From positions 62,001 to 126,000 of the forward strand of contig JAJFKC010000020.1 in assembly GCA_021773435.1 (NCBI GenBank): DNA of 64,000 nucleotides, written 5' to 3'. The position numbers were made by a program, and so were the translations under genes. Below, piece after piece: positions 1-64,000 of the stretch. Source of the DNA: Porticoccaceae bacterium (lineage in GTDB: Bacteria; Pseudomonadota; Gammaproteobacteria; Pseudomonadales; Porticoccaceae). Within the stretch, counting starts at the first letter, position 1. Each line of letters opens with the position of its first letter. The notes under the pieces are model-generated. The model did no database searches. It saw nothing but the letters and a program-made list of their open reading frames with translations, and was not told the origin of the DNA.

Positions 1-2
1 CG

Positions 3-1625
3 GGCGAGGTTCGGCGTTCTATTTTGGTTGATTCCCAGGCCGATATTTTGCTCTATGGCAATGCCGAGCGAGCTATATCAGAAGTCGCTCAGCGTTTGTC
101 GAGAGGGCAGGAAGTTACTCAAGTGACAGATATTCGCGGCACCGCCGTGTTACGTAAGGATTTGCCGGAAGGCTGGACGGTGATCGACTCCACCCGTGTT
201 GATCGGCCTGGCAAGGTCGATCCCATCCATAATCCATACGACAGCGACGAAGAACTAGCGGCGGCGACGGGTGGTAAGTGTTCAGTTGGCCGCGATGAAG
301 ATAGTGGTGAACAGGTTCTGCACTTTGTACCTCATCGCCAAAAAATTGATCGCACCAAAAGTGTGATCCGCCTGCCCCATTATCATAAGGTCAAAAATGA
401 TCCGGTGCTCTATGCTCATGCCTCGAGGGCGCTACATCTTGAGACTAATCCCGGCAATGCCAGAGCGCTGGTGCAGCGACATGAAAATATTGAGGTGTGG
501 CTAAATCCGCCACCCATCCCCTTGACCACAGACGAAATGGATGACGTATTTGGCCTGCCCTTTGCCCGCGTCCCCCACCCCAAGTATGACGGCCAACGAA
601 TTCCCGCCTACGAGATGATCCGATTTTCGGTGAACATTATGCGCGGCTGTTTCGGTGGCTGTACGTTTTGTTCCATCACCGAACACGAAGGCCGAATTAT
701 TCAGAGCCGGTCAGAAGACTCTATTATCAGAGAGATAGAGAATATCCGCGATAAGACCCCGGGATTTACCGGTGTGATATCTGACCTGGGAGGCCCCACC
801 GCGAATATGTATAGACTGGCGTGTAAAAGCGCCGAGATTGAGTCCGCCTGTCGACGATTATCTTGTGTTTATCCCGGTATTTGTTCCAATCTTAATACAG
901 ACCACAATCCCCTGATTAGTCTGTATCGTCGCGCCCGCGATTTGCCGGGTATTAAAAAAGTATTGATAGCTTCCGGTTTACGTTACGACCTGGCAGTGGA
1001 ATCACCAGAATATGTCGAAGAGCTGGTCACCCACCACGTCGGTGGCTATCTGAAAATCGCCCCGGAGCATACCGAGGACGGCCCGCTGTCAAAAATGATG
1101 AAGCCCGGCATGGGTGCCTATGATCGTTTTAGCGCCATGTTCGAAAAATACAGTAAAAAAGCCGGTAAAAAACAGTATTTAATCCCGTATTTTATAGCCG
1201 CCCATCCGGGCACGACAGAAAACGATATGGTCGAGTTAGCGCTCTGGCTGAAACGTAATCGCTTTCGCGCTGATCAGGTGCAAACCTTTTACCCCTCCCC
1301 CATGGCCACAGCGACAGCCATGTACCACACCGGTCGCAATCCGCTGCGTGGCTTGAGTTATAAACGGGGCGAGAAAGTAAGCCGGGTGCGGAATCTGAAT
1401 AAGCGCCGTTTACACAAAGCCCTGCTGCGCTACCACGATGCAGCAAACTGGCCACTGATTCGTGAGCACCTAAATTCTTCCGGGCGTGCAGATTTAATTG
1501 GTGATGAAGAGCATTGTCTGGTGCCACGAGAAAGCGCCAATCGACGATCAGCGGGCAGCAAAAAGTATCGGCTGTTTGAAACAAAGCACACCCGCAAAAA
1601 CGCTGTGGGCCGCACACGGCGTTAA
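3..1625 (+). CDS. ygiQ: YgiQ family radical SAM protein (5' end outside window)
   Basis: The reading frame is open from the first bases of the window, so the true start lies upstream; about 540 residues are visible where the family usually has 700 or more. A radical SAM cluster motif CxxxCxxC (CFGGCTFC) lies near residue 215 of the visible part, followed by a TIM-barrel-like core and a basic C-terminal tail of the YgiQ type. The N-terminal visible sequence ([16 protein letters not shown]) is typical of YgiQ. The family is a [4Fe-4S]/S-adenosylmethionine enzyme whose physiological substrate I do not know. Downstream genes are on other strands or under their own promoter, so no operon partner is visible. 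Confidence 0.93.
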
Positions 1626-1700
1626 AGGAATTACCGCCTTACGTGATGTACTTACTGGCCCAGGTTCACCTTACGGAAATAGGCGCCAAAATTTATTTTA

Positions 1701-2021
1701 CTAATGGGTTTTCTTTAGTCGACGATTGCCGGCTTTTTCGGGATGATATTCAAAAAACCAGTTTTCGAGCGCCTGTTGTTTATCACGCTCATGTTGTTGC
1801 TGCGCTGTTTTTGTGCTGTTTTTGCACAAATCGAGTGCTATCTGGTTAGCGCGCTGTTGTTTATCTTGGTCGTGTTCAAGCAAATCCTCTGACACCAACT
1901 GCTGTATAAAAGCTAGCGTTACTGCTTCACATTTGAGATCGATAGTTTCGGTATTAGCCGTCGAACAGAAGAGGCTGGCAAGCGAGATGATGATGGTTGG
2001 GAGTGAATGATTCAGTGACAT
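1701..2021 (-). CDS. small exported protein of unknown function
   Basis: A 106-residue frame read from ATG at 2021; a TTG two codons upstream (2027) is an alternative start. I do not recognise a family. Residues 1 to about 24 form a plausible Sec signal peptide (hydrophobic PTIIISLASLF, then Cys and a small-residue region). The rest is rich in Gln, Lys, Asp and His with two further Cys residues, and looks like a small helical periplasmic protein. No strong ribosome-binding site precedes the ATG. It lies tail-to-tail with ygiQ and divergent from the torF-like porin gene. The signal peptide and coherent charge pattern argue that it is real, but codon or conservation analysis would be needed to be sure. 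Confidence 0.5.
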   Translation of the reverse strand: MSLNHSLPTIIISLASLFCSTANTETIDLKCEAVTLAFIQQLVSEDLLEHDQDKQQRANQIALDLCKNSTKTAQQQHERDKQQALENWFFEYHPEKAGNRRLKKTH

Positions 2022-2110
2022 TAACAATTTACACGCTTTTGATGTCGGGTTCGGGATTGTACCAGCGCATATTTAATACGCATACATAAGCTCAGGTAGG
2101 ACTGATCGGT

Positions 2111-2146
2111 AGGGGGGACACAAACTCGTTGGCACAGGCCCCCCCT
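2111..2146. repeat. G-run/C-run inverted repeat upstream of porin promoter
   Basis: AGGGGGG at 2111-2117 can pair with CCCCCCT at 2140-2146 across a loop of about 22 bases. No T-run follows, so it is not a convincing intrinsic terminator. It lies about 60 bases upstream of the NtrC-like site. Its function is unknown. Confidence 0.4.
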
Positions 2147-2198
2147 GAGCTGTTCCCTGTTGGTCCAGGTCAAATTTGCCAAGCAAAGTACTTTTATA

Positions 2199-2224
2199 GT
2201 GCATTTGTGCACCATACCGGTGCC
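2199..2224 (+). promoter_or_regulatory. NtrC-like enhancer site upstream of TorF-family porin
   Basis: TGCACC-ATACC-GGTGCC at 2208-2224 matches the NtrC dyad consensus TGCACC-N5-GGTGCA at 11 of 12 defined positions. It is overlapped on its left by a second dyad, GTGCATTTGTGCAC, at 2199-2212. The site is centred about 118 bases upstream of the start expected from the sigma-54 promoter at 2308-2323, a normal distance for an NtrC enhancer. Confidence 0.6.
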
Positions 2225-2307
2225 GTATTTTGCGCCAATAACTTACGCTTGCTGTTTTCTCGGTCTATAAGCACTGCTTAATGACAAAAAGCGAGCATTC
2301 TCAATTA

Positions 2308-2323
2308 TGGCACGATCCCTGCT
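2308..2323 (+). promoter_or_regulatory. sigma-54 (-24/-12) promoter for TorF-family porin
   Basis: TGGCACG-ATCC-CTGCT fits the RpoN consensus TGGCACG-N4-TTGCT with one mismatch. The invariant GG (2309-2310) and GC (2321-2322) have the required 10-base gap. Transcription would start near 2334, leaving a leader of about 75 bases before the ATG at 2410. Confidence 0.75.
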
Positions 2324-2409
2324 TTTGGCATATTGAGCGCCAGCGAAGTATTTGCCTGCTGGTTAGGACCTTGTTATAATGTAACTTCTTAAGACCTAGG
2401 GGAAACTAG

Positions 2410-3168
2410 ATGAATATTATGAAAAAAACTCTCGCTGCTACTCTGTTAGTAGCTTCACCGATTGTCGCTGTAGCGGCAGAGGTGAGTGGAAATGTATCTT
2501 TAACTACGGATTATCGATTTCGCGGTATTTCGCAAACCGATACTCAATTAGCTGTTCAAGGGGGTTTTGATGTCGGCTTTGACAGTGGTTTTTACGTTGG
2601 TGTTTGGGGCTCTAATGTGGACTTTGGTGCAGGAGCCGCTCCAGATTTAGAGTTAGATTACTACGCGGGATTCTCCGGTAGTATAAGTGAAGATGTTGGC
2701 TTTGATGTAGGGTATATATATTACGATTATCCTGGCTCAGGCAGTGTTTCTTTCGCACCTTTCAGTTCAGAAAAATTTGATTACGAAGAAGTCTATGCCA
2801 GCGTTTCGTTTAAGGATCTTACTGTAGGTGCAGCTTATTCTGATGATTATTGGTTGGGAAGCGGCGATTTCTACTACGTTTATGGTGATTACTCGTTTGC
2901 GTTACCTATGGATGTATCTCTGGATTTACATTATGGCTATAACGCCTTCGATAACGCTTCTGGTGACTCAGACGCTGAAGACGCTAGCAAAGCCTTTTTG
3001 AGTGGTGATGAGGATAGCTATTCCGATTACTCTATTACCTTGACTAAAGCCGTTGCCGGCGTTGATGTCAGCCTCGCCTGGGTAGATACAAGTTTAAGCA
3101 AATCTGATGTTTTCGGGACAAACTGGGCCGACAGCACAGTCGTTTTTGCGATAAGCAAAAGCCTGTAA
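2410..3168 (+). CDS. TorF family putative porin
   Basis: A 252-residue outer-membrane beta-barrel protein. Residues 1-23 are a classical signal peptide (MNIMKKTLAATLLVASPIVAVAA). The mature protein opens with VSLTTDYRFRGISQT, the signature of the TorF/TIGR02001 group. It then alternates aromatic and Gly/Asp-rich amphipathic strands and ends in an aromatic/hydrophobic strand. A strong ribosome-binding site (AGGGGA) lies 6 bases before the ATG. The family is often annotated as a putative porin; substrates are not established. Its upstream region carries a sigma-54 promoter and an NtrC-like site, suggesting expression under nitrogen limitation (inference). It is followed by a good intrinsic terminator and so is probably monocistronic. 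Confidence 0.88.
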   Translation: MNIMKKTLAATLLVASPIVAVAAEVSGNVSLTTDYRFRGISQTDTQLAVQGGFDVGFDSGFYVGVWGSNVDFGAGAAPDLELDYYAGFSGSISEDVGFDVGYIYYDYPGSGSVSFAPFSSEKFDYEEVYASVSFKDLTVGAAYSDDYWLGSGDFYYVYGDYSFALPMDVSLDLHYGYNAFDNASGDSDAEDASKAFLSGDEDSYSDYSITLTKAVAGVDVSLAWVDTSLSKSDVFGTNWADSTVVFAISKSL

Positions 3169-3221
3169 AATCTGATTGTTGGTGCGCTTGGAGTAGCACG
3201 CTTACAAATCCTGAAAGAATT

Positions 3222-3257
3222 AAAAACGCCGGCTGTTAATTGCCGGCGTTTTTTTGT
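3222..3257 (+). terminator. bidirectional intrinsic terminator after TorF-family porin
   Basis: AAAAACGCCGGC, an 8-base loop, then GCCGGCGT and a T-run. The A-run on the left arm lets it also terminate the convergent VWA gene on the minus strand. Confidence 0.9.
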
Positions 3258-3288
3258 CTGGGTTTTATAGCGGGAGCTGGAAGCACCG

Positions 3289-4668
3289 TTAGACGGTTCC
3301 GGTCGCAGACTTCAATAAGCTGTCGAGCATTCTCTCCAGATGTTCCAAAGTATTGCAGGTGTTTGCCAGATGGCAGTACGGGCGGTATTTGTACATCACT
3401 GAGTCCCCGGTTTTCCAGAAGTTTTCCGGCTCTGGGTTAAGCCAGATGACTCGCTTGGCCCGCTGGTGGAGCAATTGCATGACTTCACTGCGCGGTGCCA
3501 GGAAATTGTTACGGGCATCACCCAAAATTAGCACGGTGGTTTTATTGTCGATATCATCCATGCACTGGTCTTCGAGATCGAGCAGGGTGGTGCCATAGTC
3601 GGACCCGCCGAGACCGTGTTTGTCCATAATATAATCGATGGCCTGTTCGACGGGCAGATCATCAAAGACATCGTTAACGTCGATCAGGTTGCCGGTGAAA
3701 ACATAAGAGTCGATACGGGTCATCACATCGTTGAGACTGTACACAAACAACAGTAAAAATCGGGCATAGGCCTGGACTGAGCCACTGATATCACACATCA
3801 CCATCAGCCGTGGTTTATCGATGAATTTGGTTTTCCAGTAGGTTTCAAATAACACGCCGTCGTAGGCTGCGTTATGGCGCAGGGTTTTGCGGAAGTCGAG
3901 CTGACCACGGTTTTCCCGTTTCTTCTTCTTTGAATATTGGGTGCTTAGTCGCTTGGCCATTTTCAGCACAAGGTGGTGCATGATATGGAAATCCCGTTGT
4001 TCTACATTCGACAGTTTGGCGCTTTGCAGATGTTCTTCACGGAGATTTCGAGCCGCATTTTTGCCATACATTGATAGCTGCTGTTCGACAAAATCTTTAA
4101 CCTGCTCGGCCAGGTAATCTTTGGCTTCGCGCAAGGCGTCACCTACGCCATCACCGGGACACTCGCCTTTACCGGCTTCGGCAATTTCATTCTGTAAATC
4201 ACGTAAGCCCATTTTCTGCATTATCTGCTGGGAATATAGGCTTTTTTGCGTGAAAAACCAGATGTCGGTGAGACCAACTTCTCGGGCGGCTTTTTTCATT
4301 TCTGTGCTGAGGCTAGCAGCATCGCGATCAAGTAGCATTTTGGCCAGTGGCTGGTCGCCTTTATATTCATCTTTGGGCACCGGTACCGCCTCATCGGCAT
4401 TGGCGCTCGGGGAATTCTTTTGCTCGTGGCCCAATTGCTCAATAGTGTCAAAGGCATTGAAGTAGAAAAATCGGTCAAAACACTCGGCGACTATGTCCTG
4501 TTCCGGCAGCGACTTGGCGAGGCTGACCTCGAAAGCACTTTTCAGAATACTTCGATCGCGATATCCCACCAGGGTCACCGTGCGACTGGTTTCAATGCTA
4601 TCCGAGGGCGAGATATTAACGCCGGCGGCGCGAACCACTTTGTAAAAATCTTCCAGTGTCTGCTGCAT
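3289..4668 (-). CDS. VWA domain-containing CoxE-like protein
   Basis: A 459-residue cytoplasmic protein with no signal peptide or membrane segment. The C-terminal part (about 285-455) is a von Willebrand A domain with a complete metal-ion site: D293-x-S295-x-S297 (DISGS), a later Thr in GSDYGTT, and an Asp in ILGDARN. The N-terminal half is mostly helical and charged, as in CoxE-like proteins. The start ATG has GAGGT 7 bases upstream. It follows the MoxR-type AAA+ gene on the same strand by 59 bases. MoxR/VWA pairs act as metal-chelatase-like or chaperone machines that insert cofactors or remodel partner proteins. No carbon monoxide dehydrogenase or other obvious client is nearby, so the target is unknown. 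Confidence 0.88.
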   Translation of the reverse strand: MQQTLEDFYKVVRAAGVNISPSDSIETSRTVTLVGYRDRSILKSAFEVSLAKSLPEQDIVAECFDRFFYFNAFDTIEQLGHEQKNSPSANADEAVPVPKDEYKGDQPLAKMLLDRDAASLSTEMKKAAREVGLTDIWFFTQKSLYSQQIMQKMGLRDLQNEIAEAGKGECPGDGVGDALREAKDYLAEQVKDFVEQQLSMYGKNAARNLREEHLQSAKLSNVEQRDFHIMHHLVLKMAKRLSTQYSKKKKRENRGQLDFRKTLRHNAAYDGVLFETYWKTKFIDKPRLMVMCDISGSVQAYARFLLLFVYSLNDVMTRIDSYVFTGNLIDVNDVFDDLPVEQAIDYIMDKHGLGGSDYGTTLLDLEDQCMDDIDNKTTVLILGDARNNFLAPRSEVMQLLHQRAKRVIWLNPEPENFWKTGDSVMYKYRPYCHLANTCNTLEHLERMLDSLLKSATGTV

Positions 4669-4727
4669 GATGCTTACCTCGTTACGTTAAGCTTGTCGCG
4701 TTATATCTGTTATTTGGGGCCGACCGA

Positions 4728-5681
4728 TTACTGCGCCCCAGAGCGCTTATGGGCCTTGTTAATGAAACTCATCGTGTGGTCGCGCATGCCCTCGATATCA
4801 GTCTCAAATTTCAACAACACATTGAGTGTTTGTTTGACCATGGCGGGGTCCAGCTGTTCGCTATGTAGCAGCAGCAGTGTTTTTGCCCAGTCGATGGTTT
4901 CAGAAATAGAGGGCACTTTTTTGAGGTCAAGGGCGCGTACATCCTGGACGAAACTGACGATCTCTTTGCGCAGGATTTCGGGCAGATCCGGTACCCGGCT
5001 ACTCAAAATCTTGCTTTCCAGTTTTTCGTCTGGGTAGGGCACATAGAGGTGCAGGCAGCGCCGTTTCAGGGCGTCGCTCATTTCCCGGCTGTTATTGCTG
5101 GTCAGAAACACCAGGGGCTTGATGGTTGCTTTGATGGTACCGAGTTCAGGGATGGAAACCTGGAATTCAGACAATACTTCGAGCAGGAAAGCTTCGAATT
5201 CGTGATCGGATTTATCAACTTCATCGATTAGTAGTACACAGCCTAGCTCTTCGTGCAGGGCCTGGAATAAAGGACGCGGTTCGAGAAAGCTCTCAGAAAA
5301 GAACAGGTCTTCATGGCTGTGGATTTTATCCATAGATTCCCGCAGCCCGGTGGCACCCTCTAACAGGTCGCCCAGTTTGTCTTTGAGCAGTTGGGTATAA
5401 AGCAGCTGTTTGGCATATTTCCACTCATAGAGTGCTTTGGATTCGTCAAGACCCTCATAGCACTGCAGGCGTACCAGAGGCACATCGAGAATCTCAGCCG
5501 TGGTTTTTGCTAGCTCGGTTTTGCCAACGCCGGCGGGGCCTTCAACCATCACCGGTTTTTGCAAATTGTGGGCGATATACACGCAGGTGGCGATTTGTTC
5601 ACTACAAATATACTTAGCCTCTTCAAAGCGGTTCTTAATTTCTTCGACCGACTGAAATTTATCTTGATACAGCGTCTTCAT
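4728..5681 (-). CDS. MoxR family AAA+ ATPase
   Basis: A 317-residue AAA+ ATPase. Walker A is G48-PAGVGKT-55 and Walker B is VLLIDEVDKSD; a sensor-1 segment (FLTSNNSRE) and an arginine-rich segment (ALKRRCLHLYV) follow, as in MoxR proteins. It is first in a two-gene minus-strand unit with the CoxE-like VWA protein. In known pairs the ATPase hexamer works on a substrate recruited by the VWA partner. The ATG is preceded by AGGT at a rather long spacing. The family is certain; the client is not known. Confidence 0.92.
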   Translation of the reverse strand: MKTLYQDKFQSVEEIKNRFEEAKYICSEQIATCVYIAHNLQKPVMVEGPAGVGKTELAKTTAEILDVPLVRLQCYEGLDESKALYEWKYAKQLLYTQLLKDKLGDLLEGATGLRESMDKIHSHEDLFFSESFLEPRPLFQALHEELGCVLLIDEVDKSDHEFEAFLLEVLSEFQVSIPELGTIKATIKPLVFLTSNNSREMSDALKRRCLHLYVPYPDEKLESKILSSRVPDLPEILRKEIVSFVQDVRALDLKKVPSISETIDWAKTLLLLHSEQLDPAMVKQTLNVLLKFETDIEGMRDHTMSFINKAHKRSGAQ

Positions 5682-5763
5682 TGAGTTTATTTACCTGAGG
5701 TTGATGGATTCTTTGCCTTTGAATCGTTAAAGGTTAGGTGGCAGTAGTTGAGTGTTTATCGGG

Positions 5764-6876
5764 TCAGTGCCTACCAGCTAAATAATTTTCGGCTATAGAT
5801 TTTACTCGTACCTGAGTTGCGCCCTGGGCGATGGTAGACAGTAGCTGGATATCATTAAACAATGTTTCAAGTCTCGGATGGAAGTGTAACAAGGGTTCGA
5901 GTTTAGCTTGAACATCGCTAATCAAGGCGCGCGCACCAATAATCAGGCTTGTTAAGTCGGGCGGTTCAGCGCTCTGATCAAGCTTGTGCGCGCTCAGCAA
6001 GCCTAATTCTGCTACAGATTCGGTCAGACAGAAACAGTGGCCTAGCAGATCCGCGTCTATAGCGGGTGCTTTTTCGTTTGCTACGTCAAGATTTAATCCA
6101 TTCTTGCCACAATTAACGAGTAACTCAAGTTGCACCTGCATAGCACCGGCAATGGGCGCTAGCATCAGCACATCTTCGAGGGTGCGCATGGGTTTGGAGA
6201 TTTCTTCAAAGGCGCTGCCGGGTGTGCCGATTAAGGCTTGTTTTGGTATCTGGCATTGGTCAAAGGTGATGCTGCAATGGCTGCTGGGTGCGAGTCGGGT
6301 GCTTTGCTCGGCTGGGCCGAGCGTTAAGCCTGACTGCGTTTTATGGATTAGAAAAGCAGAAAATAGTTTTCTATCAGCTACCGTATCGGTAATTGCCAAT
6401 ACGATAAACCAGTCGGCATAAGGGCCATGGCTGACATAGGCTTTTTCGCCATTTAGCACATAGTTATCACCCTGTGATTTTGCGGTACAGCTCAAATGCT
6501 TGGGGTGGGCGCCGGTACCCGGTTCGGAAATCGCTAATGAACACAAAACATCGCCAGACAATATGGCATTAATACACTGCTTTGGTGGCTTGAATTGGCG
6601 TTTCAGAAAGCCGAGTTTCAAAAGTTGACCCAGCCAGGTCATGGTCAGGCCTGGATGCCCCCAGAGTCTGGTTAGGGCCAGCCCTGTAGCGGCAATATCC
6701 TGATAAGTGGTTTGGTCGGTACTGTATCTTGTTAATAGTCCTTTATTTGCCAGCTGCTTCCATAGCTTCATGGGAAAGAGCCCCCTTGGGAATCCACCCG
6801 AATCTGGTATCGTAAAATCCACAGCGTGATCAAGTGATTCGATAAATTGCTGGGTCGCGATTATTTTTTTGGTCAT
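5764..6876 (-). CDS. acyl-CoA dehydrogenase family protein, catalytic Glu possibly lost
   Basis: A 370-residue member of the acyl-CoA dehydrogenase fold. The flavin/substrate region is recognisable: SEPGTGAHPKHLSCTAKSQG followed by YVLNGEKAYVSHG. An alpha-helical C-terminal domain follows. In medium-chain acyl-CoA dehydrogenases the catalytic base lies in an EGT motif near the C terminus; here the matching segment reads IAQGATQVR, so that position is Gln351. The N-terminal domain is also divergent and the protein is a little short. It could use a Glu elsewhere, as isovaleryl/long-chain types do, or be catalytically altered. It stands alone between the moxR pair and divergently transcribed smrA. 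The true substrate cannot be told from sequence. Confidence 0.8.
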   Translation of the reverse strand: MTKKIIATQQFIESLDHAVDFTIPDSGGFPRGLFPMKLWKQLANKGLLTRYSTDQTTYQDIAATGLALTRLWGHPGLTMTWLGQLLKLGFLKRQFKPPKQCINAILSGDVLCSLAISEPGTGAHPKHLSCTAKSQGDNYVLNGEKAYVSHGPYADWFIVLAITDTVADRKLFSAFLIHKTQSGLTLGPAEQSTRLAPSSHCSITFDQCQIPKQALIGTPGSAFEEISKPMRTLEDVLMLAPIAGAMQVQLELLVNCGKNGLNLDVANEKAPAIDADLLGHCFCLTESVAELGLLSAHKLDQSAEPPDLTSLIIGARALISDVQAKLEPLLHFHPRLETLFNDIQLLSTIAQGATQVRVKSIAENYLAGRH

Positions 6877-7001
6877 TTATCAGACGGCGGAAAATTCAGG
6901 AACGACATTCTAACTGTGAATTGTGTACGCGGGGAAATCAGCTTACTGTTAAAATAGCCGGCAAATAAAAGTGGGGGTCGATGTGGCCCGGGGGCCAGAC
7001 C

Positions 7002-7607
7002 ATGGCTAAGAATGATGATAGCGACCTATTTCGTGAATTCATCGGTGATGTCGAGCCTTTAAAGCAGGCTATGACTAAACAAAAAACCCAACAAAAAGCC
7101 CCGGTGTCGAATGATACGCCGGGCTTGATCGAGCGCCGCCGAGCGGCTCAGGCATTAGATGAAAAAACCGGTAACTACCTGGCCAGAGAAGAATTCATCA
7201 CCCCAGTTAAACCCTGGGATTTGCTGTCGTTTAAGCGCGATGGTGTGCAACACGGAGTTTTTCGTCAGCTAAAGCAGGGCAAATATAGCATCGACGCCAC
7301 CATTGATTTACACGGCCGTACGGTGCAGCAGGCCCGGCAGGAAATTTTTCAATTTTTAAGAGATTGCATTGATCGAAATATTCGCTGTGCAATGATCACC
7401 CATGGCAAAGGTCAATATCGCGAGCCGCCCGCTTTGCTTAAAAGCTGCGTCAATCACTGGCTCAAACAGATGGACGAAGTGCTGGCGTTTCACAGCGCTT
7501 TACCCGGTCATGGTGGTTCAGGGTCAAGTTATGTTTTACTGCGCAAAAGTGTGGCAATGGCAGAAATAAACAGGACTAAATTTGCTACCAGGCGTCGGGG
7601 TTTGTAA
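7002..7607 (+). CDS. smrA: Smr domain DNA endonuclease SmrA
   Basis: A 201-residue protein with a C-terminal Smr domain (about 100-185). The hallmark IDLHGRTVQQAR is followed by the MITHGKG turn and an ALPGHGGSGSSYVLL segment. The N-terminal DDSDLFREFIGDVEPLK matches SmrA/YdaL proteins. I start at ATG 7002, which places this motif at the N terminus; an in-frame ATG at 6981 adds seven unlikely residues. Smr proteins are small nucleases related to the C-terminal domain of MutS2. It is divergent from the acyl-CoA dehydrogenase homologue and separated by 170 bases from the next gene. Confidence 0.88.
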   Translation: MAKNDDSDLFREFIGDVEPLKQAMTKQKTQQKAPVSNDTPGLIERRRAAQALDEKTGNYLAREEFITPVKPWDLLSFKRDGVQHGVFRQLKQGKYSIDATIDLHGRTVQQARQEIFQFLRDCIDRNIRCAMITHGKGQYREPPALLKSCVNHWLKQMDEVLAFHSALPGHGGSGSSYVLLRKSVAMAEINRTKFATRRRGL

Positions 7608-7653
7608 GTGTCTGAGGCGATACTTCTGGATGCCTTGATACCATGCCATAAAT

Positions 7654-7681
7654 GTCGCATGCTATAAGTCGCATACTATAA
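7654..7681. repeat. 14-bp tandem duplication after smrA
   Basis: GTCGCATGCTATAA followed directly by GTCGCATACTATAA, one mismatch. It lies in the 173-base gap between smrA and the GGDEF-EAL gene. Confidence 0.85.
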
Positions 7682-7780
7682 ATTGTGTCAGCGCTGTCGG
7701 TTTTGATAACTACAAAAAGTGAGTAATTTGTTAGGGTTAGCTGGGGAGGCGCATGCCTGGAAAAGGCAAAGGAACTGTTT

Positions 7781-10321
7781 ATGGCTAATGACTTAGAGGT
7801 GATGTCGCTGGCTTTTCAAGCGAGCTCTCCCTTAATCATTACTGACGCAAATCAATTGATCATTAACGTCAATGAAGCCTTTGTGGCTTTAAGCGGGTTT
7901 GGTATTGACGTTATGGGTGGAATGGCTTTACGTGATTTATACTCTTTAACCGGTAACAATTACACACAAATGGTTGAGCCCGGCATCCTCGAATTTTTAG
8001 CTGATCCAGGTGACCGGCGTTTTTATTCGGGAAAAACAGTCAGGATCAGTAGCACCGGGAATGTTGTTAATTTTGTAGAAACAATTACCGTCGTTAGAGA
8101 TAAGCAGGGCAGCCCGATACATTATCTGCTGAATTTCCAGGACGTCACTGATCTGTTGCAAGCTGAACAGGCCCTCCGAGAGTCACAGCAAACCTACTCT
8201 AGCCTGATGGAGTCAATGCATGATGGTGTCGTCCTGCTTGACGCACTTGAAGTGCTAGATTGTAACCAGCAGTTCGCGCGCATGCTTTTAACGAATAAAT
8301 CATCGATTATCGGGCGGAGTATTGCCGAGCTATCGGTTGAGACTCAGCGTGACGGCTCCGACTCTAAAGATAAAGCTGTCCAGGTTTTCAAGTCAGTGTT
8401 GGGGGGCCGTCCTGGCGGCATGGAGTGGACCATGCTCCAGTCAAATGGTCAGCTAGTTGAGTTGGATGCGAGCCTAAGTCCGACTACTGTTGATGGCAAA
8501 CCCCTTTTGTTAGCGACTGTGCGGGATATTACCGCCCGAAAATTAATAGAAAGCGAAAGAAGTTTATTAGTCGAAGAGCTCGCGAAAAAGGAAGAGATGA
8601 TTCGACTGGCGGGCAGGGCATCAGGTGTTGTGTCCTGGCTTCTTGATGTGAGCAACGATAAATTTACCTGGTCCGACGGTGCCGCCGAATCCTTAGGCGT
8701 AAAGCCGCAGCAATTAGGAGATTCACTATATAAGATTAAAAAATACATGGGTGGGGCACAAAGAATAGCGTTTGAAAATGCTATGAATGCCTCAGTTAGC
8801 TCTGGTCTCCCACTTAATTATGTAACTACAAATATTGATGATCGTGATGCCGATGCCGAAGCTCGTTGGTTTAGCGTGCAAGGTAAGGTGGAGCTTAACG
8901 ACAGGGGTGAAGCTCTTGCTGTTCGTGGTACCGTTTCTGATATTACGGAGCAAAAACATGCGGAAGAGGAGATTGCACGCCTTGCATACAATGATCCTTT
9001 GACAGGATTGCCAAACCGTCGATTATTACTAGACAGGCTTGAGCAATCATGTGCGCACACCATGAGACGAGGTACGAGTGGCGCTTTATTATTTATCGAT
9101 CTTGACCGCTTTAAACTCCTTAATGACAGTCTCGGGCACCAGGTGGGTGATGAGTTACTCATAAAGGTGGGTCGCCGACTAAAGTCATCGCTACGCAAGG
9201 AGGATACAGTGGCTCGCCTGGGTGGTGATGAGTTTGTGGTGCTGCTACCTTCCATTGATGGTGATGCCAGCAAAGTGGTGAGCCGGGTCCGCCGTATTGC
9301 AGGGTTGCTGCGTAGGGAAATTGCGAGAGATTATAAAATTAAAGACCACAGTTACCATATGTCTGCGAGCATCGGGGTGGCGATTTTTCCTCAGGACAGT
9401 TCAGCGGCCGATGAGATACTTCAGCAGGTTGACGCTGCGATGTATTTGGCCAAAAAGAGCGGGCGCGACACAGTAGCTTTTTATCATGCCACCTTGCAAA
9501 CTGAAGCCGACAACCGACTCGCTTTAGAGCGCGATTTGCGAAAAGCCCTCGAGCGGGAGCAGTTCGAATTGTATTTTCAACCAAAAGTCGATCCTGATCT
9601 CGGTGGAATCGTGGTCGGTGCAGAAGCTCTGCTACGCTGGAATCGTGGTTCTGAAGGCCTGATTATGCCAGACACATTTATTCCCGTGGCAGAAGAAACT
9701 GGCCTAATTCTCGGTATTGGCAAGTGGGTGCTGGAAAACGCCTGTGCAATATTTGCCAACTGGAATGAGGGCCGTGACAGTAACAATTTGCTGGGGATTG
9801 CTATAAATGTCAGCCCTGTTCAATTCCTGCATCGCAGTTTCGTGAATGATGTAAAACGCATCATAGGGCACGAGAATATTGACCCTGGCCTCATCACCCT
9901 TGAAATTACCGAAAACACGATGATAGACAACCTTAACGAGGCTATGAGTAAACTTGACGAGTTACGGAAGTTTGGTGTGCGTATATCCATTGATGATTTT
10001 GGCACGGGGTATTCGTCTTTGTATTACTTAAAAAATCTGCCGCTGGACGAAATTAAAATTGATCGAATTTATGTCAAAGATATTATCGAAGATCAGGGTG
10101 ATGCTGCGATTGTTGCCAGTATTTTGGCAATTGCCGATAACCTCGGGCTTTACACTGTTGCTGAAGGAATCGAAACTCAGGCGCACGCCGAATATCTACA
10201 TGATATTGGTTGTAACCTACAACAGGGGTATTTTTATTCGAAACCGATTTCGGCCGAAGATTTTGCACTCAAATACGTTTATTCCCATGGCGATAAGATG
10301 ATTGATGCCGGAATATCCTAA
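7781..10321 (+). CDS. PAS-PAS-PAS-GGDEF-EAL cyclic-di-GMP protein
   Basis: An 846-residue cytoplasmic signalling protein without membrane segments. Three PAS-type sensory modules cover about residues 5-125, 140-255 and 270-395. A GGDEF domain follows, with intact G481-GDEF-485 and an intact inhibitory site R472-KED-475 spaced five residues before it. The EAL domain (about 575-835) has E615-A-L in EALLRW, the DDFGTGYSSL loop and an AEGIET segment. Both the diguanylate cyclase and phosphodiesterase halves therefore look active, so net activity probably depends on the ligand or redox state sensed by the PAS domains. The ATG follows AAAGGAA. No co-transcribed partner is visible. Confidence 0.95.
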   Translation: MANDLEVMSLAFQASSPLIITDANQLIINVNEAFVALSGFGIDVMGGMALRDLYSLTGNNYTQMVEPGILEFLADPGDRRFYSGKTVRISSTGNVVNFVETITVVRDKQGSPIHYLLNFQDVTDLLQAEQALRESQQTYSSLMESMHDGVVLLDALEVLDCNQQFARMLLTNKSSIIGRSIAELSVETQRDGSDSKDKAVQVFKSVLGGRPGGMEWTMLQSNGQLVELDASLSPTTVDGKPLLLATVRDITARKLIESERSLLVEELAKKEEMIRLAGRASGVVSWLLDVSNDKFTWSDGAAESLGVKPQQLGDSLYKIKKYMGGAQRIAFENAMNASVSSGLPLNYVTTNIDDRDADAEARWFSVQGKVELNDRGEALAVRGTVSDITEQKHAEEEIARLAYNDPLTGLPNRRLLLDRLEQSCAHTMRRGTSGALLFIDLDRFKLLNDSLGHQVGDELLIKVGRRLKSSLRKEDTVARLGGDEFVVLLPSIDGDASKVVSRVRRIAGLLRREIARDYKIKDHSYHMSASIGVAIFPQDSSAADEILQQVDAAMYLAKKSGRDTVAFYHATLQTEADNRLALERDLRKALEREQFELYFQPKVDPDLGGIVVGAEALLRWNRGSEGLIMPDTFIPVAEETGLILGIGKWVLENACAIFANWNEGRDSNNLLGIAINVSPVQFLHRSFVNDVKRIIGHENIDPGLITLEITENTMIDNLNEAMSKLDELRKFGVRISIDDFGTGYSSLYYLKNLPLDEIKIDRIYVKDIIEDQGDAAIVASILAIADNLGLYTVAEGIETQAHAEYLHDIGCNLQQGYFYSKPISAEDFALKYVYSHGDKMIDAGIS

Positions 10322-10580
10322 GTAAATTCGCGGCGAATAGTTGTTGAGTGTCACTACTTTATTGAGATTCATCTGAAATTCCGCAGTTTGACTAATATTA
10401 GCAACATGATAAAAAAACCAACTGAATAGCTAGACTAATATTCGCATTAATATTTCTGGGCTTGTCGGATTTATCAGCTACACTTTGAGTAACCGTGCTG
10501 GTTTATGCCTTGTCAGATAAGAGGCTTGAATAGTCGGTAGCGGTTTCGAGTCGTAGAAAAACCTAGTCGGGAGTATAAAC

Positions 10581-10790
10581 ATGCCAAGCCATACTTATAA
10601 ACATATTGAAATAACCGGTAGTTCCACCAAGGGCTCTGATGATGCTATCAGTTCTGCCATCGCTCAGGCTGCCAAAACCCTTAACCATCTGCATTGGTAT
10701 GAAGTGATCGAAAGCCGCGGCTTTATTGATGGCGGCAAAGTCCAACATTGGCAGGTGACCTTAAAGGTTGGCTTTCGGCTGGAGGGGTAG
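10581..10790 (+). CDS. dodecin family flavin-binding protein
   Basis: A 69-residue protein matching dodecins along its whole length: HTYKHIEITGSS at the start, the flavin-stacking Trp in LHWYEVIESRG, and a closing VTLKVGFRLEG strand. Dodecins form hollow dodecamers that store or buffer riboflavin/FMN and protect against photochemistry. GGGAG lies upstream of the ATG. It is flanked by two long non-coding stretches and is probably a single-gene unit. Confidence 0.93.
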   Translation: MPSHTYKHIEITGSSTKGSDDAISSAIAQAAKTLNHLHWYEVIESRGFIDGGKVQHWQVTLKVGFRLEG

Positions 10791-11251
10791 GTTTTAGTTG
10801 TTTTGAATAATTGGTGCAATAAAAGTCGGGTGTGTTAGTTAGGCAAGAAGTCAGCCCGGTTTTGTTGGCACAAGCCCCAAAAAAGCGCAACTCATAACAA
10901 GGCAAATTGAGTTTGTCGTGTTAACTGACTGTAAAGGATTATATGGTTATAAAAGGTAAGCCGCATTGATTGGCCACACTCGGTATTAAATGTCTGAGCG
11001 ACGATTTTTTCAATGTGTGGTTGAAGTGCGGTTGGAATACGATTTTCGAGTGCGGCTTTTTAGTGCGAGCTTAGGCAGTAAAAATATTCCAGTAGACGCC
11101 ATATTTGTAGCGATGCCTTGATATTCCTGCGTTAATATATATCATGCGCGCTGGTCAATATTATTGCCGGTAGAAGTACCCTCTTTTACTCAGCAAAGTG
11201 TCTAGACCAACAAGCAATTAACCTTTCATCTCACACTTCTTTGGGGGTTCC
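10791..11251. other. 461-base non-coding interval dodecin to hppA
   Basis: No convincing gene. It contains the possible structured RNA at 10958-11060 and, at its end, the GGGGG ribosome-binding site of hppA. I could not pick a confident promoter here. Confidence 0.5.
10958..11060 (+). ncRNA. possible structured RNA or long-loop terminator upstream of hppA
   Basis: AAGCCGCA at 10958-10965 is perfectly complementary to TGCGGCTT at 11051-11058, which runs into a short T-stretch. Nested inside, CCACAC (10974-10979) pairs with GTGTGG (11015-11020). A second copy of AGTGCGG at 11025-11031 could compete for the same left arm, giving two exclusive folds. This could be a leader/attenuator or a small RNA. 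I do not recognise a known riboswitch class. Confidence 0.3.
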
Positions 11252-13243
11252 ATGACCGACTACACGCTAGTACCGCCTATTCTTGGCGGCGCAGGTTTGT
11301 TGTGTGCATTTTTCATCTACAAGCTGGTTATGCGCTATCCGGCTGGGGAAGAATCAATCACAAAGATTGCTGACCAGATTCATCTTGGTGCGATGGTTTT
11401 TATGCGGCGTGAGTATACGATGCTGGCCTTATTTGCGGGCGCGGTACTCGTTGCAATTTACCTGTCACCGCTGGGTACAAACACCGCGTTAGCCTTTCTC
11501 ATTGGCGCGTTATGTTCGGCGACCGCGGGTTGGCTGGGCATGATCGCAGCAACCAAAGCTAACGTCCGGACGGCTACCGCGGCCAATACTGAAGGTGCAG
11601 CATCAGCGTTGGCGGTTGCTTTTTACGGCGGTTCAGTCATGGGGCTCTGCGTTGCATCTCTGGGCTTAATTGGCCTTGGCAGTTTATATCTCTACTTTGG
11701 CGGCGACCCCCACACAGCTCATGCGATTCATGGTTTCGGTATGGGTGGCTCAGTGGTCGCACTGTTTTCCCGTGTCGGCGGCGGCATTTTCACCAAGAGT
11801 GCTGATGTCGGCGCAGATTTGGTGGGTAAAATTGAAGCCGGAATTCCGGAAGATGACCCCCGCAACCCCGGTGTGATCGCCGATAACGTCGGTGACAATG
11901 TTGGCGACGTTGCTGGAATGGGTTCAGATATTTTTGAGTCATACTGTGGTGCGATGATTGCTTCGATTGCTATCGCGGCGACATTTACGGGTAATGATGC
12001 TCAGAATGCCATGATGTTTTTACCTTTGGCACTGGCTTCCGTTGGTTTGATTGCTTCGATTATTGGCATCGGGATTGTTCGAGCGCGTTCTAGCTCCGAG
12101 CCGGGTCAGGCTTTGCGTTCTGGAACCATTGGTGCCCCTATATTATTTGTTATCGTCGCCTATTTCATGATCGATGCGATGGGTATTGATCGTGGTGTCT
12201 GGTTAGCGGTACTCAGCGGTGCAGTAGGCGGGATTCTGATTGGCTTGATTACCGAGTACTACACTGGTGGCGCACCGGTGAGAAAAATTGCTAACTCTGG
12301 CGAAACTGGTTCAGCGACCGTGATGATTACCGGCTTAGCGGTGGGCATGCAATCGGTGGTATTACCGGTGCTCTTTATCAGTGCCATTATATTTTTATCT
12401 ACTCACTATGCGGGTCTTTACGGGGTGGGCATTGCTGCGGTCGGCATGTTATCGACAGTCGGCATCACCATGGCCATCGATGCCTACGGCCCGGTGGCGG
12501 ATAATGCCGGCGGTATCGCAGAGATGGGCGGTATGGGGAAAGAAACCCGGGAGATTACAGATTCTCTGGATGAATTGGGTAATACCACAGCGGCCATTGG
12601 TAAAGGCTTTGCCATCGGCGCTGCGGCATTAGCGGCATTAGCTATTATTGCGGCCTTTGTCGAAACGGTATCTGCAAACAAACCTGACTTTTCCCTGGAA
12701 TTGTCAGATCCGATGGTCCTGGTGGGTATGTTTATTGGCGGAGCCATTCCTTTCTTAATTGCTTCCATTACGATGACGGCGGTGGGTGACGCTGCTTTTG
12801 AAATGATTCATGAGATTCGTCGGCAGTTCAGAGAAATCCCCGGTTTGTTAGAGGGTACTGCTGAGCCAGATACGGCCACTTGTGTCGATATTGCCACCAC
12901 GGCAGCTTTAAGACGGATGTTGTTACCCGGTGCAATTGCGGTTATCGCGCCAGTGGTAGTCGGTTTTACCCTGGGTGCTGAATCTCTGGGCGGTATGCTT
13001 GCTGGCGGATTGTTGGGCTGTGTTTTACTAGCGTTGATGATGGCTAACGCGGGTGGTGCCTGGGACAATGCCAAGAAATACGTCGAAAAAGGTAACTTGG
13101 GTGGTAAGGGTTCCGATGTTCACACTGCAGTTGTAGTAGGTGATACCGTTGGTGATCCGTTTAAAGATACCTCTGGGCCATCAATGAATATTTTGATCAA
13201 CGTGATGGCGATTGTTAGTTTAGTGATTGCTCCTCTATTGTAG
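11252..13243 (+). CDS. hppA: membrane-bound ion-translocating pyrophosphatase
   Basis: A 663-residue integral membrane protein with about 16 hydrophobic helices that couples pyrophosphate hydrolysis to cation pumping. The catalytic segment [12 protein letters not shown] and the [22 protein letters not shown] block are intact, as is the second acidic cluster [16 protein letters not shown]. In [10 protein letters not shown] the residues known to set potassium dependence are A447 and G450; K+-independent enzymes have Lys at the first of these. This points to the K+-dependent subfamily, which includes both proton and sodium pumps; I could not decide between the ions by eye. Single gene with GGGGG before the ATG and a strong terminator behind. 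Confidence 0.96.
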
Positions 13244-13271
13244 TTCTTGCCCGTGATCTGATTGCTGGTAT

Positions 13272-13302
13272 CAAAAAAAGGACGCCCTGGCGTCCTTTTT
13301 TT
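13272..13302. terminator. bidirectional intrinsic terminator between hppA and comM
   Basis: A-run, GGACG-CCCTGG-CGTCC hairpin, T-run. It serves hppA on the plus strand and probably the convergent comM on the minus strand. Confidence 0.9.
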
Positions 13303-13351
13303 GTGTCACGTGTAAAGTTTGAATTTTCACAATAAATCTAACGCTTAGGAC

Positions 13352-14854
13352 TCAAGAAAGACGATAACCTAACGCTTCGGTCAAATGCTGATCCTCTATA
13401 TTCGTGGTTCCCTCCAGATCGGCGATGGTGCGGGACACTTTTAGAACACGATGGTAACCCCGTGCAGAAAGATTAAGACGACTGATTGCAGTCGTCATCA
13501 TCGCGGCCTGCTGGTCGGTCAGGGCGCAGAACTGTTTCACCTGGGTGGCTTTAAGGTAGCTGTTTTCACACTTCTGGCGATGGTTTTGTCGTCGTCTGGC
13601 TGTGTCGATACGAGCAGCAACAACGGCGCTGGTGTCACCAACATTATCTGAATCTGAGTTACGGGCCTGTGTCCGCGTTAATTGATCATAAGGAATTTGT
13701 GGTACTGAGACCTGAAGATCGATGCGATCGAGCAATGGGCCGGATATTTTATCCCGGTAGCGGGTGACTCGGTCGGGCGAACAGCGGCATCGCGCGCTGC
13801 CCAAATAGCCACAGGGGCAGGGATTCATGGCTGCTACCAGCATAAACTTTGCTGGATACTCGGCACTCGATTGCGCCCGAGAAATCATGATTTTGCCCGA
13901 CTCCAAAGGTTCGCGTAGTACCTCTAATACAGCGCGAGGGAATTCAGGTAGTTCGTCGAGAAATAGCACACCATTGTGGGCCAGGGAAATCTCCCCGGGT
14001 TTCGGGTTGCTGCCTCCACCGACCAGGGCCACTGCCGAAGCGGTGTGGTGGGGTGAGCGGAATGGCCGCTCAAAAAAGTTTTGACGAAGACCATGCCCGG
14101 CGACCGAATAAACCGTTGCGACCTGAAGTGCTGGCGATTCCTCAAGGGCCGGTAGCAAGCCTGGTAAGCGACTGGCAAGCATGGTTTTACCCGTACCAGG
14201 CGGGCCACTAAATAGCAGGTTATGCGCTCCAGCGGCGGCGATTTCCAAGGCCCTTTTAGCCTGGTGTTGGCCAATGATATCGGTCAAATCGGCATTTTCT
14301 ATGGCCCTGTTTTGAGCCTCGAAAACCTGCCGGCTTAGGGATTGGGTCTCCCGTAAATGGGCACAAACTTCGAGTAGGTGGTTTGCGCCATAAACATGCG
14401 TGTGACGCGCTAAAGCGCCTTCATTAGCGTTATCGGTTGGCACGATAAGCTTCCGCTGTCGCTCTCCGCAGGCCAGAGATGTGGGTAGAATCCCTTCGAC
14501 AGGGCGGATATCCCCGGACAAAGCCAGCTCACCGACAAATTCGTACTGGGCCAGTGATTCTGGGGCTAGTTGACCGGATGCGGCGAGAATGCCCAGAGCG
14601 ATAGGCAGATCAAAGCGACCCCCACCTTTTGGCAGATCTGCCGGTGCCAGGTTGATGGTGATCCGTCGTGCGGGGAATTCGAAATGTGAGTTTAGAATCG
14701 CACTGCGGACACGATCTCGGCTCTCCTTAACTGCTGCCTCGGGCAGGCCAACCATGCTGAGGCTTGGCAGGCCGTTTGAAAGATGCACTTCGACCGTGAC
14801 GGCTGGCGAGTTGATGCCAAATTGGGCGCGAGTATGAACGATGGCGAGAGTCAT
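13352..14854 (-). CDS. comM: ComM/YifB family Mg-chelatase-like AAA+ helicase
   Basis: A 500-residue protein of the YifB/ComM family. An N-terminal Lon-protease-like fold (1-180) is followed by a Mg-chelatase-type AAA+ core with Walker A GPPGTGKT and Walker B VLFLDELPEF. Next come a cysteine cluster (NPCPCGYLGSARCRC) and a C-terminal Mg_chelatase_C domain. ComM is a hexameric helicase that promotes branch migration when incoming single-stranded DNA recombines during natural transformation. Together with the type IV pilus genes in this window it fits a transformable organism (inference). In Pseudomonas comM also lies near glnK-amtB, as here, though ubiK, found between them there, is absent. 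Confidence 0.95.
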   Translation of the reverse strand: MTLAIVHTRAQFGINSPAVTVEVHLSNGLPSLSMVGLPEAAVKESRDRVRSAILNSHFEFPARRITINLAPADLPKGGGRFDLPIALGILAASGQLAPESLAQYEFVGELALSGDIRPVEGILPTSLACGERQRKLIVPTDNANEGALARHTHVYGANHLLEVCAHLRETQSLSRQVFEAQNRAIENADLTDIIGQHQAKRALEIAAAGAHNLLFSGPPGTGKTMLASRLPGLLPALEESPALQVATVYSVAGHGLRQNFFERPFRSPHHTASAVALVGGGSNPKPGEISLAHNGVLFLDELPEFPRAVLEVLREPLESGKIMISRAQSSAEYPAKFMLVAAMNPCPCGYLGSARCRCSPDRVTRYRDKISGPLLDRIDLQVSVPQIPYDQLTRTQARNSDSDNVGDTSAVVAARIDTARRRQNHRQKCENSYLKATQVKQFCALTDQQAAMMTTAISRLNLSARGYHRVLKVSRTIADLEGTTNIEDQHLTEALGYRLS

Positions 14855-15006
14855 GCAGTCTTCCCTGATATGCAGTGCTCGTTGAAGGAAAATACTAGCC
14901 TATTCAGGCCCACAATATATAGCTGTATTACAAAAAAATATCCTTAGGTAAGCACTTCTCCTCAGGCGCCACAATTTTACCGCCGATGTTACCGGCGAAG
15001 TTTTAG

Positions 15007-15510
<504 letters not shown>

Positions 15511-15541
15511 TAACAAACTGAATTTTACTGCTGAGGATTAA

Positions 15542-16810
15542 ATGATGGAAACCGATATTATTGAAATTAAGTATGCGTTGGACACCTTCTATTTCCTGGT
15601 GTGCGGCGCTCTGGTGATGTGGATGGCAGCGGGCTTTACCATGCTCGAAGCCGGCTTGGTGAGAGCCAAAAACACCACCGAAATATTGACTAAAAACGTC
15701 GCGCTTTACGCGGTGTCCTGTGTCATGTACCTGCTTATGGGTTACACGATTATGTATGGTGGTTCGGCAGATGGTTATCTGCCCGACGGTTGGTTTGGTA
15801 ATAGTATCAGTAATGCTTCGGCTGAAGATGTGCTGGCCGGTGCTGCTGCTGATGCCAGTGATTACACCTACTACTCAGGTGCATCCGATTTCTTCTTCCA
15901 GGTAGTTTTTGTTGCAACGGCCATGTCGATTGTCTCCGGTGCTGTGGCTGAACGGATGAAACTGTGGGCCTTTTTAGCCTTTGCTGTAGTCATGACTGGT
16001 GTGATTTACCCTCTCCAGGGTATGTGGAAATGGGGCGGTGGTTTTCTTGACGCGGCGGGCTTTCTTGATTTTGCCGGTTCAGGTGTGGTGCATATGACCG
16101 GTGCAGCCGGTGCCCTTGCTGGGGTGATTTTACTGGGTGCCAGGAAAGGCAAATACGGCGCTGACGGCTCGATCAAAGCGATCCCCGGTGCCAATATGCC
16201 TCTGGCAGCTTTGGGCATGTTCGTGCTTTGGGTTGGTTGGTTCGGCTTTAACGGTGGTTCTGAACTCAAGGTATCTGATATTGGTGAGGCCAATGCGGTG
16301 GCAGATATTTTTGTCAATACCAACGCAGCGGCAGCAGCAGGGTTAATTGCGGCGTTGGTTATGGCCCGTATTATGTTTGGCAAAGCCGATCTGACCATGG
16401 CCATTAATGGTGCGCTGGCGGGACTGGTGGCCATTACTGCTGAGCCACTGACGCCAGGACCGATACTGTCTACTTTAATCGGAGCTATTGGCGGTGTCCT
16501 GGTGGTGTTTTCTGTTGTTACCATGGACAAGATTCGCATCGATGATCCGGTTGGTGCGATTTCCGTACACGGTGTGGTCGGTATCTGGGGGCTGTTGGCG
16601 GTGTGCCTGAGTAACCCCGACGCAACGTTGCCTGCTCAACTACTGGGCATCGGTGTCATATTTGCCTGGGTGTTTGGCGCCAGTTTGCTGGTCTGGTTTA
16701 TCCTTAAAATAACGATCGGCATTCGGGTTAGCGAAGAAGAAGAATACGAAGGTGTCGACATGTCTGAATGCGGAATGGAGGCTTATCCAGAGTTCAGCAC
16801 AATAAATTAG
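15542..16810 (+). CDS. amtB: ammonium transporter AmtB
   Basis: A 422-residue polytopic membrane protein of the Amt family with 11 expected helices. The N-terminal FLVCGALVMWMAAGFTMLEAGLVRAKNT block and the pore region GSGVVHMTGAAGALAG (first pore His) are present, as is the second pore His in ISVHGVVGIWG. The C-terminal tail (SEEEEYEGVDMSECGMEAYPEF) is the usual GlnK-responsive cytoplasmic extension. No N-terminal signal peptide is obvious. Two adjacent ATG codons exist; I use the first, with GAGG upstream. Operon with glnK, closed by a strong terminator. Confidence 0.96.
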   Translation: MMETDIIEIKYALDTFYFLVCGALVMWMAAGFTMLEAGLVRAKNTTEILTKNVALYAVSCVMYLLMGYTIMYGGSADGYLPDGWFGNSISNASAEDVLAGAAADASDYTYYSGASDFFFQVVFVATAMSIVSGAVAERMKLWAFLAFAVVMTGVIYPLQGMWKWGGGFLDAAGFLDFAGSGVVHMTGAAGALAGVILLGARKGKYGADGSIKAIPGANMPLAALGMFVLWVGWFGFNGGSELKVSDIGEANAVADIFVNTNAAAAAGLIAALVMARIMFGKADLTMAINGALAGLVAITAEPLTPGPILSTLIGAIGGVLVVFSVVTMDKIRIDDPVGAISVHGVVGIWGLLAVCLSNPDATLPAQLLGIGVIFAWVFGASLLVWFILKITIGIRVSEEEEYEGVDMSECGMEAYPEFSTIN

Positions 16811-16824
16811 ATTGATGTAAGTGA

Positions 16825-16859
16825 TTAAAAACGGGGAGCTTTAGGTTCCCCGTTTTTTT
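16825..16859 (+). terminator. intrinsic terminator after amtB
   Basis: AAAAACGGGGA, loop, TCCCCGTTTTTTT. It separates amtB from the second PII gene. Confidence 0.92.
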
Positions 16860-16981
16860 ATGCGCGATTAATTTCCTGATTAATAGTGATCTCTATTAGA
16901 TGCAATATGGCCCAGAAAAGTGTATCTTTTTCCCGCATGAGGCCGCGACGCTGATCGCCAAAAATTAATAATGAGGAATAA

Positions 16982-17323
<342 letters not shown>

Positions 17324-17325
17324 GA

Positions 17326-18282
17326 CTATTCCTGAGAATAGTTGGCGTTATCTGACTCTGCTAACTTTTTAGCTTTGCGCGACGCCCGTGGGTGCGCGCT
17401 ATCGTAAATTTTTGCCAGATGCTGGAAATCCAGATGAGTATAAATTTGCGTGGTAGACAGATTAGCGTGACCGAGTAACTCCTGCACTGCACGTAAATCG
17501 CCGCTCGATTCAAGCATATGACTGGCAAAGGAATGGCGCAGCATATGCGGGTTTATCCGATCACCAATCCCTTGCTTCGAACTCAGCAAAGCCAGCCGCT
17601 GCTGAATCGCTCTATGGCTGAGACGCCGACCCTGCTGGCTCAAAAACAAAGCTGTTTGGTCGGACTTCATTTTTTTCCCTGGCTTGTCGAGGCGCACGAT
17701 CAGCCACTCCTGTAGCCTCAATAAGGCCTGAGAGCCAATCGGCAGCATCCGTTTTTTGTTACCTTTACCAAGCACGGTGACCGTTTGGTCGGGGAAATCG
17801 AGGTTGTCGATATTCAGCCCTGCCAGCTCAGCGAGTCTTAATCCCGATGAGTAAAGCAATTCGACCATGGCGCGATCCCGGTGGGCCAGCCAGTTATCTC
17901 CGGGCACTGACATAAATTGATCGGCCTGATCAACATCCAGCACTTTGGGTAATTTGCGAGCCCGCTTCGGGGCGCTTATGCCAACGCTCGGGTCGCGACT
18001 CAGCCATTGATTGCGCATTGCATGGCGAAAAAAAGCTCGTAGGGAAGAAAGCCAACGTTGCAGACTGGCACCGCCGAGACCGTCCTTGTGCAAATCAGTC
18101 AGGCAATGACGGATATGGGCGTTGTCTATATCGCTGAGTGATAGCACATTGTGGCCGCTGGCCCACAGGCTAAATTTCTGCAAATCCCGGAGGTAATTTG
18201 TCACGGTATGAGAAGATAGCGCCCGCTCGTAAGTTAAATAACGATGGAAGCTGTCCAGCTCAGTCTTACTGGGAACAGTCAC
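17326..18282 (-). CDS. xerC: tyrosine recombinase XerC
   Basis: A 318-residue site-specific recombinase. An N-terminal SAM-like DNA-binding domain (about 1-95) precedes the catalytic domain. The latter has the active residues Arg (SSGLRLAELAGL), HxxR (HMLRHSFASHML), His (LLGHANLSTTQ) and the nucleophile Tyr (IYTHLD). With XerD it resolves chromosome dimers at dif. It is last in the minus-strand run argH-lptM-lysA-dapF-DUF484-xerC, the same local order as in Pseudomonas. Confidence 0.96.
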   Translation of the reverse strand: MTVPSKTELDSFHRYLTYERALSSHTVTNYLRDLQKFSLWASGHNVLSLSDIDNAHIRHCLTDLHKDGLGGASLQRWLSSLRAFFRHAMRNQWLSRDPSVGISAPKRARKLPKVLDVDQADQFMSVPGDNWLAHRDRAMVELLYSSGLRLAELAGLNIDNLDFPDQTVTVLGKGNKKRMLPIGSQALLRLQEWLIVRLDKPGKKMKSDQTALFLSQQGRRLSHRAIQQRLALLSSKQGIGDRINPHMLRHSFASHMLESSGDLRAVQELLGHANLSTTQIYTHLDFQHLAKIYDSAHPRASRKAKKLAESDNANYSQE

Positions 18283-18389
18283 GGCAAGGGGTATTAAGCA
18301 ATGAGAGAAGCATTTCTAGCGGCTGCGTAATTAGCAGTTTTCCAATTCGAAGTGTGAAACGTGAGCTATGGGTCAACACTAGTGTTAAT

Positions 18390-19133
18390 TTAATGCAGCA
18401 GTTTTGGGGCAATTCGGTTGAGGACTTCAGCGATATAGCTTAAAAACAAAGTGCCCATACTGCTTCGATAGCAATTTGGATCGCTATTACCAATGGCTAG
18501 TACGCCAAAAATGTTTCCGTGACAAAGCGGCACTGCGGCAACAGAGCCGACTTTATCTGCATCTTCGCCGAACAAAAATTCCAGCTCGTCCTGCCGGAGT
18601 ACACCGCAGATAGCTCGGTTAGTGCGTAGCAGTGTGCCAATGGCACCGTGGGCTTCTTCCAGGCCAACCACTCTGGCATGGCTCGCAGGTATTTTGTCCC
18701 GCTCGCCGAGCAGAATGAGGTTGTGAAACTCAACTTTAAAATCGGTACCCAGGCTATCGTAGAGTGTCGTGACAATGGTGTCGAGGTCTGGGGCTTCGAG
18801 AATATTGAGTACCAGTCTTTTGGTTTTCTCAAACAGTTTATCGTTAATGCTGGCCGATTCAAGCAGGCTATTAAGTCGCGCTCGCATTTCCATATTGCGC
18901 TCACGCAAGACGCTGATTTGTCGCTCTATGAGCGATACCGCCTTACCACTTTCGTGGGGTAGCTCAAGGCTTTCTACAATTTGAGGATGTTGTTCGAAGA
19001 AATCAGGATTCGCCGACAAAAATTCACTGACCTGTTGCCCAGTTAGCGGATTATTTTGCTTATCCTGGGGCTGCTTATCCTGGGACTGCCTGTCCTGGGG
19101 CTGCTTGTTGTGGGGCTGATAGTTCTCGTTCAT
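18390..19133 (-). CDS. DUF484 family protein with N-terminal pentapeptide repeats
   Basis: A 247-residue DUF484 protein. The conserved start of the family (VSEFLSANPDFFEQHPQIVESLELPH) comes after about 30 extra residues. A short coiled coil (SLIERQISVLRERNMEMRARL) and a GAF-like C-terminal domain follow. The extra N terminus is a run of four degenerate Gln-rich pentapeptides (QPHNK, QPQDR, QSQDK, QPQDK) encoded by a 15-bp tandem repeat. The biochemical role is unknown; the gene sits between dapF and xerC in many gammaproteobacteria. It starts 7 bases after dapF, so is co-transcribed. Confidence 0.9.
   Translation of the reverse strand: MNENYQPHNKQPQDRQSQDKQPQDKQNNPLTGQQVSEFLSANPDFFEQHPQIVESLELPHESGKAVSLIERQISVLRERNMEMRARLNSLLESASINDKLFEKTKRLVLNILEAPDLDTIVTTLYDSLGTDFKVEFHNLILLGERDKIPASHARVVGLEEAHGAIGTLLRTNRAICGVLRQDELEFLFGEDADKVGSVAAVPLCHGNIFGVLAIGNSDPNCYRSSMGTLFLSYIAEVLNRIAPKLLH
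19059..19118. repeat. 15-bp repeat, four degenerate copies, inside the DUF484 gene
   Basis: Units of the type CTTATCCTGGGGCTG at 19059, 19074, 19089 and 19104. They keep the reading frame and add low-complexity pentapeptides to the N terminus. Confidence 0.9.
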
Positions 19134-19140
19134 ATTTCAC

Positions 19141-19971
19141 TCATATTTTTATGCGCCCATGAAATACAGTGGTGGCTGAACCGGTCATCATCACTGGTTG
19201 GCCCTCGCCCTGCCACGATATATTGAGTCGTCCGCCGGTTAAATGCACCGTTACGGCAGAGTCTAACAGGTCTTGCTGTATGCCTGCTATCACTGCTGCA
19301 CAGGCACCACTACCACAGGCTTGGGTTTCGCCGGCGCCGCGTTCGTAAACGCGGAGTTTGATTTCCGTTCGTGACACGACCTGCATAAACCCTGCATTAA
19401 CATTTTCGGGAAAGTCCGCATGGCTTTCTATTTTTGGCCCCAGTTCGGTCACCGGTGCCACATCTATATTATCAACCTGTAGCACGGCATGGGGATTGCC
19501 TACCGATAGTACAGCGAGCTGATAAACGTTATTTTCTATTGGGAGGGAATATAACGATTCTCTGTTATTGCGGGCGAAGGGGATATCTTTTGGGGTAAAG
19601 ATGGGGGCTTCGTTAGTAACGGTAATATGTTCAGCACTCTGGTATTGAAGCTCCAGAATGCCAACGCTAGTTTGCACAGTGATATTATTTTTGCCGGTTA
19701 GCTTTTGATCGCGGACAAACTTGGCAAAGCAGCGGGCGCCGTTGCCACATTGTGCAACTTCGCCACCATCAGCATTAAAAATACGGTACTGGAAGTCTAC
19801 TTCGGGGAGGGTTGGCGGCTCGACAAGCAAGAGCTGATCACAGCCAATGCCCCGGTGTCGATCCGCCAGTTTACGCGCCAGGGATGGTGTCATCTGCATG
19901 GCTTGAGAGACACAGTCAATGACCACGAAGTCGTTGCCCAGGCCGTGCATTTTGGTGAATCGAATGAACAT
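19141..19971 (-). CDS. dapF: diaminopimelate epimerase
   Basis: A 276-residue enzyme converting LL- to meso-diaminopimelate for lysine and peptidoglycan synthesis. The two catalytic cysteines are visible in ADGGEVAQCGNGARCFAKF and GAGETQACGSGACAAV. The N-terminal FTKMHGLGNDFVVID is typical. Its ATG overlaps the lysA stop by one base, so the two are translationally coupled. Confidence 0.97.
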   Translation of the reverse strand: MFIRFTKMHGLGNDFVVIDCVSQAMQMTPSLARKLADRHRGIGCDQLLLVEPPTLPEVDFQYRIFNADGGEVAQCGNGARCFAKFVRDQKLTGKNNITVQTSVGILELQYQSAEHITVTNEAPIFTPKDIPFARNNRESLYSLPIENNVYQLAVLSVGNPHAVLQVDNIDVAPVTELGPKIESHADFPENVNAGFMQVVSRTEIKLRVYERGAGETQACGSGACAAVIAGIQQDLLDSAVTVHLTGGRLNISWQGEGQPVMMTGSATTVFHGRIKI

Positions 19972-21227
19972 TATTCTGGTTCCGGCAACAGATGCTCTCC
20001 ATGCATTAAACGCTCAATGGTCTCGCGTTCTCGTATCAAATGCATGTTTGAACCATCGACCATAATTTCTGGCGGCCGTGGTCGTGAATTGTAATTCGAA
20101 CTCATGGTAAAGCCATAGGCACCGGCTGAATGCACACAGAGTATATCCCCTGGCATGATCGCGAGCGCCCGTTGTTTGCCGAGAAAGTCGCCGGTTTCAC
20201 AGACAGGGCCAACCACGTCATATATTTTTTCAGGCGCATTTTCGTTAGGGCGTAGTGGTTCAATATTGAGCCAGGCATCGTACAGAGCTGGCCTGATCAT
20301 ATCGTTCATGGCCGCATCGACCACAGCGAAGTTTTTGTCACCGTTGTTTTTGATGTGTTCAACGCGGGTCAGCAACACACCTGCGTTGGCGGTGATCGAG
20401 CGCCCCGGCTCAAGGATTAACGTCAGGCCTCGATCATTCAGTTTATCAAGCACTGCACGGATATAGTCCCCAATGGGCGGAGGGCATTCGTCTTTATAAC
20501 GCACACCGAGGCCACCGCCCAAATCGAGGTGCTTCACGTTAATCCCGGCGTTGGCCAGTTTATCGACGAGGGCAAGAGTCAGCTCCAGGGCTTCAAGAAA
20601 AGGTGATATTTCGGTTAGCTGAGAACCAATGTGGCAATCGACACCAATGATATCGATATGACTTAACTCGGCGGCATGCTGGTAGACGCCAAACGCGGTA
20701 TCGATATCAATACCAAACTTGTTTTCTTTTAAGCCAGTTGAAATATAAGGATGACTTTGCGCATCCACATCTGGATTGACACGCAGAGATACCGCCGCTT
20801 TGGTATCTAAACGGGCAGCGATTCGCTGAATAACTTCAAGTTCACTTTCCGACTCTACATTAAAACAATGGATGCCAACTTTGAGCGCATATTCAATCTC
20901 TTCGGCATTTTTACCGACCCCAGAGAAAACTGTTTTGCCAGTATCTCCACCGGCAGCTATAACCCTTTGCAGCTCGCCTGCGGAGACTATGTCAAAGCCC
21001 GCGCCCAGGTCAGCTAAGACTTTAAGAACGGCCAAATTAGAGTTGGCTTTGACGGCATAACAGATCAGGTTGGAGGTGCCGGCCAGTGCCACCTGGTAGG
21101 CTAGAAAGTGTTCACTGAGCGCCTTTTTTGAATAGACATACGCCGGCGTGCCGTGTTGAGCGGCAATGTCAGCGAGGGCGACACCCTCGGCATACAGTTG
21201 TCCTTTGGAACAGGCGAAATAACTCAT
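19971..21227 (-). CDS. lysA: diaminopimelate decarboxylase
   Basis: A 418-residue PLP-dependent alanine-racemase-fold enzyme catalysing the last step of lysine synthesis. The PLP lysine is in ICYAVKANSN. HLDLGGGLGVRY, the EPGRSI phosphate-binding loop and the substrate Cys in GPVCETGDFLG are present. It precedes dapF with a one-base overlap and follows lptM by 77 bases, the order seen in Pseudomonas. Confidence 0.97.
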   Translation of the reverse strand: MSYFACSKGQLYAEGVALADIAAQHGTPAYVYSKKALSEHFLAYQVALAGTSNLICYAVKANSNLAVLKVLADLGAGFDIVSAGELQRVIAAGGDTGKTVFSGVGKNAEEIEYALKVGIHCFNVESESELEVIQRIAARLDTKAAVSLRVNPDVDAQSHPYISTGLKENKFGIDIDTAFGVYQHAAELSHIDIIGVDCHIGSQLTEISPFLEALELTLALVDKLANAGINVKHLDLGGGLGVRYKDECPPPIGDYIRAVLDKLNDRGLTLILEPGRSITANAGVLLTRVEHIKNNGDKNFAVVDAAMNDMIRPALYDAWLNIEPLRPNENAPEKIYDVVGPVCETGDFLGKQRALAIMPGDILCVHSAGAYGFTMSSNYNSRPRPPEIMVDGSNMHLIRERETIERLMHGEHLLPEPE

Positions 21228-21304
21228 CGTGAAATGGTCTTGGGTAAATTGTGTCAGAAGTAGCCTGGAATTTTGTCTATATAGTGTGGATTTGCAGCTT
21301 AAGC

Positions 21305-21673
21305 TTATTCGGTCGAGACCGGATCGGGCACTTCCAGATTCGGTTGTTGTTCTCCCGGCAGTTCCTCTCCATCGGTAAGTACTTCGGTTTCCAGCTCCAC
21401 TGGCGCTATGTCTGTTGGTGCTGAGTTCATTGTTTTAGGGTCACTTGTTGTGGGGTCAGTTACTGAAGAGTCCTCAGATGTTGGGCTTGCGGGTATGGAC
21501 TCATCCGGATTTGCGTTCACAGGAGCCGCCTCTGCGGGTATTGCTGGCAGCTGTTGTACCGGTGGTGGTGGAATGTATAGCGGGCCTTTGTTACCACAGG
21601 CATTAATTCCTAGCAGGCTAAGCAGCGAAAGAACAACGAGGTTGGAATGCTTGGTAATGTTGCGAACGTTCAT
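21305..21673 (-). CDS. lptM: LptM-type small lipoprotein
   Basis: A 122-residue lipoprotein. A signal peptide ends in the lipobox INAC, and the invariant GNKGPLYIPPPP follows at once, as in LptM/YifL, which helps maturation of the LPS translocon LptD. The tail of about 80 residues is Pro/Thr/Ser/Glu-rich and disordered, longer than in E. coli. I use the ATG at 21673; an upstream in-frame ATG adds 17 residues that would spoil the signal peptide. Upstream of lysA on the same strand. Confidence 0.85.
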   Translation of the reverse strand: MNVRNITKHSNLVVLSLLSLLGINACGNKGPLYIPPPPVQQLPAIPAEAAPVNANPDESIPASPTSEDSSVTDPTTSDPKTMNSAPTDIAPVELETEVLTDGEELPGEQQPNLEVPDPVSTE

Positions 21674-21820
21674 AGTATAGGGCCCATAAGAAGGGTCAGT
21701 GTAGTGGAGTTTTTGTGAGGACATAACCGGGGCACAGTATAGCGGGAGACCGCTTAGATACTCAATTGGAGCTTCACGTACAGGGGCACGAAGTTAAGGG
21801 TATGACGCCAGATTGCCTGA

Positions 21821-23215
21821 TTAGCGCAGCATTATTTTTCTTGCCTCGGCCACTGCCTTCGTTACCTGCTCTGGCGCGGTGCCACCGAGATGATTTCTGG
21901 CATTGACTGAACCTTCCAGGGTCAGCACGTCAAACACATCTGATTTGATAGATCGATTAAATTTTTGAAGTTGGGTAAGAGATAACTCAGCTAAATCCTT
22001 TTCCTCTTTGATACCAAAGGCGACAGCTTTACCCACTGCCTCATGGGCATCTCGAAAAGCCAGGCCCTTGCCGACCAGATAATCGGCGAGATCTGTAGCG
22101 GTAGAATAGCCACGCAATGCGGCTGAGCGCATATTGTCCTTATTGATAACAACAGCAGGGACCATATCCGCGAATGCTCTAAGACAATCACGGACGGTAT
22201 CAACGGCATCAAACAGGGGTTCTTTGTCTTCTTGATTGTCCTTGTTGTAGGCCAGGGGTTGAGCTTTCATCAGGGTTAACAGGGCTACTAAATCGCCGTG
22301 CACTCGCCCGGTTTTCCCGCGCACTAGTTCTGGTACATCGGGATTTTTCTTTTGAGGCATGATTGAAGAGCCGGTGCAAAATCGGTCGGGTAGTTCAATA
22401 AATCCGAATTGTGCTGAAGTCCAGAGTATTAATTCTTCAGACGCTCTTGAAAGATGGGTCATTAGCAGACTGGCAAAAGCACAGAATTCAATAGCAAAGT
22501 CACGGTCGCTTACCGAGTCCAGAGAATTAGCAGTTGGGCTATCAAAGCCTAATAAGCTTGCCGTTAGTTCACGATCAATTGGATAACTGGTGCCAGCTAA
22601 GGCCGCCGCACCGAGGGGAGAGCGGTTTAAACGTTTGTGACAATCCTGCAGCCGGCCTTTATCCCGTTCGAGCATTTCATACCAGGCCATCATATGGTGG
22701 CCGAAGGTGACTGGCTGGGCGGTTTGCAAATGGGTAAAGCCCGGCATGATGGTGGCGGCTTCACGTTCAGCGAGATTCAGTAGGCCATTTTGCAAGCGCA
22801 GGAGTTCATCCTGGATATTCAGTATTTCTTCACGCAGCCAAAGACGGATATCAGTGGCGACCTGATCATTACGCGAGCGACCAGTGTGCAGTTTTTTTCC
22901 GGCTTCACCTATTTTTTTTGTCAAGGCAGCTTCGATGTTCATATGCACATCTTCCAGCTCGATTGACCAGGAGAACTGACCGCTTTCGATATCTTCCAGA
23001 ATATCTCCTAAACCAGCCTCAATAAGTTTGTATTCATTATCGTCCAGCAAATTTGCGCCATGTAACATTTGTGCATGGGCTAGTGAACCTTGAATATCCT
23101 GTCTGTAAAGTCGGCGATCGAAATCAGCCGATGCAGTAAAGCGTGTGACAAATTCGTCCGTAGCTTCGCTAAACCGGCCACCCCAGGCCTTGTTTGGGGT
23201 TTTATTCCCGCTCAT
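21821..23215 (-). CDS. argH: argininosuccinate lyase
   Basis: A 464-residue fumarase/aspartase-superfamily enzyme releasing arginine and fumarate. The signature loop [16 protein letters not shown] with the catalytic Ser is intact, as are [13 protein letters not shown] and TSYPIDRE. It is first in the minus-strand run toward lptM-lysA. It is divergent from algZ with 114 bases between the starts, as in Pseudomonas. Confidence 0.97.
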
Positions 23216-23329
23216 TATTACCTCACGATTAATTGGCTGTATTTAATTTAGGTAGGAAGTCTTTTAAATGCTGGCATTATAGCGAAACCACCGGATAATA
23301 TTGCGCTGGCGTTATTTGGCGAAGCTTTC

Positions 23330-24394
23330 ATGTTGGATTGGAAATCACATCTATTTCCGGAACCTGTATCTTTTGCAAGGCAGGGCGAGGACAACTTTTT
23401 TCCCAAGCTGTATCGGGGAGAAGCTGCTTTGGATGTCGTTTTAATCACTCAACTTTTTTGCGTGACTATTGTGATCGCTAAAAGTGGATTATCTGCTTTT
23501 GATTGGGATTTATTAGGACTGGTATCTTTGTTAGGTACAGGCATGGCTTTGTCTGGTGCTTTGGTCTTGACGATTTGCGAACAATTTTTCAGCCGGAGTT
23601 CTCCTGTTAGAAGTGTTTTGTTGAGCTGGTTTATCAGTTTTATTGTGGTGGTGGTTTGCACGGTTATAGCTGAGCAGGTAATGATATTTGCATTCCCCGG
23701 CCGACTATTTTCTATTACATGGGTGGCTGAAACTGTTGCTACCGCTGTGCTACCCATGACGATACTACTTCGTTATCTTTACGTGCATCAACAGGTTCGC
23801 GTGCAAGCCCATGCAGCGAAAGAATCGGATATCCAGGCGCATCAAGCGAGAATAAGGCCGCATTTTCTGTTTAATACTATGAATGTGATAGCCAGTTTAA
23901 TTGCCTCTAATCCCGAGCAAGCAGAGCGCGCTGTTGAGGACGTGTCAGACCTTTTTCGTAACGTCCTGACTGGCTCCCAAACACTTATACCTCTGCGTGA
24001 AGAATTGTCGTTATGCAGACAATACCTGGCGTTGGAAAAAATGCGGCTGGGTGATCGATTGGAAACAGAATGGCAGATCAGTGATTATGGCGATGATGTA
24101 AAAATACCTTGCTTAACATTGCAGCCTGTCCTGGAAAACGCTGTATATCATGGCATCCAACTCATCCAGAATGGGGGGAAAATAGAAATAAAAATAAGTC
24201 GCTTGCAGGACAGAATCCTTATTGATGTCCGTAACCCAAGAAACCCCCGTATCCAGCATAATAAGGGGAGAAAAATGGCTATAAAAAACGTACAGTACCG
24301 ACTTAAAGCCCATTTTGGGCCAACTGCGGGCGTGGAATCAGAAGTGATGGAAAATTATTATACAACTCATATAGCCTATCCGGTGAAGGGCTGA
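23330..24394 (+). CDS. algZ: sensor histidine kinase of the LytS/AlgZ (FimS) type
   Basis: A 354-residue membrane kinase. Four hydrophobic segments (about 40-145) precede a His_kinase (LytS-like) domain with the phospho-acceptor region RPHFLFNTMNVIASLI and an ATP-binding domain containing LQPVLENAVYHGI. The usual second glycine box is weak, as in AlgZ of Pseudomonas. It is followed by algR after 5 bases and is divergent from argH. AlgZ/AlgR control twitching motility and exopolysaccharide in Pseudomonas; the same circuit is likely here (inference). Confidence 0.88.
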   Translation: MLDWKSHLFPEPVSFARQGEDNFFPKLYRGEAALDVVLITQLFCVTIVIAKSGLSAFDWDLLGLVSLLGTGMALSGALVLTICEQFFSRSSPVRSVLLSWFISFIVVVVCTVIAEQVMIFAFPGRLFSITWVAETVATAVLPMTILLRYLYVHQQVRVQAHAAKESDIQAHQARIRPHFLFNTMNVIASLIASNPEQAERAVEDVSDLFRNVLTGSQTLIPLREELSLCRQYLALEKMRLGDRLETEWQISDYGDDVKIPCLTLQPVLENAVYHGIQLIQNGGKIEIKISRLQDRILIDVRNPRNPRIQHNKGRKMAIKNVQYRLKAHFGPTAGVESEVMENYYTTHIAYPVKG

Positions 24395-24399
24395 CTACG

Positions 24400-25140
24400 A
24401 TGAAAATATTGATAGTTGATGACGAACCTCTGGCGAGAGAGCGTTTGGCCCGTATGATATTAATCCAGGGAGGGATGAATATTATTGGCCAGGCCGGTAA
24501 TGGTCAGGAGGCGATTCGATTGGCAGAGGAGCACCGTCCTGATGTCGTGTTGATGGATGTACGAATGCCTGGTATGGACGGGTTGGCAGCTGCGCATCAT
24601 ATCGCTGAATTGGATCCTCCACCCGCAGTCGTTTTCTGTACGGCCTACGGGGATTATGCCATTGAGGCCTTTTCTTCACAGGCGACGGGTTATTTGCTGA
24701 AACCGGTCAAGCAGGCTGAGTTGGAGCAAGCACTGCTTCAAACCAGGCGGGTGAATAAGGCGCAAATTAGCGAATTACAGCAACACCCCGCAGTTTTGGC
24801 CGGTGGTCGTAGCCATATTGCCGCAAAAAGTCGTCTCGGCGTCGACCTTATTTCTGTAGGGGAAGTGAGGTTGTTTCAGGCTGATCATAAATATGTCACT
24901 GCCTATTGCGCGGATGGGGTAGAAGCTCTACTGGATGAAACGCTTAAAGATCTTGAACAGGAATTTGAGGGCAGATTCGTGCGGGTTCATCGTAACGCGC
25001 TGGTTTCAATTGGTCATATCGCAGGTCTGGTAAAAGACTCTGATGGTCAAAATTTTATTCGTCTCAATGGGCTGGATATTACCCCACAAGTGAGCAGGCG
25101 CCATGCGACGATCGTGCGAAAGTTGATCGAAATCCTTTAA
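24400..25140 (+). CDS. algR: LytTR response regulator AlgR
   Basis: A 246-residue regulator. The receiver domain (1-120) has acidic D7-D8 and phospho-acceptor D53 ([13 protein letters not shown]) and the conserved Lys in GYLLKPVK. The C-terminal LytTR DNA-binding domain (about 140-245) contains [12 protein letters not shown] and [13 protein letters not shown]. Pair partner of the upstream kinase. In Pseudomonas AlgR activates the fimU-pilVWXY1Y2E operon, which is also present here about 34 kb away. Confidence 0.92.
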
Positions 25141-25214
25141 GTGAAGAGAGCCGATTCGAGTGGTGCCCGGGGCGCAAATGTTGCTGCGCGGAGCTGGCTG
25201 CTGATGCTCGAAAT

Positions 25215-26174
25215 ATGACACGCTTTCCCGCGAGAGATGTACTGCGCATTGCCAGCCGGAACAGCCCTTTGGCGCTCTGGCAGGCTAACTATGTCAAGCG
25301 TGAGTTAGAGACGGCACATCCCGATCTGGTTGTGCAAATTATTGGCTTCACCACGCAGGGTGATCGCATCCTCGATACCGCTTTATCCAAAGTCGGCGGC
25401 AAGGGCCTGTTTGTTAAGGAGCTTGAGGTAGCGCTCCTGGAGGGTAATGCTGATATCGCTGTCCACTCGATGAAAGATGTGCCGATGGAGTTACCGGATG
25501 GATTGGCCTTGTCGGTCTATTGCCAGCGGGAAGATGCCCGTGATGCTTTAGTGAGTGGGTCGTTTGAAAAGCTGGAGAATTTACCGCCCGGTGCCCGCGT
25601 CGGTACCTCAAGTCTGCGGCGTCAGTGTCAGCTTCGAGCACGGTATCCGGGCCTGGAGATCGACGATTTACGCGGCAACGTCAATACCCGGCTAGCCAAG
25701 CTGGACAACGGCGACTACGATGCAATTATTCTCGCTACAGCCGGTCTGTTGAGGCTGGATATGGCCGATAGAATCAAACAAAAAATCCCGATTGAAATCT
25801 CATTGCCCGCTGCGGGTCAGGGAGCAGTTGGAATTGAGTGTTGTGCAGATGATGAGTCGACGATTGCCTTGATTGAAGAGCTGCACCATAGCCAAACCGC
25901 TCAGGTAGTTAAGGCTGAACGGGCAGTGAATCGTCAACTGCAAGGGGGTTGTCAGTTGCCGGTAGCCTGTTACGGCGAGCTCAAAGGCACTGATATAGTT
26001 CTGCGCGCCCTGGTTGGTTCTGTCGACGGCCGGACGATTGTGTACGATGAGCTTGGTGGTTCCGCCCAAGCGGGCGAGGCGCTTGGCGTCGAGCTGGCCG
26101 ATCGATTGCTCGGCAACGGTGCTGATCGAATTCTGGCAGATTTTTCCCGGCACCAGACTATCGACCAACCCTGA
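25215..26174 (+). CDS. hemC: porphobilinogen deaminase (hydroxymethylbilane synthase)
   Basis: A 319-residue heme-pathway enzyme that polymerises four porphobilinogens. The N-terminal [17 protein letters not shown] and the SSLRRQ substrate-binding arginines are present, as is the cofactor-attaching Cys246 in GGCQLPVAC. No strong ribosome-binding site precedes the ATG. First of hemC-hemD-hemX-hemY, directly behind algR. Confidence 0.97.
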
Positions 26175-26179
26175 CCGAC

Positions 26180-26980
26180 ATGAGCGAGCTTAGCGATCTC
26201 AACGTTATTGTATTTCGCGCGCGTTCCAGCTTGAGTGTTGACTCCCACACAGAACAAGACCCGTTAGCGACAGCATTAACTGCTCGCGGTGCGCGGGTTT
26301 ATCAATTGCCGGTTCAGAAAATCGAAGCTGCGTCGGCAGATGATCCGCTTATAAAAATACAAATAGAACAAATTGAAAGCTATGATAAAGCGGTTTTTGT
26401 CAGCCGAAATGCGACTTTTTTCGCGCTGCGCTGGCTGGATCTTTGTCAGCAAAGGCTCAGACTTACGAATCAATGCCTTGCCGTTGGGCCGACTTCAGCC
26501 GCGCTGCTTGAACAACGACAAATTCAAGTCGCAATTCCCCAATCAGACTGGAGTAGCGAAGGCCTGCTGGCATTGCCTGAGATGAATAACGTGGTGGGTC
26601 AGAAAATTCTTATTTTTCGTGGGCAGGGCGGTCGTCGAGCGCTGGCAGAGGGGCTAACCTCAAGGGGCGCTAGTGTGAACTATTGCGAGCTATACCAGCG
26701 CAGACTGGATAATAGCCACAAAAAAGAGCTGCTTGAGGTGATGAACTCAGAACCTCCGCTCATTCTGATTGGGCACAATGGCGGTGTGCTCGATGCCATA
26801 CTGGCTGTGCTGGGCACGGAGCACAGCAACGAGGTATTGACCCAGCCTGTAATTGTGCCCGGCCCTCGGTTACAGAATTACGCGCTTGCGATGGGGTTCC
26901 AGCAGGTTATTGTCGCAGCCAGCGCTTTAGCCGAAGATATAGAGCAGGCACTGGTAGGCTGGTACACTCAGAAATACTAA
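26180..26980 (+). CDS. hemD: uroporphyrinogen-III synthase
   Basis: A 266-residue HEM4-family protein that cyclises hydroxymethylbilane. Sequence conservation in this family is low. The two-lobed pattern is visible, with FVSRNATFFALRW, LAVGPTSAALL, ILIFRGQGGRRALAEGL and the C-terminal VPGPRLQNYALAMGF. It starts 5 bases after hemC and is followed by hemX. Confidence 0.92.
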   Translation: MSELSDLNVIVFRARSSLSVDSHTEQDPLATALTARGARVYQLPVQKIEAASADDPLIKIQIEQIESYDKAVFVSRNATFFALRWLDLCQQRLRLTNQCLAVGPTSAALLEQRQIQVAIPQSDWSSEGLLALPEMNNVVGQKILIFRGQGGRRALAEGLTSRGASVNYCELYQRRLDNSHKKELLEVMNSEPPLILIGHNGGVLDAILAVLGTEHSNEVLTQPVIVPGPRLQNYALAMGFQQVIVAASALAEDIEQALVGWYTQKY

Positions 26981-27160
26981 AATAGCCAGCGTTTTTAGAT
27001 TGGGCTGAGGTGGAGAGTGGATGAAAACGTCGGGCATTTTAGGTAGTAATACGCGGGCATTTCTAGACGGGCACCTTAAGTTGGGGGTGTCTCAGGTAGG
27101 CCAGCCTGGCAAGATGTCTGAACTGGACAATCAAACAGGAAACTCAAATAGGAAAATATT

Positions 27161-28345
27161 GTGGAAAGTGGTACCGAGGAAAAGGCATCGACTACAGATG
27201 GTGATGTGGTGGAAGTGACTAACGAACAATCCAATACGGCACCGGCCAGCAAAGCACCACCGAAGGGTCGCGAAAAAGCTGTTGGTCGCGGCTGGCGATG
27301 GCTAGCATTGCTGATGATATTGCTGCTGATGGTTGTGATTGGCGCGGTGTCATGGTTCGGTTTCCAGCTGTATCAAGGTGTCGAACAGGCTCAGAAGAAT
27401 AGCCAGGAGCAAGCCAGACAGATAGCGGCTGCGACGGAGCAATTTGAAACTGATAAATCAACGGTGCTCAAAAATGGGGCGGCGGTTGAGGCGCAGTTGG
27501 TTGATATCAAAAATACGCTGGAATCTCAGGCTCGGAGCCTTGCTGAGCTGTCTACACTTGATCGCAATCAATGGCTGATCGCTGAACTGGAATATCTGGT
27601 TCGCCTCGCTAATCAGCGCTTGCTGACAGAGCGCCGACCTCAGGGGGCCCTCGCATTGCTTGAAGCGGCAGATAAATTACTAGGCTCAATGGATAATGTC
27701 GGGGCATTGACCGCCCGCAGCGTTCTGGCAAATGATATAGCGGCGCTGCGGCTGGTCGAAGTGATGGATCGTGAAGGCGTCTATACCAGGCTTGGTGCGC
27801 TGATGCCTGCCGTTTTGTCTTTGGCCGCGCTGCCATCTCAGGATTTAAGCGAATTGCTCGATGATGGCGGGGCTAAGCCTGACCGTGACGATGCTATTAA
27901 TTCCAATAGCGCAGTAACAACTGAGCCAACGGAGACCAGAACCTGGTATAGCCAACTGTGGCTCAATGCCAAAGCAGCCCTGGGGCGTTTTAGCCGTGAC
28001 CATTTTCATGTTCGTTACCGGGACATGCGAACGGAAGCACTGATCTCGACCGAGCAAGAGCAGTGGTTGCGTCATAATATGGCAAATAATATTACCAGTG
28101 CCCAGTTGGCCTTAATACGGGAAGAACAAGAGATATATACCGCTAGTTTGGCCTCTGTTGAAGACCAGCTGCAGAGTTATTTCAAGGGCTCTTTTCAGGC
28201 ACAAAAACTGATCGCTGAAATAGAGGCGTTAAAAAACCTCAATATTAAGCAAGATTTGCCCGATATATCGGCCTCTATCGGTGTCCCTGTACAGTTGCAG
28301 TTGGCGCCAACAAGGCAGGAGGATGTCAGAGGTGAGCAACCATGA
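27161..28345 (+). CDS. hemX: HemX family membrane protein
   Basis: A 394-residue protein beginning at GTG 27161 with AGGA nine bases upstream. A Thr/Pro/Lys-rich cytoplasmic N terminus (1-43) leads into one membrane helix (about 45-72). A Gln/Glu-rich coiled coil follows, then the HemX core with DRNQWLIAELEYLVRLANQRL. In gammaproteobacteria HemX lies between hemD and hemY; despite old names it is not a proven methyltransferase. Its stop overlaps the hemY start by four bases. Confidence 0.92.
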   Translation: MESGTEEKASTTDGDVVEVTNEQSNTAPASKAPPKGREKAVGRGWRWLALLMILLLMVVIGAVSWFGFQLYQGVEQAQKNSQEQARQIAAATEQFETDKSTVLKNGAAVEAQLVDIKNTLESQARSLAELSTLDRNQWLIAELEYLVRLANQRLLTERRPQGALALLEAADKLLGSMDNVGALTARSVLANDIAALRLVEVMDREGVYTRLGALMPAVLSLAALPSQDLSELLDDGGAKPDRDDAINSNSAVTTEPTETRTWYSQLWLNAKAALGRFSRDHFHVRYRDMRTEALISTEQEQWLRHNMANNITSAQLALIREEQEIYTASLASVEDQLQSYFKGSFQAQKLIAEIEALKNLNIKQDLPDISASIGVPVQLQLAPTRQEDVRGEQP

Positions 28346-29595
28346 AGCAAGTCATATTCATTCTCATATTGGTTGTCATGGCAGGTGGGCTACTGTTCTG
28401 GTTGGTCGAAAACAATGAAGGCAGCGTATTAATTTCGACACAAAATTATGTTGTCCAGTTTAGCCTTTGGACTGCGCTGATAACGGCTTTAGTGGCCATT
28501 ATGATTTTACGACTTACCTATGCTGCATTGCGCGGCCTATTGGCGCCGGGTTTCAGGTTGGTGGCCGGTCGCAAGCAACGCCGTCAGGAACGGTGGCGTA
28601 AGCAAAACAATCGGGGTTTGCTGGCCTTTGCCGAAGGTCGTTGGGCTGCGGCCCGGCAAGATTTACTCAAGACTGCGGATCGGCTCGATGAGCCGGGGGC
28701 ATTAATCAGTTACGTTGCCGCTGCCAATGCAGCCGCCCAGGACGGCGAGATTGGCGAAGCATTAGCAACATTGCAGCGCGCTGATGGTGCCGTGGGTACC
28801 AACAATCTGGCAGTCGGATTAACCCGGGCGCGGATGTTTCTCGATGAAGAGCAATATCAGCAAGCGTTGCAGGTGCTTAGCCTGCTGCGCACCAATAATA
28901 TTCATCATCCTTATGTGCTGGCGTTATTGGCTCAGGCTTATCAATCAGTCGGTGACTGGGATCAGCTGGAAAAATTGTTGCCCGATTTGCTGGGCAATAA
29001 AGTCGTTGATAAGGCACAGATGTTTGAATATCAGGTTCAAATTCGTTCAGCTCAATTACAGAGTTTGGCACAGAGTCAGCAATCACATGAGGAAACCTTG
29101 AAGCAGGTAGAGCAACTGTGGTCTCGCACTCAGAAAGTGGTTAAGGCTGATCCTGTCGTGTTGGGTCAATATGTCCAAACACTCGAGAGTATTGGCGAAG
29201 GTGATGTAGCGGAGACTATTTTACGCAAAGCGATCAGTAAAAACTGGAGCAACAAGCTGGTTTTACAATATGGAGACATGGACAGTAGCAATCCGGTGCA
29301 ACAGTTAATAACGGCAGAGAAGTGGCTACGAGCGCAGCCTAATAACTCGGATTTGTTGTTAGTATTGGGACGGTTGTGTAAAAGTAATAAGTTGTGGGGT
29401 AAAGGGCGGGATTACCTTGAAGCCTCACTACGCTTACAAAATAGACCTGAAACCTGCGCTGAGTTGGCGGAAATGATGACCATGCTCGGTGAGGACGAAC
29501 AGAGCAAGCAATACTTTAAACGTGGATTGCTAACTAGTTTGGGACTTGGTAAAGATCAGTTTGGTGATGAGCTGAAAGCAGAGCCAGTTCAGTAA
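28342..29595 (+). CDS. hemY: HemY family TPR protein
   Basis: A 417-residue protein. Two N-terminal membrane helices (about 3-22 and 38-62) precede the HemY_N domain with LAPGFRLVAGRKQRRQERWRK. Tetratricopeptide-like helical repeats run to the C terminus (LLLVLGRLCKSNKLWGKGRDYLEASL). It belongs to the gammaproteobacterial HemY group, not the protoporphyrinogen oxidase of the same name in other bacteria. ATGA overlap with hemX shows coupling. Confidence 0.93.
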   Translation: MKQVIFILILVVMAGGLLFWLVENNEGSVLISTQNYVVQFSLWTALITALVAIMILRLTYAALRGLLAPGFRLVAGRKQRRQERWRKQNNRGLLAFAEGRWAAARQDLLKTADRLDEPGALISYVAAANAAAQDGEIGEALATLQRADGAVGTNNLAVGLTRARMFLDEEQYQQALQVLSLLRTNNIHHPYVLALLAQAYQSVGDWDQLEKLLPDLLGNKVVDKAQMFEYQVQIRSAQLQSLAQSQQSHEETLKQVEQLWSRTQKVVKADPVVLGQYVQTLESIGEGDVAETILRKAISKNWSNKLVLQYGDMDSSNPVQQLITAEKWLRAQPNNSDLLLVLGRLCKSNKLWGKGRDYLEASLRLQNRPETCAELAEMMTMLGEDEQSKQYFKRGLLTSLGLGKDQFGDELKAEPVQ

Positions 29596-29651
29596 TTAAT
29601 TTTCTGCAATATGTCTTGGATTATTGATCTGGCGCTGTATCGCAATGCAAG

Positions 29652-31208
29652 CTACAACGTTGGCCCAGCTGCGACAATGTCTTCAGATACGTCAAATTTG
29701 GAAAAATTATCGATAAATAGGCCAGCCAGTTTGGTGGCCTGGTCGTCGTAGTCTCCGGGCCTGTCCCAGGCGGTGCGTGGGTTAAGGTAGTGGCTCTCTA
29801 CCCCAGGAACATTCAAGGGCGCCTCTAAATTCAATATCGGCAATGTCTGCGTGGCAGCACCTTCCAGTGCACCGCTTTGTATGGCCGCGACAATGGCCCG
29901 GGTGACGGGTATTGGGAAACGCTGACCGCTTCCGGTGCCGCCCGAACCACCGGTCCAGCCGGTGTTAACCAGGTAAACTCGGCTGCTAAAATCGCTGATA
30001 CGTTTCATCAACAGCTCGGCATAAACGCCAGCGGGACGAGGCATGAAGGGCGCGCCAAAACATGTTGAAAAGGTCGGGTTAATACCAGCTTCACCGCCCA
30101 GCTCCGTCGAGCCAACACGGGCTGTATAGCCGCTCAGAAAGTGATAGGCGGCCGCTTCTTTGGAAAGTATTGATACTGGCGGTAGCACGCCAGTGACGTC
30201 GCAGGTCAGGAAGAGAATGTTTTTAGGTTCGCCTGCCCGGTTTGCTTCGCAACGCATGTCGATGAGGTCAAGTGGATAGCTGGATCGGCCATTTTCGGTC
30301 AAAGCTGTGTCAGCATAATCAGGCTGGCGACTTTCATTGAGTGCTACATTTTCGATAATCGAGCCAAAGCGAATCGCATCCCATATTACCGGCTCATTGT
30401 CCCGGCTCAGGTCGATGGTTTTGGCGTAACATCCACCCTCCATATTGAATACAGCGCCTTTAACCCAGCCGTGTTCGTCATCGCCGATCAGGTAACGACT
30501 GGGATCGGCGGACAGGGTGGTTTTGCCGGTGCCAGACAGCCCAAAAAATAGCGCTACGTCGCCATCTTCACCAAGGTTTGCAGCACAGTGCATGGGCATC
30601 ACATCTTTTTCAGGCAGCAGAAAATTCTGTACTGAAAACATGCTCTTTTTTAGTTCGCCAGCGTACTTCATGCCTGCCAACAGTACCTTACGTTTAGCAA
30701 AATTGATAATCACGGCGCCACTGCTATTGGTACCGTCACGCTCAGGCTGACAAACAAAATTGGCGGCATGCATGATGCGCCACTGTTCCTTACCGGAGGG
30801 ATTATATTTGCCGGTGCGAATAAACATATTGCGTGCAAAGAGGTTGTGCCAGGCGGTTTCGGTGGTGACTTTGGCAGCGATGTAATGCTCGCTGTCCTGA
30901 CCAATGTGCAGGTGTGAAATAAAGCGGTCCCGGTCTGCCAGGTAAGCCTGAACCCGCTCCCATAAGGCATCAAATTTATCCGCAGGAAATGGCCGATTAA
31001 CCGGCCCCCAATTGATGGCGTCACTGGTGCTGGGTTCGTCTACAATAAAGCGGTCAGCGGGTGACCGGCCGGTGTGTTTTCCAGTTTCAGTGCGCAAAGC
31101 GCCGGTATCTGTGAGGATTCCTTCGTTACGCTGTAGAGCTTGTTCGATAAGCTCGGCAGAGCAGAGGTCCTGATAGACTTGAGCGGCAGATTTTTCGTTT
31201 TGGGTCAT
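29652..31208 (-). CDS. pckA: phosphoenolpyruvate carboxykinase (ATP)
   Basis: A 518-residue gluconeogenic enzyme that makes PEP from oxaloacetate. The kinase loop [11 protein letters not shown] and the metal/substrate motif [23 protein letters not shown] are intact, as is the [14 protein letters not shown] segment. I start at ATG 31208; a TTG one codon earlier would also fit. AGGA lies 9 bases before the ATG inside a 15-bp tandem duplication. It follows hslO on the minus strand with about 180 bases between, as in enterics. Confidence 0.97.
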
Positions 31209-31215
31209 CAATGCT

Positions 31216-31245
31216 TGTCCTGAGAATAATTGTCCTGAGAATAAT
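31216..31245. repeat. 15-bp tandem duplication in the pckA leader
   Basis: TGTCCTGAGAATAAT occurs twice in a row, with a degenerate third unit after it. On the pckA strand each copy contains CAGGACA, so the Shine-Dalgarno-like AGGA is duplicated. Confidence 0.9.
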
Positions 31246-31387
31246 TGCCCTGGGTACTATCCAGTAGAAAGGGATTAAGCGTGGCTCCAATCCGGCTCAA
31301 TAAAGGATCGGCAATTATGCCAGAAAAAGACCACCCCCGAGAAGGTCAATGGCGGGGCTTTTATGGCGGTACTTACTATGGTGATAC

Positions 31388-32308
31388 TTAGTGAAGGGTT
31401 GAAGATTGAGGGCTAAATAATTTCGTACAATCGGCGTCATAAAAAAGGTAGAGTTCGTGGCAAAATTGACAGCGGACCTCAATAGGATTGGTTTCACTGA
31501 GCATAGTAGTGATTTCGTCAAAACCAAAACTGGCAAGCATACTTGCGGTTCTCTGTTTTGAACAACTACAGGCAAACTGGACATCAGAGGGCATAAATAA
31601 TCGGAGCGACTCGGCGTGAAAGAGACGGTGTAGTTGCTCGCCATGGCTGAGTTGAAGCTGCTCGGCGGCAGTGAGCGTCTGCGCCAATTGAGTCAGATGG
31701 TGCCAGTAGTCTTGTTTGTCTTCCAACTTCTGTTGACCGCTCGGTAAGGCCTGAAGCAGCAGTCCGCCGACTCTCTGTTCATCTGCCTGTAACCAAATTT
31801 TGGTGGGTAATTGCTCGGACTGACTAAAATAATCGGTCAGGCAACCACTCAGGGTATCGTTCTCAATGGGAATGATGCCCTGGTATCGTTCACCTTTGCT
31901 TGGATCAATGGTGACGGCCAGCGTGGCATTTTCTCCGAGGAAATCTTTCAACCTGTAGAGCGGTTGACTGAGGCCGGATTCGCCCTTATCAAACTTGTCA
32001 CCCTTAAACTTTTCATCACTGTAGCGCGCAATTGCCCGTATATCATTGTGGCGGGTGCAGTCCGCCATCACCATGCTTAGCGGTTCAGTGCCTGCAGCCT
32101 GTAGTGAGACGATGCCGTCAAATTTCAAGGTGGCGCTGAGCAGGCAGGCGCCGGCGAGAAACTCACCGAGTAATTGAGCGATGGGCGCGGGATAGCAAGC
32201 CTTATCAAGAACTGCTTGATAGCTGTGCTCAAGGGTCAGTATCTCGCCGCGAATGTCACTGTATTCAAACAGGAAACGCTGGCGGATATCACGGTCTTGG
32301 ATGGTCAC
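31388..32308 (-). CDS. hslO: Hsp33 redox-regulated chaperone
   Basis: A 306-residue holdase chaperone activated by oxidative stress. The C-terminal zinc switch has CSCSK and, 33 residues later, CQFC. The N-terminal RFLFEYSDIRGEILTLEHSYQAVL is typical. I choose GTG 32308 (VTIQDRD...) because it has AGGTG 8 bases upstream and gives the usual length; an ATG at 32371 would add 21 atypical residues. Lies behind hslR and yrfG, as in E. coli. Confidence 0.94.
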   Translation of the reverse strand: MTIQDRDIRQRFLFEYSDIRGEILTLEHSYQAVLDKACYPAPIAQLLGEFLAGACLLSATLKFDGIVSLQAAGTEPLSMVMADCTRHNDIRAIARYSDEKFKGDKFDKGESGLSQPLYRLKDFLGENATLAVTIDPSKGERYQGIIPIENDTLSGCLTDYFSQSEQLPTKIWLQADEQRVGGLLLQALPSGQQKLEDKQDYWHHLTQLAQTLTAAEQLQLSHGEQLHRLFHAESLRLFMPSDVQFACSCSKQRTASMLASFGFDEITTMLSETNPIEVRCQFCHELYLFYDADCTKLFSPQSSTLH

Positions 32309-32401
32309 TGATCTAGCACCTGTATTTGAGGCTGTGGAAACGTACGGAAGATGTCTGATGTTATCCAGCAATTGGATTAAAAATGAAACGCAGCTGAGTG
32401 G

Positions 32402-32788
32402 TTAGTGATTACCTTGTTCCGTGAATCGGTGTATCTGGCGACGTTCCCGTTTGTTGGGTTTGTGATCGGTGGGTCGATGGCCTGCGTTAGCTAATTTTTT
32501 TGTTGCCGCCCGCTGTTCGCGCTGATCGACACTGTCGGGCGTTTCGGTATAGAGTAAGGCGGCGTCGGGTGCCCCGCGACGTTGGTCAGAGAGCTTGTCT
32601 ACGAGCACTTCTTTCTCGTCCCAACCCTGACGAATAATAATCGACTCTCCTACCCTGATCTCTTTGCTGGGTTTCACGCGTTGACCATCAATGCGAATTT
32701 TACCGCCCTCGATGGCTTTTTTGGCCAGGGCGCGGGTCCGAAAAAAACGTGCGGCCCAGAGCCATTTGTCAATGCGAACTTTTTCCAT
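32402..32788 (-). CDS. hslR: Hsp15 ribosome-associated heat shock protein
   Basis: A 128-residue S4-domain RNA-binding protein. EKVRIDKWLWAARFFRTRALAKKAIEGGKI is the S4 fold of Hsp15, followed by a basic Arg/Lys-rich tail. Hsp15 binds 50S subunits carrying stalled nascent chains. Conserved yrfG-hslR-hslO order. Confidence 0.95.
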   Translation of the reverse strand: MEKVRIDKWLWAARFFRTRALAKKAIEGGKIRIDGQRVKPSKEIRVGESIIIRQGWDEKEVLVDKLSDQRRGAPDAALLYTETPDSVDQREQRAATKKLANAGHRPTDHKPNKRERRQIHRFTEQGNH

Positions 32789-32876
32789 GATTCACTGTAC
32801 GGTCGTTATTTGTGGCGTAGGCAATTTTTGGTAATTATATAAAGGCAATTAGTCATAGATAGCTATTCTTAGGTAG

Positions 32877-33533
32877 TTAAGGGGCCGGTAATAAATCTTT
32901 GAAACTGTCTATCGCTGGAAACCTCAGGTCAGTTCTTGGTGCTTTAGTGCTGTCGGGTTGGCGGATACAGAGTAAATGACCGATGCCATAATCTTTTGCT
33001 GCCTCCAGCATGGATTCGGTATCGTCAATGAACAAGGTGCGCGCCGGACTAAAACTGATCTGTTCCATGAGTTGATCCCAAAATTCCCGGTGCTCTTTGG
33101 GGACGCCGAAGTCGTGGGAGGAGATGATGCGATCGACGCTGTTGCCGATGCCGGTTGCCTCTAGTTTAATCTCAACGCTATCTCGGTGGGCGTTGGTGAT
33201 GAGCACCCGCTGGGCGTCGCGCTCGCCCAGGCGGTCGAGGAAAGCTGTGGCATGGGGGCGCACGGCGATAAGGTGTTTGAGTTCTCTTTTTAGCGCAGGA
33301 ATATCCATGGCAAGTACCGCTGACCAGTAGTCGGTACAGTACCACTCGATGCTATTTTTTTTGGCATCAAACTGCTGATACAGCTCATAGAGTGCCTTCG
33401 CAGGGTCGATTTGATGATGCTCAGCGTAGCGGACAGGCAAGTAGTGCTGCCAGAACTGGTTGTCGAAATGCAGGTCAAGGAGGGTGCCATCCATATCGAG
33501 CAATACAGTGTCAATGGTGTTCCAGTCGATCAT
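32877..33533 (-). CDS. yrfG: HAD family GMP/IMP nucleotidase YrfG
   Basis: A 218-residue haloacid-dehalogenase phosphatase. Motif I is LLDMDGTLLDLHFDNQFW, motif II is VLITNAHRDS, and motif IV is LFIDDTESML. YrfG of E. coli dephosphorylates GMP/IMP. I start at ATG 33533, which puts motif I near the N terminus as in the family; the longer frame to 33605 would run into divergently transcribed nudE. First of the yrfG-hslR-hslO group. Confidence 0.92.
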   Translation of the reverse strand: MIDWNTIDTVLLDMDGTLLDLHFDNQFWQHYLPVRYAEHHQIDPAKALYELYQQFDAKKNSIEWYCTDYWSAVLAMDIPALKRELKHLIAVRPHATAFLDRLGERDAQRVLITNAHRDSVEIKLEATGIGNSVDRIISSHDFGVPKEHREFWDQLMEQISFSPARTLFIDDTESMLEAAKDYGIGHLLCIRQPDSTKAPRTDLRFPAIDSFKDLLPAP

Positions 33534-33572
33534 GACGGATAATACTCGCCAGCCAATTTTAAAGCCCGCAGT

Positions 33573-34133
33573 ATGCCCACTAAACCCATTATTTTGAAGC
33601 GACACAGTGTCGCAAAAACTCGGCTATTTCAAGTTGAGCAGCTCGATCTTCGGTTTTCCAACGGTGTTGAACGCAGTTATGAGCGACTTGCCTCCGCTGG
33701 CTATGGCGCGGTTGCAATTGTTCCCGTGACCACTGAGGGCTGTGTGATCCTCGTTCAAGAATACGGTGCGGGTATTAACGGTTATCAGTGGGGGGTGCCC
33801 AAAGGTGCGGTTGATCCCGGCGAAACCATGATCGATGCGGCCAATCGAGAGTTGATGGAGGAGGCCGGGTTTGGCGCCCGATCATTGCACCCCCTAAAAA
33901 ATATTCACCTTAGCCCTTCTTACATGGAGCGCTCCATCGATGTTGTTTATGCCGAGGATCTTTACCAAGCTTCCTTGCCTGGTGATGAGCCTGAGCCGAT
34001 GGCGACCATGGAGTGGCCCCTCGATAAGCTTTCGGATCTGCTGGATCGAGATGACGTGAGTGACGGCATTTCGATTTCGGCGCTATTTCTAGTGAGGGAT
34101 TTTCTGGAAGCACGAAAAAGTCAGGTAAAGTAA
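33573..34133 (+). CDS. nudE: ADP compounds hydrolase NudE
   Basis: A 186-residue Nudix hydrolase with a complete box: GAVDPGETMIDAANRELMEEAGFG. NudE hydrolyses ADP-ribose, Ap3A and NADH-type dinucleotides. Only 39 bases separate its start from that of divergent yrfG, so the promoters must overlap or lie in coding DNA. Confidence 0.93.
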   Translation: MPTKPIILKRHSVAKTRLFQVEQLDLRFSNGVERSYERLASAGYGAVAIVPVTTEGCVILVQEYGAGINGYQWGVPKGAVDPGETMIDAANRELMEEAGFGARSLHPLKNIHLSPSYMERSIDVVYAEDLYQASLPGDEPEPMATMEWPLDKLSDLLDRDDVSDGISISALFLVRDFLEARKSQVK

Positions 34134-34250
34134 TTATTGGCCGTGCGCTTAATTGAACCGCTAAGTTAGCAAAACATTGTTCGCGAACGACCAAATTTCG
34201 TATCAGCTAATTTGTGTGGGATTTTTTAAACAAAATAAATTGGAGCAACT

Positions 34251-35075
34251 GTGGATTCCGGTCTTATCGAAAATGTAATGGCCTTAGCTGTTAAGGCCGG
34301 CAAGGCGATTTTGGAGGTATACGAGGGCGACGAATTCAAGGTCGTAAAAAAAGCCGATGACTCTCCCGTCACTGCGGCTGATCTGGCGGCCCACAATATA
34401 TTGCAACCTGGTCTTGAGGTGTTGTTGGACGATGTGCCGGTGTTATCGGAGGAGTCGGCGATTCCCGATTTTTCAGAGCGCAGTCAGTGGCATAAATACT
34501 GGATTATTGACCCGCTGGACGGCACGAAAGAATTCATCAATCGAAATGGTGAGTTCACGGTGAATATCGCCCTGATAGAAAATTCTGTGCCGATTCTAGG
34601 CGTAGTCTACGTGCCGGTGACGGGTATTACCTACGCCGGGCTATTTGAACAAGGTGCTTTTAAACAGGATAGTAAGGGCAACAGAAGCGCTATCAACGTG
34701 CGATCGATGGCGAAACGTGGCAATGCAGATAGCCCCGTAGCTGTGGTTGCCAGCCGAAGGCACGGTGCCGGGGCCGTCGATAGACTTCTGGAAACCCTGG
34801 CAAAAAATCTTGGTGAAGTTGAGACCCGAAATATGGGCAGCTCCTTGAAGCTATGTTTGGTTGCTGAGGGGGGAGCAGATCTATATCCGCGTCTGGCACC
34901 TACTATGGAGTGGGATACCGCCGCAGCTCAGGCGGTGGTCGAGGCTGCGGGAGGTGCCGTGCTCAACGCTGATTTTGAACTTATGCGTTATAACACCAAG
35001 GATGATTTGCTCAACCCTCACTTCTATGTGATTGGTGACCCGGATTTTAGTTGGCAAGAATTATTGTCGGTATAA
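34251..35075 (+). CDS. cysQ: 3'(2'),5'-bisphosphate nucleotidase CysQ
   Basis: A 274-residue inositol-monophosphatase-fold phosphatase that removes PAP formed during sulfate assimilation. Metal-binding motifs are the Asp in DDSPVTAADLAAH, the Glu in LSEES, DPLDGTKEF and the C-terminal EWDTAAAQAVVEAAGG. GTG start at 34251 with TTGGAGC upstream. Follows nudE by about 115 bases. Confidence 0.95.
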   Translation: MDSGLIENVMALAVKAGKAILEVYEGDEFKVVKKADDSPVTAADLAAHNILQPGLEVLLDDVPVLSEESAIPDFSERSQWHKYWIIDPLDGTKEFINRNGEFTVNIALIENSVPILGVVYVPVTGITYAGLFEQGAFKQDSKGNRSAINVRSMAKRGNADSPVAVVASRRHGAGAVDRLLETLAKNLGEVETRNMGSSLKLCLVAEGGADLYPRLAPTMEWDTAAAQAVVEAAGGAVLNADFELMRYNTKDDLLNPHFYVIGDPDFSWQELLSV

Positions 35076-35141
35076 TTTCTTGTTGTTGATGGCGCAGTTA
35101 GTGGCATAGCTAGTAGCGATCTGGTTAATGACGGCTTGGTT

Positions 35142-35180
35142 GATAGATCTAGCTGATAGCTTTAGCCGATAGATTCAGCT
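35142..35180. repeat. 13-bp repeat, three degenerate copies, between cysQ and mrcA
   Basis: GATAGATCTAGCT, GATAGCTTTAGCC and GATAGATTCAGCT, end to end, in the gap between the convergent genes. Confidence 0.85.
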
Positions 35181-35213
35181 AAAAACAGGCGCTTATCTAG
35201 GGAGTGCTACCGG

Positions 35214-37754
35214 CTAAAAAATATCCTCGGGCAAAGGTGCTGCCTTGCTTCTGTATAAAGCCGGTGAGCTGTTTTGGTCGAATTGAGTCGGGACGTTTTC
35301 TTCGCGGAACAACTCAAATATAGCATTTGTCGAATTAGCATTGGCCAGTCGGCCGTTGGTTGGGTTGATTTTCACCGATACCAGGCCTTCTGGCTGTGGA
35401 TGAAATTTTGCCTCGCTGCCGGCCAGAGCGACTGCCATATAGTCCATCCAGATTGGCAAGGCGGCTGAGCCGCCGAACTCTTTTCGACCTAATAATTTGT
35501 TGTCATCAAAGCCCAGCCAAACGGTGGTGACGAGGTTGGGGTTGTAGCCTGAGAACCAGGCGTCACGCGGTCCGTTGGTGGTGCCCGTTTTGCCAGCGAT
35601 GTCGGCTCGTTTCAAGGCCCTCGCTTTAACGCCAGTGCCGCGACGAATCACATCTTTGAGCATGGAGTCGATAAGGTAGGCGACCCGTGGTTCGATAATT
35701 TGCCTGGCGTTGGGCCGCACCGCATGTGCGGCTGGCTGTTCTGAGCGCGTATTTGTTGTGGCGTTATCATCAAGTGGCTTTATATTATCAAGTATCTCTG
35801 TATCAGCTGTGTTCGTCCCGTCTTCGATGGTCGGTTTCACTAGTGTCCGGTTTGTCGCATCATGGCGAGCATCATCTTTTGCCGATAACGATTGTTCTGC
35901 AGGCTCGCAGTTTCGACACACTATGGGATTGTTTGCCTGAAAAACAACTTCGCCATCTAGACGTTCAATCCTTTCTACCAGATAAGGCTCGATTTTATAG
36001 CCGCCATTGGCAAAAGTGGCGTAGCCTACAGCGATCTCAATAGGCGTTAATGCATGGCTACCCAGTGCCAGTGATAAATTGCGGGGCAAAGCGCTTTTGT
36101 CGAAGCCAAATTTGGCGATCGAATCTATGGCCGTGTTGATCCCGATGCGGCGTAACACTCGAATGGAGACCAGGTTTCTGGATCGATAAAGCGCTTCTCT
36201 TAATCGGGTGGGTCCATAAAACTGGCCACTGCTATTTTCAGGGCGCCAGGCTCTCTCTGAGCTTGTACCATCAAAAACAACGGGGGCATCATTAATAATG
36301 CTGGCCGGTGTTAAGCCTTGTTCCAACGCGCCCGTATAGATAAACGGTTTAAAGTTCGACCCTGGCTGCCGTTGAGCCTGATAGACGCGATTAAAATGGC
36401 TTTGGTAAAAATCAAATCCGCCGGTGATTGCGGTGATGGCGCCAGTATCGGGTTTCAATGAGACGAGGGCTGCCTGTGCCTGGGGTAGCTGGCTTAATAA
36501 AGGTGTTCCTTCGTCATTGTAATGGATGCGGATTAAGTCGCCGGGCGAGAAGATATCGCCCAGAATTTTAACCGGTGCACTGCGGCGATTTTCGGAAATA
36601 TACTTGCGAAGTGTCGATATGTTTTTGTGCTCTTTGGCGAGTATCCCGTCATCTCGATATTGCGTAATAATGGATAGGCCATCATCGCCAACTGCCGTAA
36701 CAATGGCAGGAAGCAGATTACCTATGACAGGCGTTTTTACCAGGGTGTTCCGCCATCGTTCAGGATTATCTATATGGGCTTCCGGACCACGATATCCATG
36801 TCGCCAATCATACGCTCTAAGACCATTTCTGAGCGCCTGATCAGCTTTCAGTTGAAGCTCGCTATTAATCGTCGTTATTACCGCATAGCCTTGAGTATAG
36901 GCTGATGGGCCTAACTGATTTAAAGCTTGAACACGTGCTTCTTCAGCAGCATAGGGGGCGTTATAGTCGATTAGAGGGCCGTGATATAGCGCCGTAACGA
37001 TGCTTTTTATAGCTTCTTCATGTTGCACGGGGGTGATGAAATTTAATTTAAGCATGCGACCTAAAATCCAGTTACGTCGACTGATAGCCCGTTCCGGGTT
37101 AATAATTGGATTAAAGGTGGAGGGTGCTTTAGGTAGCCCTGCAATCATGGCCAGTTGGGGTAAATCAAGTGCTGCAATTGATTTACCGTAGTAAGTGAGC
37201 GCTGCGGCTTCTATACCATAGGCCCGATTACCCAGATAAATTTTGTTGCTGTACAGCGTGAAAATTTCATCTTTGCTCAGCTCGTCTTCAATTCTTAACG
37301 CTAGTAATATCTCATTAAATTTGCGAACAAAACTTTGTTCCCTGGTCAGGAAAAAATTCCTGGCCAGCTGCATGGTAATGGTGCTGCCCCCGGATTTAAT
37401 ATGACCAGTGCTGGCAAGCTCAAAGCCAGCCCGGAGTAGCCCTTTGAAATCGACACCAATGTGCTGATAAAAAGCATCGTCCTCTGCCGCCAGAATTGAC
37501 TGGACGAAAAGCAATGGGATTTGTTCGAACTCTATGGGCGTCCGGCGTTTTTCCCCAAATTCACCAATAAGTTTTAAATCTTGTGAGTAAACTCTCAAAG
37601 GTGTTTGAAGTTTAACGGTTTTCAGGGTTTCCACAGAGGGTAGTTTGGGGCTAAGGTATAAGTACAGGCAAGCTGCGAGTATAAGCCCACCGCCTAATGC
37701 CGGAATCAAAAATAGCTGGATAACACGGGCCAACAGTTGAGCACTGTTATTCAT
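35214..37754 (-). CDS. mrcA: penicillin-binding protein 1A
   Basis: An 846-residue bifunctional peptidoglycan synthase. One N-terminal membrane anchor (about 10-32) is followed by the GT51 glycosyltransferase with AEDDAFYQHIGVDFKG and GGSTITMQLARNFFL. The transpeptidase has SNFK (QPGSNFKPF), YRSRN and KTGTTNG. A linker of about 50 residues that looks poorly conserved, opening with VCRNC (C613, C616) and rich in Asp/Thr/Asn, sits before the last conserved block. Divergent from pilM, the usual arrangement in Pseudomonas-like genomes. Confidence 0.96.
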   Translation of the reverse strand: MNNSAQLLARVIQLFLIPALGGGLILAACLYLYLSPKLPSVETLKTVKLQTPLRVYSQDLKLIGEFGEKRRTPIEFEQIPLLFVQSILAAEDDAFYQHIGVDFKGLLRAGFELASTGHIKSGGSTITMQLARNFFLTREQSFVRKFNEILLALRIEDELSKDEIFTLYSNKIYLGNRAYGIEAAALTYYGKSIAALDLPQLAMIAGLPKAPSTFNPIINPERAISRRNWILGRMLKLNFITPVQHEEAIKSIVTALYHGPLIDYNAPYAAEEARVQALNQLGPSAYTQGYAVITTINSELQLKADQALRNGLRAYDWRHGYRGPEAHIDNPERWRNTLVKTPVIGNLLPAIVTAVGDDGLSIITQYRDDGILAKEHKNISTLRKYISENRRSAPVKILGDIFSPGDLIRIHYNDEGTPLLSQLPQAQAALVSLKPDTGAITAITGGFDFYQSHFNRVYQAQRQPGSNFKPFIYTGALEQGLTPASIINDAPVVFDGTSSERAWRPENSSGQFYGPTRLREALYRSRNLVSIRVLRRIGINTAIDSIAKFGFDKSALPRNLSLALGSHALTPIEIAVGYATFANGGYKIEPYLVERIERLDGEVVFQANNPIVCRNCEPAEQSLSAKDDARHDATNRTLVKPTIEDGTNTADTEILDNIKPLDDNATTNTRSEQPAAHAVRPNARQIIEPRVAYLIDSMLKDVIRRGTGVKARALKRADIAGKTGTTNGPRDAWFSGYNPNLVTTVWLGFDDNKLLGRKEFGGSAALPIWMDYMAVALAGSEAKFHPQPEGLVSVKINPTNGRLANANSTNAIFELFREENVPTQFDQNSSPALYRSKAAPLPEDIF

Positions 37755-37847
37755 AAGGGTTTGCGGTGAGAGTGAAAAATTGAAATCAACGATATTGTAC
37801 CGCTAATAAGTACACCAAAAATACTTGCAAAGTCATGGCAATAAGTT

Positions 37848-37875
37848 AAAGTAGATTGTTAAAAGTAGATTGTTA
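37848..37875. repeat. 14-bp tandem duplication in the mrcA-pilM promoter region
   Basis: AAAGTAGATTGTTA occurs twice, exactly end to end, 37 bases before the pilM ATG. It may touch the promoter of the pilMNOPQ operon. Confidence 0.9.
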
Positions 37876-37911
37876 CTGGATTTGCATAACTATAGGAATT
37901 GATAATTAAAA

Positions 37912-38979
37912 ATGGGAATTTTTGCGTTTCTTGATAGGCAATCGAAGCTGGCGTTAGGGATTGACATTACTTCCTCCACCGTAAAGTTGCTTGAATTAAG
38001 CAAAAGTGGGAATGGATATAAGGTCGAAAGTTATATGGTTCGACCGTTACCGCCCAATACGGTGGTTGAAAAAAACATCAATGATGTCGAGGCTCTGGCT
38101 GAAGTGATTCTAAAAGTAGTGAGCCAGGCCGATGTGAAGATCCGGGATGCTGCAGTTGCGGTTGCCGGTTCGGCAGTCATTACCAAGGTTGTTGAGATGC
38201 CTGGAGATCTTAGTGATGAAGGTTTGGAGTCACAGCTCTCCGTAGAAGCAGATCAATATATACCTTATCCCCTGGATGAAGTGGCTCTGGACTTCGAGCT
38301 AATAGGCCCATCTGAAAATAATCCCGATCAAGTCGATGTGTTGCTGGCGGCGTGCCGTCGCGAGACAGTTGATTTGCGTGCTGAGGCATTAGAGATAGCG
38401 GGACTTCGGCCCAAAATAGTTGATGTGGAAGTTTTTGCGATTGAGCGTGCATTCCAGTTGATCGCTGAACAGATGGAAGATTTGGGTGAGCAGGTTGTGG
38501 CTATTGCCGATATTGGCGCTACCGCAATGACATTAAGTGTTTTAGTGGAAGGTAAGACTTTATATACCCGAGAGCAGTCATTCGGTGGTAAACAAGTGAC
38601 TGATGAGATACAGCGTCGCTATGGCCTTTCTCTTGAGGAGGCAGGTCAGGCCAAGAAGCAGGGCGGGCTACCAGAAGACTATGAGCCTGAAATTGTCGAG
38701 CCGTTTAGGGAAGCGCTGATCCAGCAGGTTTCTAGATCCTTGCAATTCTTCTTCTCCTCTAGTCAATATAATTACGTCGATCAACTTGTGTTGGCTGGCG
38801 GTGTGGCGGCGATGGAAGGGTTAAGAGAAGAGGTGGAAGAGAAGCTTGGGCTACCCACTATAATTGCCAACCCATTTGCCAATATGGCCGTTAGCAATAA
38901 GGTTAATGCCGTGGCATTAGCAATGGATGCTCCGGCGATGTTGGTGGCAACCGGGTTGGCGTTAAGGAGTGTTGAATAG
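37912..38979 (+). CDS. pilM: type IV pilus inner-membrane platform protein PilM
   Basis: A 355-residue FtsA/actin-like ATP-binding protein. LALGIDITSSTVKLLEL is the phosphate-1 loop and VAIADIGATAMTLSVL the phosphate-2 loop; the LVLAGGVAAMEGL adenosine motif follows. PilM sits on the cytoplasmic face and binds the N terminus of PilN. First gene of pilMNOPQ, with pilN starting 2 bases after its stop. Confidence 0.97.
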   Translation: MGIFAFLDRQSKLALGIDITSSTVKLLELSKSGNGYKVESYMVRPLPPNTVVEKNINDVEALAEVILKVVSQADVKIRDAAVAVAGSAVITKVVEMPGDLSDEGLESQLSVEADQYIPYPLDEVALDFELIGPSENNPDQVDVLLAACRRETVDLRAEALEIAGLRPKIVDVEVFAIERAFQLIAEQMEDLGEQVVAIADIGATAMTLSVLVEGKTLYTREQSFGGKQVTDEIQRRYGLSLEEAGQAKKQGGLPEDYEPEIVEPFREALIQQVSRSLQFFFSSSQYNYVDQLVLAGGVAAMEGLREEVEEKLGLPTIIANPFANMAVSNKVNAVALAMDAPAMLVATGLALRSVE

Positions 38980-38981
38980 TA

Positions 38982-39542
38982 ATGGCTAATATAAACCTGC
39001 TCCCCTGGAGGGACGATCGCCGTCAGGATAAGCAAAAGGAATTTATCATTGTCGCTGCAGGCGTGTTGATTCTCGGATTTTTGAGTATTTTAATTTGGGA
39101 TGTTTGGGTTCAAAGCCGAATAGAGTCGCAAGAAAGCCGCAACAAATTGTTAATAAGAGAAATATCGGTACTCGATGAAAAAGTGAAGGAGATTAATGAG
39201 CTGAAACTACGCAAGCAACAAATGATCGAGCGCATGGAGGTAATCCTGGCTTTGCAGGGTAACCGGGCTGCCATTGTGAAAGCATTTGATCAGTTTGTTC
39301 GTGCGACTCCGAGGGGTGTTTATTTTGTGGAGATGGTTAGGAAGGCTGATAATATTTCCTTAGTAGGTTATGCCGAATCAAATAGTCGAATTTCAGTGCT
39401 GATGAGGCAGTTGGATACGACAAAAATATTTAGTGACCCGAATTTAACGAAAGTGGAAGCCGACGATGCTATAGGTGAACAAGGCAGTAAATTTGAGTTG
39501 CAAGTAAAGGTTGTACCAATTGTGGAAAATAAAGAGGCTTAA
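38982..39542 (+). CDS. pilN: type IV pilus assembly protein PilN
   Basis: A 186-residue bitopic protein. The N-terminal INLLPWRDDRR is the PilM-binding motif. One membrane helix (about 22-42) leads to a coiled coil and a ferredoxin-like periplasmic domain that pairs with PilO. Confidence 0.96.
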   Translation: MANINLLPWRDDRRQDKQKEFIIVAAGVLILGFLSILIWDVWVQSRIESQESRNKLLIREISVLDEKVKEINELKLRKQQMIERMEVILALQGNRAAIVKAFDQFVRATPRGVYFVEMVRKADNISLVGYAESNSRISVLMRQLDTTKIFSDPNLTKVEADDAIGEQGSKFELQVKVVPIVENKEA

Positions 39543-39547
39543 TCTTG

Positions 39548-40147
39548 ATGGATAATTTCAAAACCAAGAACCTCGAAGTTGCTGAGTTTGGCTACCACAA
39601 TATTGGGTTGTGGCCGCAGCCATATCGAGGGCTGGTTTTTGCGGGAATATTTGGCGTAGTCCTGATTGCCGGATATTTCCTGCATGTTAAAGATATCTAC
39701 GCTTCATTGAACTCGGTGCAAGCCAAGGAGTTGACGCTACGCGCCACCTATCAGGAGAAAGCATTTGAAGTTGCAAATATAGAGGCGTATAGGCAGCAAA
39801 TGACCGAGCTGGAAGAATCATTTAGTGTGCTACTTGGGCAATTACCGGGTGACACAGAAGTGCCGGGTTTGCTGGAGGATATCACGGAATTGGCTTATGG
39901 CAGCAGCCTGGAGATTAGCACTATCTCATTGTTGCCGGAACAGGCCGAGGAGTTTTACGTTGAGTTGCCTATCAAAATAGTAGCTCAAGGTGGTTACCAT
40001 GACGTAGCAACCTTTGTGAGCGGAGTGGCGGGTCTGCCTCGTATTGTCACCTTGCACGATTATTCATTAAAGGTTGATGAAAAATTAAATCGACAGGTAT
40101 TTGAGGTGCAAGCAAAAACGTATCGTTATAAGGGAGAGGGTGATTAG
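39548..40147 (+). CDS. pilO: type IV pilus assembly protein PilO
   Basis: A 199-residue bitopic inner-membrane protein with one helix (about 27-48), a coiled coil, and a periplasmic core (LPGDTEVPGLLEDITELAYGSSLEI). It forms the alignment subcomplex with PilN and PilP. I use ATG 39548; an adjacent TTG is one codon upstream. Its stop is 1 base before pilP. Confidence 0.95.
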   Translation: MDNFKTKNLEVAEFGYHNIGLWPQPYRGLVFAGIFGVVLIAGYFLHVKDIYASLNSVQAKELTLRATYQEKAFEVANIEAYRQQMTELEESFSVLLGQLPGDTEVPGLLEDITELAYGSSLEISTISLLPEQAEEFYVELPIKIVAQGGYHDVATFVSGVAGLPRIVTLHDYSLKVDEKLNRQVFEVQAKTYRYKGEGD

Positions 40148-40148
40148 C

Positions 40149-40685
40149 ATGGTTAAAGGCTCAATGTTTAATTTTGTGCTACTTGCCGCTTTGTCATTAG
40201 TTTGTCTGGGTTGCAGCGGTGATAGAGATCATGCCGATTTAAAACTTTTCATGAATGATGCTCGAACTAAGCCGCAGGGGGAAATAGAACCTCTGCCAAC
40301 ATTTCGTATGTATGAGTCGTTCAAGTATAGCGTTGTGGCATTTCGTAGCCCTTTTGAAAAACCGTTAACAGTTACCGCTGAAGATGTGGATAGGAAAGCT
40401 GCGGTTAAGCCCGACGAAACCAGAGAAAAGGAATATTTGGAAGCCTTTAATGTGTCTGCTATCACCTTAGTAGGTGTTTTAAAAAGGGATGGGATTACAT
40501 GGTCGCTGGTGGATGACGGCGAGGGAAGTGTGCATAGGGTTACTTTAGGCAATTATCTGGGTAAAAACCATGGGAAGATCGTTGCAGTTACCGCATCCCA
40601 ACTTGAGCTGATAGAAATAGTACCGGATGGCAAAAGCGGCTGGGTTGAAAGGCCGAGGGCTTTGGCGCTCAGGGAGAATAATTGA
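40149..40685 (+). CDS. pilP: type IV pilus lipoprotein PilP
   Basis: A 178-residue lipoprotein. The lipobox LVCLGC ends the signal peptide. A flexible segment with PLPTFRMYESFKYSV binds PilNO, and a C-terminal beta domain contacts the secretin PilQ. An upstream in-frame ATG at 40101 lies inside pilO and lacks a signal peptide, so ATG 40149 is chosen. Confidence 0.94.
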   Translation: MVKGSMFNFVLLAALSLVCLGCSGDRDHADLKLFMNDARTKPQGEIEPLPTFRMYESFKYSVVAFRSPFEKPLTVTAEDVDRKAAVKPDETREKEYLEAFNVSAITLVGVLKRDGITWSLVDDGEGSVHRVTLGNYLGKNHGKIVAVTASQLELIEIVPDGKSGWVERPRALALRENN

Positions 40686-40708
40686 TGTTAAATTTTGAGG
40701 AATTTGGT

Positions 40709-42940
40709 ATGAAGGCAATTCAGTGGCTAGAGAGGTCGAAAATGTCTGCAACTATACCCCTGGTGGGAATAGCGATGCTCGTTCAGGTCGCATGGGCGCA
40801 GGCTGCAACCATTGATAGTATTAGTTTTTCTGCATTGCCTGGTGATCGCTTTGAAATAAGATTAGGTTTTGAGGGGCAGGTCGTCGAACCAGTAGGTTAC
40901 ACAGTCGAGTCTCCTGCGCGGATAGTGCTTGATTTTGAAGGAACTGACAGTGGTCTGGCTGAAAAAAAATACCCTTTGTCCTTTGACAATGCGCAAAGTG
41001 CTGTAGTTCTCAGTGCCGGTGATCGAACCCGTATGATTGTAAATTTAAATAGCTCGGCACCCTATGAGATAACCATGAGTGAGGATGGTTTGGTGTTGTT
41101 GGTCGGCGACAGTGGATCGTTAAATGGTGCAAGCCAGGGGAATGAAAGTGGTATTGGGGCAGCGTCAAGCGCTAATGACAACACCATTGTGGTTGACCAT
41201 TCTCAAAATACGATTGAGGATATAGATTTTTCTCGTGGCGAGGAGGGGCAGGGGATCGTTAGCATAGCCATGGCCAATTCGGAAACACCTGTAGATGTTT
41301 CCCGTGAAGGCTCGATCATTATTCTCTCATTTTATCGTGCCGACTTGCCCGAAAGGCTGGACCGCAAACTAGATGTGGTTGATTTTGCTACACCAATTAA
41401 ATCTATCGACAGTAAAAGTGATGGAAATATTACGACGGTTACTATCGAGGCGTTAGGGGCGTATGACTATCTGGCGTATCAGGCTGACAATCAATACGTC
41501 GTAAACGTCCAACCTTTGACTGAAGAGGAGTTGGCAGAGAATAAGGCCAAATTTGAATTTACGGGTGAAAAATTATCATTAAATTTTCAGGATATTGAAG
41601 TACGTTCTGTGCTTCAGCTGATTGCTGATTTTACCGGACTTAATCTGGTTGCTAGTGATACGGTTACCGGTAGCATTACTCTTCGTCTTGAGAATGTCCC
41701 CTGGGATCAAGCCTTGGAAATTGTTTTGAAAGCAAAAGGTCTGGACAAACGTCAGCAGGGCAATGTGCTGATGGTTGCCCCCGCTGTAGAGATAGCCGAA
41801 CAGGAACGCCTGCTTGTAGAGGCAAACAAACAGCTGATTGAACTGGCACCACTGGTAACTGATTTTGTCCGGGTTCGGTACGCTGATGCTCGAGAATTAT
41901 TTGATTTATTTAACGTTAAAGAAAATCAGGGAGGAGGCGGTGGTGGTAGTTCTGATGATCGAAACGCAACTTCCAGTATCCTGTCTTCTCGTGGTACTGC
42001 GATTGTTGATGAGCGTACTAACACTATTATCCTGACCGATGTGCAAGAAAAAATCGACGAGTTTCGCGTGTTGATTGAAAAAATTGATACGCCTATCCGC
42101 CAGGTAGAGATAGAAGCGAGAATTGTCACAGCGACACTCAACTATAGAAAAGAGATCGGCACCCGGTGGGGGATTTCAGGTATTCGTCGACCAGGTGATG
42201 ATACATTGGCGTTCGCGGGTACTAGACAGGCACAAAAAGCTAATGGCGTAATTGATGCTTTTACGATTGACTCAGATGAAATAGATGTAGACGATTTGGG
42301 TAACGTAACCATTAATAATGAACATGATTTAACCTTAGCGGAAACGTTGGCGGTTGATCTGGGTGCATCCGAACGCTTTGGTAGTTTCAGCTTGGGTTTA
42401 TTAAAAGATAATACCATGTTAGATTTAGAGCTGAGTGCAATGGAAAACGATGGTTTTGGCGAAATCGTTGCACGCCCAAAGCTGATTACTGGAGACAAGC
42501 AGGAGGCGACCATCAAATCTGGTACCGAGATTCCGTATCAAACCGGAACCTCGAGCGGGGAGACCGATCTTGAGTTCAGAGAGGCTGTTTTAAAGCTTGA
42601 GGTTACGCCACAAATTACACCAGATAACCGCATTATAATGGATCTGCGTATTAACCAGGACACTGTGGGGCAAATTGTGCCTACTTCTGAAGGCGGATCG
42701 GAACCCTCCATCGATGTCACCGAAATCGAAACGCAGGTATTAGTTGGCGATGGGCAGACGCTTGTGCTCGGAGGGATTTTTCAAAGTGATGAGCTCAGTG
42801 TTGTTCAAAAGGTGCCTATACTTGGTGACATACCATATATTGGCAGGCTATTCAGGAATAATTTAAAGCAAGATTCGAAGCGTGAAATCCTGATTTTTGT
42901 TACACCGAAAATAGTGAATGATCTACTTCTGGATCAATGA
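40709..42940 (+). CDS. pilQ: type IV pilus secretin PilQ
   Basis: A 743-residue outer-membrane secretin. A signal peptide (cleavage after AQA near residue 32) precedes two AMIN domains (about 35-270), the secretin N0/N1 domains and the C-terminal secretin beta-barrel. The barrel has VPILGDIPYIGRLFRN and ends in EILIFVTPKIV. I start at ATG 40709, with GAGGA seven bases upstream; an ATG at 40685 touching the pilP stop is possible. A Gly-rich stretch (QGGGGGGSSDD) marks the N1-like loop. Confidence 0.95.
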   Translation: MKAIQWLERSKMSATIPLVGIAMLVQVAWAQAATIDSISFSALPGDRFEIRLGFEGQVVEPVGYTVESPARIVLDFEGTDSGLAEKKYPLSFDNAQSAVVLSAGDRTRMIVNLNSSAPYEITMSEDGLVLLVGDSGSLNGASQGNESGIGAASSANDNTIVVDHSQNTIEDIDFSRGEEGQGIVSIAMANSETPVDVSREGSIIILSFYRADLPERLDRKLDVVDFATPIKSIDSKSDGNITTVTIEALGAYDYLAYQADNQYVVNVQPLTEEELAENKAKFEFTGEKLSLNFQDIEVRSVLQLIADFTGLNLVASDTVTGSITLRLENVPWDQALEIVLKAKGLDKRQQGNVLMVAPAVEIAEQERLLVEANKQLIELAPLVTDFVRVRYADARELFDLFNVKENQGGGGGGSSDDRNATSSILSSRGTAIVDERTNTIILTDVQEKIDEFRVLIEKIDTPIRQVEIEARIVTATLNYRKEIGTRWGISGIRRPGDDTLAFAGTRQAQKANGVIDAFTIDSDEIDVDDLGNVTINNEHDLTLAETLAVDLGASERFGSFSLGLLKDNTMLDLELSAMENDGFGEIVARPKLITGDKQEATIKSGTEIPYQTGTSSGETDLEFREAVLKLEVTPQITPDNRIIMDLRINQDTVGQIVPTSEGGSEPSIDVTEIETQVLVGDGQTLVLGGIFQSDELSVVQKVPILGDIPYIGRLFRNNLKQDSKREILIFVTPKIVNDLLLDQ

Positions 42941-43456
42941 GTGTGCCAGCGGATATTTCTCGTCGGTCCTATGGGCGCCGGCAAAACTACAGTTGGTAGA
43001 CAACTCGCCAGGCTTCTAGGTCGCACATTCCTGGATCTAGATGCAGAAATCGAGGTTCGCACCGGAGCTGATATTTCCTGGATTTTCGATGTCGAGGGCG
43101 AAGCAGGCTTCCGCAAGCGTGAATCAGCGATGCTGGCAGAGCTTGCTGCAAAAGAGAATGCGGTAATTGCGACAGGTGGTGGAGTTGTTTTGGCACCGGA
43201 CAACAGGGCTGTACTCAAGGCCAGTGGAATGGTTATTTATCTGGCTGTGCCCCTTGCCGCTCTTTATGAAAGAACCTCTCGTGATTCAAAAAGACCACTA
43301 TTGCAGGTGGCGGATCGGCGTGATGCAATTAGTAAACTGTTGACAGAGAGGGCACCGCTGTACAGGCAAGTAGCGGACACCATCTATGAGGGTGTTAATG
43401 CCAGTCCATTAGCTACCGCTGAAGCGTTGACTCGACTTATTCGCGATGCAAATTAA
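42941..43456 (+). CDS. aroK: shikimate kinase
   Basis: A 171-residue P-loop kinase. Walker A is GPMGAGKTT near residue 9, with LDLDAEIE and ATGGGVV typical of AroK. It starts at GTG directly after the pilQ stop; no in-frame ATG fits. Shikimate pathway step 5; pilQ-aroK-aroB order is widely conserved. Confidence 0.95.
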   Translation: MCQRIFLVGPMGAGKTTVGRQLARLLGRTFLDLDAEIEVRTGADISWIFDVEGEAGFRKRESAMLAELAAKENAVIATGGGVVLAPDNRAVLKASGMVIYLAVPLAALYERTSRDSKRPLLQVADRRDAISKLLTERAPLYRQVADTIYEGVNASPLATAEALTRLIRDAN

Positions 43457-43588
43457 TGCTATATACTCGCGCTGTAGGTTTCTGACGCAGTATCGTCTTA
43501 TACTAGCCACTCCGTGCGATCTTAAGTTTTAACCTGTCTGCAACCACCCTATTGCGCAAACACATATTGCGGTGATACCCAATTCAAT

Positions 43589-44662
43589 ATGCAAATGCTA
43601 AGTCTCGACCTAGGTGAGCGAAGTTACCCCATTTTTTTTGGGGCAGAATTGCTAAAGGATAAAAGTATTTTGGCCCCCTATCTTGGGAACGAAGGGGTGC
43701 TAATTGTTACAAATGAAACTGTCGCGCCTCTTTATTTACAAGACGTCAGGGATTTGCTAGATGGTCACCAAGTCGATGAGCTGATACTTCCTGATGGCGA
43801 GCGCTATAAAACGCTCGATACGTTAAACCTAATATTTAATACCTTGCTTGAAAAAGGTCGTACCCGTGGTTGCATGTTGATTGCTCTCGGTGGCGGTGTC
43901 ATTGGGGATATGACTGGATTTGCGGCGGCCTGTTATCAGAGAGGTGTCGACTTTATTCAAATCCCTACCACACTGCTGGCGCAGGTTGATTCATCGGTCG
44001 GTGGTAAAACAGCCGTCAATCATCGGCTCGGTAAAAATATGATCGGTGCGTTTCATCAGCCGAAAGCGGTCATAATTGATGTCGATACGTTAAAGACTCT
44101 GCCCGACCGTGAATTCAGATCCGGACTAGCTGAAGTTATCAAGTATGGCCTGATCGTCGACAAAAATTTTTTCAGTTGGCTGGAAGAAAATATTGATGCA
44201 CTTTTGGCCAGGCAGAACGATTCCTTATTATATGCCATTGAATGCTCATGCAGGTTAAAGGCTCAAATCGTCAGTGTCGATGAAAAGGAAGGCGGTGTCC
44301 GCGCCATTCTCAATTTCGGCCACACTTTTGGTCATGCGATTGAGACTCATCAAAAGTATGGAGAATGGTTACATGGGGAAGCTATAGCTGTCGGCATGCT
44401 GATGGCAGCTAAAATGTCGGCGAAGATGAATTGGTTGCCAGCTGAAGATGTCGAGCGAATAAGCCGGCTGTTGAAGATTGTTGGGTTACCTGTTGACCCG
44501 CCGCCTGATCTTTCTCCACAACAGTTTCTAAACCACATGGTTGTCGACAAAAAAGCTCGCCTTGGGATCATCCGACTAGTGCTCTTAAAAGCGATAGGTC
44601 AAGCTGTCATCAGTGCTGACTACGAGCCCGACTTACTGAGAGCCATTGTAACTCCAGGTTAG
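43589..44662 (+). CDS. aroB: 3-dehydroquinate synthase
   Basis: A 357-residue NAD-dependent enzyme of the shikimate pathway. LALGGGVIGDMTGFAAACYQRGV and the metal-binding Glu/His residues in SGLAEVIKYG, NFGHTFGHAIE and WLHGEAIAVGM are present. Separated from aroK by 132 bases in which I see no terminator. Confidence 0.96.
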   Translation: MQMLSLDLGERSYPIFFGAELLKDKSILAPYLGNEGVLIVTNETVAPLYLQDVRDLLDGHQVDELILPDGERYKTLDTLNLIFNTLLEKGRTRGCMLIALGGGVIGDMTGFAAACYQRGVDFIQIPTTLLAQVDSSVGGKTAVNHRLGKNMIGAFHQPKAVIIDVDTLKTLPDREFRSGLAEVIKYGLIVDKNFFSWLEENIDALLARQNDSLLYAIECSCRLKAQIVSVDEKEGGVRAILNFGHTFGHAIETHQKYGEWLHGEAIAVGMLMAAKMSAKMNWLPAEDVERISRLLKIVGLPVDPPPDLSPQQFLNHMVVDKKARLGIIRLVLLKAIGQAVISADYEPDLLRAIVTPG

Positions 44663-44778
44663 AATCTCTGCATTTGTCCGCTTTCCTTCGGATATGTAGA
44701 ATGTGCATCCCTTTGCCCTATCGCGCTTGATCATTTCCAGTGATTTATTTTAACCCATTGTTTTTAATAGAGTAATTT

Positions 44779-47700
44779 ATGTCTAAAGGTTTGTACCGGC
44801 TTGATGAATTTCGCGACAATTGCGGATTCGGGCTGATTGCACACATAAAAGGTGAAAGCAGTCATTTGCTGCTACAAAAAGCGATTAATGCTCTGACCTG
44901 CATGACTCACCGCGGCGGTATCGCTGCTGATGGCAAAACCGGCGATGGTTGCGGTCTCCTGATACAAAAGCCAGATGGTTTTTTTCGTGAAATCATCTCT
45001 ACAGAATGTGGTGTAACTCTTCCAGAATATTATGCTGTGGGCTGCCTTATGCTGCCTCGGGATAGTGATACACAACACGTCATCAAAAATATTATCGAAT
45101 GTGAGCTTGGTAAGCAGGGTTTAGGCATTGCGGCCTGGCGAGTTGTACCAACAGACAGTAGTTGTCTGGGTGAAATAGCGTTGCGTTCATTACCGGTCAT
45201 TGAGCAAGTCTTTATTACCGCACTGGATGATATGGAAGCTGCTCATTTCGATGCTCGACTTTATGTCTCGAGACGACATATTGAAAATCAATTGAGCGCT
45301 AACAAAGGGTTTTATATAGCCAGCTTGTCGGCACGGGTGGTGTGTTACAAAGGTTTGATGATGCCAGTGGACCTACCCCACTTTTTTAAGGATTTGTCAG
45401 ACGACCGGCTAGAAACAGCCATCTGTGTGTTTCACCAGCGATTTAGCACAAATACACTTCCCGAATGGCCTCTGGCCCAGCCCTTTAGATTGCTGGCCCA
45501 TAATGGTGAGATCAATACCATTCTCGGTAACAGAAACTGGACGGTTGCGAGAACCCCAAATTTTGATACACCGCTAATACCAGAGTTGTCTGAATTAGAG
45601 CCTCTCGTTAATCGGGCGGGGTCGGATTCATCCAGCCTCGACAATATGCTCGAAGTGCTGGTAACTGGTGGTATCCCACTACACCAGGCAGTAAGAATGT
45701 TGATACCACCCGCCTGGCACAATGTTGAGGATCAGGACCCTGATGAGCGTGCCTTTTTTGCTTATCAATCCATGCACATGGAACCCTGGGATGGCCCTGC
45801 GGGACTAGTAATAACCGATGGTCGCTACGCCGTGTGCGCTCTGGACCGGAATGGATTGCGACCTTCGAGGTGGGTGTTGACCGATGACGATGTGATCACA
45901 GTGGCTTCGGAAGTGGGCGTCTATTCGTATCCTCCAGAGGCGGTTGTGGCAAAAGGGCGGCTTGGCCCCGGAGACATATTGTCTGTTGATGTCGTCAAGG
46001 GAGAGATTGAATATCGCGAGCAAATAGACAGACGACTGGCTGCAGCCCAACCTTATCGTCGCTGGTTACGAGAGGGTGCAAAGGTGATCGAATCCTCTAT
46101 GGAGCAGGATGGTCTCGAAGTTGAAGGCACGCTATCTCGCCAGCTAATTCGGCGTTATATGAAAATGTATGGAGTCTCTCATGAGGAGAGAGCTCAAGTA
46201 CTTGCGCCCCTGGCTGAAACCGCCCAGGAGGCCATTGCTTCTATGGGTGATGACTCGCCGATGGCAGTGTTGTCGGAAAAAAATCGCAGCGTGTTTGATT
46301 ATTTTCGGCAACAGTTTGCTCAGGTAACAAACCCCCCAATCGATCCGCTGCGCGAGGGTATTGCAATGTCGCTCAGCACGCAGTTGGGCAAAGAGCGCAA
46401 TGTTTTCAAGGAAACCGCTGAGCACGCTCAAAGGATTAATCTCAACAGCCCAGTGCTCGCACCGCGCAAATACTTTGCACTGAAAAATAACGAATTGGAT
46501 GGGTTTGAGGTACGTAAATTTCCTTTGAAATACGTCCCTGCGGAGACTGATCTCAAAGAAGCTATAGGACTATTGTGCGCTGATGTAGAGGCAGCGGTGC
46601 GACAAGGTGTGACTATATGTATTCTTTCAGACTATAAGATAGATATTGGCGAGATCCCCATCCAGGCGGTATTTGCAGTGGGTGCGGTCCACAACCATTT
46701 GATTGCTGCCGGTGTGCGTTGCGATGCCAACCTGGTGGTCAGCACGGGTGCTGCCAGAGATTCACACCAAATTGCTACTTTAATAGGTTGCGGCGCGACA
46801 GCTGTCTACCCCTATTTGAGTTATCACTTGCTCCATGAGATGTGTGAAAGCGGTGAATTGGTAGTGGACATTGACAATGCATTTAAAAATTATCGAAGAG
46901 GCATTATTAAAGGCCTGCAAAAAATACTCTCAAAAATGGGTATTTCTACCATCGCTTCCTATCGAGGAGCGATGCTGTTTGAAGCTGTCGGCTTTGCCGA
47001 TGAAATAATAGATCAGTGTTTTCCCGGACTAATTAGCCGAATTCAAGGTTCAGGTTTCGTGGATTTCCAGCATGACCAGGAAATACTTGCCGACTTTACC
47101 TGGAAAGATAGGAAGCCGATATCGCCGGGCGGTTTATTTAAGTATATCCATGGGGAGGAGTATCACGCATTTAATCCAGATGTTGTGCAGGCACTTCACA
47201 AAGTGGTCCGCAGCGGTGACTTTGCCGATTGGCGGGCGTATGCCGACCTGGTCAATCAGCGTCCAGTGGCTGTGTTGCGTGATTTGATGAAATTGAAAAC
47301 TGCCAGTGAGCCAATCCCGTTGGAGCAGGTAGAACCTGTTAAAAAAATTATTGCTCGCTTTGATTCGGCAGGTATGTCTCTGGGTGCTCTATCGCCAGAG
47401 GCACACGAATCTCTTGCAGAGGCGCTTAATAGCCTTGGTGGTCGGTCCAATTCTGGAGAAGGCGGCGAAGATCCAAAACGTTACGGGACGAGCAAATCCT
47501 CGAAAATCAAACAAGTCGCATCAGGTCGGTTTGGTGTCACCCCCCACTATTTGGTCAACGCAGAAGTTATTCAAATTAAAATCGCTCAGGGGGCCAAGCC
47601 TGGTGAAGGTGGGCAATTACCGGGTGGCAAAGTGAATAATCTTATTGCTGAGCTGCGTTATTCTGTGCCGGGAGTGACCTTAATTTCGCCACCGCCACAC

Positions 47701-49236
47701 CACGATATTTATTCCATCGAAGATTTGGCCCAGCTGATATTCGATTTAAAACAGGTGAATCCGCAGGCGTTGGTTTCGGTGAAGCTAGTATCAAGACCCG
47801 GAGTGGGCACGATTGCTGCCGGGGTTACTAAAGCCTATGCTGATCTGATTACCATCTCCGGGTACGATGGCGGTACTGCCGCTAGCCCGTTAACGTCGAT
47901 ACGTTATGCCGGTTCGCCCTGGGAGCTGGGGCTTGCCGATACACATCAGACCCTTAAGGCCAATGATCTTCGTGGCAAAGTGCGAGTTCAGGCCGATGGT
48001 GGATTCAAGACCGGGCTAGATGTCATAAAAGCAGCTATTCTGGGTGCAGAAAGCTATGGTTTTGGCACCGCGCCCATGGTCGCGCTGGGTTGCAAATACC
48101 TCCGCATTTGTCATCTCAACAATTGTGCCACGGGTGTTGCTACTCAAGATCAGCGTCTGCGCGACGGCTACTATAGCGGTACGGTCGAAAATGCCAGGAA
48201 CTTTTTTCTGTTCGTTGCGGAAGAAGTACGAGAATACCTGGCGATGCTAGGTATAGCTACGCTTGCCGAACTCATCGGTCGAGTAGAGTTATTAGAGGTG
48301 CTCCCAGGTGCCACAGCTCGACAGAAAAAACTGGACTTATCGCCCATACTACATACCGATGCACTGCTCGATAGCAAGCCACAATATTGTCAGGTCGCTA
48401 GTAATCAGCCATTTGACAAAGGTGAACTGGCGGAGCAAATGGTGATCGATATTTTACCGGCGATAGAAGCAAGATCCGGTGGTGAATTTAAATATCAGGT
48501 GTCAAATGGCGACCGTACGATCGGTGCGCGTTTGAGTGGCGAAATTGCCAGACGTTACGGTAATCAAGGTATGGCAGATGCGCCTGTAAAAGTGTCTCTG
48601 AGCGGTGTGGCGGGGCAATCCCTGGGTGCCTGGAATGCAGGCGGACTGGAGATTTATTTGTCGGGAGACGCAAATGATTATGTAGGCAAGGGTATGACCG
48701 GTGGCAAGATTATTTTGTCGCCCCCTACTGGCAGCCAGTTTCTTAGCAACGAGGCGCCAATCATGGGCAATACGTGTCTTTATGGCGCCACGGGCGGCAA
48801 GCTATTTGCTGCTGGTAGGGCTGGCGAACGTTTTGCCGTCAGAAATTCTGGCGCTTACACGGTAGTAGAGGGAGCTGGTGATCATTGCTGTGAGTACATG
48901 ACCGGCGGTGTGGTGACAGTGCTGGGATCGACGGGCCATAATTTTGGTGCCGGTATGACGGGTGGCTTTGCATACGTGCTTGATGTAGAACGTCGGTTCT
49001 ATGACCGCGTAAACACAGAGCTGGTGGAATTGCAGCGCATTACTCAGGAAGCCCTGGAGAATCAGCGTTATTTTTTACAACACATGATCGAGGAATTTGT
49101 TGCTGAAACGCAAAGCCAGTGGGGTAGCGAAATATTAGAAAATTTCGACGACTACGCGGCTAAATTTTGGTTGGTCAAACCTAAATCGGCCACCTTAGCA
49201 AGCCTGTTTGAAACTACGCGCGCGCGTCCAGAGTAA
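44779..49236 (+). CDS. gltB: glutamate synthase (NADPH) large subunit
   Basis: A 1485-residue enzyme. The class II amidotransferase nucleophile is Cys15 ([10 protein letters not shown]), exposed after removal of a 14-residue propeptide. The central and FMN-binding barrel domains follow, with [19 protein letters not shown]. The 3Fe-4S cysteines are in [15 protein letters not shown], and the C-terminal beta-helix domain has repeated GGxxG turns. It converts glutamine and 2-oxoglutarate to glutamate, the assimilation step downstream of AmtB. Pair with gltD. Confidence 0.97.
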
Positions 49237-49257
49237 ATCCAATGAGAGCAACACTAG

Positions 49258-50751
<1,494 letters not shown>

Positions 50752-50816
50752 TTTTCTCAGCCCTAACCTAAATAAAATCTACTTGTCGAGCAAACCTAAC
50801 TATCGAAGTTAAAATT

Positions 50817-51878
50817 ATGTCGAGTTTGAAAAATGATCGTCTATTGCGCGCGCTGTTGCGCCAGCCAGTGGATGTTACCCCAGTGTGGGTTATGAGACAG
50901 GCAGGTCGATATCTGCCAGAGTACCGAGCCCGCCGTCAGCGAGCTGGCGATTTTATGTCCCTTTGCAAAAATCCTGATGCTGCGTGTGCAGTGACGTTGC
51001 AGCCTTTAGAGCGCTTTAATCTTGATGCGGCGATCTTGTTCTCGGATATTCTAACTATCCCCGATGCCATGGGTCTTGGTTTATATTTTGAAGAAGGTGA
51101 GGGGCCAAGGTTTCAAAAGACTGTCGCAAGTATCAAAGACATAGAAAACCTGCCCATTGTAAATACTGCAGTTGATCTGCCTTATGTACTTGATGCTATT
51201 CGTTTGATTCGGCGCGAATTAAACGGGGCTGTTCCTCTTATCGGCTTCTCCGGTAGTCCGTGGACCCTGGCTACCTATATGATAGAGGGCGGCAGCAGCA
51301 AAGATTTTGCACGTATTAAAACCATGCTTTACAGCCAACCGGATGTGTTAGACATATTGCTGGAAAAGTTGACGGCGTCTGTTACAGATTATTTGAACGC
51401 GCAAATCGCTGCAGGTGCTCAGGCTGTTCAGATTTTTGATACCTGGGGTGGGGTGCTTAGTAATGCTGCATACCACCAGTTTTCCTTAAAGTATATGGCA
51501 CAGGTTGTGGATGGATTAATCACTGAATCTGAAGGTAGAGAAGTGCCTGTAATCCTTTTTACAAAGGGTGGCGGTGGCTGGCTCGAATCGATTGCCGGTT
51601 CAGGTTGTCATGGTATTGGCCTGGATTGGAGCCAGGATATTGGCGAGGCGAGAGAACGTGTGGGCGATCAGGTAGCGCTGCAGGGTAATATGGACCCGGC
51701 AATTTTACGTGCACCCATGTCGACCATCGAAGCCGAAGTAGACACGATACTTAGTCGGTACGGACAAGGGGTTGGTCACGTTTTTAACTTGGGACATGGG
51801 ATAACACCGGATATTGAGGTTGCGCAGGTAGCTGGCCTCGTCGATGCGGTACACGAACTATCAGCGAAATTTCATTGA
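50817..51878 (+). CDS. hemE: uroporphyrinogen decarboxylase
   Basis: A 353-residue TIM-barrel enzyme converting uroporphyrinogen III to coproporphyrinogen III. The N-terminal [16 protein letters not shown] is invariant in the family; [16 protein letters not shown] and [10 protein letters not shown] are present. It complements the hemCD genes elsewhere in the window. Confidence 0.97.
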
Positions 51879-51909
51879 TGCTCGAAATGGGAATAGTTAC
51901 GGGTGTACC

Positions 51910-51941
51910 AATGAACCTGGAATGAACCTGGAATGAACCTG
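51910..51941. repeat. 11-bp repeat, three copies, after hemE
   Basis: AATGAACCTGG occurs at 51910 and 51921, then AATGAACCTG at 51932. It lies in the gap between convergent hemE and pilE. Confidence 0.92.
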
Positions 51942-52057
51942 AATTGGCCGAGTACTCGTAGATGAGTCGTTTTTATTTAGCGAGCCGCCGAAACGCCAGA
52001 TAACTAGTCATCGATAATAGGCTTTTTTATCAAGTTTGCCCGGAAGCTGATCGTTGA

Positions 52058-52504
52058 TCACCAGCAATTAGATGTGGCTGCTGTTTTTGCACCGGTGTGT
52101 GCTAGTGTCAATGTGCCACAAGAGTCACCCGATTGTGTGTTTTGTGGAGCAGCCTGGAGCTGGTAGGTGGTTTGGCCGACTCCGGTCAAGGTGATAGCGT
52201 AAAAACTATCAGTACCGTCCTTTGGTGATTTGGTAAATGGTAACGCAACGGCTGTGCCCCCCGTATCTTGATCAAAGCGATTATTCTCGGTGTAGAATCG
52301 TTGCATAAAACTGGCTAGTTCAACCAGGTCAGCTTTAGCAACGCCCCGTCGGGTTTTTTCGATTTGTCTCTGATAGCTGGGCAACGCCACTGCTGCGATA
52401 ATAGCCACAATTGCTACGGTGATCATAAGTTCCAACAGCGTAAACCCACGGAATGAATTAGCCGAGTTGTTTTGGTGTCGTTGCTTCAGGTGTCGTTTAA
52501 TCAT
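52058..52504 (-). CDS. pilE: type IV minor pilin PilE
   Basis: A 148-residue prepilin. A basic leader ends at G with cleavage before FTLLELMITVAIVAIIAAVALPSYQ, including Glu5 of the mature protein. The C-terminal domain has a Cys pair (GDSCGTLTL...SNCW). ATG 52504 overlaps the stop of the upstream gene by ATGA, so I prefer it to the longer frame at 52534. Last gene of the minor-pilin operon. Confidence 0.92.
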   Translation of the reverse strand: MIKRHLKQRHQNNSANSFRGFTLLELMITVAIVAIIAAVALPSYQRQIEKTRRGVAKADLVELASFMQRFYTENNRFDQDTGGTAVALPFTKSPKDGTDSFYAITLTGVGQTTYQLQAAPQNTQSGDSCGTLTLAHTGAKTAATSNCW

Positions 52505-52842
52505 CGTGACGATCCTGATCCACTCAATAGCCATATCACTTGTACACGAGTGTTGTTAGGACGTGCAGCGAAGGCGAGGCCGACTTGATCCCCAATTTTT
52601 ACAATTGGTTGCTTTTCTCCCCGTCTGTTTCTTTCTTGCACGATAACATTACGGACGAGCTGAAAGGATTTACCATTAACCGCAATTTTTTTCTGGGGGA
52701 GATTTATCTTGGTGACCTGGCCAATGACATCATAATTTTGGGCATGGAGAACCCCCGCTCCCGGCCCACTTATTAGGCCAAGAATGATCGTTGTTGCAAG
52801 CAGGCGTTTGATTGAGAGGGACACATTTCTGAATGTTTTCAT
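52501..52842 (-). CDS. pilY2: PilY2-like small exported protein
   Basis: A 113-residue protein with a signal peptide (cleavage near VLHA-QN, residue 34) and a short beta-rich domain: DVIGQVTKINLPQKKIAVNGKSFQLV. Its position between pilY1 and pilE and its size match PilY2 of Pseudomonas; the sequence match alone is weak. Its function in pilus biogenesis is unclear. Translationally coupled to pilE. Confidence 0.72.
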   Translation of the reverse strand: MKTFRNVSLSIKRLLATTIILGLISGPGAGVLHAQNYDVIGQVTKINLPQKKIAVNGKSFQLVRNVIVQERNRRGEKQPIVKIGDQVGLAFAARPNNTRVQVIWLLSGSGSSR

Positions 52843-52887
52843 TTATAGGATTCCTTGTTAACAGGTATGTGGAATGTATATATGTAT

Positions 52888-55800
52888 TTAATTCTCGAGA
52901 TATTGCCAGGACTTCCTTCCCCTGCTGCCCTTTCCAGGGTTTTCCACAATAATATCAATATTGCCTGTCGAGCCGCTTTCATATTTATATTCGGTTTTGC
53001 CGTCTTCACTGACTACGATTCCAGGTGTCGGTATAACGCCGATTTCCGGTGGCGATTTTCGTCCGCTGGCTGGGATAAAATCGTCATTACCATCCCCATC
53101 AATGTCACCCAGGTTTTGAAGATAATCTTCTTCATCAAACTCATCGTCATCATTGAGATCGAATGGTGTAAAGGGCAGTCTACCCCCTGAGATAGCATCT
53201 ATTTCCATCAACCAGCCGGTGCCGCCGGTGCATGGATCTTCATCTGGAATCAAGGTGGTGAAAATGATTCTTTCATTTCTTAATACAGAATTACTGACCT
53301 GGCGTTCACCATAATTGCTGGACGCGCCACCATCCTGGTTAAATAGATCAAGATACCAACCCTTATGAGTGCTCCAGTTGGGGGCGAGTTGTGTTGTGGC
53401 CCTTAACTCTACACCAAATTCGACCACTTCTTTGAAGATCGTTTGTTCCAACAAAGCGGCTCTGGTAAAGGCTGAAAAGCTACCGTCGTCTTCGTCCCAG
53501 ATTGCGTAAAATGTTTGGTCGTGTTGCGACAGGACATCGTTATCGCCCACCTCTATGTATTTGCCAGTGCCGAAATAGATTAGGTAGCCGCCAGAGGGGT
53601 GTCTCCCCACTTGAGGTTTACTGGTAATTTGCTGAAAATTCGAGCTGCTGCATGAATTGCCTGCACAGGCCGTGAACAATGGGACCGAGTTAGCCACCGC
53701 CCAGGTACTTGCTGAGGCGCTGGTAAGGTCAAACTTCCACAGGTTGCCCTGAAGGTCGCCGGCATAAACATAATCGGCAATGCTATCGTCGTCGATATCC
53801 ACGACCGCAGCCTCAGAGAGGCCGTTGGGGTAATTATTGCCACTGGGGTCAGATGCACTGCCAACACCGGTGTCTATTTTTTTGATCAAATCGCCGGTCG
53901 CGAGATCGACGATATATAGCACGGCATTGCCTGTTGTACTGTCATTGGTTGCTCCGTCACTGTCGTTATCTCGCGTATTATCGTAGCCATTCCCGAAAAT
54001 TGCCGCCCATTTGCCATTGTGTAAGCGGACAATATTGGCCTGACCAAAGGTATAACCCAGGTCAGCATCAAAGTTGCTGTTGGTGCCCGAGCCTGTGTCT
54101 GTGTCGTTGTCGGTGAACTCCCATAGCACCTTGGTTTTTGCTGTGCTTTCGGAATTGAAATCAGTGGGGTCGGTGACATCCAGGGCAAAGATACCTTGCC
54201 CACCTGCCCGCAAACTGCCCACCAATATTGTTTTCCAGTTGCCACCTAAAAAGGCATCAACAATGGTCGGTGAACCATCGACATAAAATCGGTGCGAGTA
54301 AGTGGTGCTTGATAAATCAACGAGGCCGTCAAATAGCTCATTAGGGATGTAGCCAAATTTTTCGAGGCCGGTGTCGCCATCAAATGCATGCAACATACCA
54401 TCGTTAGCACCAATATAGACCAATGATGTACGTCCGGCGCCAGAATTCATTAGTTTTAGACTTGCCACAAAAGATGAATAGGGGATAGCGTCCTCAGGCT
54501 CGGTGGTCGCCCCATTCCAGTTGTCAGGGTAATGGTAGTTAGTGGAGCCAACCACAGAGGGCGCGGAATTGACTAGATCACCTAATAAACTGTTTCGAAT
54601 TCTAAACTGGTCGCTTCCGCCCTTACCCAGCTCGTTTATACTATCGCCTCGCAAATAATTTAACACGTCTGCAGAACCCAGTAATGCCTGTTGGGCGGCT
54701 GAAATGTCACTCCACCTAAATGTCTGTGGGTTGACGCCATCGTGGGTAATAATCACTCGTGACCCAGAAGATGGGAACATCGGGTCCACCCAAACATTAC
54801 TGCCTAGCGTACCATCGGGATTAATGGGAAGCGCCAATAACGTTCCAATCCAGGTGGTACTGTCAAATTTGGCCTGGTATATCTTGGTATCTGTAGCAAT
54901 GGAGCCCGTATTCAAGGCTACAGATGCAGCTGAACCCACTCGCTTGGCAACACTAGCGAGAATGGCGGTTAGTTGCCTGACAAAAGTTTCGGGGTCTGCG
55001 GCGCTGAAAAATTCCCCCCTACTATTAACGGCTGCGTGCCACATGTCGTCAATGTGTTGAGGATTTCCGATAACGGGGTCAGGCCAATTTGTCGTACCAG
55101 CTTGTAAGCCGATCCAGTCAGTTCCATTGGGATCGGAATCTAAACTGCCGGTGACGCCCAATCCTACCGTGTAATTGACAAGGTGTTGCCAAAAAGCGGG
55201 GTCAGCTGAACTTGTAGGTACTTCATTAGACAGGTCTGTGCGTAAGTCATTGACCCAGTATTCCATGGCGTAATCTGCAAGAGTGTCGGAAGAGCCGTCG
55301 CTATAGGGTGGGCCTGGAGTATAGGTAAAGCTTTGGTTTGGACTGCCCACCGCTGGAGGCGGCCCGGTAATGGTGGCGTGGGCGGTGTTGTCGACATTAC
55401 CTACGGCTGGCGCCGCGCCGTTGTAGTAACCGTCCGTCATCAGAATATTGAAACTCTGCCGGCACACTAATTGGTCGGTTGTATCGTTGGTACCGGGGAT
55501 TTCGCCCCAAGGGCCTTTATTATCATTGCGTTCAAAGTAGTCACCTACAGCATTCAATGCCCTGCGGAGCGGTGTACCTGAAGTGGGTATGTTATGCCCG
55601 TACAGGTCATCGAAAAACTGGCTACGGTCAGCACCCGCAAACGGCCGCAGTCCGCGTACCAGAGCGCCTAGGCTGGTGACCGAGTCAATACTAGCTGGAC
55701 CTACGTTAATGGCCGAAAAGCCGACCCTCGTTTTGTCCCCCTGGGTGGCAAAAGCCCTGCCGACTCCACCCCTGGCAGTTAGAATGCGTGAGCGGTAATA

Positions 55801-56553
55801 GGTGTACCAATTGGCAAAATTCTGTATTTCCTGGGCGTAAGTGCAGGTAGTGGGGGTGGGGTTGCAATCAGTACGTTTTGAACCACCGGTATAACTGGTT
55901 ACTGTCGGCGTGATAAGTACCTGGGTAAAGTTGGCTGCAGTCCACTCGGTAACATTATCGAAAACAACGCCGGTATAGCGATAATAAACCGCTGGCCAAA
56001 ATGTCCGACTAGCGCTAGTAGTGGTCACACCGCCAGGAAACCCTACCGGTAATCCGTTATAGGTTTCCCAATTGGCGGTTTGGGTATTATTAACCGTCAG
56101 GTCGCGACAACCAGCACCTGTATTGTAGGGGTTGTGCGGCGCACAGGTAATCGATGCGGCTCCGATGGGGAGGCCGCTTGACGTTACCCAGGGCACATAG
56201 GTGATTTCGGGGTTGTAGTACATCTTGTTTATCTGGGGGCTGCGTGTTCTGGAGCTGTAAGACAATGCGCTGTTGAATTCGGGTACAAAGTTGCCGTAAT
56301 CGCTGGGGCCATAGACATTGCTGGCTCGCGGGTAGACAAAGAATGTCCAGTTATCATCGGGCATGTATTCCCAGTGCATGGAACCGGAGTCATCCAGCGT
56401 GAACATGATGTTGGCGGGAACGCCGCCGCCCAGAAGTAGAGGCACGGGACTCAGGGACAGGGGCGTTGCGTTAATTGTCGAGATGTAAGCCGCTATGATG
56501 GCGTATAACAGATGCCGTACTCGGTTAAGCGCTTTGTTAGTAGAGTTCCTCAT
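52888..56553 (-). CDS. pilY1: type IV pilus tip adhesin/biogenesis factor PilY1
   Basis: A 1221-residue exported protein with a signal peptide (about 1-30). The N-terminal part is VWA-like, with the metal site LDDSGSMHWEY. The C-terminal half is the PilY1 beta-propeller, with YIGANDGMLHAFDGDTG and the calcium-loop motif D-I-DDDSIAD in VVDIDDDSIADYVYAGDLQG. A further Asp-rich stretch (DLNDDDEFDEEDYLQNLGDI) near the C terminus looks like another calcium-binding loop. PilY1 primes pilus assembly with the minor pilins and acts in adhesion and surface sensing. Followed by pilY2 and pilE, preceded by pilX. Confidence 0.94.
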   Translation of the reverse strand: MRNSTNKALNRVRHLLYAIIAAYISTINATPLSLSPVPLLLGGGVPANIMFTLDDSGSMHWEYMPDDNWTFFVYPRASNVYGPSDYGNFVPEFNSALSYSSRTRSPQINKMYYNPEITYVPWVTSSGLPIGAASITCAPHNPYNTGAGCRDLTVNNTQTANWETYNGLPVGFPGGVTTTSASRTFWPAVYYRYTGVVFDNVTEWTAANFTQVLITPTVTSYTGGSKRTDCNPTPTTCTYAQEIQNFANWYTYYRSRILTARGGVGRAFATQGDKTRVGFSAINVGPASIDSVTSLGALVRGLRPFAGADRSQFFDDLYGHNIPTSGTPLRRALNAVGDYFERNDNKGPWGEIPGTNDTTDQLVCRQSFNILMTDGYYNGAAPAVGNVDNTAHATITGPPPAVGSPNQSFTYTPGPPYSDGSSDTLADYAMEYWVNDLRTDLSNEVPTSSADPAFWQHLVNYTVGLGVTGSLDSDPNGTDWIGLQAGTTNWPDPVIGNPQHIDDMWHAAVNSRGEFFSAADPETFVRQLTAILASVAKRVGSAASVALNTGSIATDTKIYQAKFDSTTWIGTLLALPINPDGTLGSNVWVDPMFPSSGSRVIITHDGVNPQTFRWSDISAAQQALLGSADVLNYLRGDSINELGKGGSDQFRIRNSLLGDLVNSAPSVVGSTNYHYPDNWNGATTEPEDAIPYSSFVASLKLMNSGAGRTSLVYIGANDGMLHAFDGDTGLEKFGYIPNELFDGLVDLSSTTYSHRFYVDGSPTIVDAFLGGNWKTILVGSLRAGGQGIFALDVTDPTDFNSESTAKTKVLWEFTDNDTDTGSGTNSNFDADLGYTFGQANIVRLHNGKWAAIFGNGYDNTRDNDSDGATNDSTTGNAVLYIVDLATGDLIKKIDTGVGSASDPSGNNYPNGLSEAAVVDIDDDSIADYVYAGDLQGNLWKFDLTSASASTWAVANSVPLFTACAGNSCSSSNFQQITSKPQVGRHPSGGYLIYFGTGKYIEVGDNDVLSQHDQTFYAIWDEDDGSFSAFTRAALLEQTIFKEVVEFGVELRATTQLAPNWSTHKGWYLDLFNQDGGASSNYGERQVSNSVLRNERIIFTTLIPDEDPCTGGTGWLMEIDAISGGRLPFTPFDLNDDDEFDEEDYLQNLGDIDGDGNDDFIPASGRKSPPEIGVIPTPGIVVSEDGKTEYKYESGSTGNIDIIVENPGKGSRGRKSWQYLEN

Positions 56554-57090
56554 TTAAAACCTCCTGGCGTACATGCTTTGCAGTTTTACCAGGGTTCGGT
56601 CAGTGCCACCTGTTGCCCTGCTAGTTATCCGATAAAAATTCAATCCAGTAGCGGTTTGTTGCTGGCCAATGCTCAAGCTATCTTTCACGAACGTATCCTC
56701 TTCGATAATTCGCCTGGGCTGGGATTCAACGTAAGCAATTCCGCTCAAAGCGACCGCGTTACTTCCCCACCATGAGGAGCTCTGAGTGGCCCACCAACTA
56801 CCTGTGCCGATATCTTCAAACCCCCAGACGCCGTTGCTACCGGTATTGTCGGGGTCAGGTAACGAATTACTGTCGTCCAGCCACAATTCCCCGCTTCGCA
56901 GCGCACTTTCCGCCGCCTGGTAGGCAAAATTCCAGTCTCGGGTGTTTCCGGCCATTTTTTCTTCAAAAACAGAGCCTTGCATGGTGCTGATGCCAATTGC
57001 CGTTAAGGCGAGCAGCAAGATCAGGCTTAAAAACAGCACGGCCCCTTTTTGATCCCCTCGGGGGGGATTGTTAGTCCGTTTGGTAATCAT
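56554..57090 (-). CDS. pilX: minor pilin PilX
   Basis: A 178-residue prepilin-like protein. Cleavage is expected in QKG-AVLFLSLILLLALTAIGIS; there is no Glu5, as is normal for PilX. The family block EEKMAGNTRDWNFAYQAAESALRSGE is clear. The start overlaps the pilW stop. Confidence 0.92.
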   Translation of the reverse strand: MITKRTNNPPRGDQKGAVLFLSLILLLALTAIGISTMQGSVFEEKMAGNTRDWNFAYQAAESALRSGELWLDDSNSLPDPDNTGSNGVWGFEDIGTGSWWATQSSSWWGSNAVALSGIAYVESQPRRIIEEDTFVKDSLSIGQQQTATGLNFYRITSRATGGTDRTLVKLQSMYARRF

Positions 57091-57974
57091 AAGATAGAGT
57101 TTCGTATTGCGACGGTTGTGGTTATGACTCGGTAAAGGTAATTATCGGATGCAGTTACAGTGTTGTCGTCAAAAGCGTATGTTTGGAATGATCCGTCAGG
57201 AGTAAGGCGATCATTTTCGGATTTTAATAGCATGCTAATACGAGCGCTCACCACGCGGCCATAATTCAGCGTCGTGCAATCATTACCCGATCCCAGGGTG
57301 GTTCCAGCATTGAGATAACAATGGGCTGTGACATTGCTTGAGACAGCGCCGTCGGTGTTCATCCCATACCTGATTTGCATATCTTCCACGTTATCGATCA
57401 GTGGCCGCGTCAGGGTATTGTTGGTGCCCGTACCGGGATCAAAAATGTCTGAACGGCAGGACAGCGTATTATCGTCATTTATATAGAAGCGATTGGTGGC
57501 GATAAATCCGCTGCTAATGACTCGGTCAAGGCAGTCCCGCGTTGAGTTGTCAGTTGCGCCACGGTATCTGAGTGCAATTGTATTGCTACCATCCAGTACG
57601 CCATCGCTAGAGCCGCCTGGGTTGTCATCAGTGCCACTGATCGATTCACCGCTCGAAAATGATATTGGTGGGGGGACAGAGGGGCTCGATGGCGTGGTGT
57701 AGGCAGAGAACTGTGATGCCATGTCCGTAGTCGCGTCTTCACGGTAACCAGTCATGCTGATAGTTTTGTTGATTACCGCTATTGCAAATCGACCATCCTC
57801 TTGAACGCGTGACAAATCTTCCTGAACTCTAAAAGCGACCCGGTTCCCGAGCAAGACCTGTAAAAGAGCAGTCACCAGGAATAATCCTAATGACATAGCG
57901 ATTAGTAGTTCTAACAGGGTGTAACCTGATTGACCATTACGAGCGTGATGAGTAAGGTAATTGATGGTTTTCAT
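57087..57974 (-). CDS. pilW: minor pilin PilW
   Basis: A 295-residue prepilin with cleavage in QSG-YTLLELLIAMSLGLFLVTALLQVLL. The conserved RVQEDGRFAIAVI follows. ATG 57974 overlaps the pilV stop by one base; the longer frame to 58037 lies in pilV and is rejected. Confidence 0.92.
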   Translation of the reverse strand: MKTINYLTHHARNGQSGYTLLELLIAMSLGLFLVTALLQVLLGNRVAFRVQEDLSRVQEDGRFAIAVINKTISMTGYREDATTDMASQFSAYTTPSSPSVPPPISFSSGESISGTDDNPGGSSDGVLDGSNTIALRYRGATDNSTRDCLDRVISSGFIATNRFYINDDNTLSCRSDIFDPGTGTNNTLTRPLIDNVEDMQIRYGMNTDGAVSSNVTAHCYLNAGTTLGSGNDCTTLNYGRVVSARISMLLKSENDRLTPDGSFQTYAFDDNTVTASDNYLYRVITTTVAIRNSIL

Positions 57975-58504
57975 TAGGGTTGAATATTCAGGGAAAATGT
58001 TTGGCTGGCAAACCCAGTGCCTTCGGCCTCTTGCCATTGAACCTGTATTGAATGAAGTGAGCCGCGGGTGCAGGGGTCAGCATCCGTTGCGTCAGAATCT
58101 GCACAGGAAATGGAACCGGTTCCAGAAGGCAACGCGGTGGTTAAGGAGTCATACCATATATCAAGGTCGGCATTTGCCATTTCCGTAGGTGAGCACACAT
58201 TAACGGTTGCAGTGCCGGAAAAAGAAGATGAACAGTCATAAGCGGGTGATGGCTGAGAGGATGCCACATATGTGCCATTTACCGCAGCGGTGACATTGGC
58301 CCTTATCCGGTCGCTGATATTGTAAGTTAGCTGAGTGGCCTGAGTTCTCAGGTCGGCAGTGCGATTGAATTTGATGCCCTGGGTTTGTAAAGCAGCAAAC
58401 CCAAGCATGCCCAGTGCCATTACAAAGACTGTGATGAGCACCTCAATCAATGTAAACCCACGTCCTCGAAACATCGCTAAATTGTCCGTCGTTTTCTTAT
58501 TCAT
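57974..58504 (-). CDS. pilV: minor pilin PilV
   Basis: A 176-residue prepilin with cleavage in RG-FTLIEVLITVFVMALGMLGFAALQ. The family block TQATQLTYNISDRIRAN follows. Its start overlaps the fimU stop by one base. Confidence 0.93.
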   Translation of the reverse strand: MNKKTTDNLAMFRGRGFTLIEVLITVFVMALGMLGFAALQTQGIKFNRTADLRTQATQLTYNISDRIRANVTAAVNGTYVASSQPSPAYDCSSSFSGTATVNVCSPTEMANADLDIWYDSLTTALPSGTGSISCADSDATDADPCTRGSLHSIQVQWQEAEGTGFASQTFSLNIQP

Positions 58505-59118
58505 CAGGGATTGCAGCTCGTCAATGAAACGTCGCTGTCGGATGGCCTTAATTTCCTGACTCTGCCTGTATTGCTTAAGTTCACCACCCAGGCGTTCTGG
58601 TCGTCGAAATCGCCACTACCATCGCGATCGTCGTCAAAACATACGGCCAGTTGGCCATTTGAACCAACACCGTATCCTCGAGCACTAAAAACTACGCGGT
58701 TTTGGACATTGCTATTACCTCGCAGGGTGTACTGGGCACTATCGAGACCATCATTAACCAGAATGATTTCTTCCCCTACGTCTACGACACCTGTGTTTGC
58801 CGGATCAACAAAGACGATCCAGCCGGCATCCCATTCGCCGCTACAACTAGTGCCATTGGAACTCTTACACATCGTCATCTGCGAGTTTCTGTGTACTGCT
58901 TCACTACGAGCGACATTAAGGCTGGATATGAAATCATTTACTTCACCAGATAGTTTGTTGGTCTTTAGTACTGAAATAAGACTGGGCGCAGCGAGGGTCA
59001 TTAGAACGGCGGCTATAGCGATCGCTATCAACAGCTCCAGCAGGGTAAATCCGTGCGAACACCGCTGGCATCGAGCACCCCGGTCGGTTTTCCCTTTAGT
59101 ATTCAGCAAAGTTTTCAT
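58504..59118 (-). CDS. fimU: minor pilin FimU/FimT (GspH family)
   Basis: A 204-residue GspH-type prepilin. A 23-residue basic leader with two Cys precedes FTLLELLIAIAIAAVLMTLAAPS. The NDFISSLNVARSEAVHRNSQM helix and a GspH beta domain follow. First gene of fimU-pilV-pilW-pilX-pilY1-pilY2-pilE. Only one fimU/fimT-type gene is present here. A 14-bp duplication creates a second ATG just upstream. Confidence 0.9.
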   Translation of the reverse strand: MKTLLNTKGKTDRGARCQRCSHGFTLLELLIAIAIAAVLMTLAAPSLISVLKTNKLSGEVNDFISSLNVARSEAVHRNSQMTMCKSSNGTSCSGEWDAGWIVFVDPANTGVVDVGEEIILVNDGLDSAQYTLRGNSNVQNRVVFSARGYGVGSNGQLAVCFDDDRDGSGDFDDQNAWVVNLSNTGRVRKLRPSDSDVSLTSCNP

Positions 59119-59138
59119 TGTTGGGTTTTCATTGTTGG
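59111..59138. repeat. 14-bp tandem duplication at the fimU start
   Basis: GTTTTCATTGTTGG occurs twice end to end. On the fimU strand it gives two ATGAAAAC start contexts: the upstream ATG (59132) opens a five-codon frame (MKTQQ) whose TGA overlaps the real fimU ATG. Confidence 0.92.
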
Positions 59139-59390
59139 TTGGTCTGATCCGTCTTTGAATTTCTGTCTTATATTGGGTTAATTTACACTCATGATTTGGA
59201 CAAAAGAACAGCTTGCTGACAGGCGGTGCAAATTTAAGTGTAAAGTGTTATATTTAATCCTAGTTGTGCAGTCTACATTATAATATACTGTTTTTCATAG
59301 GAAAAAATAATGAAATGGTGGTAGGTTTTGATCGATTTTAGGAAGCTTCGGAAAATAATTTTCGGATTTGTGAACGGGGACACATTTGAA

Positions 59391-59415
59391 ACTTGGGTTA
59401 ATCATTAACCCAAGT
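59391..59415. repeat. 25-bp perfect palindrome
   Basis: ACTTGGGTTA-ATCAT-TAACCCAAGT: 10-bp arms around a five-base centre, without a T-run. It may be a regulator site or a remnant of a REP-like element. Confidence 0.85.
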
Positions 59416-59496
59416 ATAAGGTGCCGGGGAGGGTGTTCGCACAGTGATCAGTGCCAGGTAAGAAGATCCTTCTTCTCTATTACTAGTGGATTCTTT

Positions 59497-59530
59497 TATT
59501 TGAAAGGGCAACGTATTTGAAAGGGCAACG
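59497..59530. repeat. 17-bp tandem duplication
   Basis: TATTTGAAAGGGCAACG occurs twice, exactly end to end. Confidence 0.92.
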
Positions 59531-59766
59531 GCTAAAACTGATTAATTTAGTTGTTTTTAACGATGTAGCTTGAACTCAAACTATCCGGGAGCTCAACATC
59601 TATATGGTATCAAGGGAAATGCGTCATTTTTTTTTGAAGCGGCTCACATTGTGCTGATGTTAATTAGCGCCGGTCGGCAAATAACACCGCCCATACGAAT
59701 CGTCTTGCAAAAGGCATTATTTTGTTTAACCTTCCCTAGCAAGACAAGACATTCCAGACCCTCACG

Positions 59767-59786
59767 CCGGGGCGTCCCGGTTTTTT
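59767..59786 (+). terminator. orphan intrinsic terminator before the HD-GYP gene
   Basis: CCGGG-GCGT-CCCGG hairpin followed by TTTTTT. No coding gene ends just upstream, so it may end a small RNA or attenuate the following gene, which starts 65 bases further on. Confidence 0.7.
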
Positions 59787-59850
59787 GTTGTTTCTCCTAT
59801 AGAGAGCGGGGTGCGCGCCGGGGTTTGGCTCTGGCATAGCGATAATCAAC

Positions 59851-61254
59851 ATGGAAATAAAAGAAATTCAGGTTAGTGTGGGGGATTTGGTTCCAGGCAT
59901 GTATGTGTGCCGGCTAGATTGCCCCTGGAGCAGTACCCCCTTTCCCATTCAAGGATTTCGTATAACCTCTCTGGCCGATGTTGCTGCTCTGGGGACTTAT
60001 TGTTCCCATGTTTATGTCGATAGCGTCAAAGAATCGAATTCAATTGATACGCGAGGAGCCGTCTGGGCGCCTGGTGCTCGCCAGTCTAAATTTAGTCCGC
60101 GGGTAGTGAAAAACGATCGGCGAAAGGTGAGTAGTAAGACCTATGCTGACGCGAGTTATATATCACTTAAGAAACACACCAAGGGCTACCCAGTAACAAT
60201 GTCGTTGCGTGATGAAGTCGTGCGGGCCAAATATGTGATGCGCGATTTGAGGGCGGATCTGTCTCTGGTCAGCAGGCAGATATCTCGGGGCAAACTTACC
60301 GATTATGGAAGTTTGAGAAAAAATGTAGAGGCCATGGTTCAGAGCGTATTACGTTGTCCGGATGCGTTTGCCTGGCTAATCCGTTTACGTGAAAAAGATC
60401 AACACAGCCATGACCATAGTTTGCGGTCATCGTTATGGGCGGTTCAGTTTGCCCGTTATGTCGGGATGGATAGCCAGGAAATAGCAGTACTGTGTTTAGG
60501 CACTTTACTCAAAGATATCGGCAAGGTTAAGGTATCAAACGTCATACTGCGGAAGCAAAATAGAACTGAAGAAGAAGAACGCGAATATTATAGCTATGTG
60601 TCGCACGGAGTTGAAATGCTTCGCCAGACGCGCAAAGTAGAACCTCGAGTTATCTCTATAGTGCGTTATCACGCTGAGCGACATAAAGGTCAAGGTTTTC
60701 TTGAAGGGTTGTCAGGTGCGAAAATACCCTTGCTTGCAAGAATTGCGGGTATGGCCACTGCTTACGATTTAATTTGTAATCCGCGCGGGGCTGACCAACC
60801 TGTGGCACCCTCTCGGGCCGTGAGCTTGCTATACAACATGCGAGGCAATGAATTTGAGGAAGATTTAATTATCGATTTTATTCAATCAGTTGGCTTATAT
60901 CCAACTGGCACTTTGGTTGAACTGACTACTGGTGATATTGGTGTAGTTGTTGAGCAGCACCCCAAGTCACGATTGGCTCCACAAGTTGCGATTCTTCATC
61001 AAGGCGAGGGGGATCTAAATCAGAATATGTTCCTTGTAGATTTAAAAGAAGAAGAAAAGACCATCAGTACGCTGGAACAGCGTCGGGGCAGTGACTTGCA
61101 AGTTATCGGTCGGGTAGCTATTGCCCGTGATCTCGAACCGACAGGTTATGATGTCGATCTATCTAATGTCTCTATGCTATTTATGAGCGGGGAAACTGAG
61201 GGTAGCAATAAATTATGGGCCGTAATGCGAAAAAAAATGGGTTTAAAAAACTGA
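59851..61254 (+). CDS. DUF3391/HD-GYP-like protein with altered catalytic motifs
   Basis: A 467-residue cytoplasmic protein. An N-terminal DUF3391 domain (IKEIQVSVGDLVPGMYVCRLD) is followed by an HD-GYP-type domain (about 165-370). An early His is present (H189), but the HD pair reads K221-D222 (LLKDIGK). The HHExxDGxGYP segment reads H274-A-ER-H-K-G-Q-G-F-L284. HD, the second His, the Asp and the YP are therefore replaced. HD-GYP proteins normally hydrolyse cyclic-di-GMP; this one is probably inactive or a binding/regulatory protein (inference). Single gene. Confidence 0.88.
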   Translation: MEIKEIQVSVGDLVPGMYVCRLDCPWSSTPFPIQGFRITSLADVAALGTYCSHVYVDSVKESNSIDTRGAVWAPGARQSKFSPRVVKNDRRKVSSKTYADASYISLKKHTKGYPVTMSLRDEVVRAKYVMRDLRADLSLVSRQISRGKLTDYGSLRKNVEAMVQSVLRCPDAFAWLIRLREKDQHSHDHSLRSSLWAVQFARYVGMDSQEIAVLCLGTLLKDIGKVKVSNVILRKQNRTEEEEREYYSYVSHGVEMLRQTRKVEPRVISIVRYHAERHKGQGFLEGLSGAKIPLLARIAGMATAYDLICNPRGADQPVAPSRAVSLLYNMRGNEFEEDLIIDFIQSVGLYPTGTLVELTTGDIGVVVEQHPKSRLAPQVAILHQGEGDLNQNMFLVDLKEEEKTISTLEQRRGSDLQVIGRVAIARDLEPTGYDVDLSNVSMLFMSGETEGSNKLWAVMRKKMGLKN

Positions 61255-61397
61255 CCGACCGATATATTGTCCCTGCCAAGCTTGCTCGATGTAACAGTCT
61301 GTATTCATGTATATCCTCTCTCGAGCTATTGAGAACCTCTAGATATAACGCTTATGTAACTCTCTATGTGGTACTGTCTAAGAGGGCAATAAACCCT

Positions 61398-62261
61398 CTA
61401 TACAGCGTTGCTACCTGCCGAGAATCTCCCTACGGCGTCGCCTACACGCAAGGCTAGCCCAGACTTTAATTCCTTGTTCAGAAGTAGCTGATCCGAAAAT
61501 AATAAAATTACAGTAGAGCCGAATTTGAAGCGGCCAATCTCGGATCCTTTGTCAAAATGGAGTGGGCAGGTGTCATGCTGGTATCGAGACGGTGTCCCTG
61601 GTGAGTACTTCTTTTGCCAAACAGTTTCAATTCCTGCCACTATCATTGCTCCGACCATAATGACGACAAATGGTCCGAGCCGAGATTCAAAAGTGCATAC
61701 CAGGCGTTCATTGCGACAAAATAATCCCGACACCTGCCTGGTTGTGGCGTTATTAACCGAAAACAATTTGCCTGGGATGTAGCATGATTCTATTAAGGTC
61801 GCAGATACTGGTATATGCACTCGATGATAATCACTAGGTGAGAGGTAGGTGGTAATGAAACTCCCATGCTGGAATGTCGGTGCCAGTGAACAGTCGTCAA
61901 GTAAATCGGTTACCGAGTAGTGAAGACCTTTCGCCTGCAATATGCTTCCCTGTTTTATTTTTCCGCATTGGCTGATGATCCCATCGGCGGCTGAGACAGC
62001 AGACATTGGATCATTATTGATGGGCCGTGAATCAGGAGTTAGCGCTCGTGTAAAAAAGTCATTGAAGCTGCTATATCTTTCTGGGTTTTGGTATATGGCA
62101 TCGTCCATATTCACTTGATATCGAGCAACAAATAATCGAATCAACAGGTTTTTGATCGAAACTGTTTTCGTGTTGGCCAGTTTGGCCGCCAGCCGTGATA
62201 AGCGATGTTGCGGTAACATGCGTTGTAAGGCGCAGAAGATTTTGTCTTTAATATCACTCAC
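61398..62261 (-). CDS. psd: phosphatidylserine decarboxylase
   Basis: A 287-residue proenzyme that makes phosphatidylethanolamine. The self-cleavage site that yields the pyruvoyl group is FGST (usually LGST), near residue 251. DYHRVHIPVSATL and the FFTRAL segment are conserved. Next to rsgA, as in E. coli. Confidence 0.94.
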   Translation of the reverse strand: MSDIKDKIFCALQRMLPQHRLSRLAAKLANTKTVSIKNLLIRLFVARYQVNMDDAIYQNPERYSSFNDFFTRALTPDSRPINNDPMSAVSAADGIISQCGKIKQGSILQAKGLHYSVTDLLDDCSLAPTFQHGSFITTYLSPSDYHRVHIPVSATLIESCYIPGKLFSVNNATTRQVSGLFCRNERLVCTFESRLGPFVVIMVGAMIVAGIETVWQKKYSPGTPSRYQHDTCPLHFDKGSEIGRFKFGSTVILLFSDQLLLNKELKSGLALRVGDAVGRFSAGSNAV

Positions 62262-62355
62262 GTCTAAGCTCTGTTGGTCAGTAGGTGGTCGTTAAGACTT
62301 AATGCGGAAGAGTGAGGATGGAGACGACTGTGCTCACTCCTTCCAACCAGGTTGG

Positions 62356-63369
62356 TCAATCGAGACCAAGACTCTGGCTGATCCGATGGTAGCTGTCCAG
62401 TCTTTGTGCCGATATAGAGCCTTCCTTGCAGGCCGCCCGAAGAGCGCAGCCGGGGTCGTTTTTATGACTACAGTTGCGGAACCGGCACTGGCCCAAAAAG
62501 GGTCGAAATTCGATGAACCCCTGGGCCAATTGTTGTCGATCCAGGTGCATTAAGCCAAATTCCCGAATACCTGGTGAGTCGATAATACTGCCGCCGTCAG
62601 ATAACAAATAGAGATCGGCTGTGGTGGTGGTATGGCGTCCTTTGGCTTTGGCGGCCGATAGTTTACCGACTTTTGCATTAGCGGGCGGGCACAGCGCATT
62701 AATGATCGATGACTTACCCACCCCGGACTGACCGACGAATACACTGGTTTTATTAGTCAACCGCGTGACCAGCTCGCCAATGCCCAGGCCGGATTTGGCC
62801 GATACCTGGAAAGCCACGTAGCCGATATCCTGGTAGGGAGCCAGCAGGTTAGATACCGATTTTACCTGTTCGGCATTAAGGTCAGCTTTGTTGAGAACAA
62901 TCATCGGAGTAATTTTGTGCTGCTCGCTGGCAACGAGATAACGATCGATTAGTTCGTGATGCGCTTCTGGTTCCGGCGCGACCACAATCATAATATTGTC
63001 GATATTTGCCACGACAGTGCGAATGTTGCCTCGACTATCTGGCCGTTCTAGTTGGCTCGTCCGGGGCAGTACGGCAGTTATCACCCCAGTTGAATCGCCT
63101 GCGCGCCAGACAACCTGGTCGCCAGTGACCAGTGACTCTAGATGAGACCGGAAATAACAGCGTCGTAGTGAGTCGGTGGGTCGAAGGCTCGACATGACAT
63201 CGGCCTGATTACTAAAGCGGGTCACCACCGTGCCGCTCTGCTCAGGTCCCAGTTGATCGGAAGACAGCAAATCGTCGAGCTGATCATCGTGTTTATTAGT
63301 CGGAGCAGCGCGCGATTGTTTATCGCGGATACGTTTTTGTTGCCGCAAAGTGAGCTTTGACTTTGCCAT
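62356..63369 (-). CDS. rsgA: ribosome small-subunit GTPase RsgA
   Basis: A 337-residue circularly permuted GTPase aiding 30S maturation. The motifs are in the order NKAD (G4), GQSGVGKSS (G1), then DSPGIREFGL (G3). An OB fold precedes them and a zinc knuckle follows (CRFRNCSHKNDPGCALRAAC). I start at ATG 63369 (MAKSKLTLRQQ), which aligns with the family N terminus; an ATG three codons upstream is possible. Confidence 0.94.
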   Translation of the reverse strand: MAKSKLTLRQQKRIRDKQSRAAPTNKHDDQLDDLLSSDQLGPEQSGTVVTRFSNQADVMSSLRPTDSLRRCYFRSHLESLVTGDQVVWRAGDSTGVITAVLPRTSQLERPDSRGNIRTVVANIDNIMIVVAPEPEAHHELIDRYLVASEQHKITPMIVLNKADLNAEQVKSVSNLLAPYQDIGYVAFQVSAKSGLGIGELVTRLTNKTSVFVGQSGVGKSSIINALCPPANAKVGKLSAAKAKGRHTTTTADLYLLSDGGSIIDSPGIREFGLMHLDRQQLAQGFIEFRPFLGQCRFRNCSHKNDPGCALRAACKEGSISAQRLDSYHRISQSLGLD

Positions 63370-63447
63370 ATCTCCCATTTTCTACATCTGTCCCGAAACC
63401 CTAGCTTATAGCATAATGAACTGCTAAGACATTGGGGCAGATTAACT

Positions 63448-64000
63448 TTGACGGACACTATTATTAATACAATAAGTGGCTATTTGCCGCTGTTGGTTGT
63501 CCTGGCAGCGTCGGTATTTACATTAAGTATTTGCCATCTATTGCTAATTCGTCGGGCGGATAAAAGCGAGGGTTCATCGCTGTTGCGACAGCTAACAATG
63601 CTCTTGTTGACGGTTGTTGCTGTCATCTCAGTCATTCTTGCCCTGCCGATTGCCGAGGGTCCAAAAGGGGATCTGTTGGGTTTGCTGGGCCTTGTGTTGA
63701 CCGGAGTTTTCGCGCTGTCATCCACGACCTTTGTCGCCAACGCTATGGCCGGTTTTATGCTGCGCACGGTAAAGAGCTTTAATTTGGGTGACTTTGTTCG
63801 CGTCAACCAACATTTTGGTCGTGTTACCGAGCGAGGTTTATTTCACACCGAGATTCAATCTGAAGACCGAGACCTGATTACGCTGCCCAACCTTTATCTC
63901 ACTGCGCATCCGGTCGAGGTGGTGCGTGCTTCCGGGACAGTGATCTCCTGCGATTTATCACTGGGCTACGATATAGCTTACTTCCAGGTAGAACCCTTGC
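63448..64000 (+). CDS. MscS family mechanosensitive channel (3' end outside window)
   Basis: An open frame that runs off the window end; 184 residues are visible. It begins at TTG 63448 (no in-frame ATG after the upstream stop), with GGGG ten bases before. Three hydrophobic helices (about 10-30, 48-67, 73-97) come first. The third continues into the Ala/Gly-rich pore helix VFALSSTTFVANAMAGFMLRT. The MscS beta domain follows: FNLGDFVRVNQHFGRVTE and RDLITLPNLYL. Divergent from rsgA. Confidence 0.9.
   Translation, partial: MTDTIINTISGYLPLLVVLAASVFTLSICHLLLIRRADKSEGSSLLRQLTMLLLTVVAVISVILALPIAEGPKGDLLGLLGLVLTGVFALSSTTFVANAMAGFMLRTVKSFNLGDFVRVNQHFGRVTERGLFHTEIQSEDRDLITLPNLYLTAHPVEVVRASGTVISCDLSLGYDIAYFQVEPL

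Follow-up and report, generated by a model that had tools for sequence, protein, structure and literature searches.

The torF locus and its upstream region

The analyzed stretch of DNA, 64,000 nucleotides of a Porticoccaceae bacterium contig which we refer to as the window, carries at positions 2410-3168 of the plus strand a gene, torF, that encodes a putative porin of 252 amino acids. A first-pass annotation had placed the product in the TorF family, and profile searches agree, with scores of 178.1 bits against TIGR02001 (cut-off 47.15) and 133.9 against PF09694 (cut-off 24). In a Pfam search at E values up to 1, PF09694 was the sole match, and hence none to the KdgM/NanC family was obtained. 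On the left, torF is preceded by ygiQ (24-1625, plus strand, TIGR03904) and a small ORF (1701-2027, minus strand), an order common to related loci L021 and L032-L036. On the right lie, on the minus strand at 3289-5681, genes for proteins of 459 and 317 amino acids, which we take to be VWA and MoxR proteins; the same order occurs in L033-L036, L151 and L251, and the pair also adjoins the torF gene of a divergent type (type B, described below) in L236 and L245-L248. Between torF and this pair, a hairpin at 3222-3253, reported on the minus strand, is followed by a T run on the plus strand; it is a probable terminator, suggesting that torF is probably transcribed as a single gene. The genome also has a second TorF gene (contig C2, 3117-3773; G000, loci L002 and L150), 35% identical to the first. 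This second gene has no -24/-12 promoter, and no glnK, amt or urt gene was found within the 10 kb examined around it.

Upstream of torF, the annotation had described a -24/-12 promoter of the sigma-54 type and a near-perfect NtrC dyad, and both are present. The promoter, TGGCACGATCCCTGCT, occupies 2308-2323 of the plus strand, where it reads TGGCACG-N4-CTGCT; it has a single mismatch to TGGCACN5TTGCW, with the GG and GC elements at the right spacing. The dyad, TGCACC-ATACC-GGTGCC, lies at 2208-2224 of the same strand and agrees with 11 of 12 consensus positions. Based on the -12 C at 2322, a sigma-54-dependent start would fall near 2334, and this places the dyad center (2216) approximately 118 bases upstream of the start and 194 bases upstream of the torF ATG at 2410. 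A distance of this size is an enhancer distance, the median in our scoring set of relatives being 115 bases.

Taken singly, each motif occurs in the window at close to its expected frequency: with at most two mismatches allowed, we counted 46 -24/-12 matches against 40.3 expected, and 2 NtrC dyads against 2.7 expected. We therefore rejected these counts as support for the promoter, and they are what can be said in favor of the torF motifs being chance matches. The statistics of the composite argue against chance. A strict NtrC plus -24/-12 pattern, composed after the site had been seen, occurs once in the 3.4-Mb genome, upstream of torF, and not at all in the backward control, while TGGCAYN6TGCW alone occurs at 41 sites in the genome compared with 10 in the control. 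The composite score before torF, calculated with approximate position weights for both motifs based on published consensus frequencies, is 33.8, and a score of at least 30 is reached in 0.05% of dinucleotide shuffles. Given these values and the conservation across relatives described below, which already contradicts it, we regard a chance origin of the motifs as almost certainly wrong.

At 2352-2380 of the plus strand, the region also contains TTGCCT-17-TATAAT, a match to a sigma-70 promoter in 10 of 12 positions whose -10 element is extended (TG-T-TATAAT). This sigma-70-like site is closer to the ATG than the -24/-12 element and could be a basal promoter. If torF were mainly, and always, expressed from it, with a leader of about 24 bases, the sigma-54 site would be a relic of an operon. 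In aligned upstream regions, close relatives show weak likeness to the sigma-70-like site and operon relatives little; the -24/-12 columns are invariant in 10 relatives, whereas the -10-like stretch is variable. In addition, a sigma-70 promoter could act jointly with the sigma-54 promoter, as in the case of enteric glnA, where the p1 and p2 promoters act together. We thus consider it highly unlikely that the sigma-70-like site is the main promoter of torF.

Profile searches of the window's genome revealed one NtrC protein, which at 737 bits exceeds the cut-off, along with a single RpoN (471 bits). Three more NtrC-like sigma-54 activators score 309-416 bits, under the NtrC cut-off, which makes it conceivable that torF is activated by a regulator other than NtrC.

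Conservation of the composite among TorF genes

We assembled TorF genes from a set of named relatives, limited to the best 80 of 168, from the window's family (TorF in 82 of 98 genomes) and from the class (TorF in 100 of 187 genomes). Starting from 231 loci and 239 TorF frames, we removed 6 frames without a start codon, 10 duplicate proteins and 5 with less than 250 bases upstream, leaving 218 upstream regions. The class-wide set comprises 80 regions at higher-scoring places; 39 lower-scoring ones are outside the promoter count, and a few low-scoring places were left out.

A composite score of at least 24 is found in 97 of the 218 upstream regions (the named relatives among them being limited to the top 80 of 168), compared with 0.09% of dinucleotide shuffles and 4 of 789 control genes, which are other genes of the same loci. 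The two motifs are thus conserved upstream of TorF genes, the outcome on which the first-pass annotation had made its promoter claim depend. With the threshold set at 20, the composite is present in 52/68 regions of the family sample, 43/79 of the class sample (higher-scoring places) and 21/71 of the named relatives (from the best 80 of 168). When ten near-relative upstream regions are aligned, few columns ahead of the ATG are invariant, and these include the -24 TGG and the -12 TGC. Relatives have dyads at a similar distance, but the NtrC site shifts and varies more than the -24/-12 element among the nearest of them.

Several observations count against control of this kind. Among TorF genes adjacent to glnK or amt, 31 of 103 score below 24, and for two detached orthologues, L007 and L017, no good -24/-12 element was found upstream. 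TorF genes found neither next to glnK nor at the new site described below mostly lack the composite, 28 of 100 scoring at least 20. An independent-pair test on a TorF tree, from which proteins longer than 330 or shorter than 170 amino acids are omitted, found glnK adjacency and promoter not to be significantly associated (median p of 0.6-1), with few informative pairs.

The glnK- or amt-adjacent genes scoring below 24 include those of L077, L083 and L085 (Cycloclasticus and Methylococcaceae MAGs), where a torF-glnK-amt order is accompanied by an NtrC-like dyad without a -24/-12 element, and torF may be driven there by another promoter type or activator. In L222 and L223, the divergent neighbor of torF on the minus strand has a very strong composite of its own (32.9 and 37.0), and may share the dyad with torF.

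Linkage of TorF genes to glnK-amtB and to urea transport genes

TorF genes lie directly before glnK or amt in 103 of the 218 cases (with the same limit of 80 out of 168 named relatives), in 36 of the 79 higher-scoring TorF genes of the class set and in 12 of its 39 lower-scoring regions. L037, a Porticoccus sp. MAG, has the order yifB, torF, glnK, amtB, glnK, xerC, and L012, a shorter stretch, has yifB, torF, glnK, amtB. The window contains the same yifB, glnK, amtB, glnK, xerC block without torF, which is found 12.7 kb away; in the window, unlike in L037 and L012, torF does not stand directly upstream of glnK-amtB as nlmA does in the operon described below. Here, yifB (13352-14854, minus strand, TIGR00368) is the left neighbor of the presumed ancestral torF-glnK-amtB site. 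It is followed on the plus strand by an NtrC-like dyad (AGCACTGAATGTGTGCA, 15064-15080), a -24/-12 promoter (TGGCATATTTCATGCT, 15120-15135), glnK (P-II; 15172-15510, with the start chosen by us at 15172), amtB, an ammonium transporter of the marine subtype (15542-16810; TIGR03644, 672 bits against a cut-off of 514), and a second P-II gene (16985-17323), in the same order as in L037. The annotation's remark that glnK-amtB in the window carries the same promoter type as torF is therefore accurate. Two P-II matches were seen in 19 of the 20 genomes searched.

The new place of torF, from ygiQ and the small ORF to the presumed VWA/MoxR pair, is common to L021 and L032-L036. At this site, 11 of 13 torF genes, both types pooled, have a composite score of at least 20. 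Before glnK, a -24/-12 score of at least 13 is reached in 13 of 14 genomes that lack torF there (the window included), compared with none of the four genomes in which torF precedes glnK, where the best score between the two genes is 11.0. These scores suggest that control was mostly kept on both halves. On the simplest reading, the torF of the window once headed a torF-glnK-amtB operon and became detached from it; since the operon order is widespread, we infer that the move was out of the operon. The gene would have been relocated in an ancestor of the window's and related genera and would have retained its NtrC/sigma-54 control. Retention of control after leaving the operon suggests selection on regulation itself, beyond operon inheritance. 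Elsewhere, a TorF gene on an Azoarcus plasmid, at the one of three places in the record that was examined, is not near glnK-amtB.

Motif conservation, synteny with glnK-amtB and the presence of NtrC and RpoN in the genome give good support to the regulatory part of the first-pass annotation, and we consider it very likely, from these features of the DNA, that torF is controlled by NtrC and sigma-54.

Some members of these genera carry a very different TorF at the new site, only 23-28% identical to that of the window and again preceded by a -24/-12 element and NtrC-like sites. We assigned this type B with an HMM built from seven loci. Type-B torF follows the urea transporter genes urtD-urtE; L249 (G007) has the order urtD-urtE-torF-glnK-amtB, and L250 (G019) has the same order with only urtE within the stretch examined. 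Among the 98 family genomes, UrtE scores over the cut-off in 21/21 with type B and in 7/77 others (Fisher 9e-16, uncorrected for descent). Within genera, type B and UrtE are jointly present in two genomes and jointly absent in four of g1, present in three and absent in four of g6, and present in three and absent in one of g12, some of these genomes being incomplete; in g10, four genomes have type B and UrtE, and three have UrtE only. Type B lies together with urt genes, 1 to 17 kb apart, in 17 of the 21 genomes within the stretches examined, and the class sample has six type-B genes, three of them with urt genes on the stretch examined. In the window's genome, neither type B nor UrtE was found.

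A composite score of at least 24 is present before 17 of 26 distinct type-B genes with upstream sequence. Counting against the pattern, the four type-B members of g10 have no -24/-12 element, and in g9 type B precedes glnK-amtB, with urt either about 17 kb distant or on a different contig. Between urtE and type-B TorF, L245-L248, L236, L298, L304 and L305 encode a glycine-rich protein of roughly 330 amino acids; the three that were tested gave no NCBIfam match at 1e-8.

Predicted barrel, putative role and known systems

An AlphaFold model of TorF, built with 56 sequences, has a mean pLDDT of 90.4 and 12 long strands, a confidently predicted 12-stranded barrel. The closest solved folds are KdgM (4pr7; Z 17.3, rmsd 2.3 over 164), NanC (2wjq; Z 16.3) and a third oligogalacturonate porin (16.1), while other barrels reach at most 14.7; these matches to the model indicate a 12-strand barrel and nothing further. 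A sequence search of solved structures with the single TorF protein produced just two non-relevant matches at E 0.1, and a search with a TorF profile gave at best a marginal OprD stretch (E 0.006). The model matches the monomeric 12-stranded KdgM/NanC porins at Z scores of 16-17. The pores of those porins are basic and serve for acidic sugars, whereas the TorF strands are acidic, with 13 D/E compared with 2 K/R in the strands alone. Once the first 22 residues are removed, the net charge of the protein is -29, the median for TorF proteins of 200-300 amino acids being -27. If the acidic strand residues of the model face the pore, a preference for cations such as ammonium would be expected. Nine residues (Y35, R38, Q42, W66, S68, E81, D83, G87 and E127) are invariant in all 56 sequences.

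Five gammaproteobacterial loci, clam symbionts among them, have two complete TorF domains in one frame of 462-489 amino acids (L084:516-1916, L088:1038-2444, L075:1089-2555, L074:27-1493 and, on the minus strand, L153:2942-4327). Four of these genes have a composite score of 20.9-25.6, the region upstream of the L074 gene being too short, and an AlphaFold model of a two-domain TorF protein is poor (pLDDT 43.7).

Given a nitrogen-type switch and many relatives that lie beside ammonium or urea uptake genes, TorF probably lets a simple nitrogen source in. Under nitrogen limitation, NtrC on the dyad at 2208-2224 would activate sigma-54 RNA polymerase at 2308-2323, torF would be expressed, and the 12-stranded outer-membrane barrel would be made; this barrel would let ammonium, or a nitrogen compound of comparably small size, reach the periplasm, from which AmtB would take it up. 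The first-pass annotation had suggested that the porin may admit a nitrogen source, and this part of it is supported by association, through the position before glnK or amt and the tracking of urt by type B.

A gene under the same control could instead encode a protein that adjusts the outer membrane in starvation, as a permeability, export, receptor or structural component, with no nitrogen cargo. It would fit such a role that the TorF model matches many functionally unrelated barrels (Z 12-14.7), that very different sequences occupy one site, as might suit surface proteins, and that the authors of a Herbaspirillum seropedicae study put NlmA most probably in the periplasm (PMC3023670). The coupling to glnK-amtB and the occurrence of type B with urt point instead to nitrogen uptake itself, and the invariant polar residues R38, Q42, E81, D83 and E127 suggest a specific channel. 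We consider a role without nitrogen cargo unlikely.

Our preferred account, in which torF is controlled by NtrC and sigma-54, encodes a barrel for a nitrogen compound and was detached from the glnK-amtB operon, is likely as a whole. That the putative TorF channel carries some small nitrogen compound across the outer membrane we judge, from genomic context, reasonably likely; ammonium in particular as the cargo of the window's TorF type would be plausible but somewhat doubtful. General porins are usually taken to account for how very dilute ammonium and urea cross the outer membrane, and since ammonia is generally considered to cross these, a dedicated channel would not obviously be needed. More tentatively still, TorF proteins might act within the NtrC regulon as outer-membrane gates matched to their partners, with the glnK-amtB type, which has an acidic wall, admitting ammonium, the urt-linked type admitting urea, and the two types interchanging at one site behind the same kind of promoter. 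If so, the outer-membrane step of nitrogen acquisition would be specific and under regulation, and general porins would not suffice to explain it. A family that has no cargo ascribed to it, is often controlled by NtrC/sigma-54 and accompanies AmtB or Urt offers a direct, testable candidate.

The TorF family is presumably named after torF of Shewanella. The Shewanella gene, SO4694, is listed as an outer-membrane porin of the TMAO reductase system (PMC5955497). The torF of the window shares the family model with it and is linked to nitrogen control instead of to the TMAO system described there, the identified neighbors in the window being non-tor genes. In the open-licence literature, a search on TIGR02001, Gcw_chp and TorF found gold-nanoparticle work only, and TorF by name was not found tied to NtrC.

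The closest parallel by position is nlmA (orf1)-glnK-amtB of H. seropedicae, which is reported to be NtrC-dependent and 21-fold up under nitrogen limitation (amtB::lacZ); NlmA was detected in membrane extracts under nitrogen limitation, its authors favoring the periplasmic location noted above (PMC3023670). This operon and the TorF operon have the same gene position and putative or reported NtrC control, a likeness of position and regulation. Whereas nlmA is described there as lying within the glnK-amtB operon, the torF of the window is detached and probably transcribed alone. The annotation had called TorF an orphan family; the family has no assigned cargo, but with an NtrC-dependent gene reported in the same position it may be less of an orphan than stated. 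FmdC, an outer-membrane porin that serves amides and urea and whose gene accompanies that of a nitrogen-source transporter (PMC10781810, PMC11064514), offers a further parallel to the proposed TorF channel. With nlmA-glnK-amtB and FmdC already known, the general kind of system has precedents; the new elements are how widely NtrC/sigma-54 control extends over TorF genes, its retention by a detached gene, and a second type that follows urea transport.
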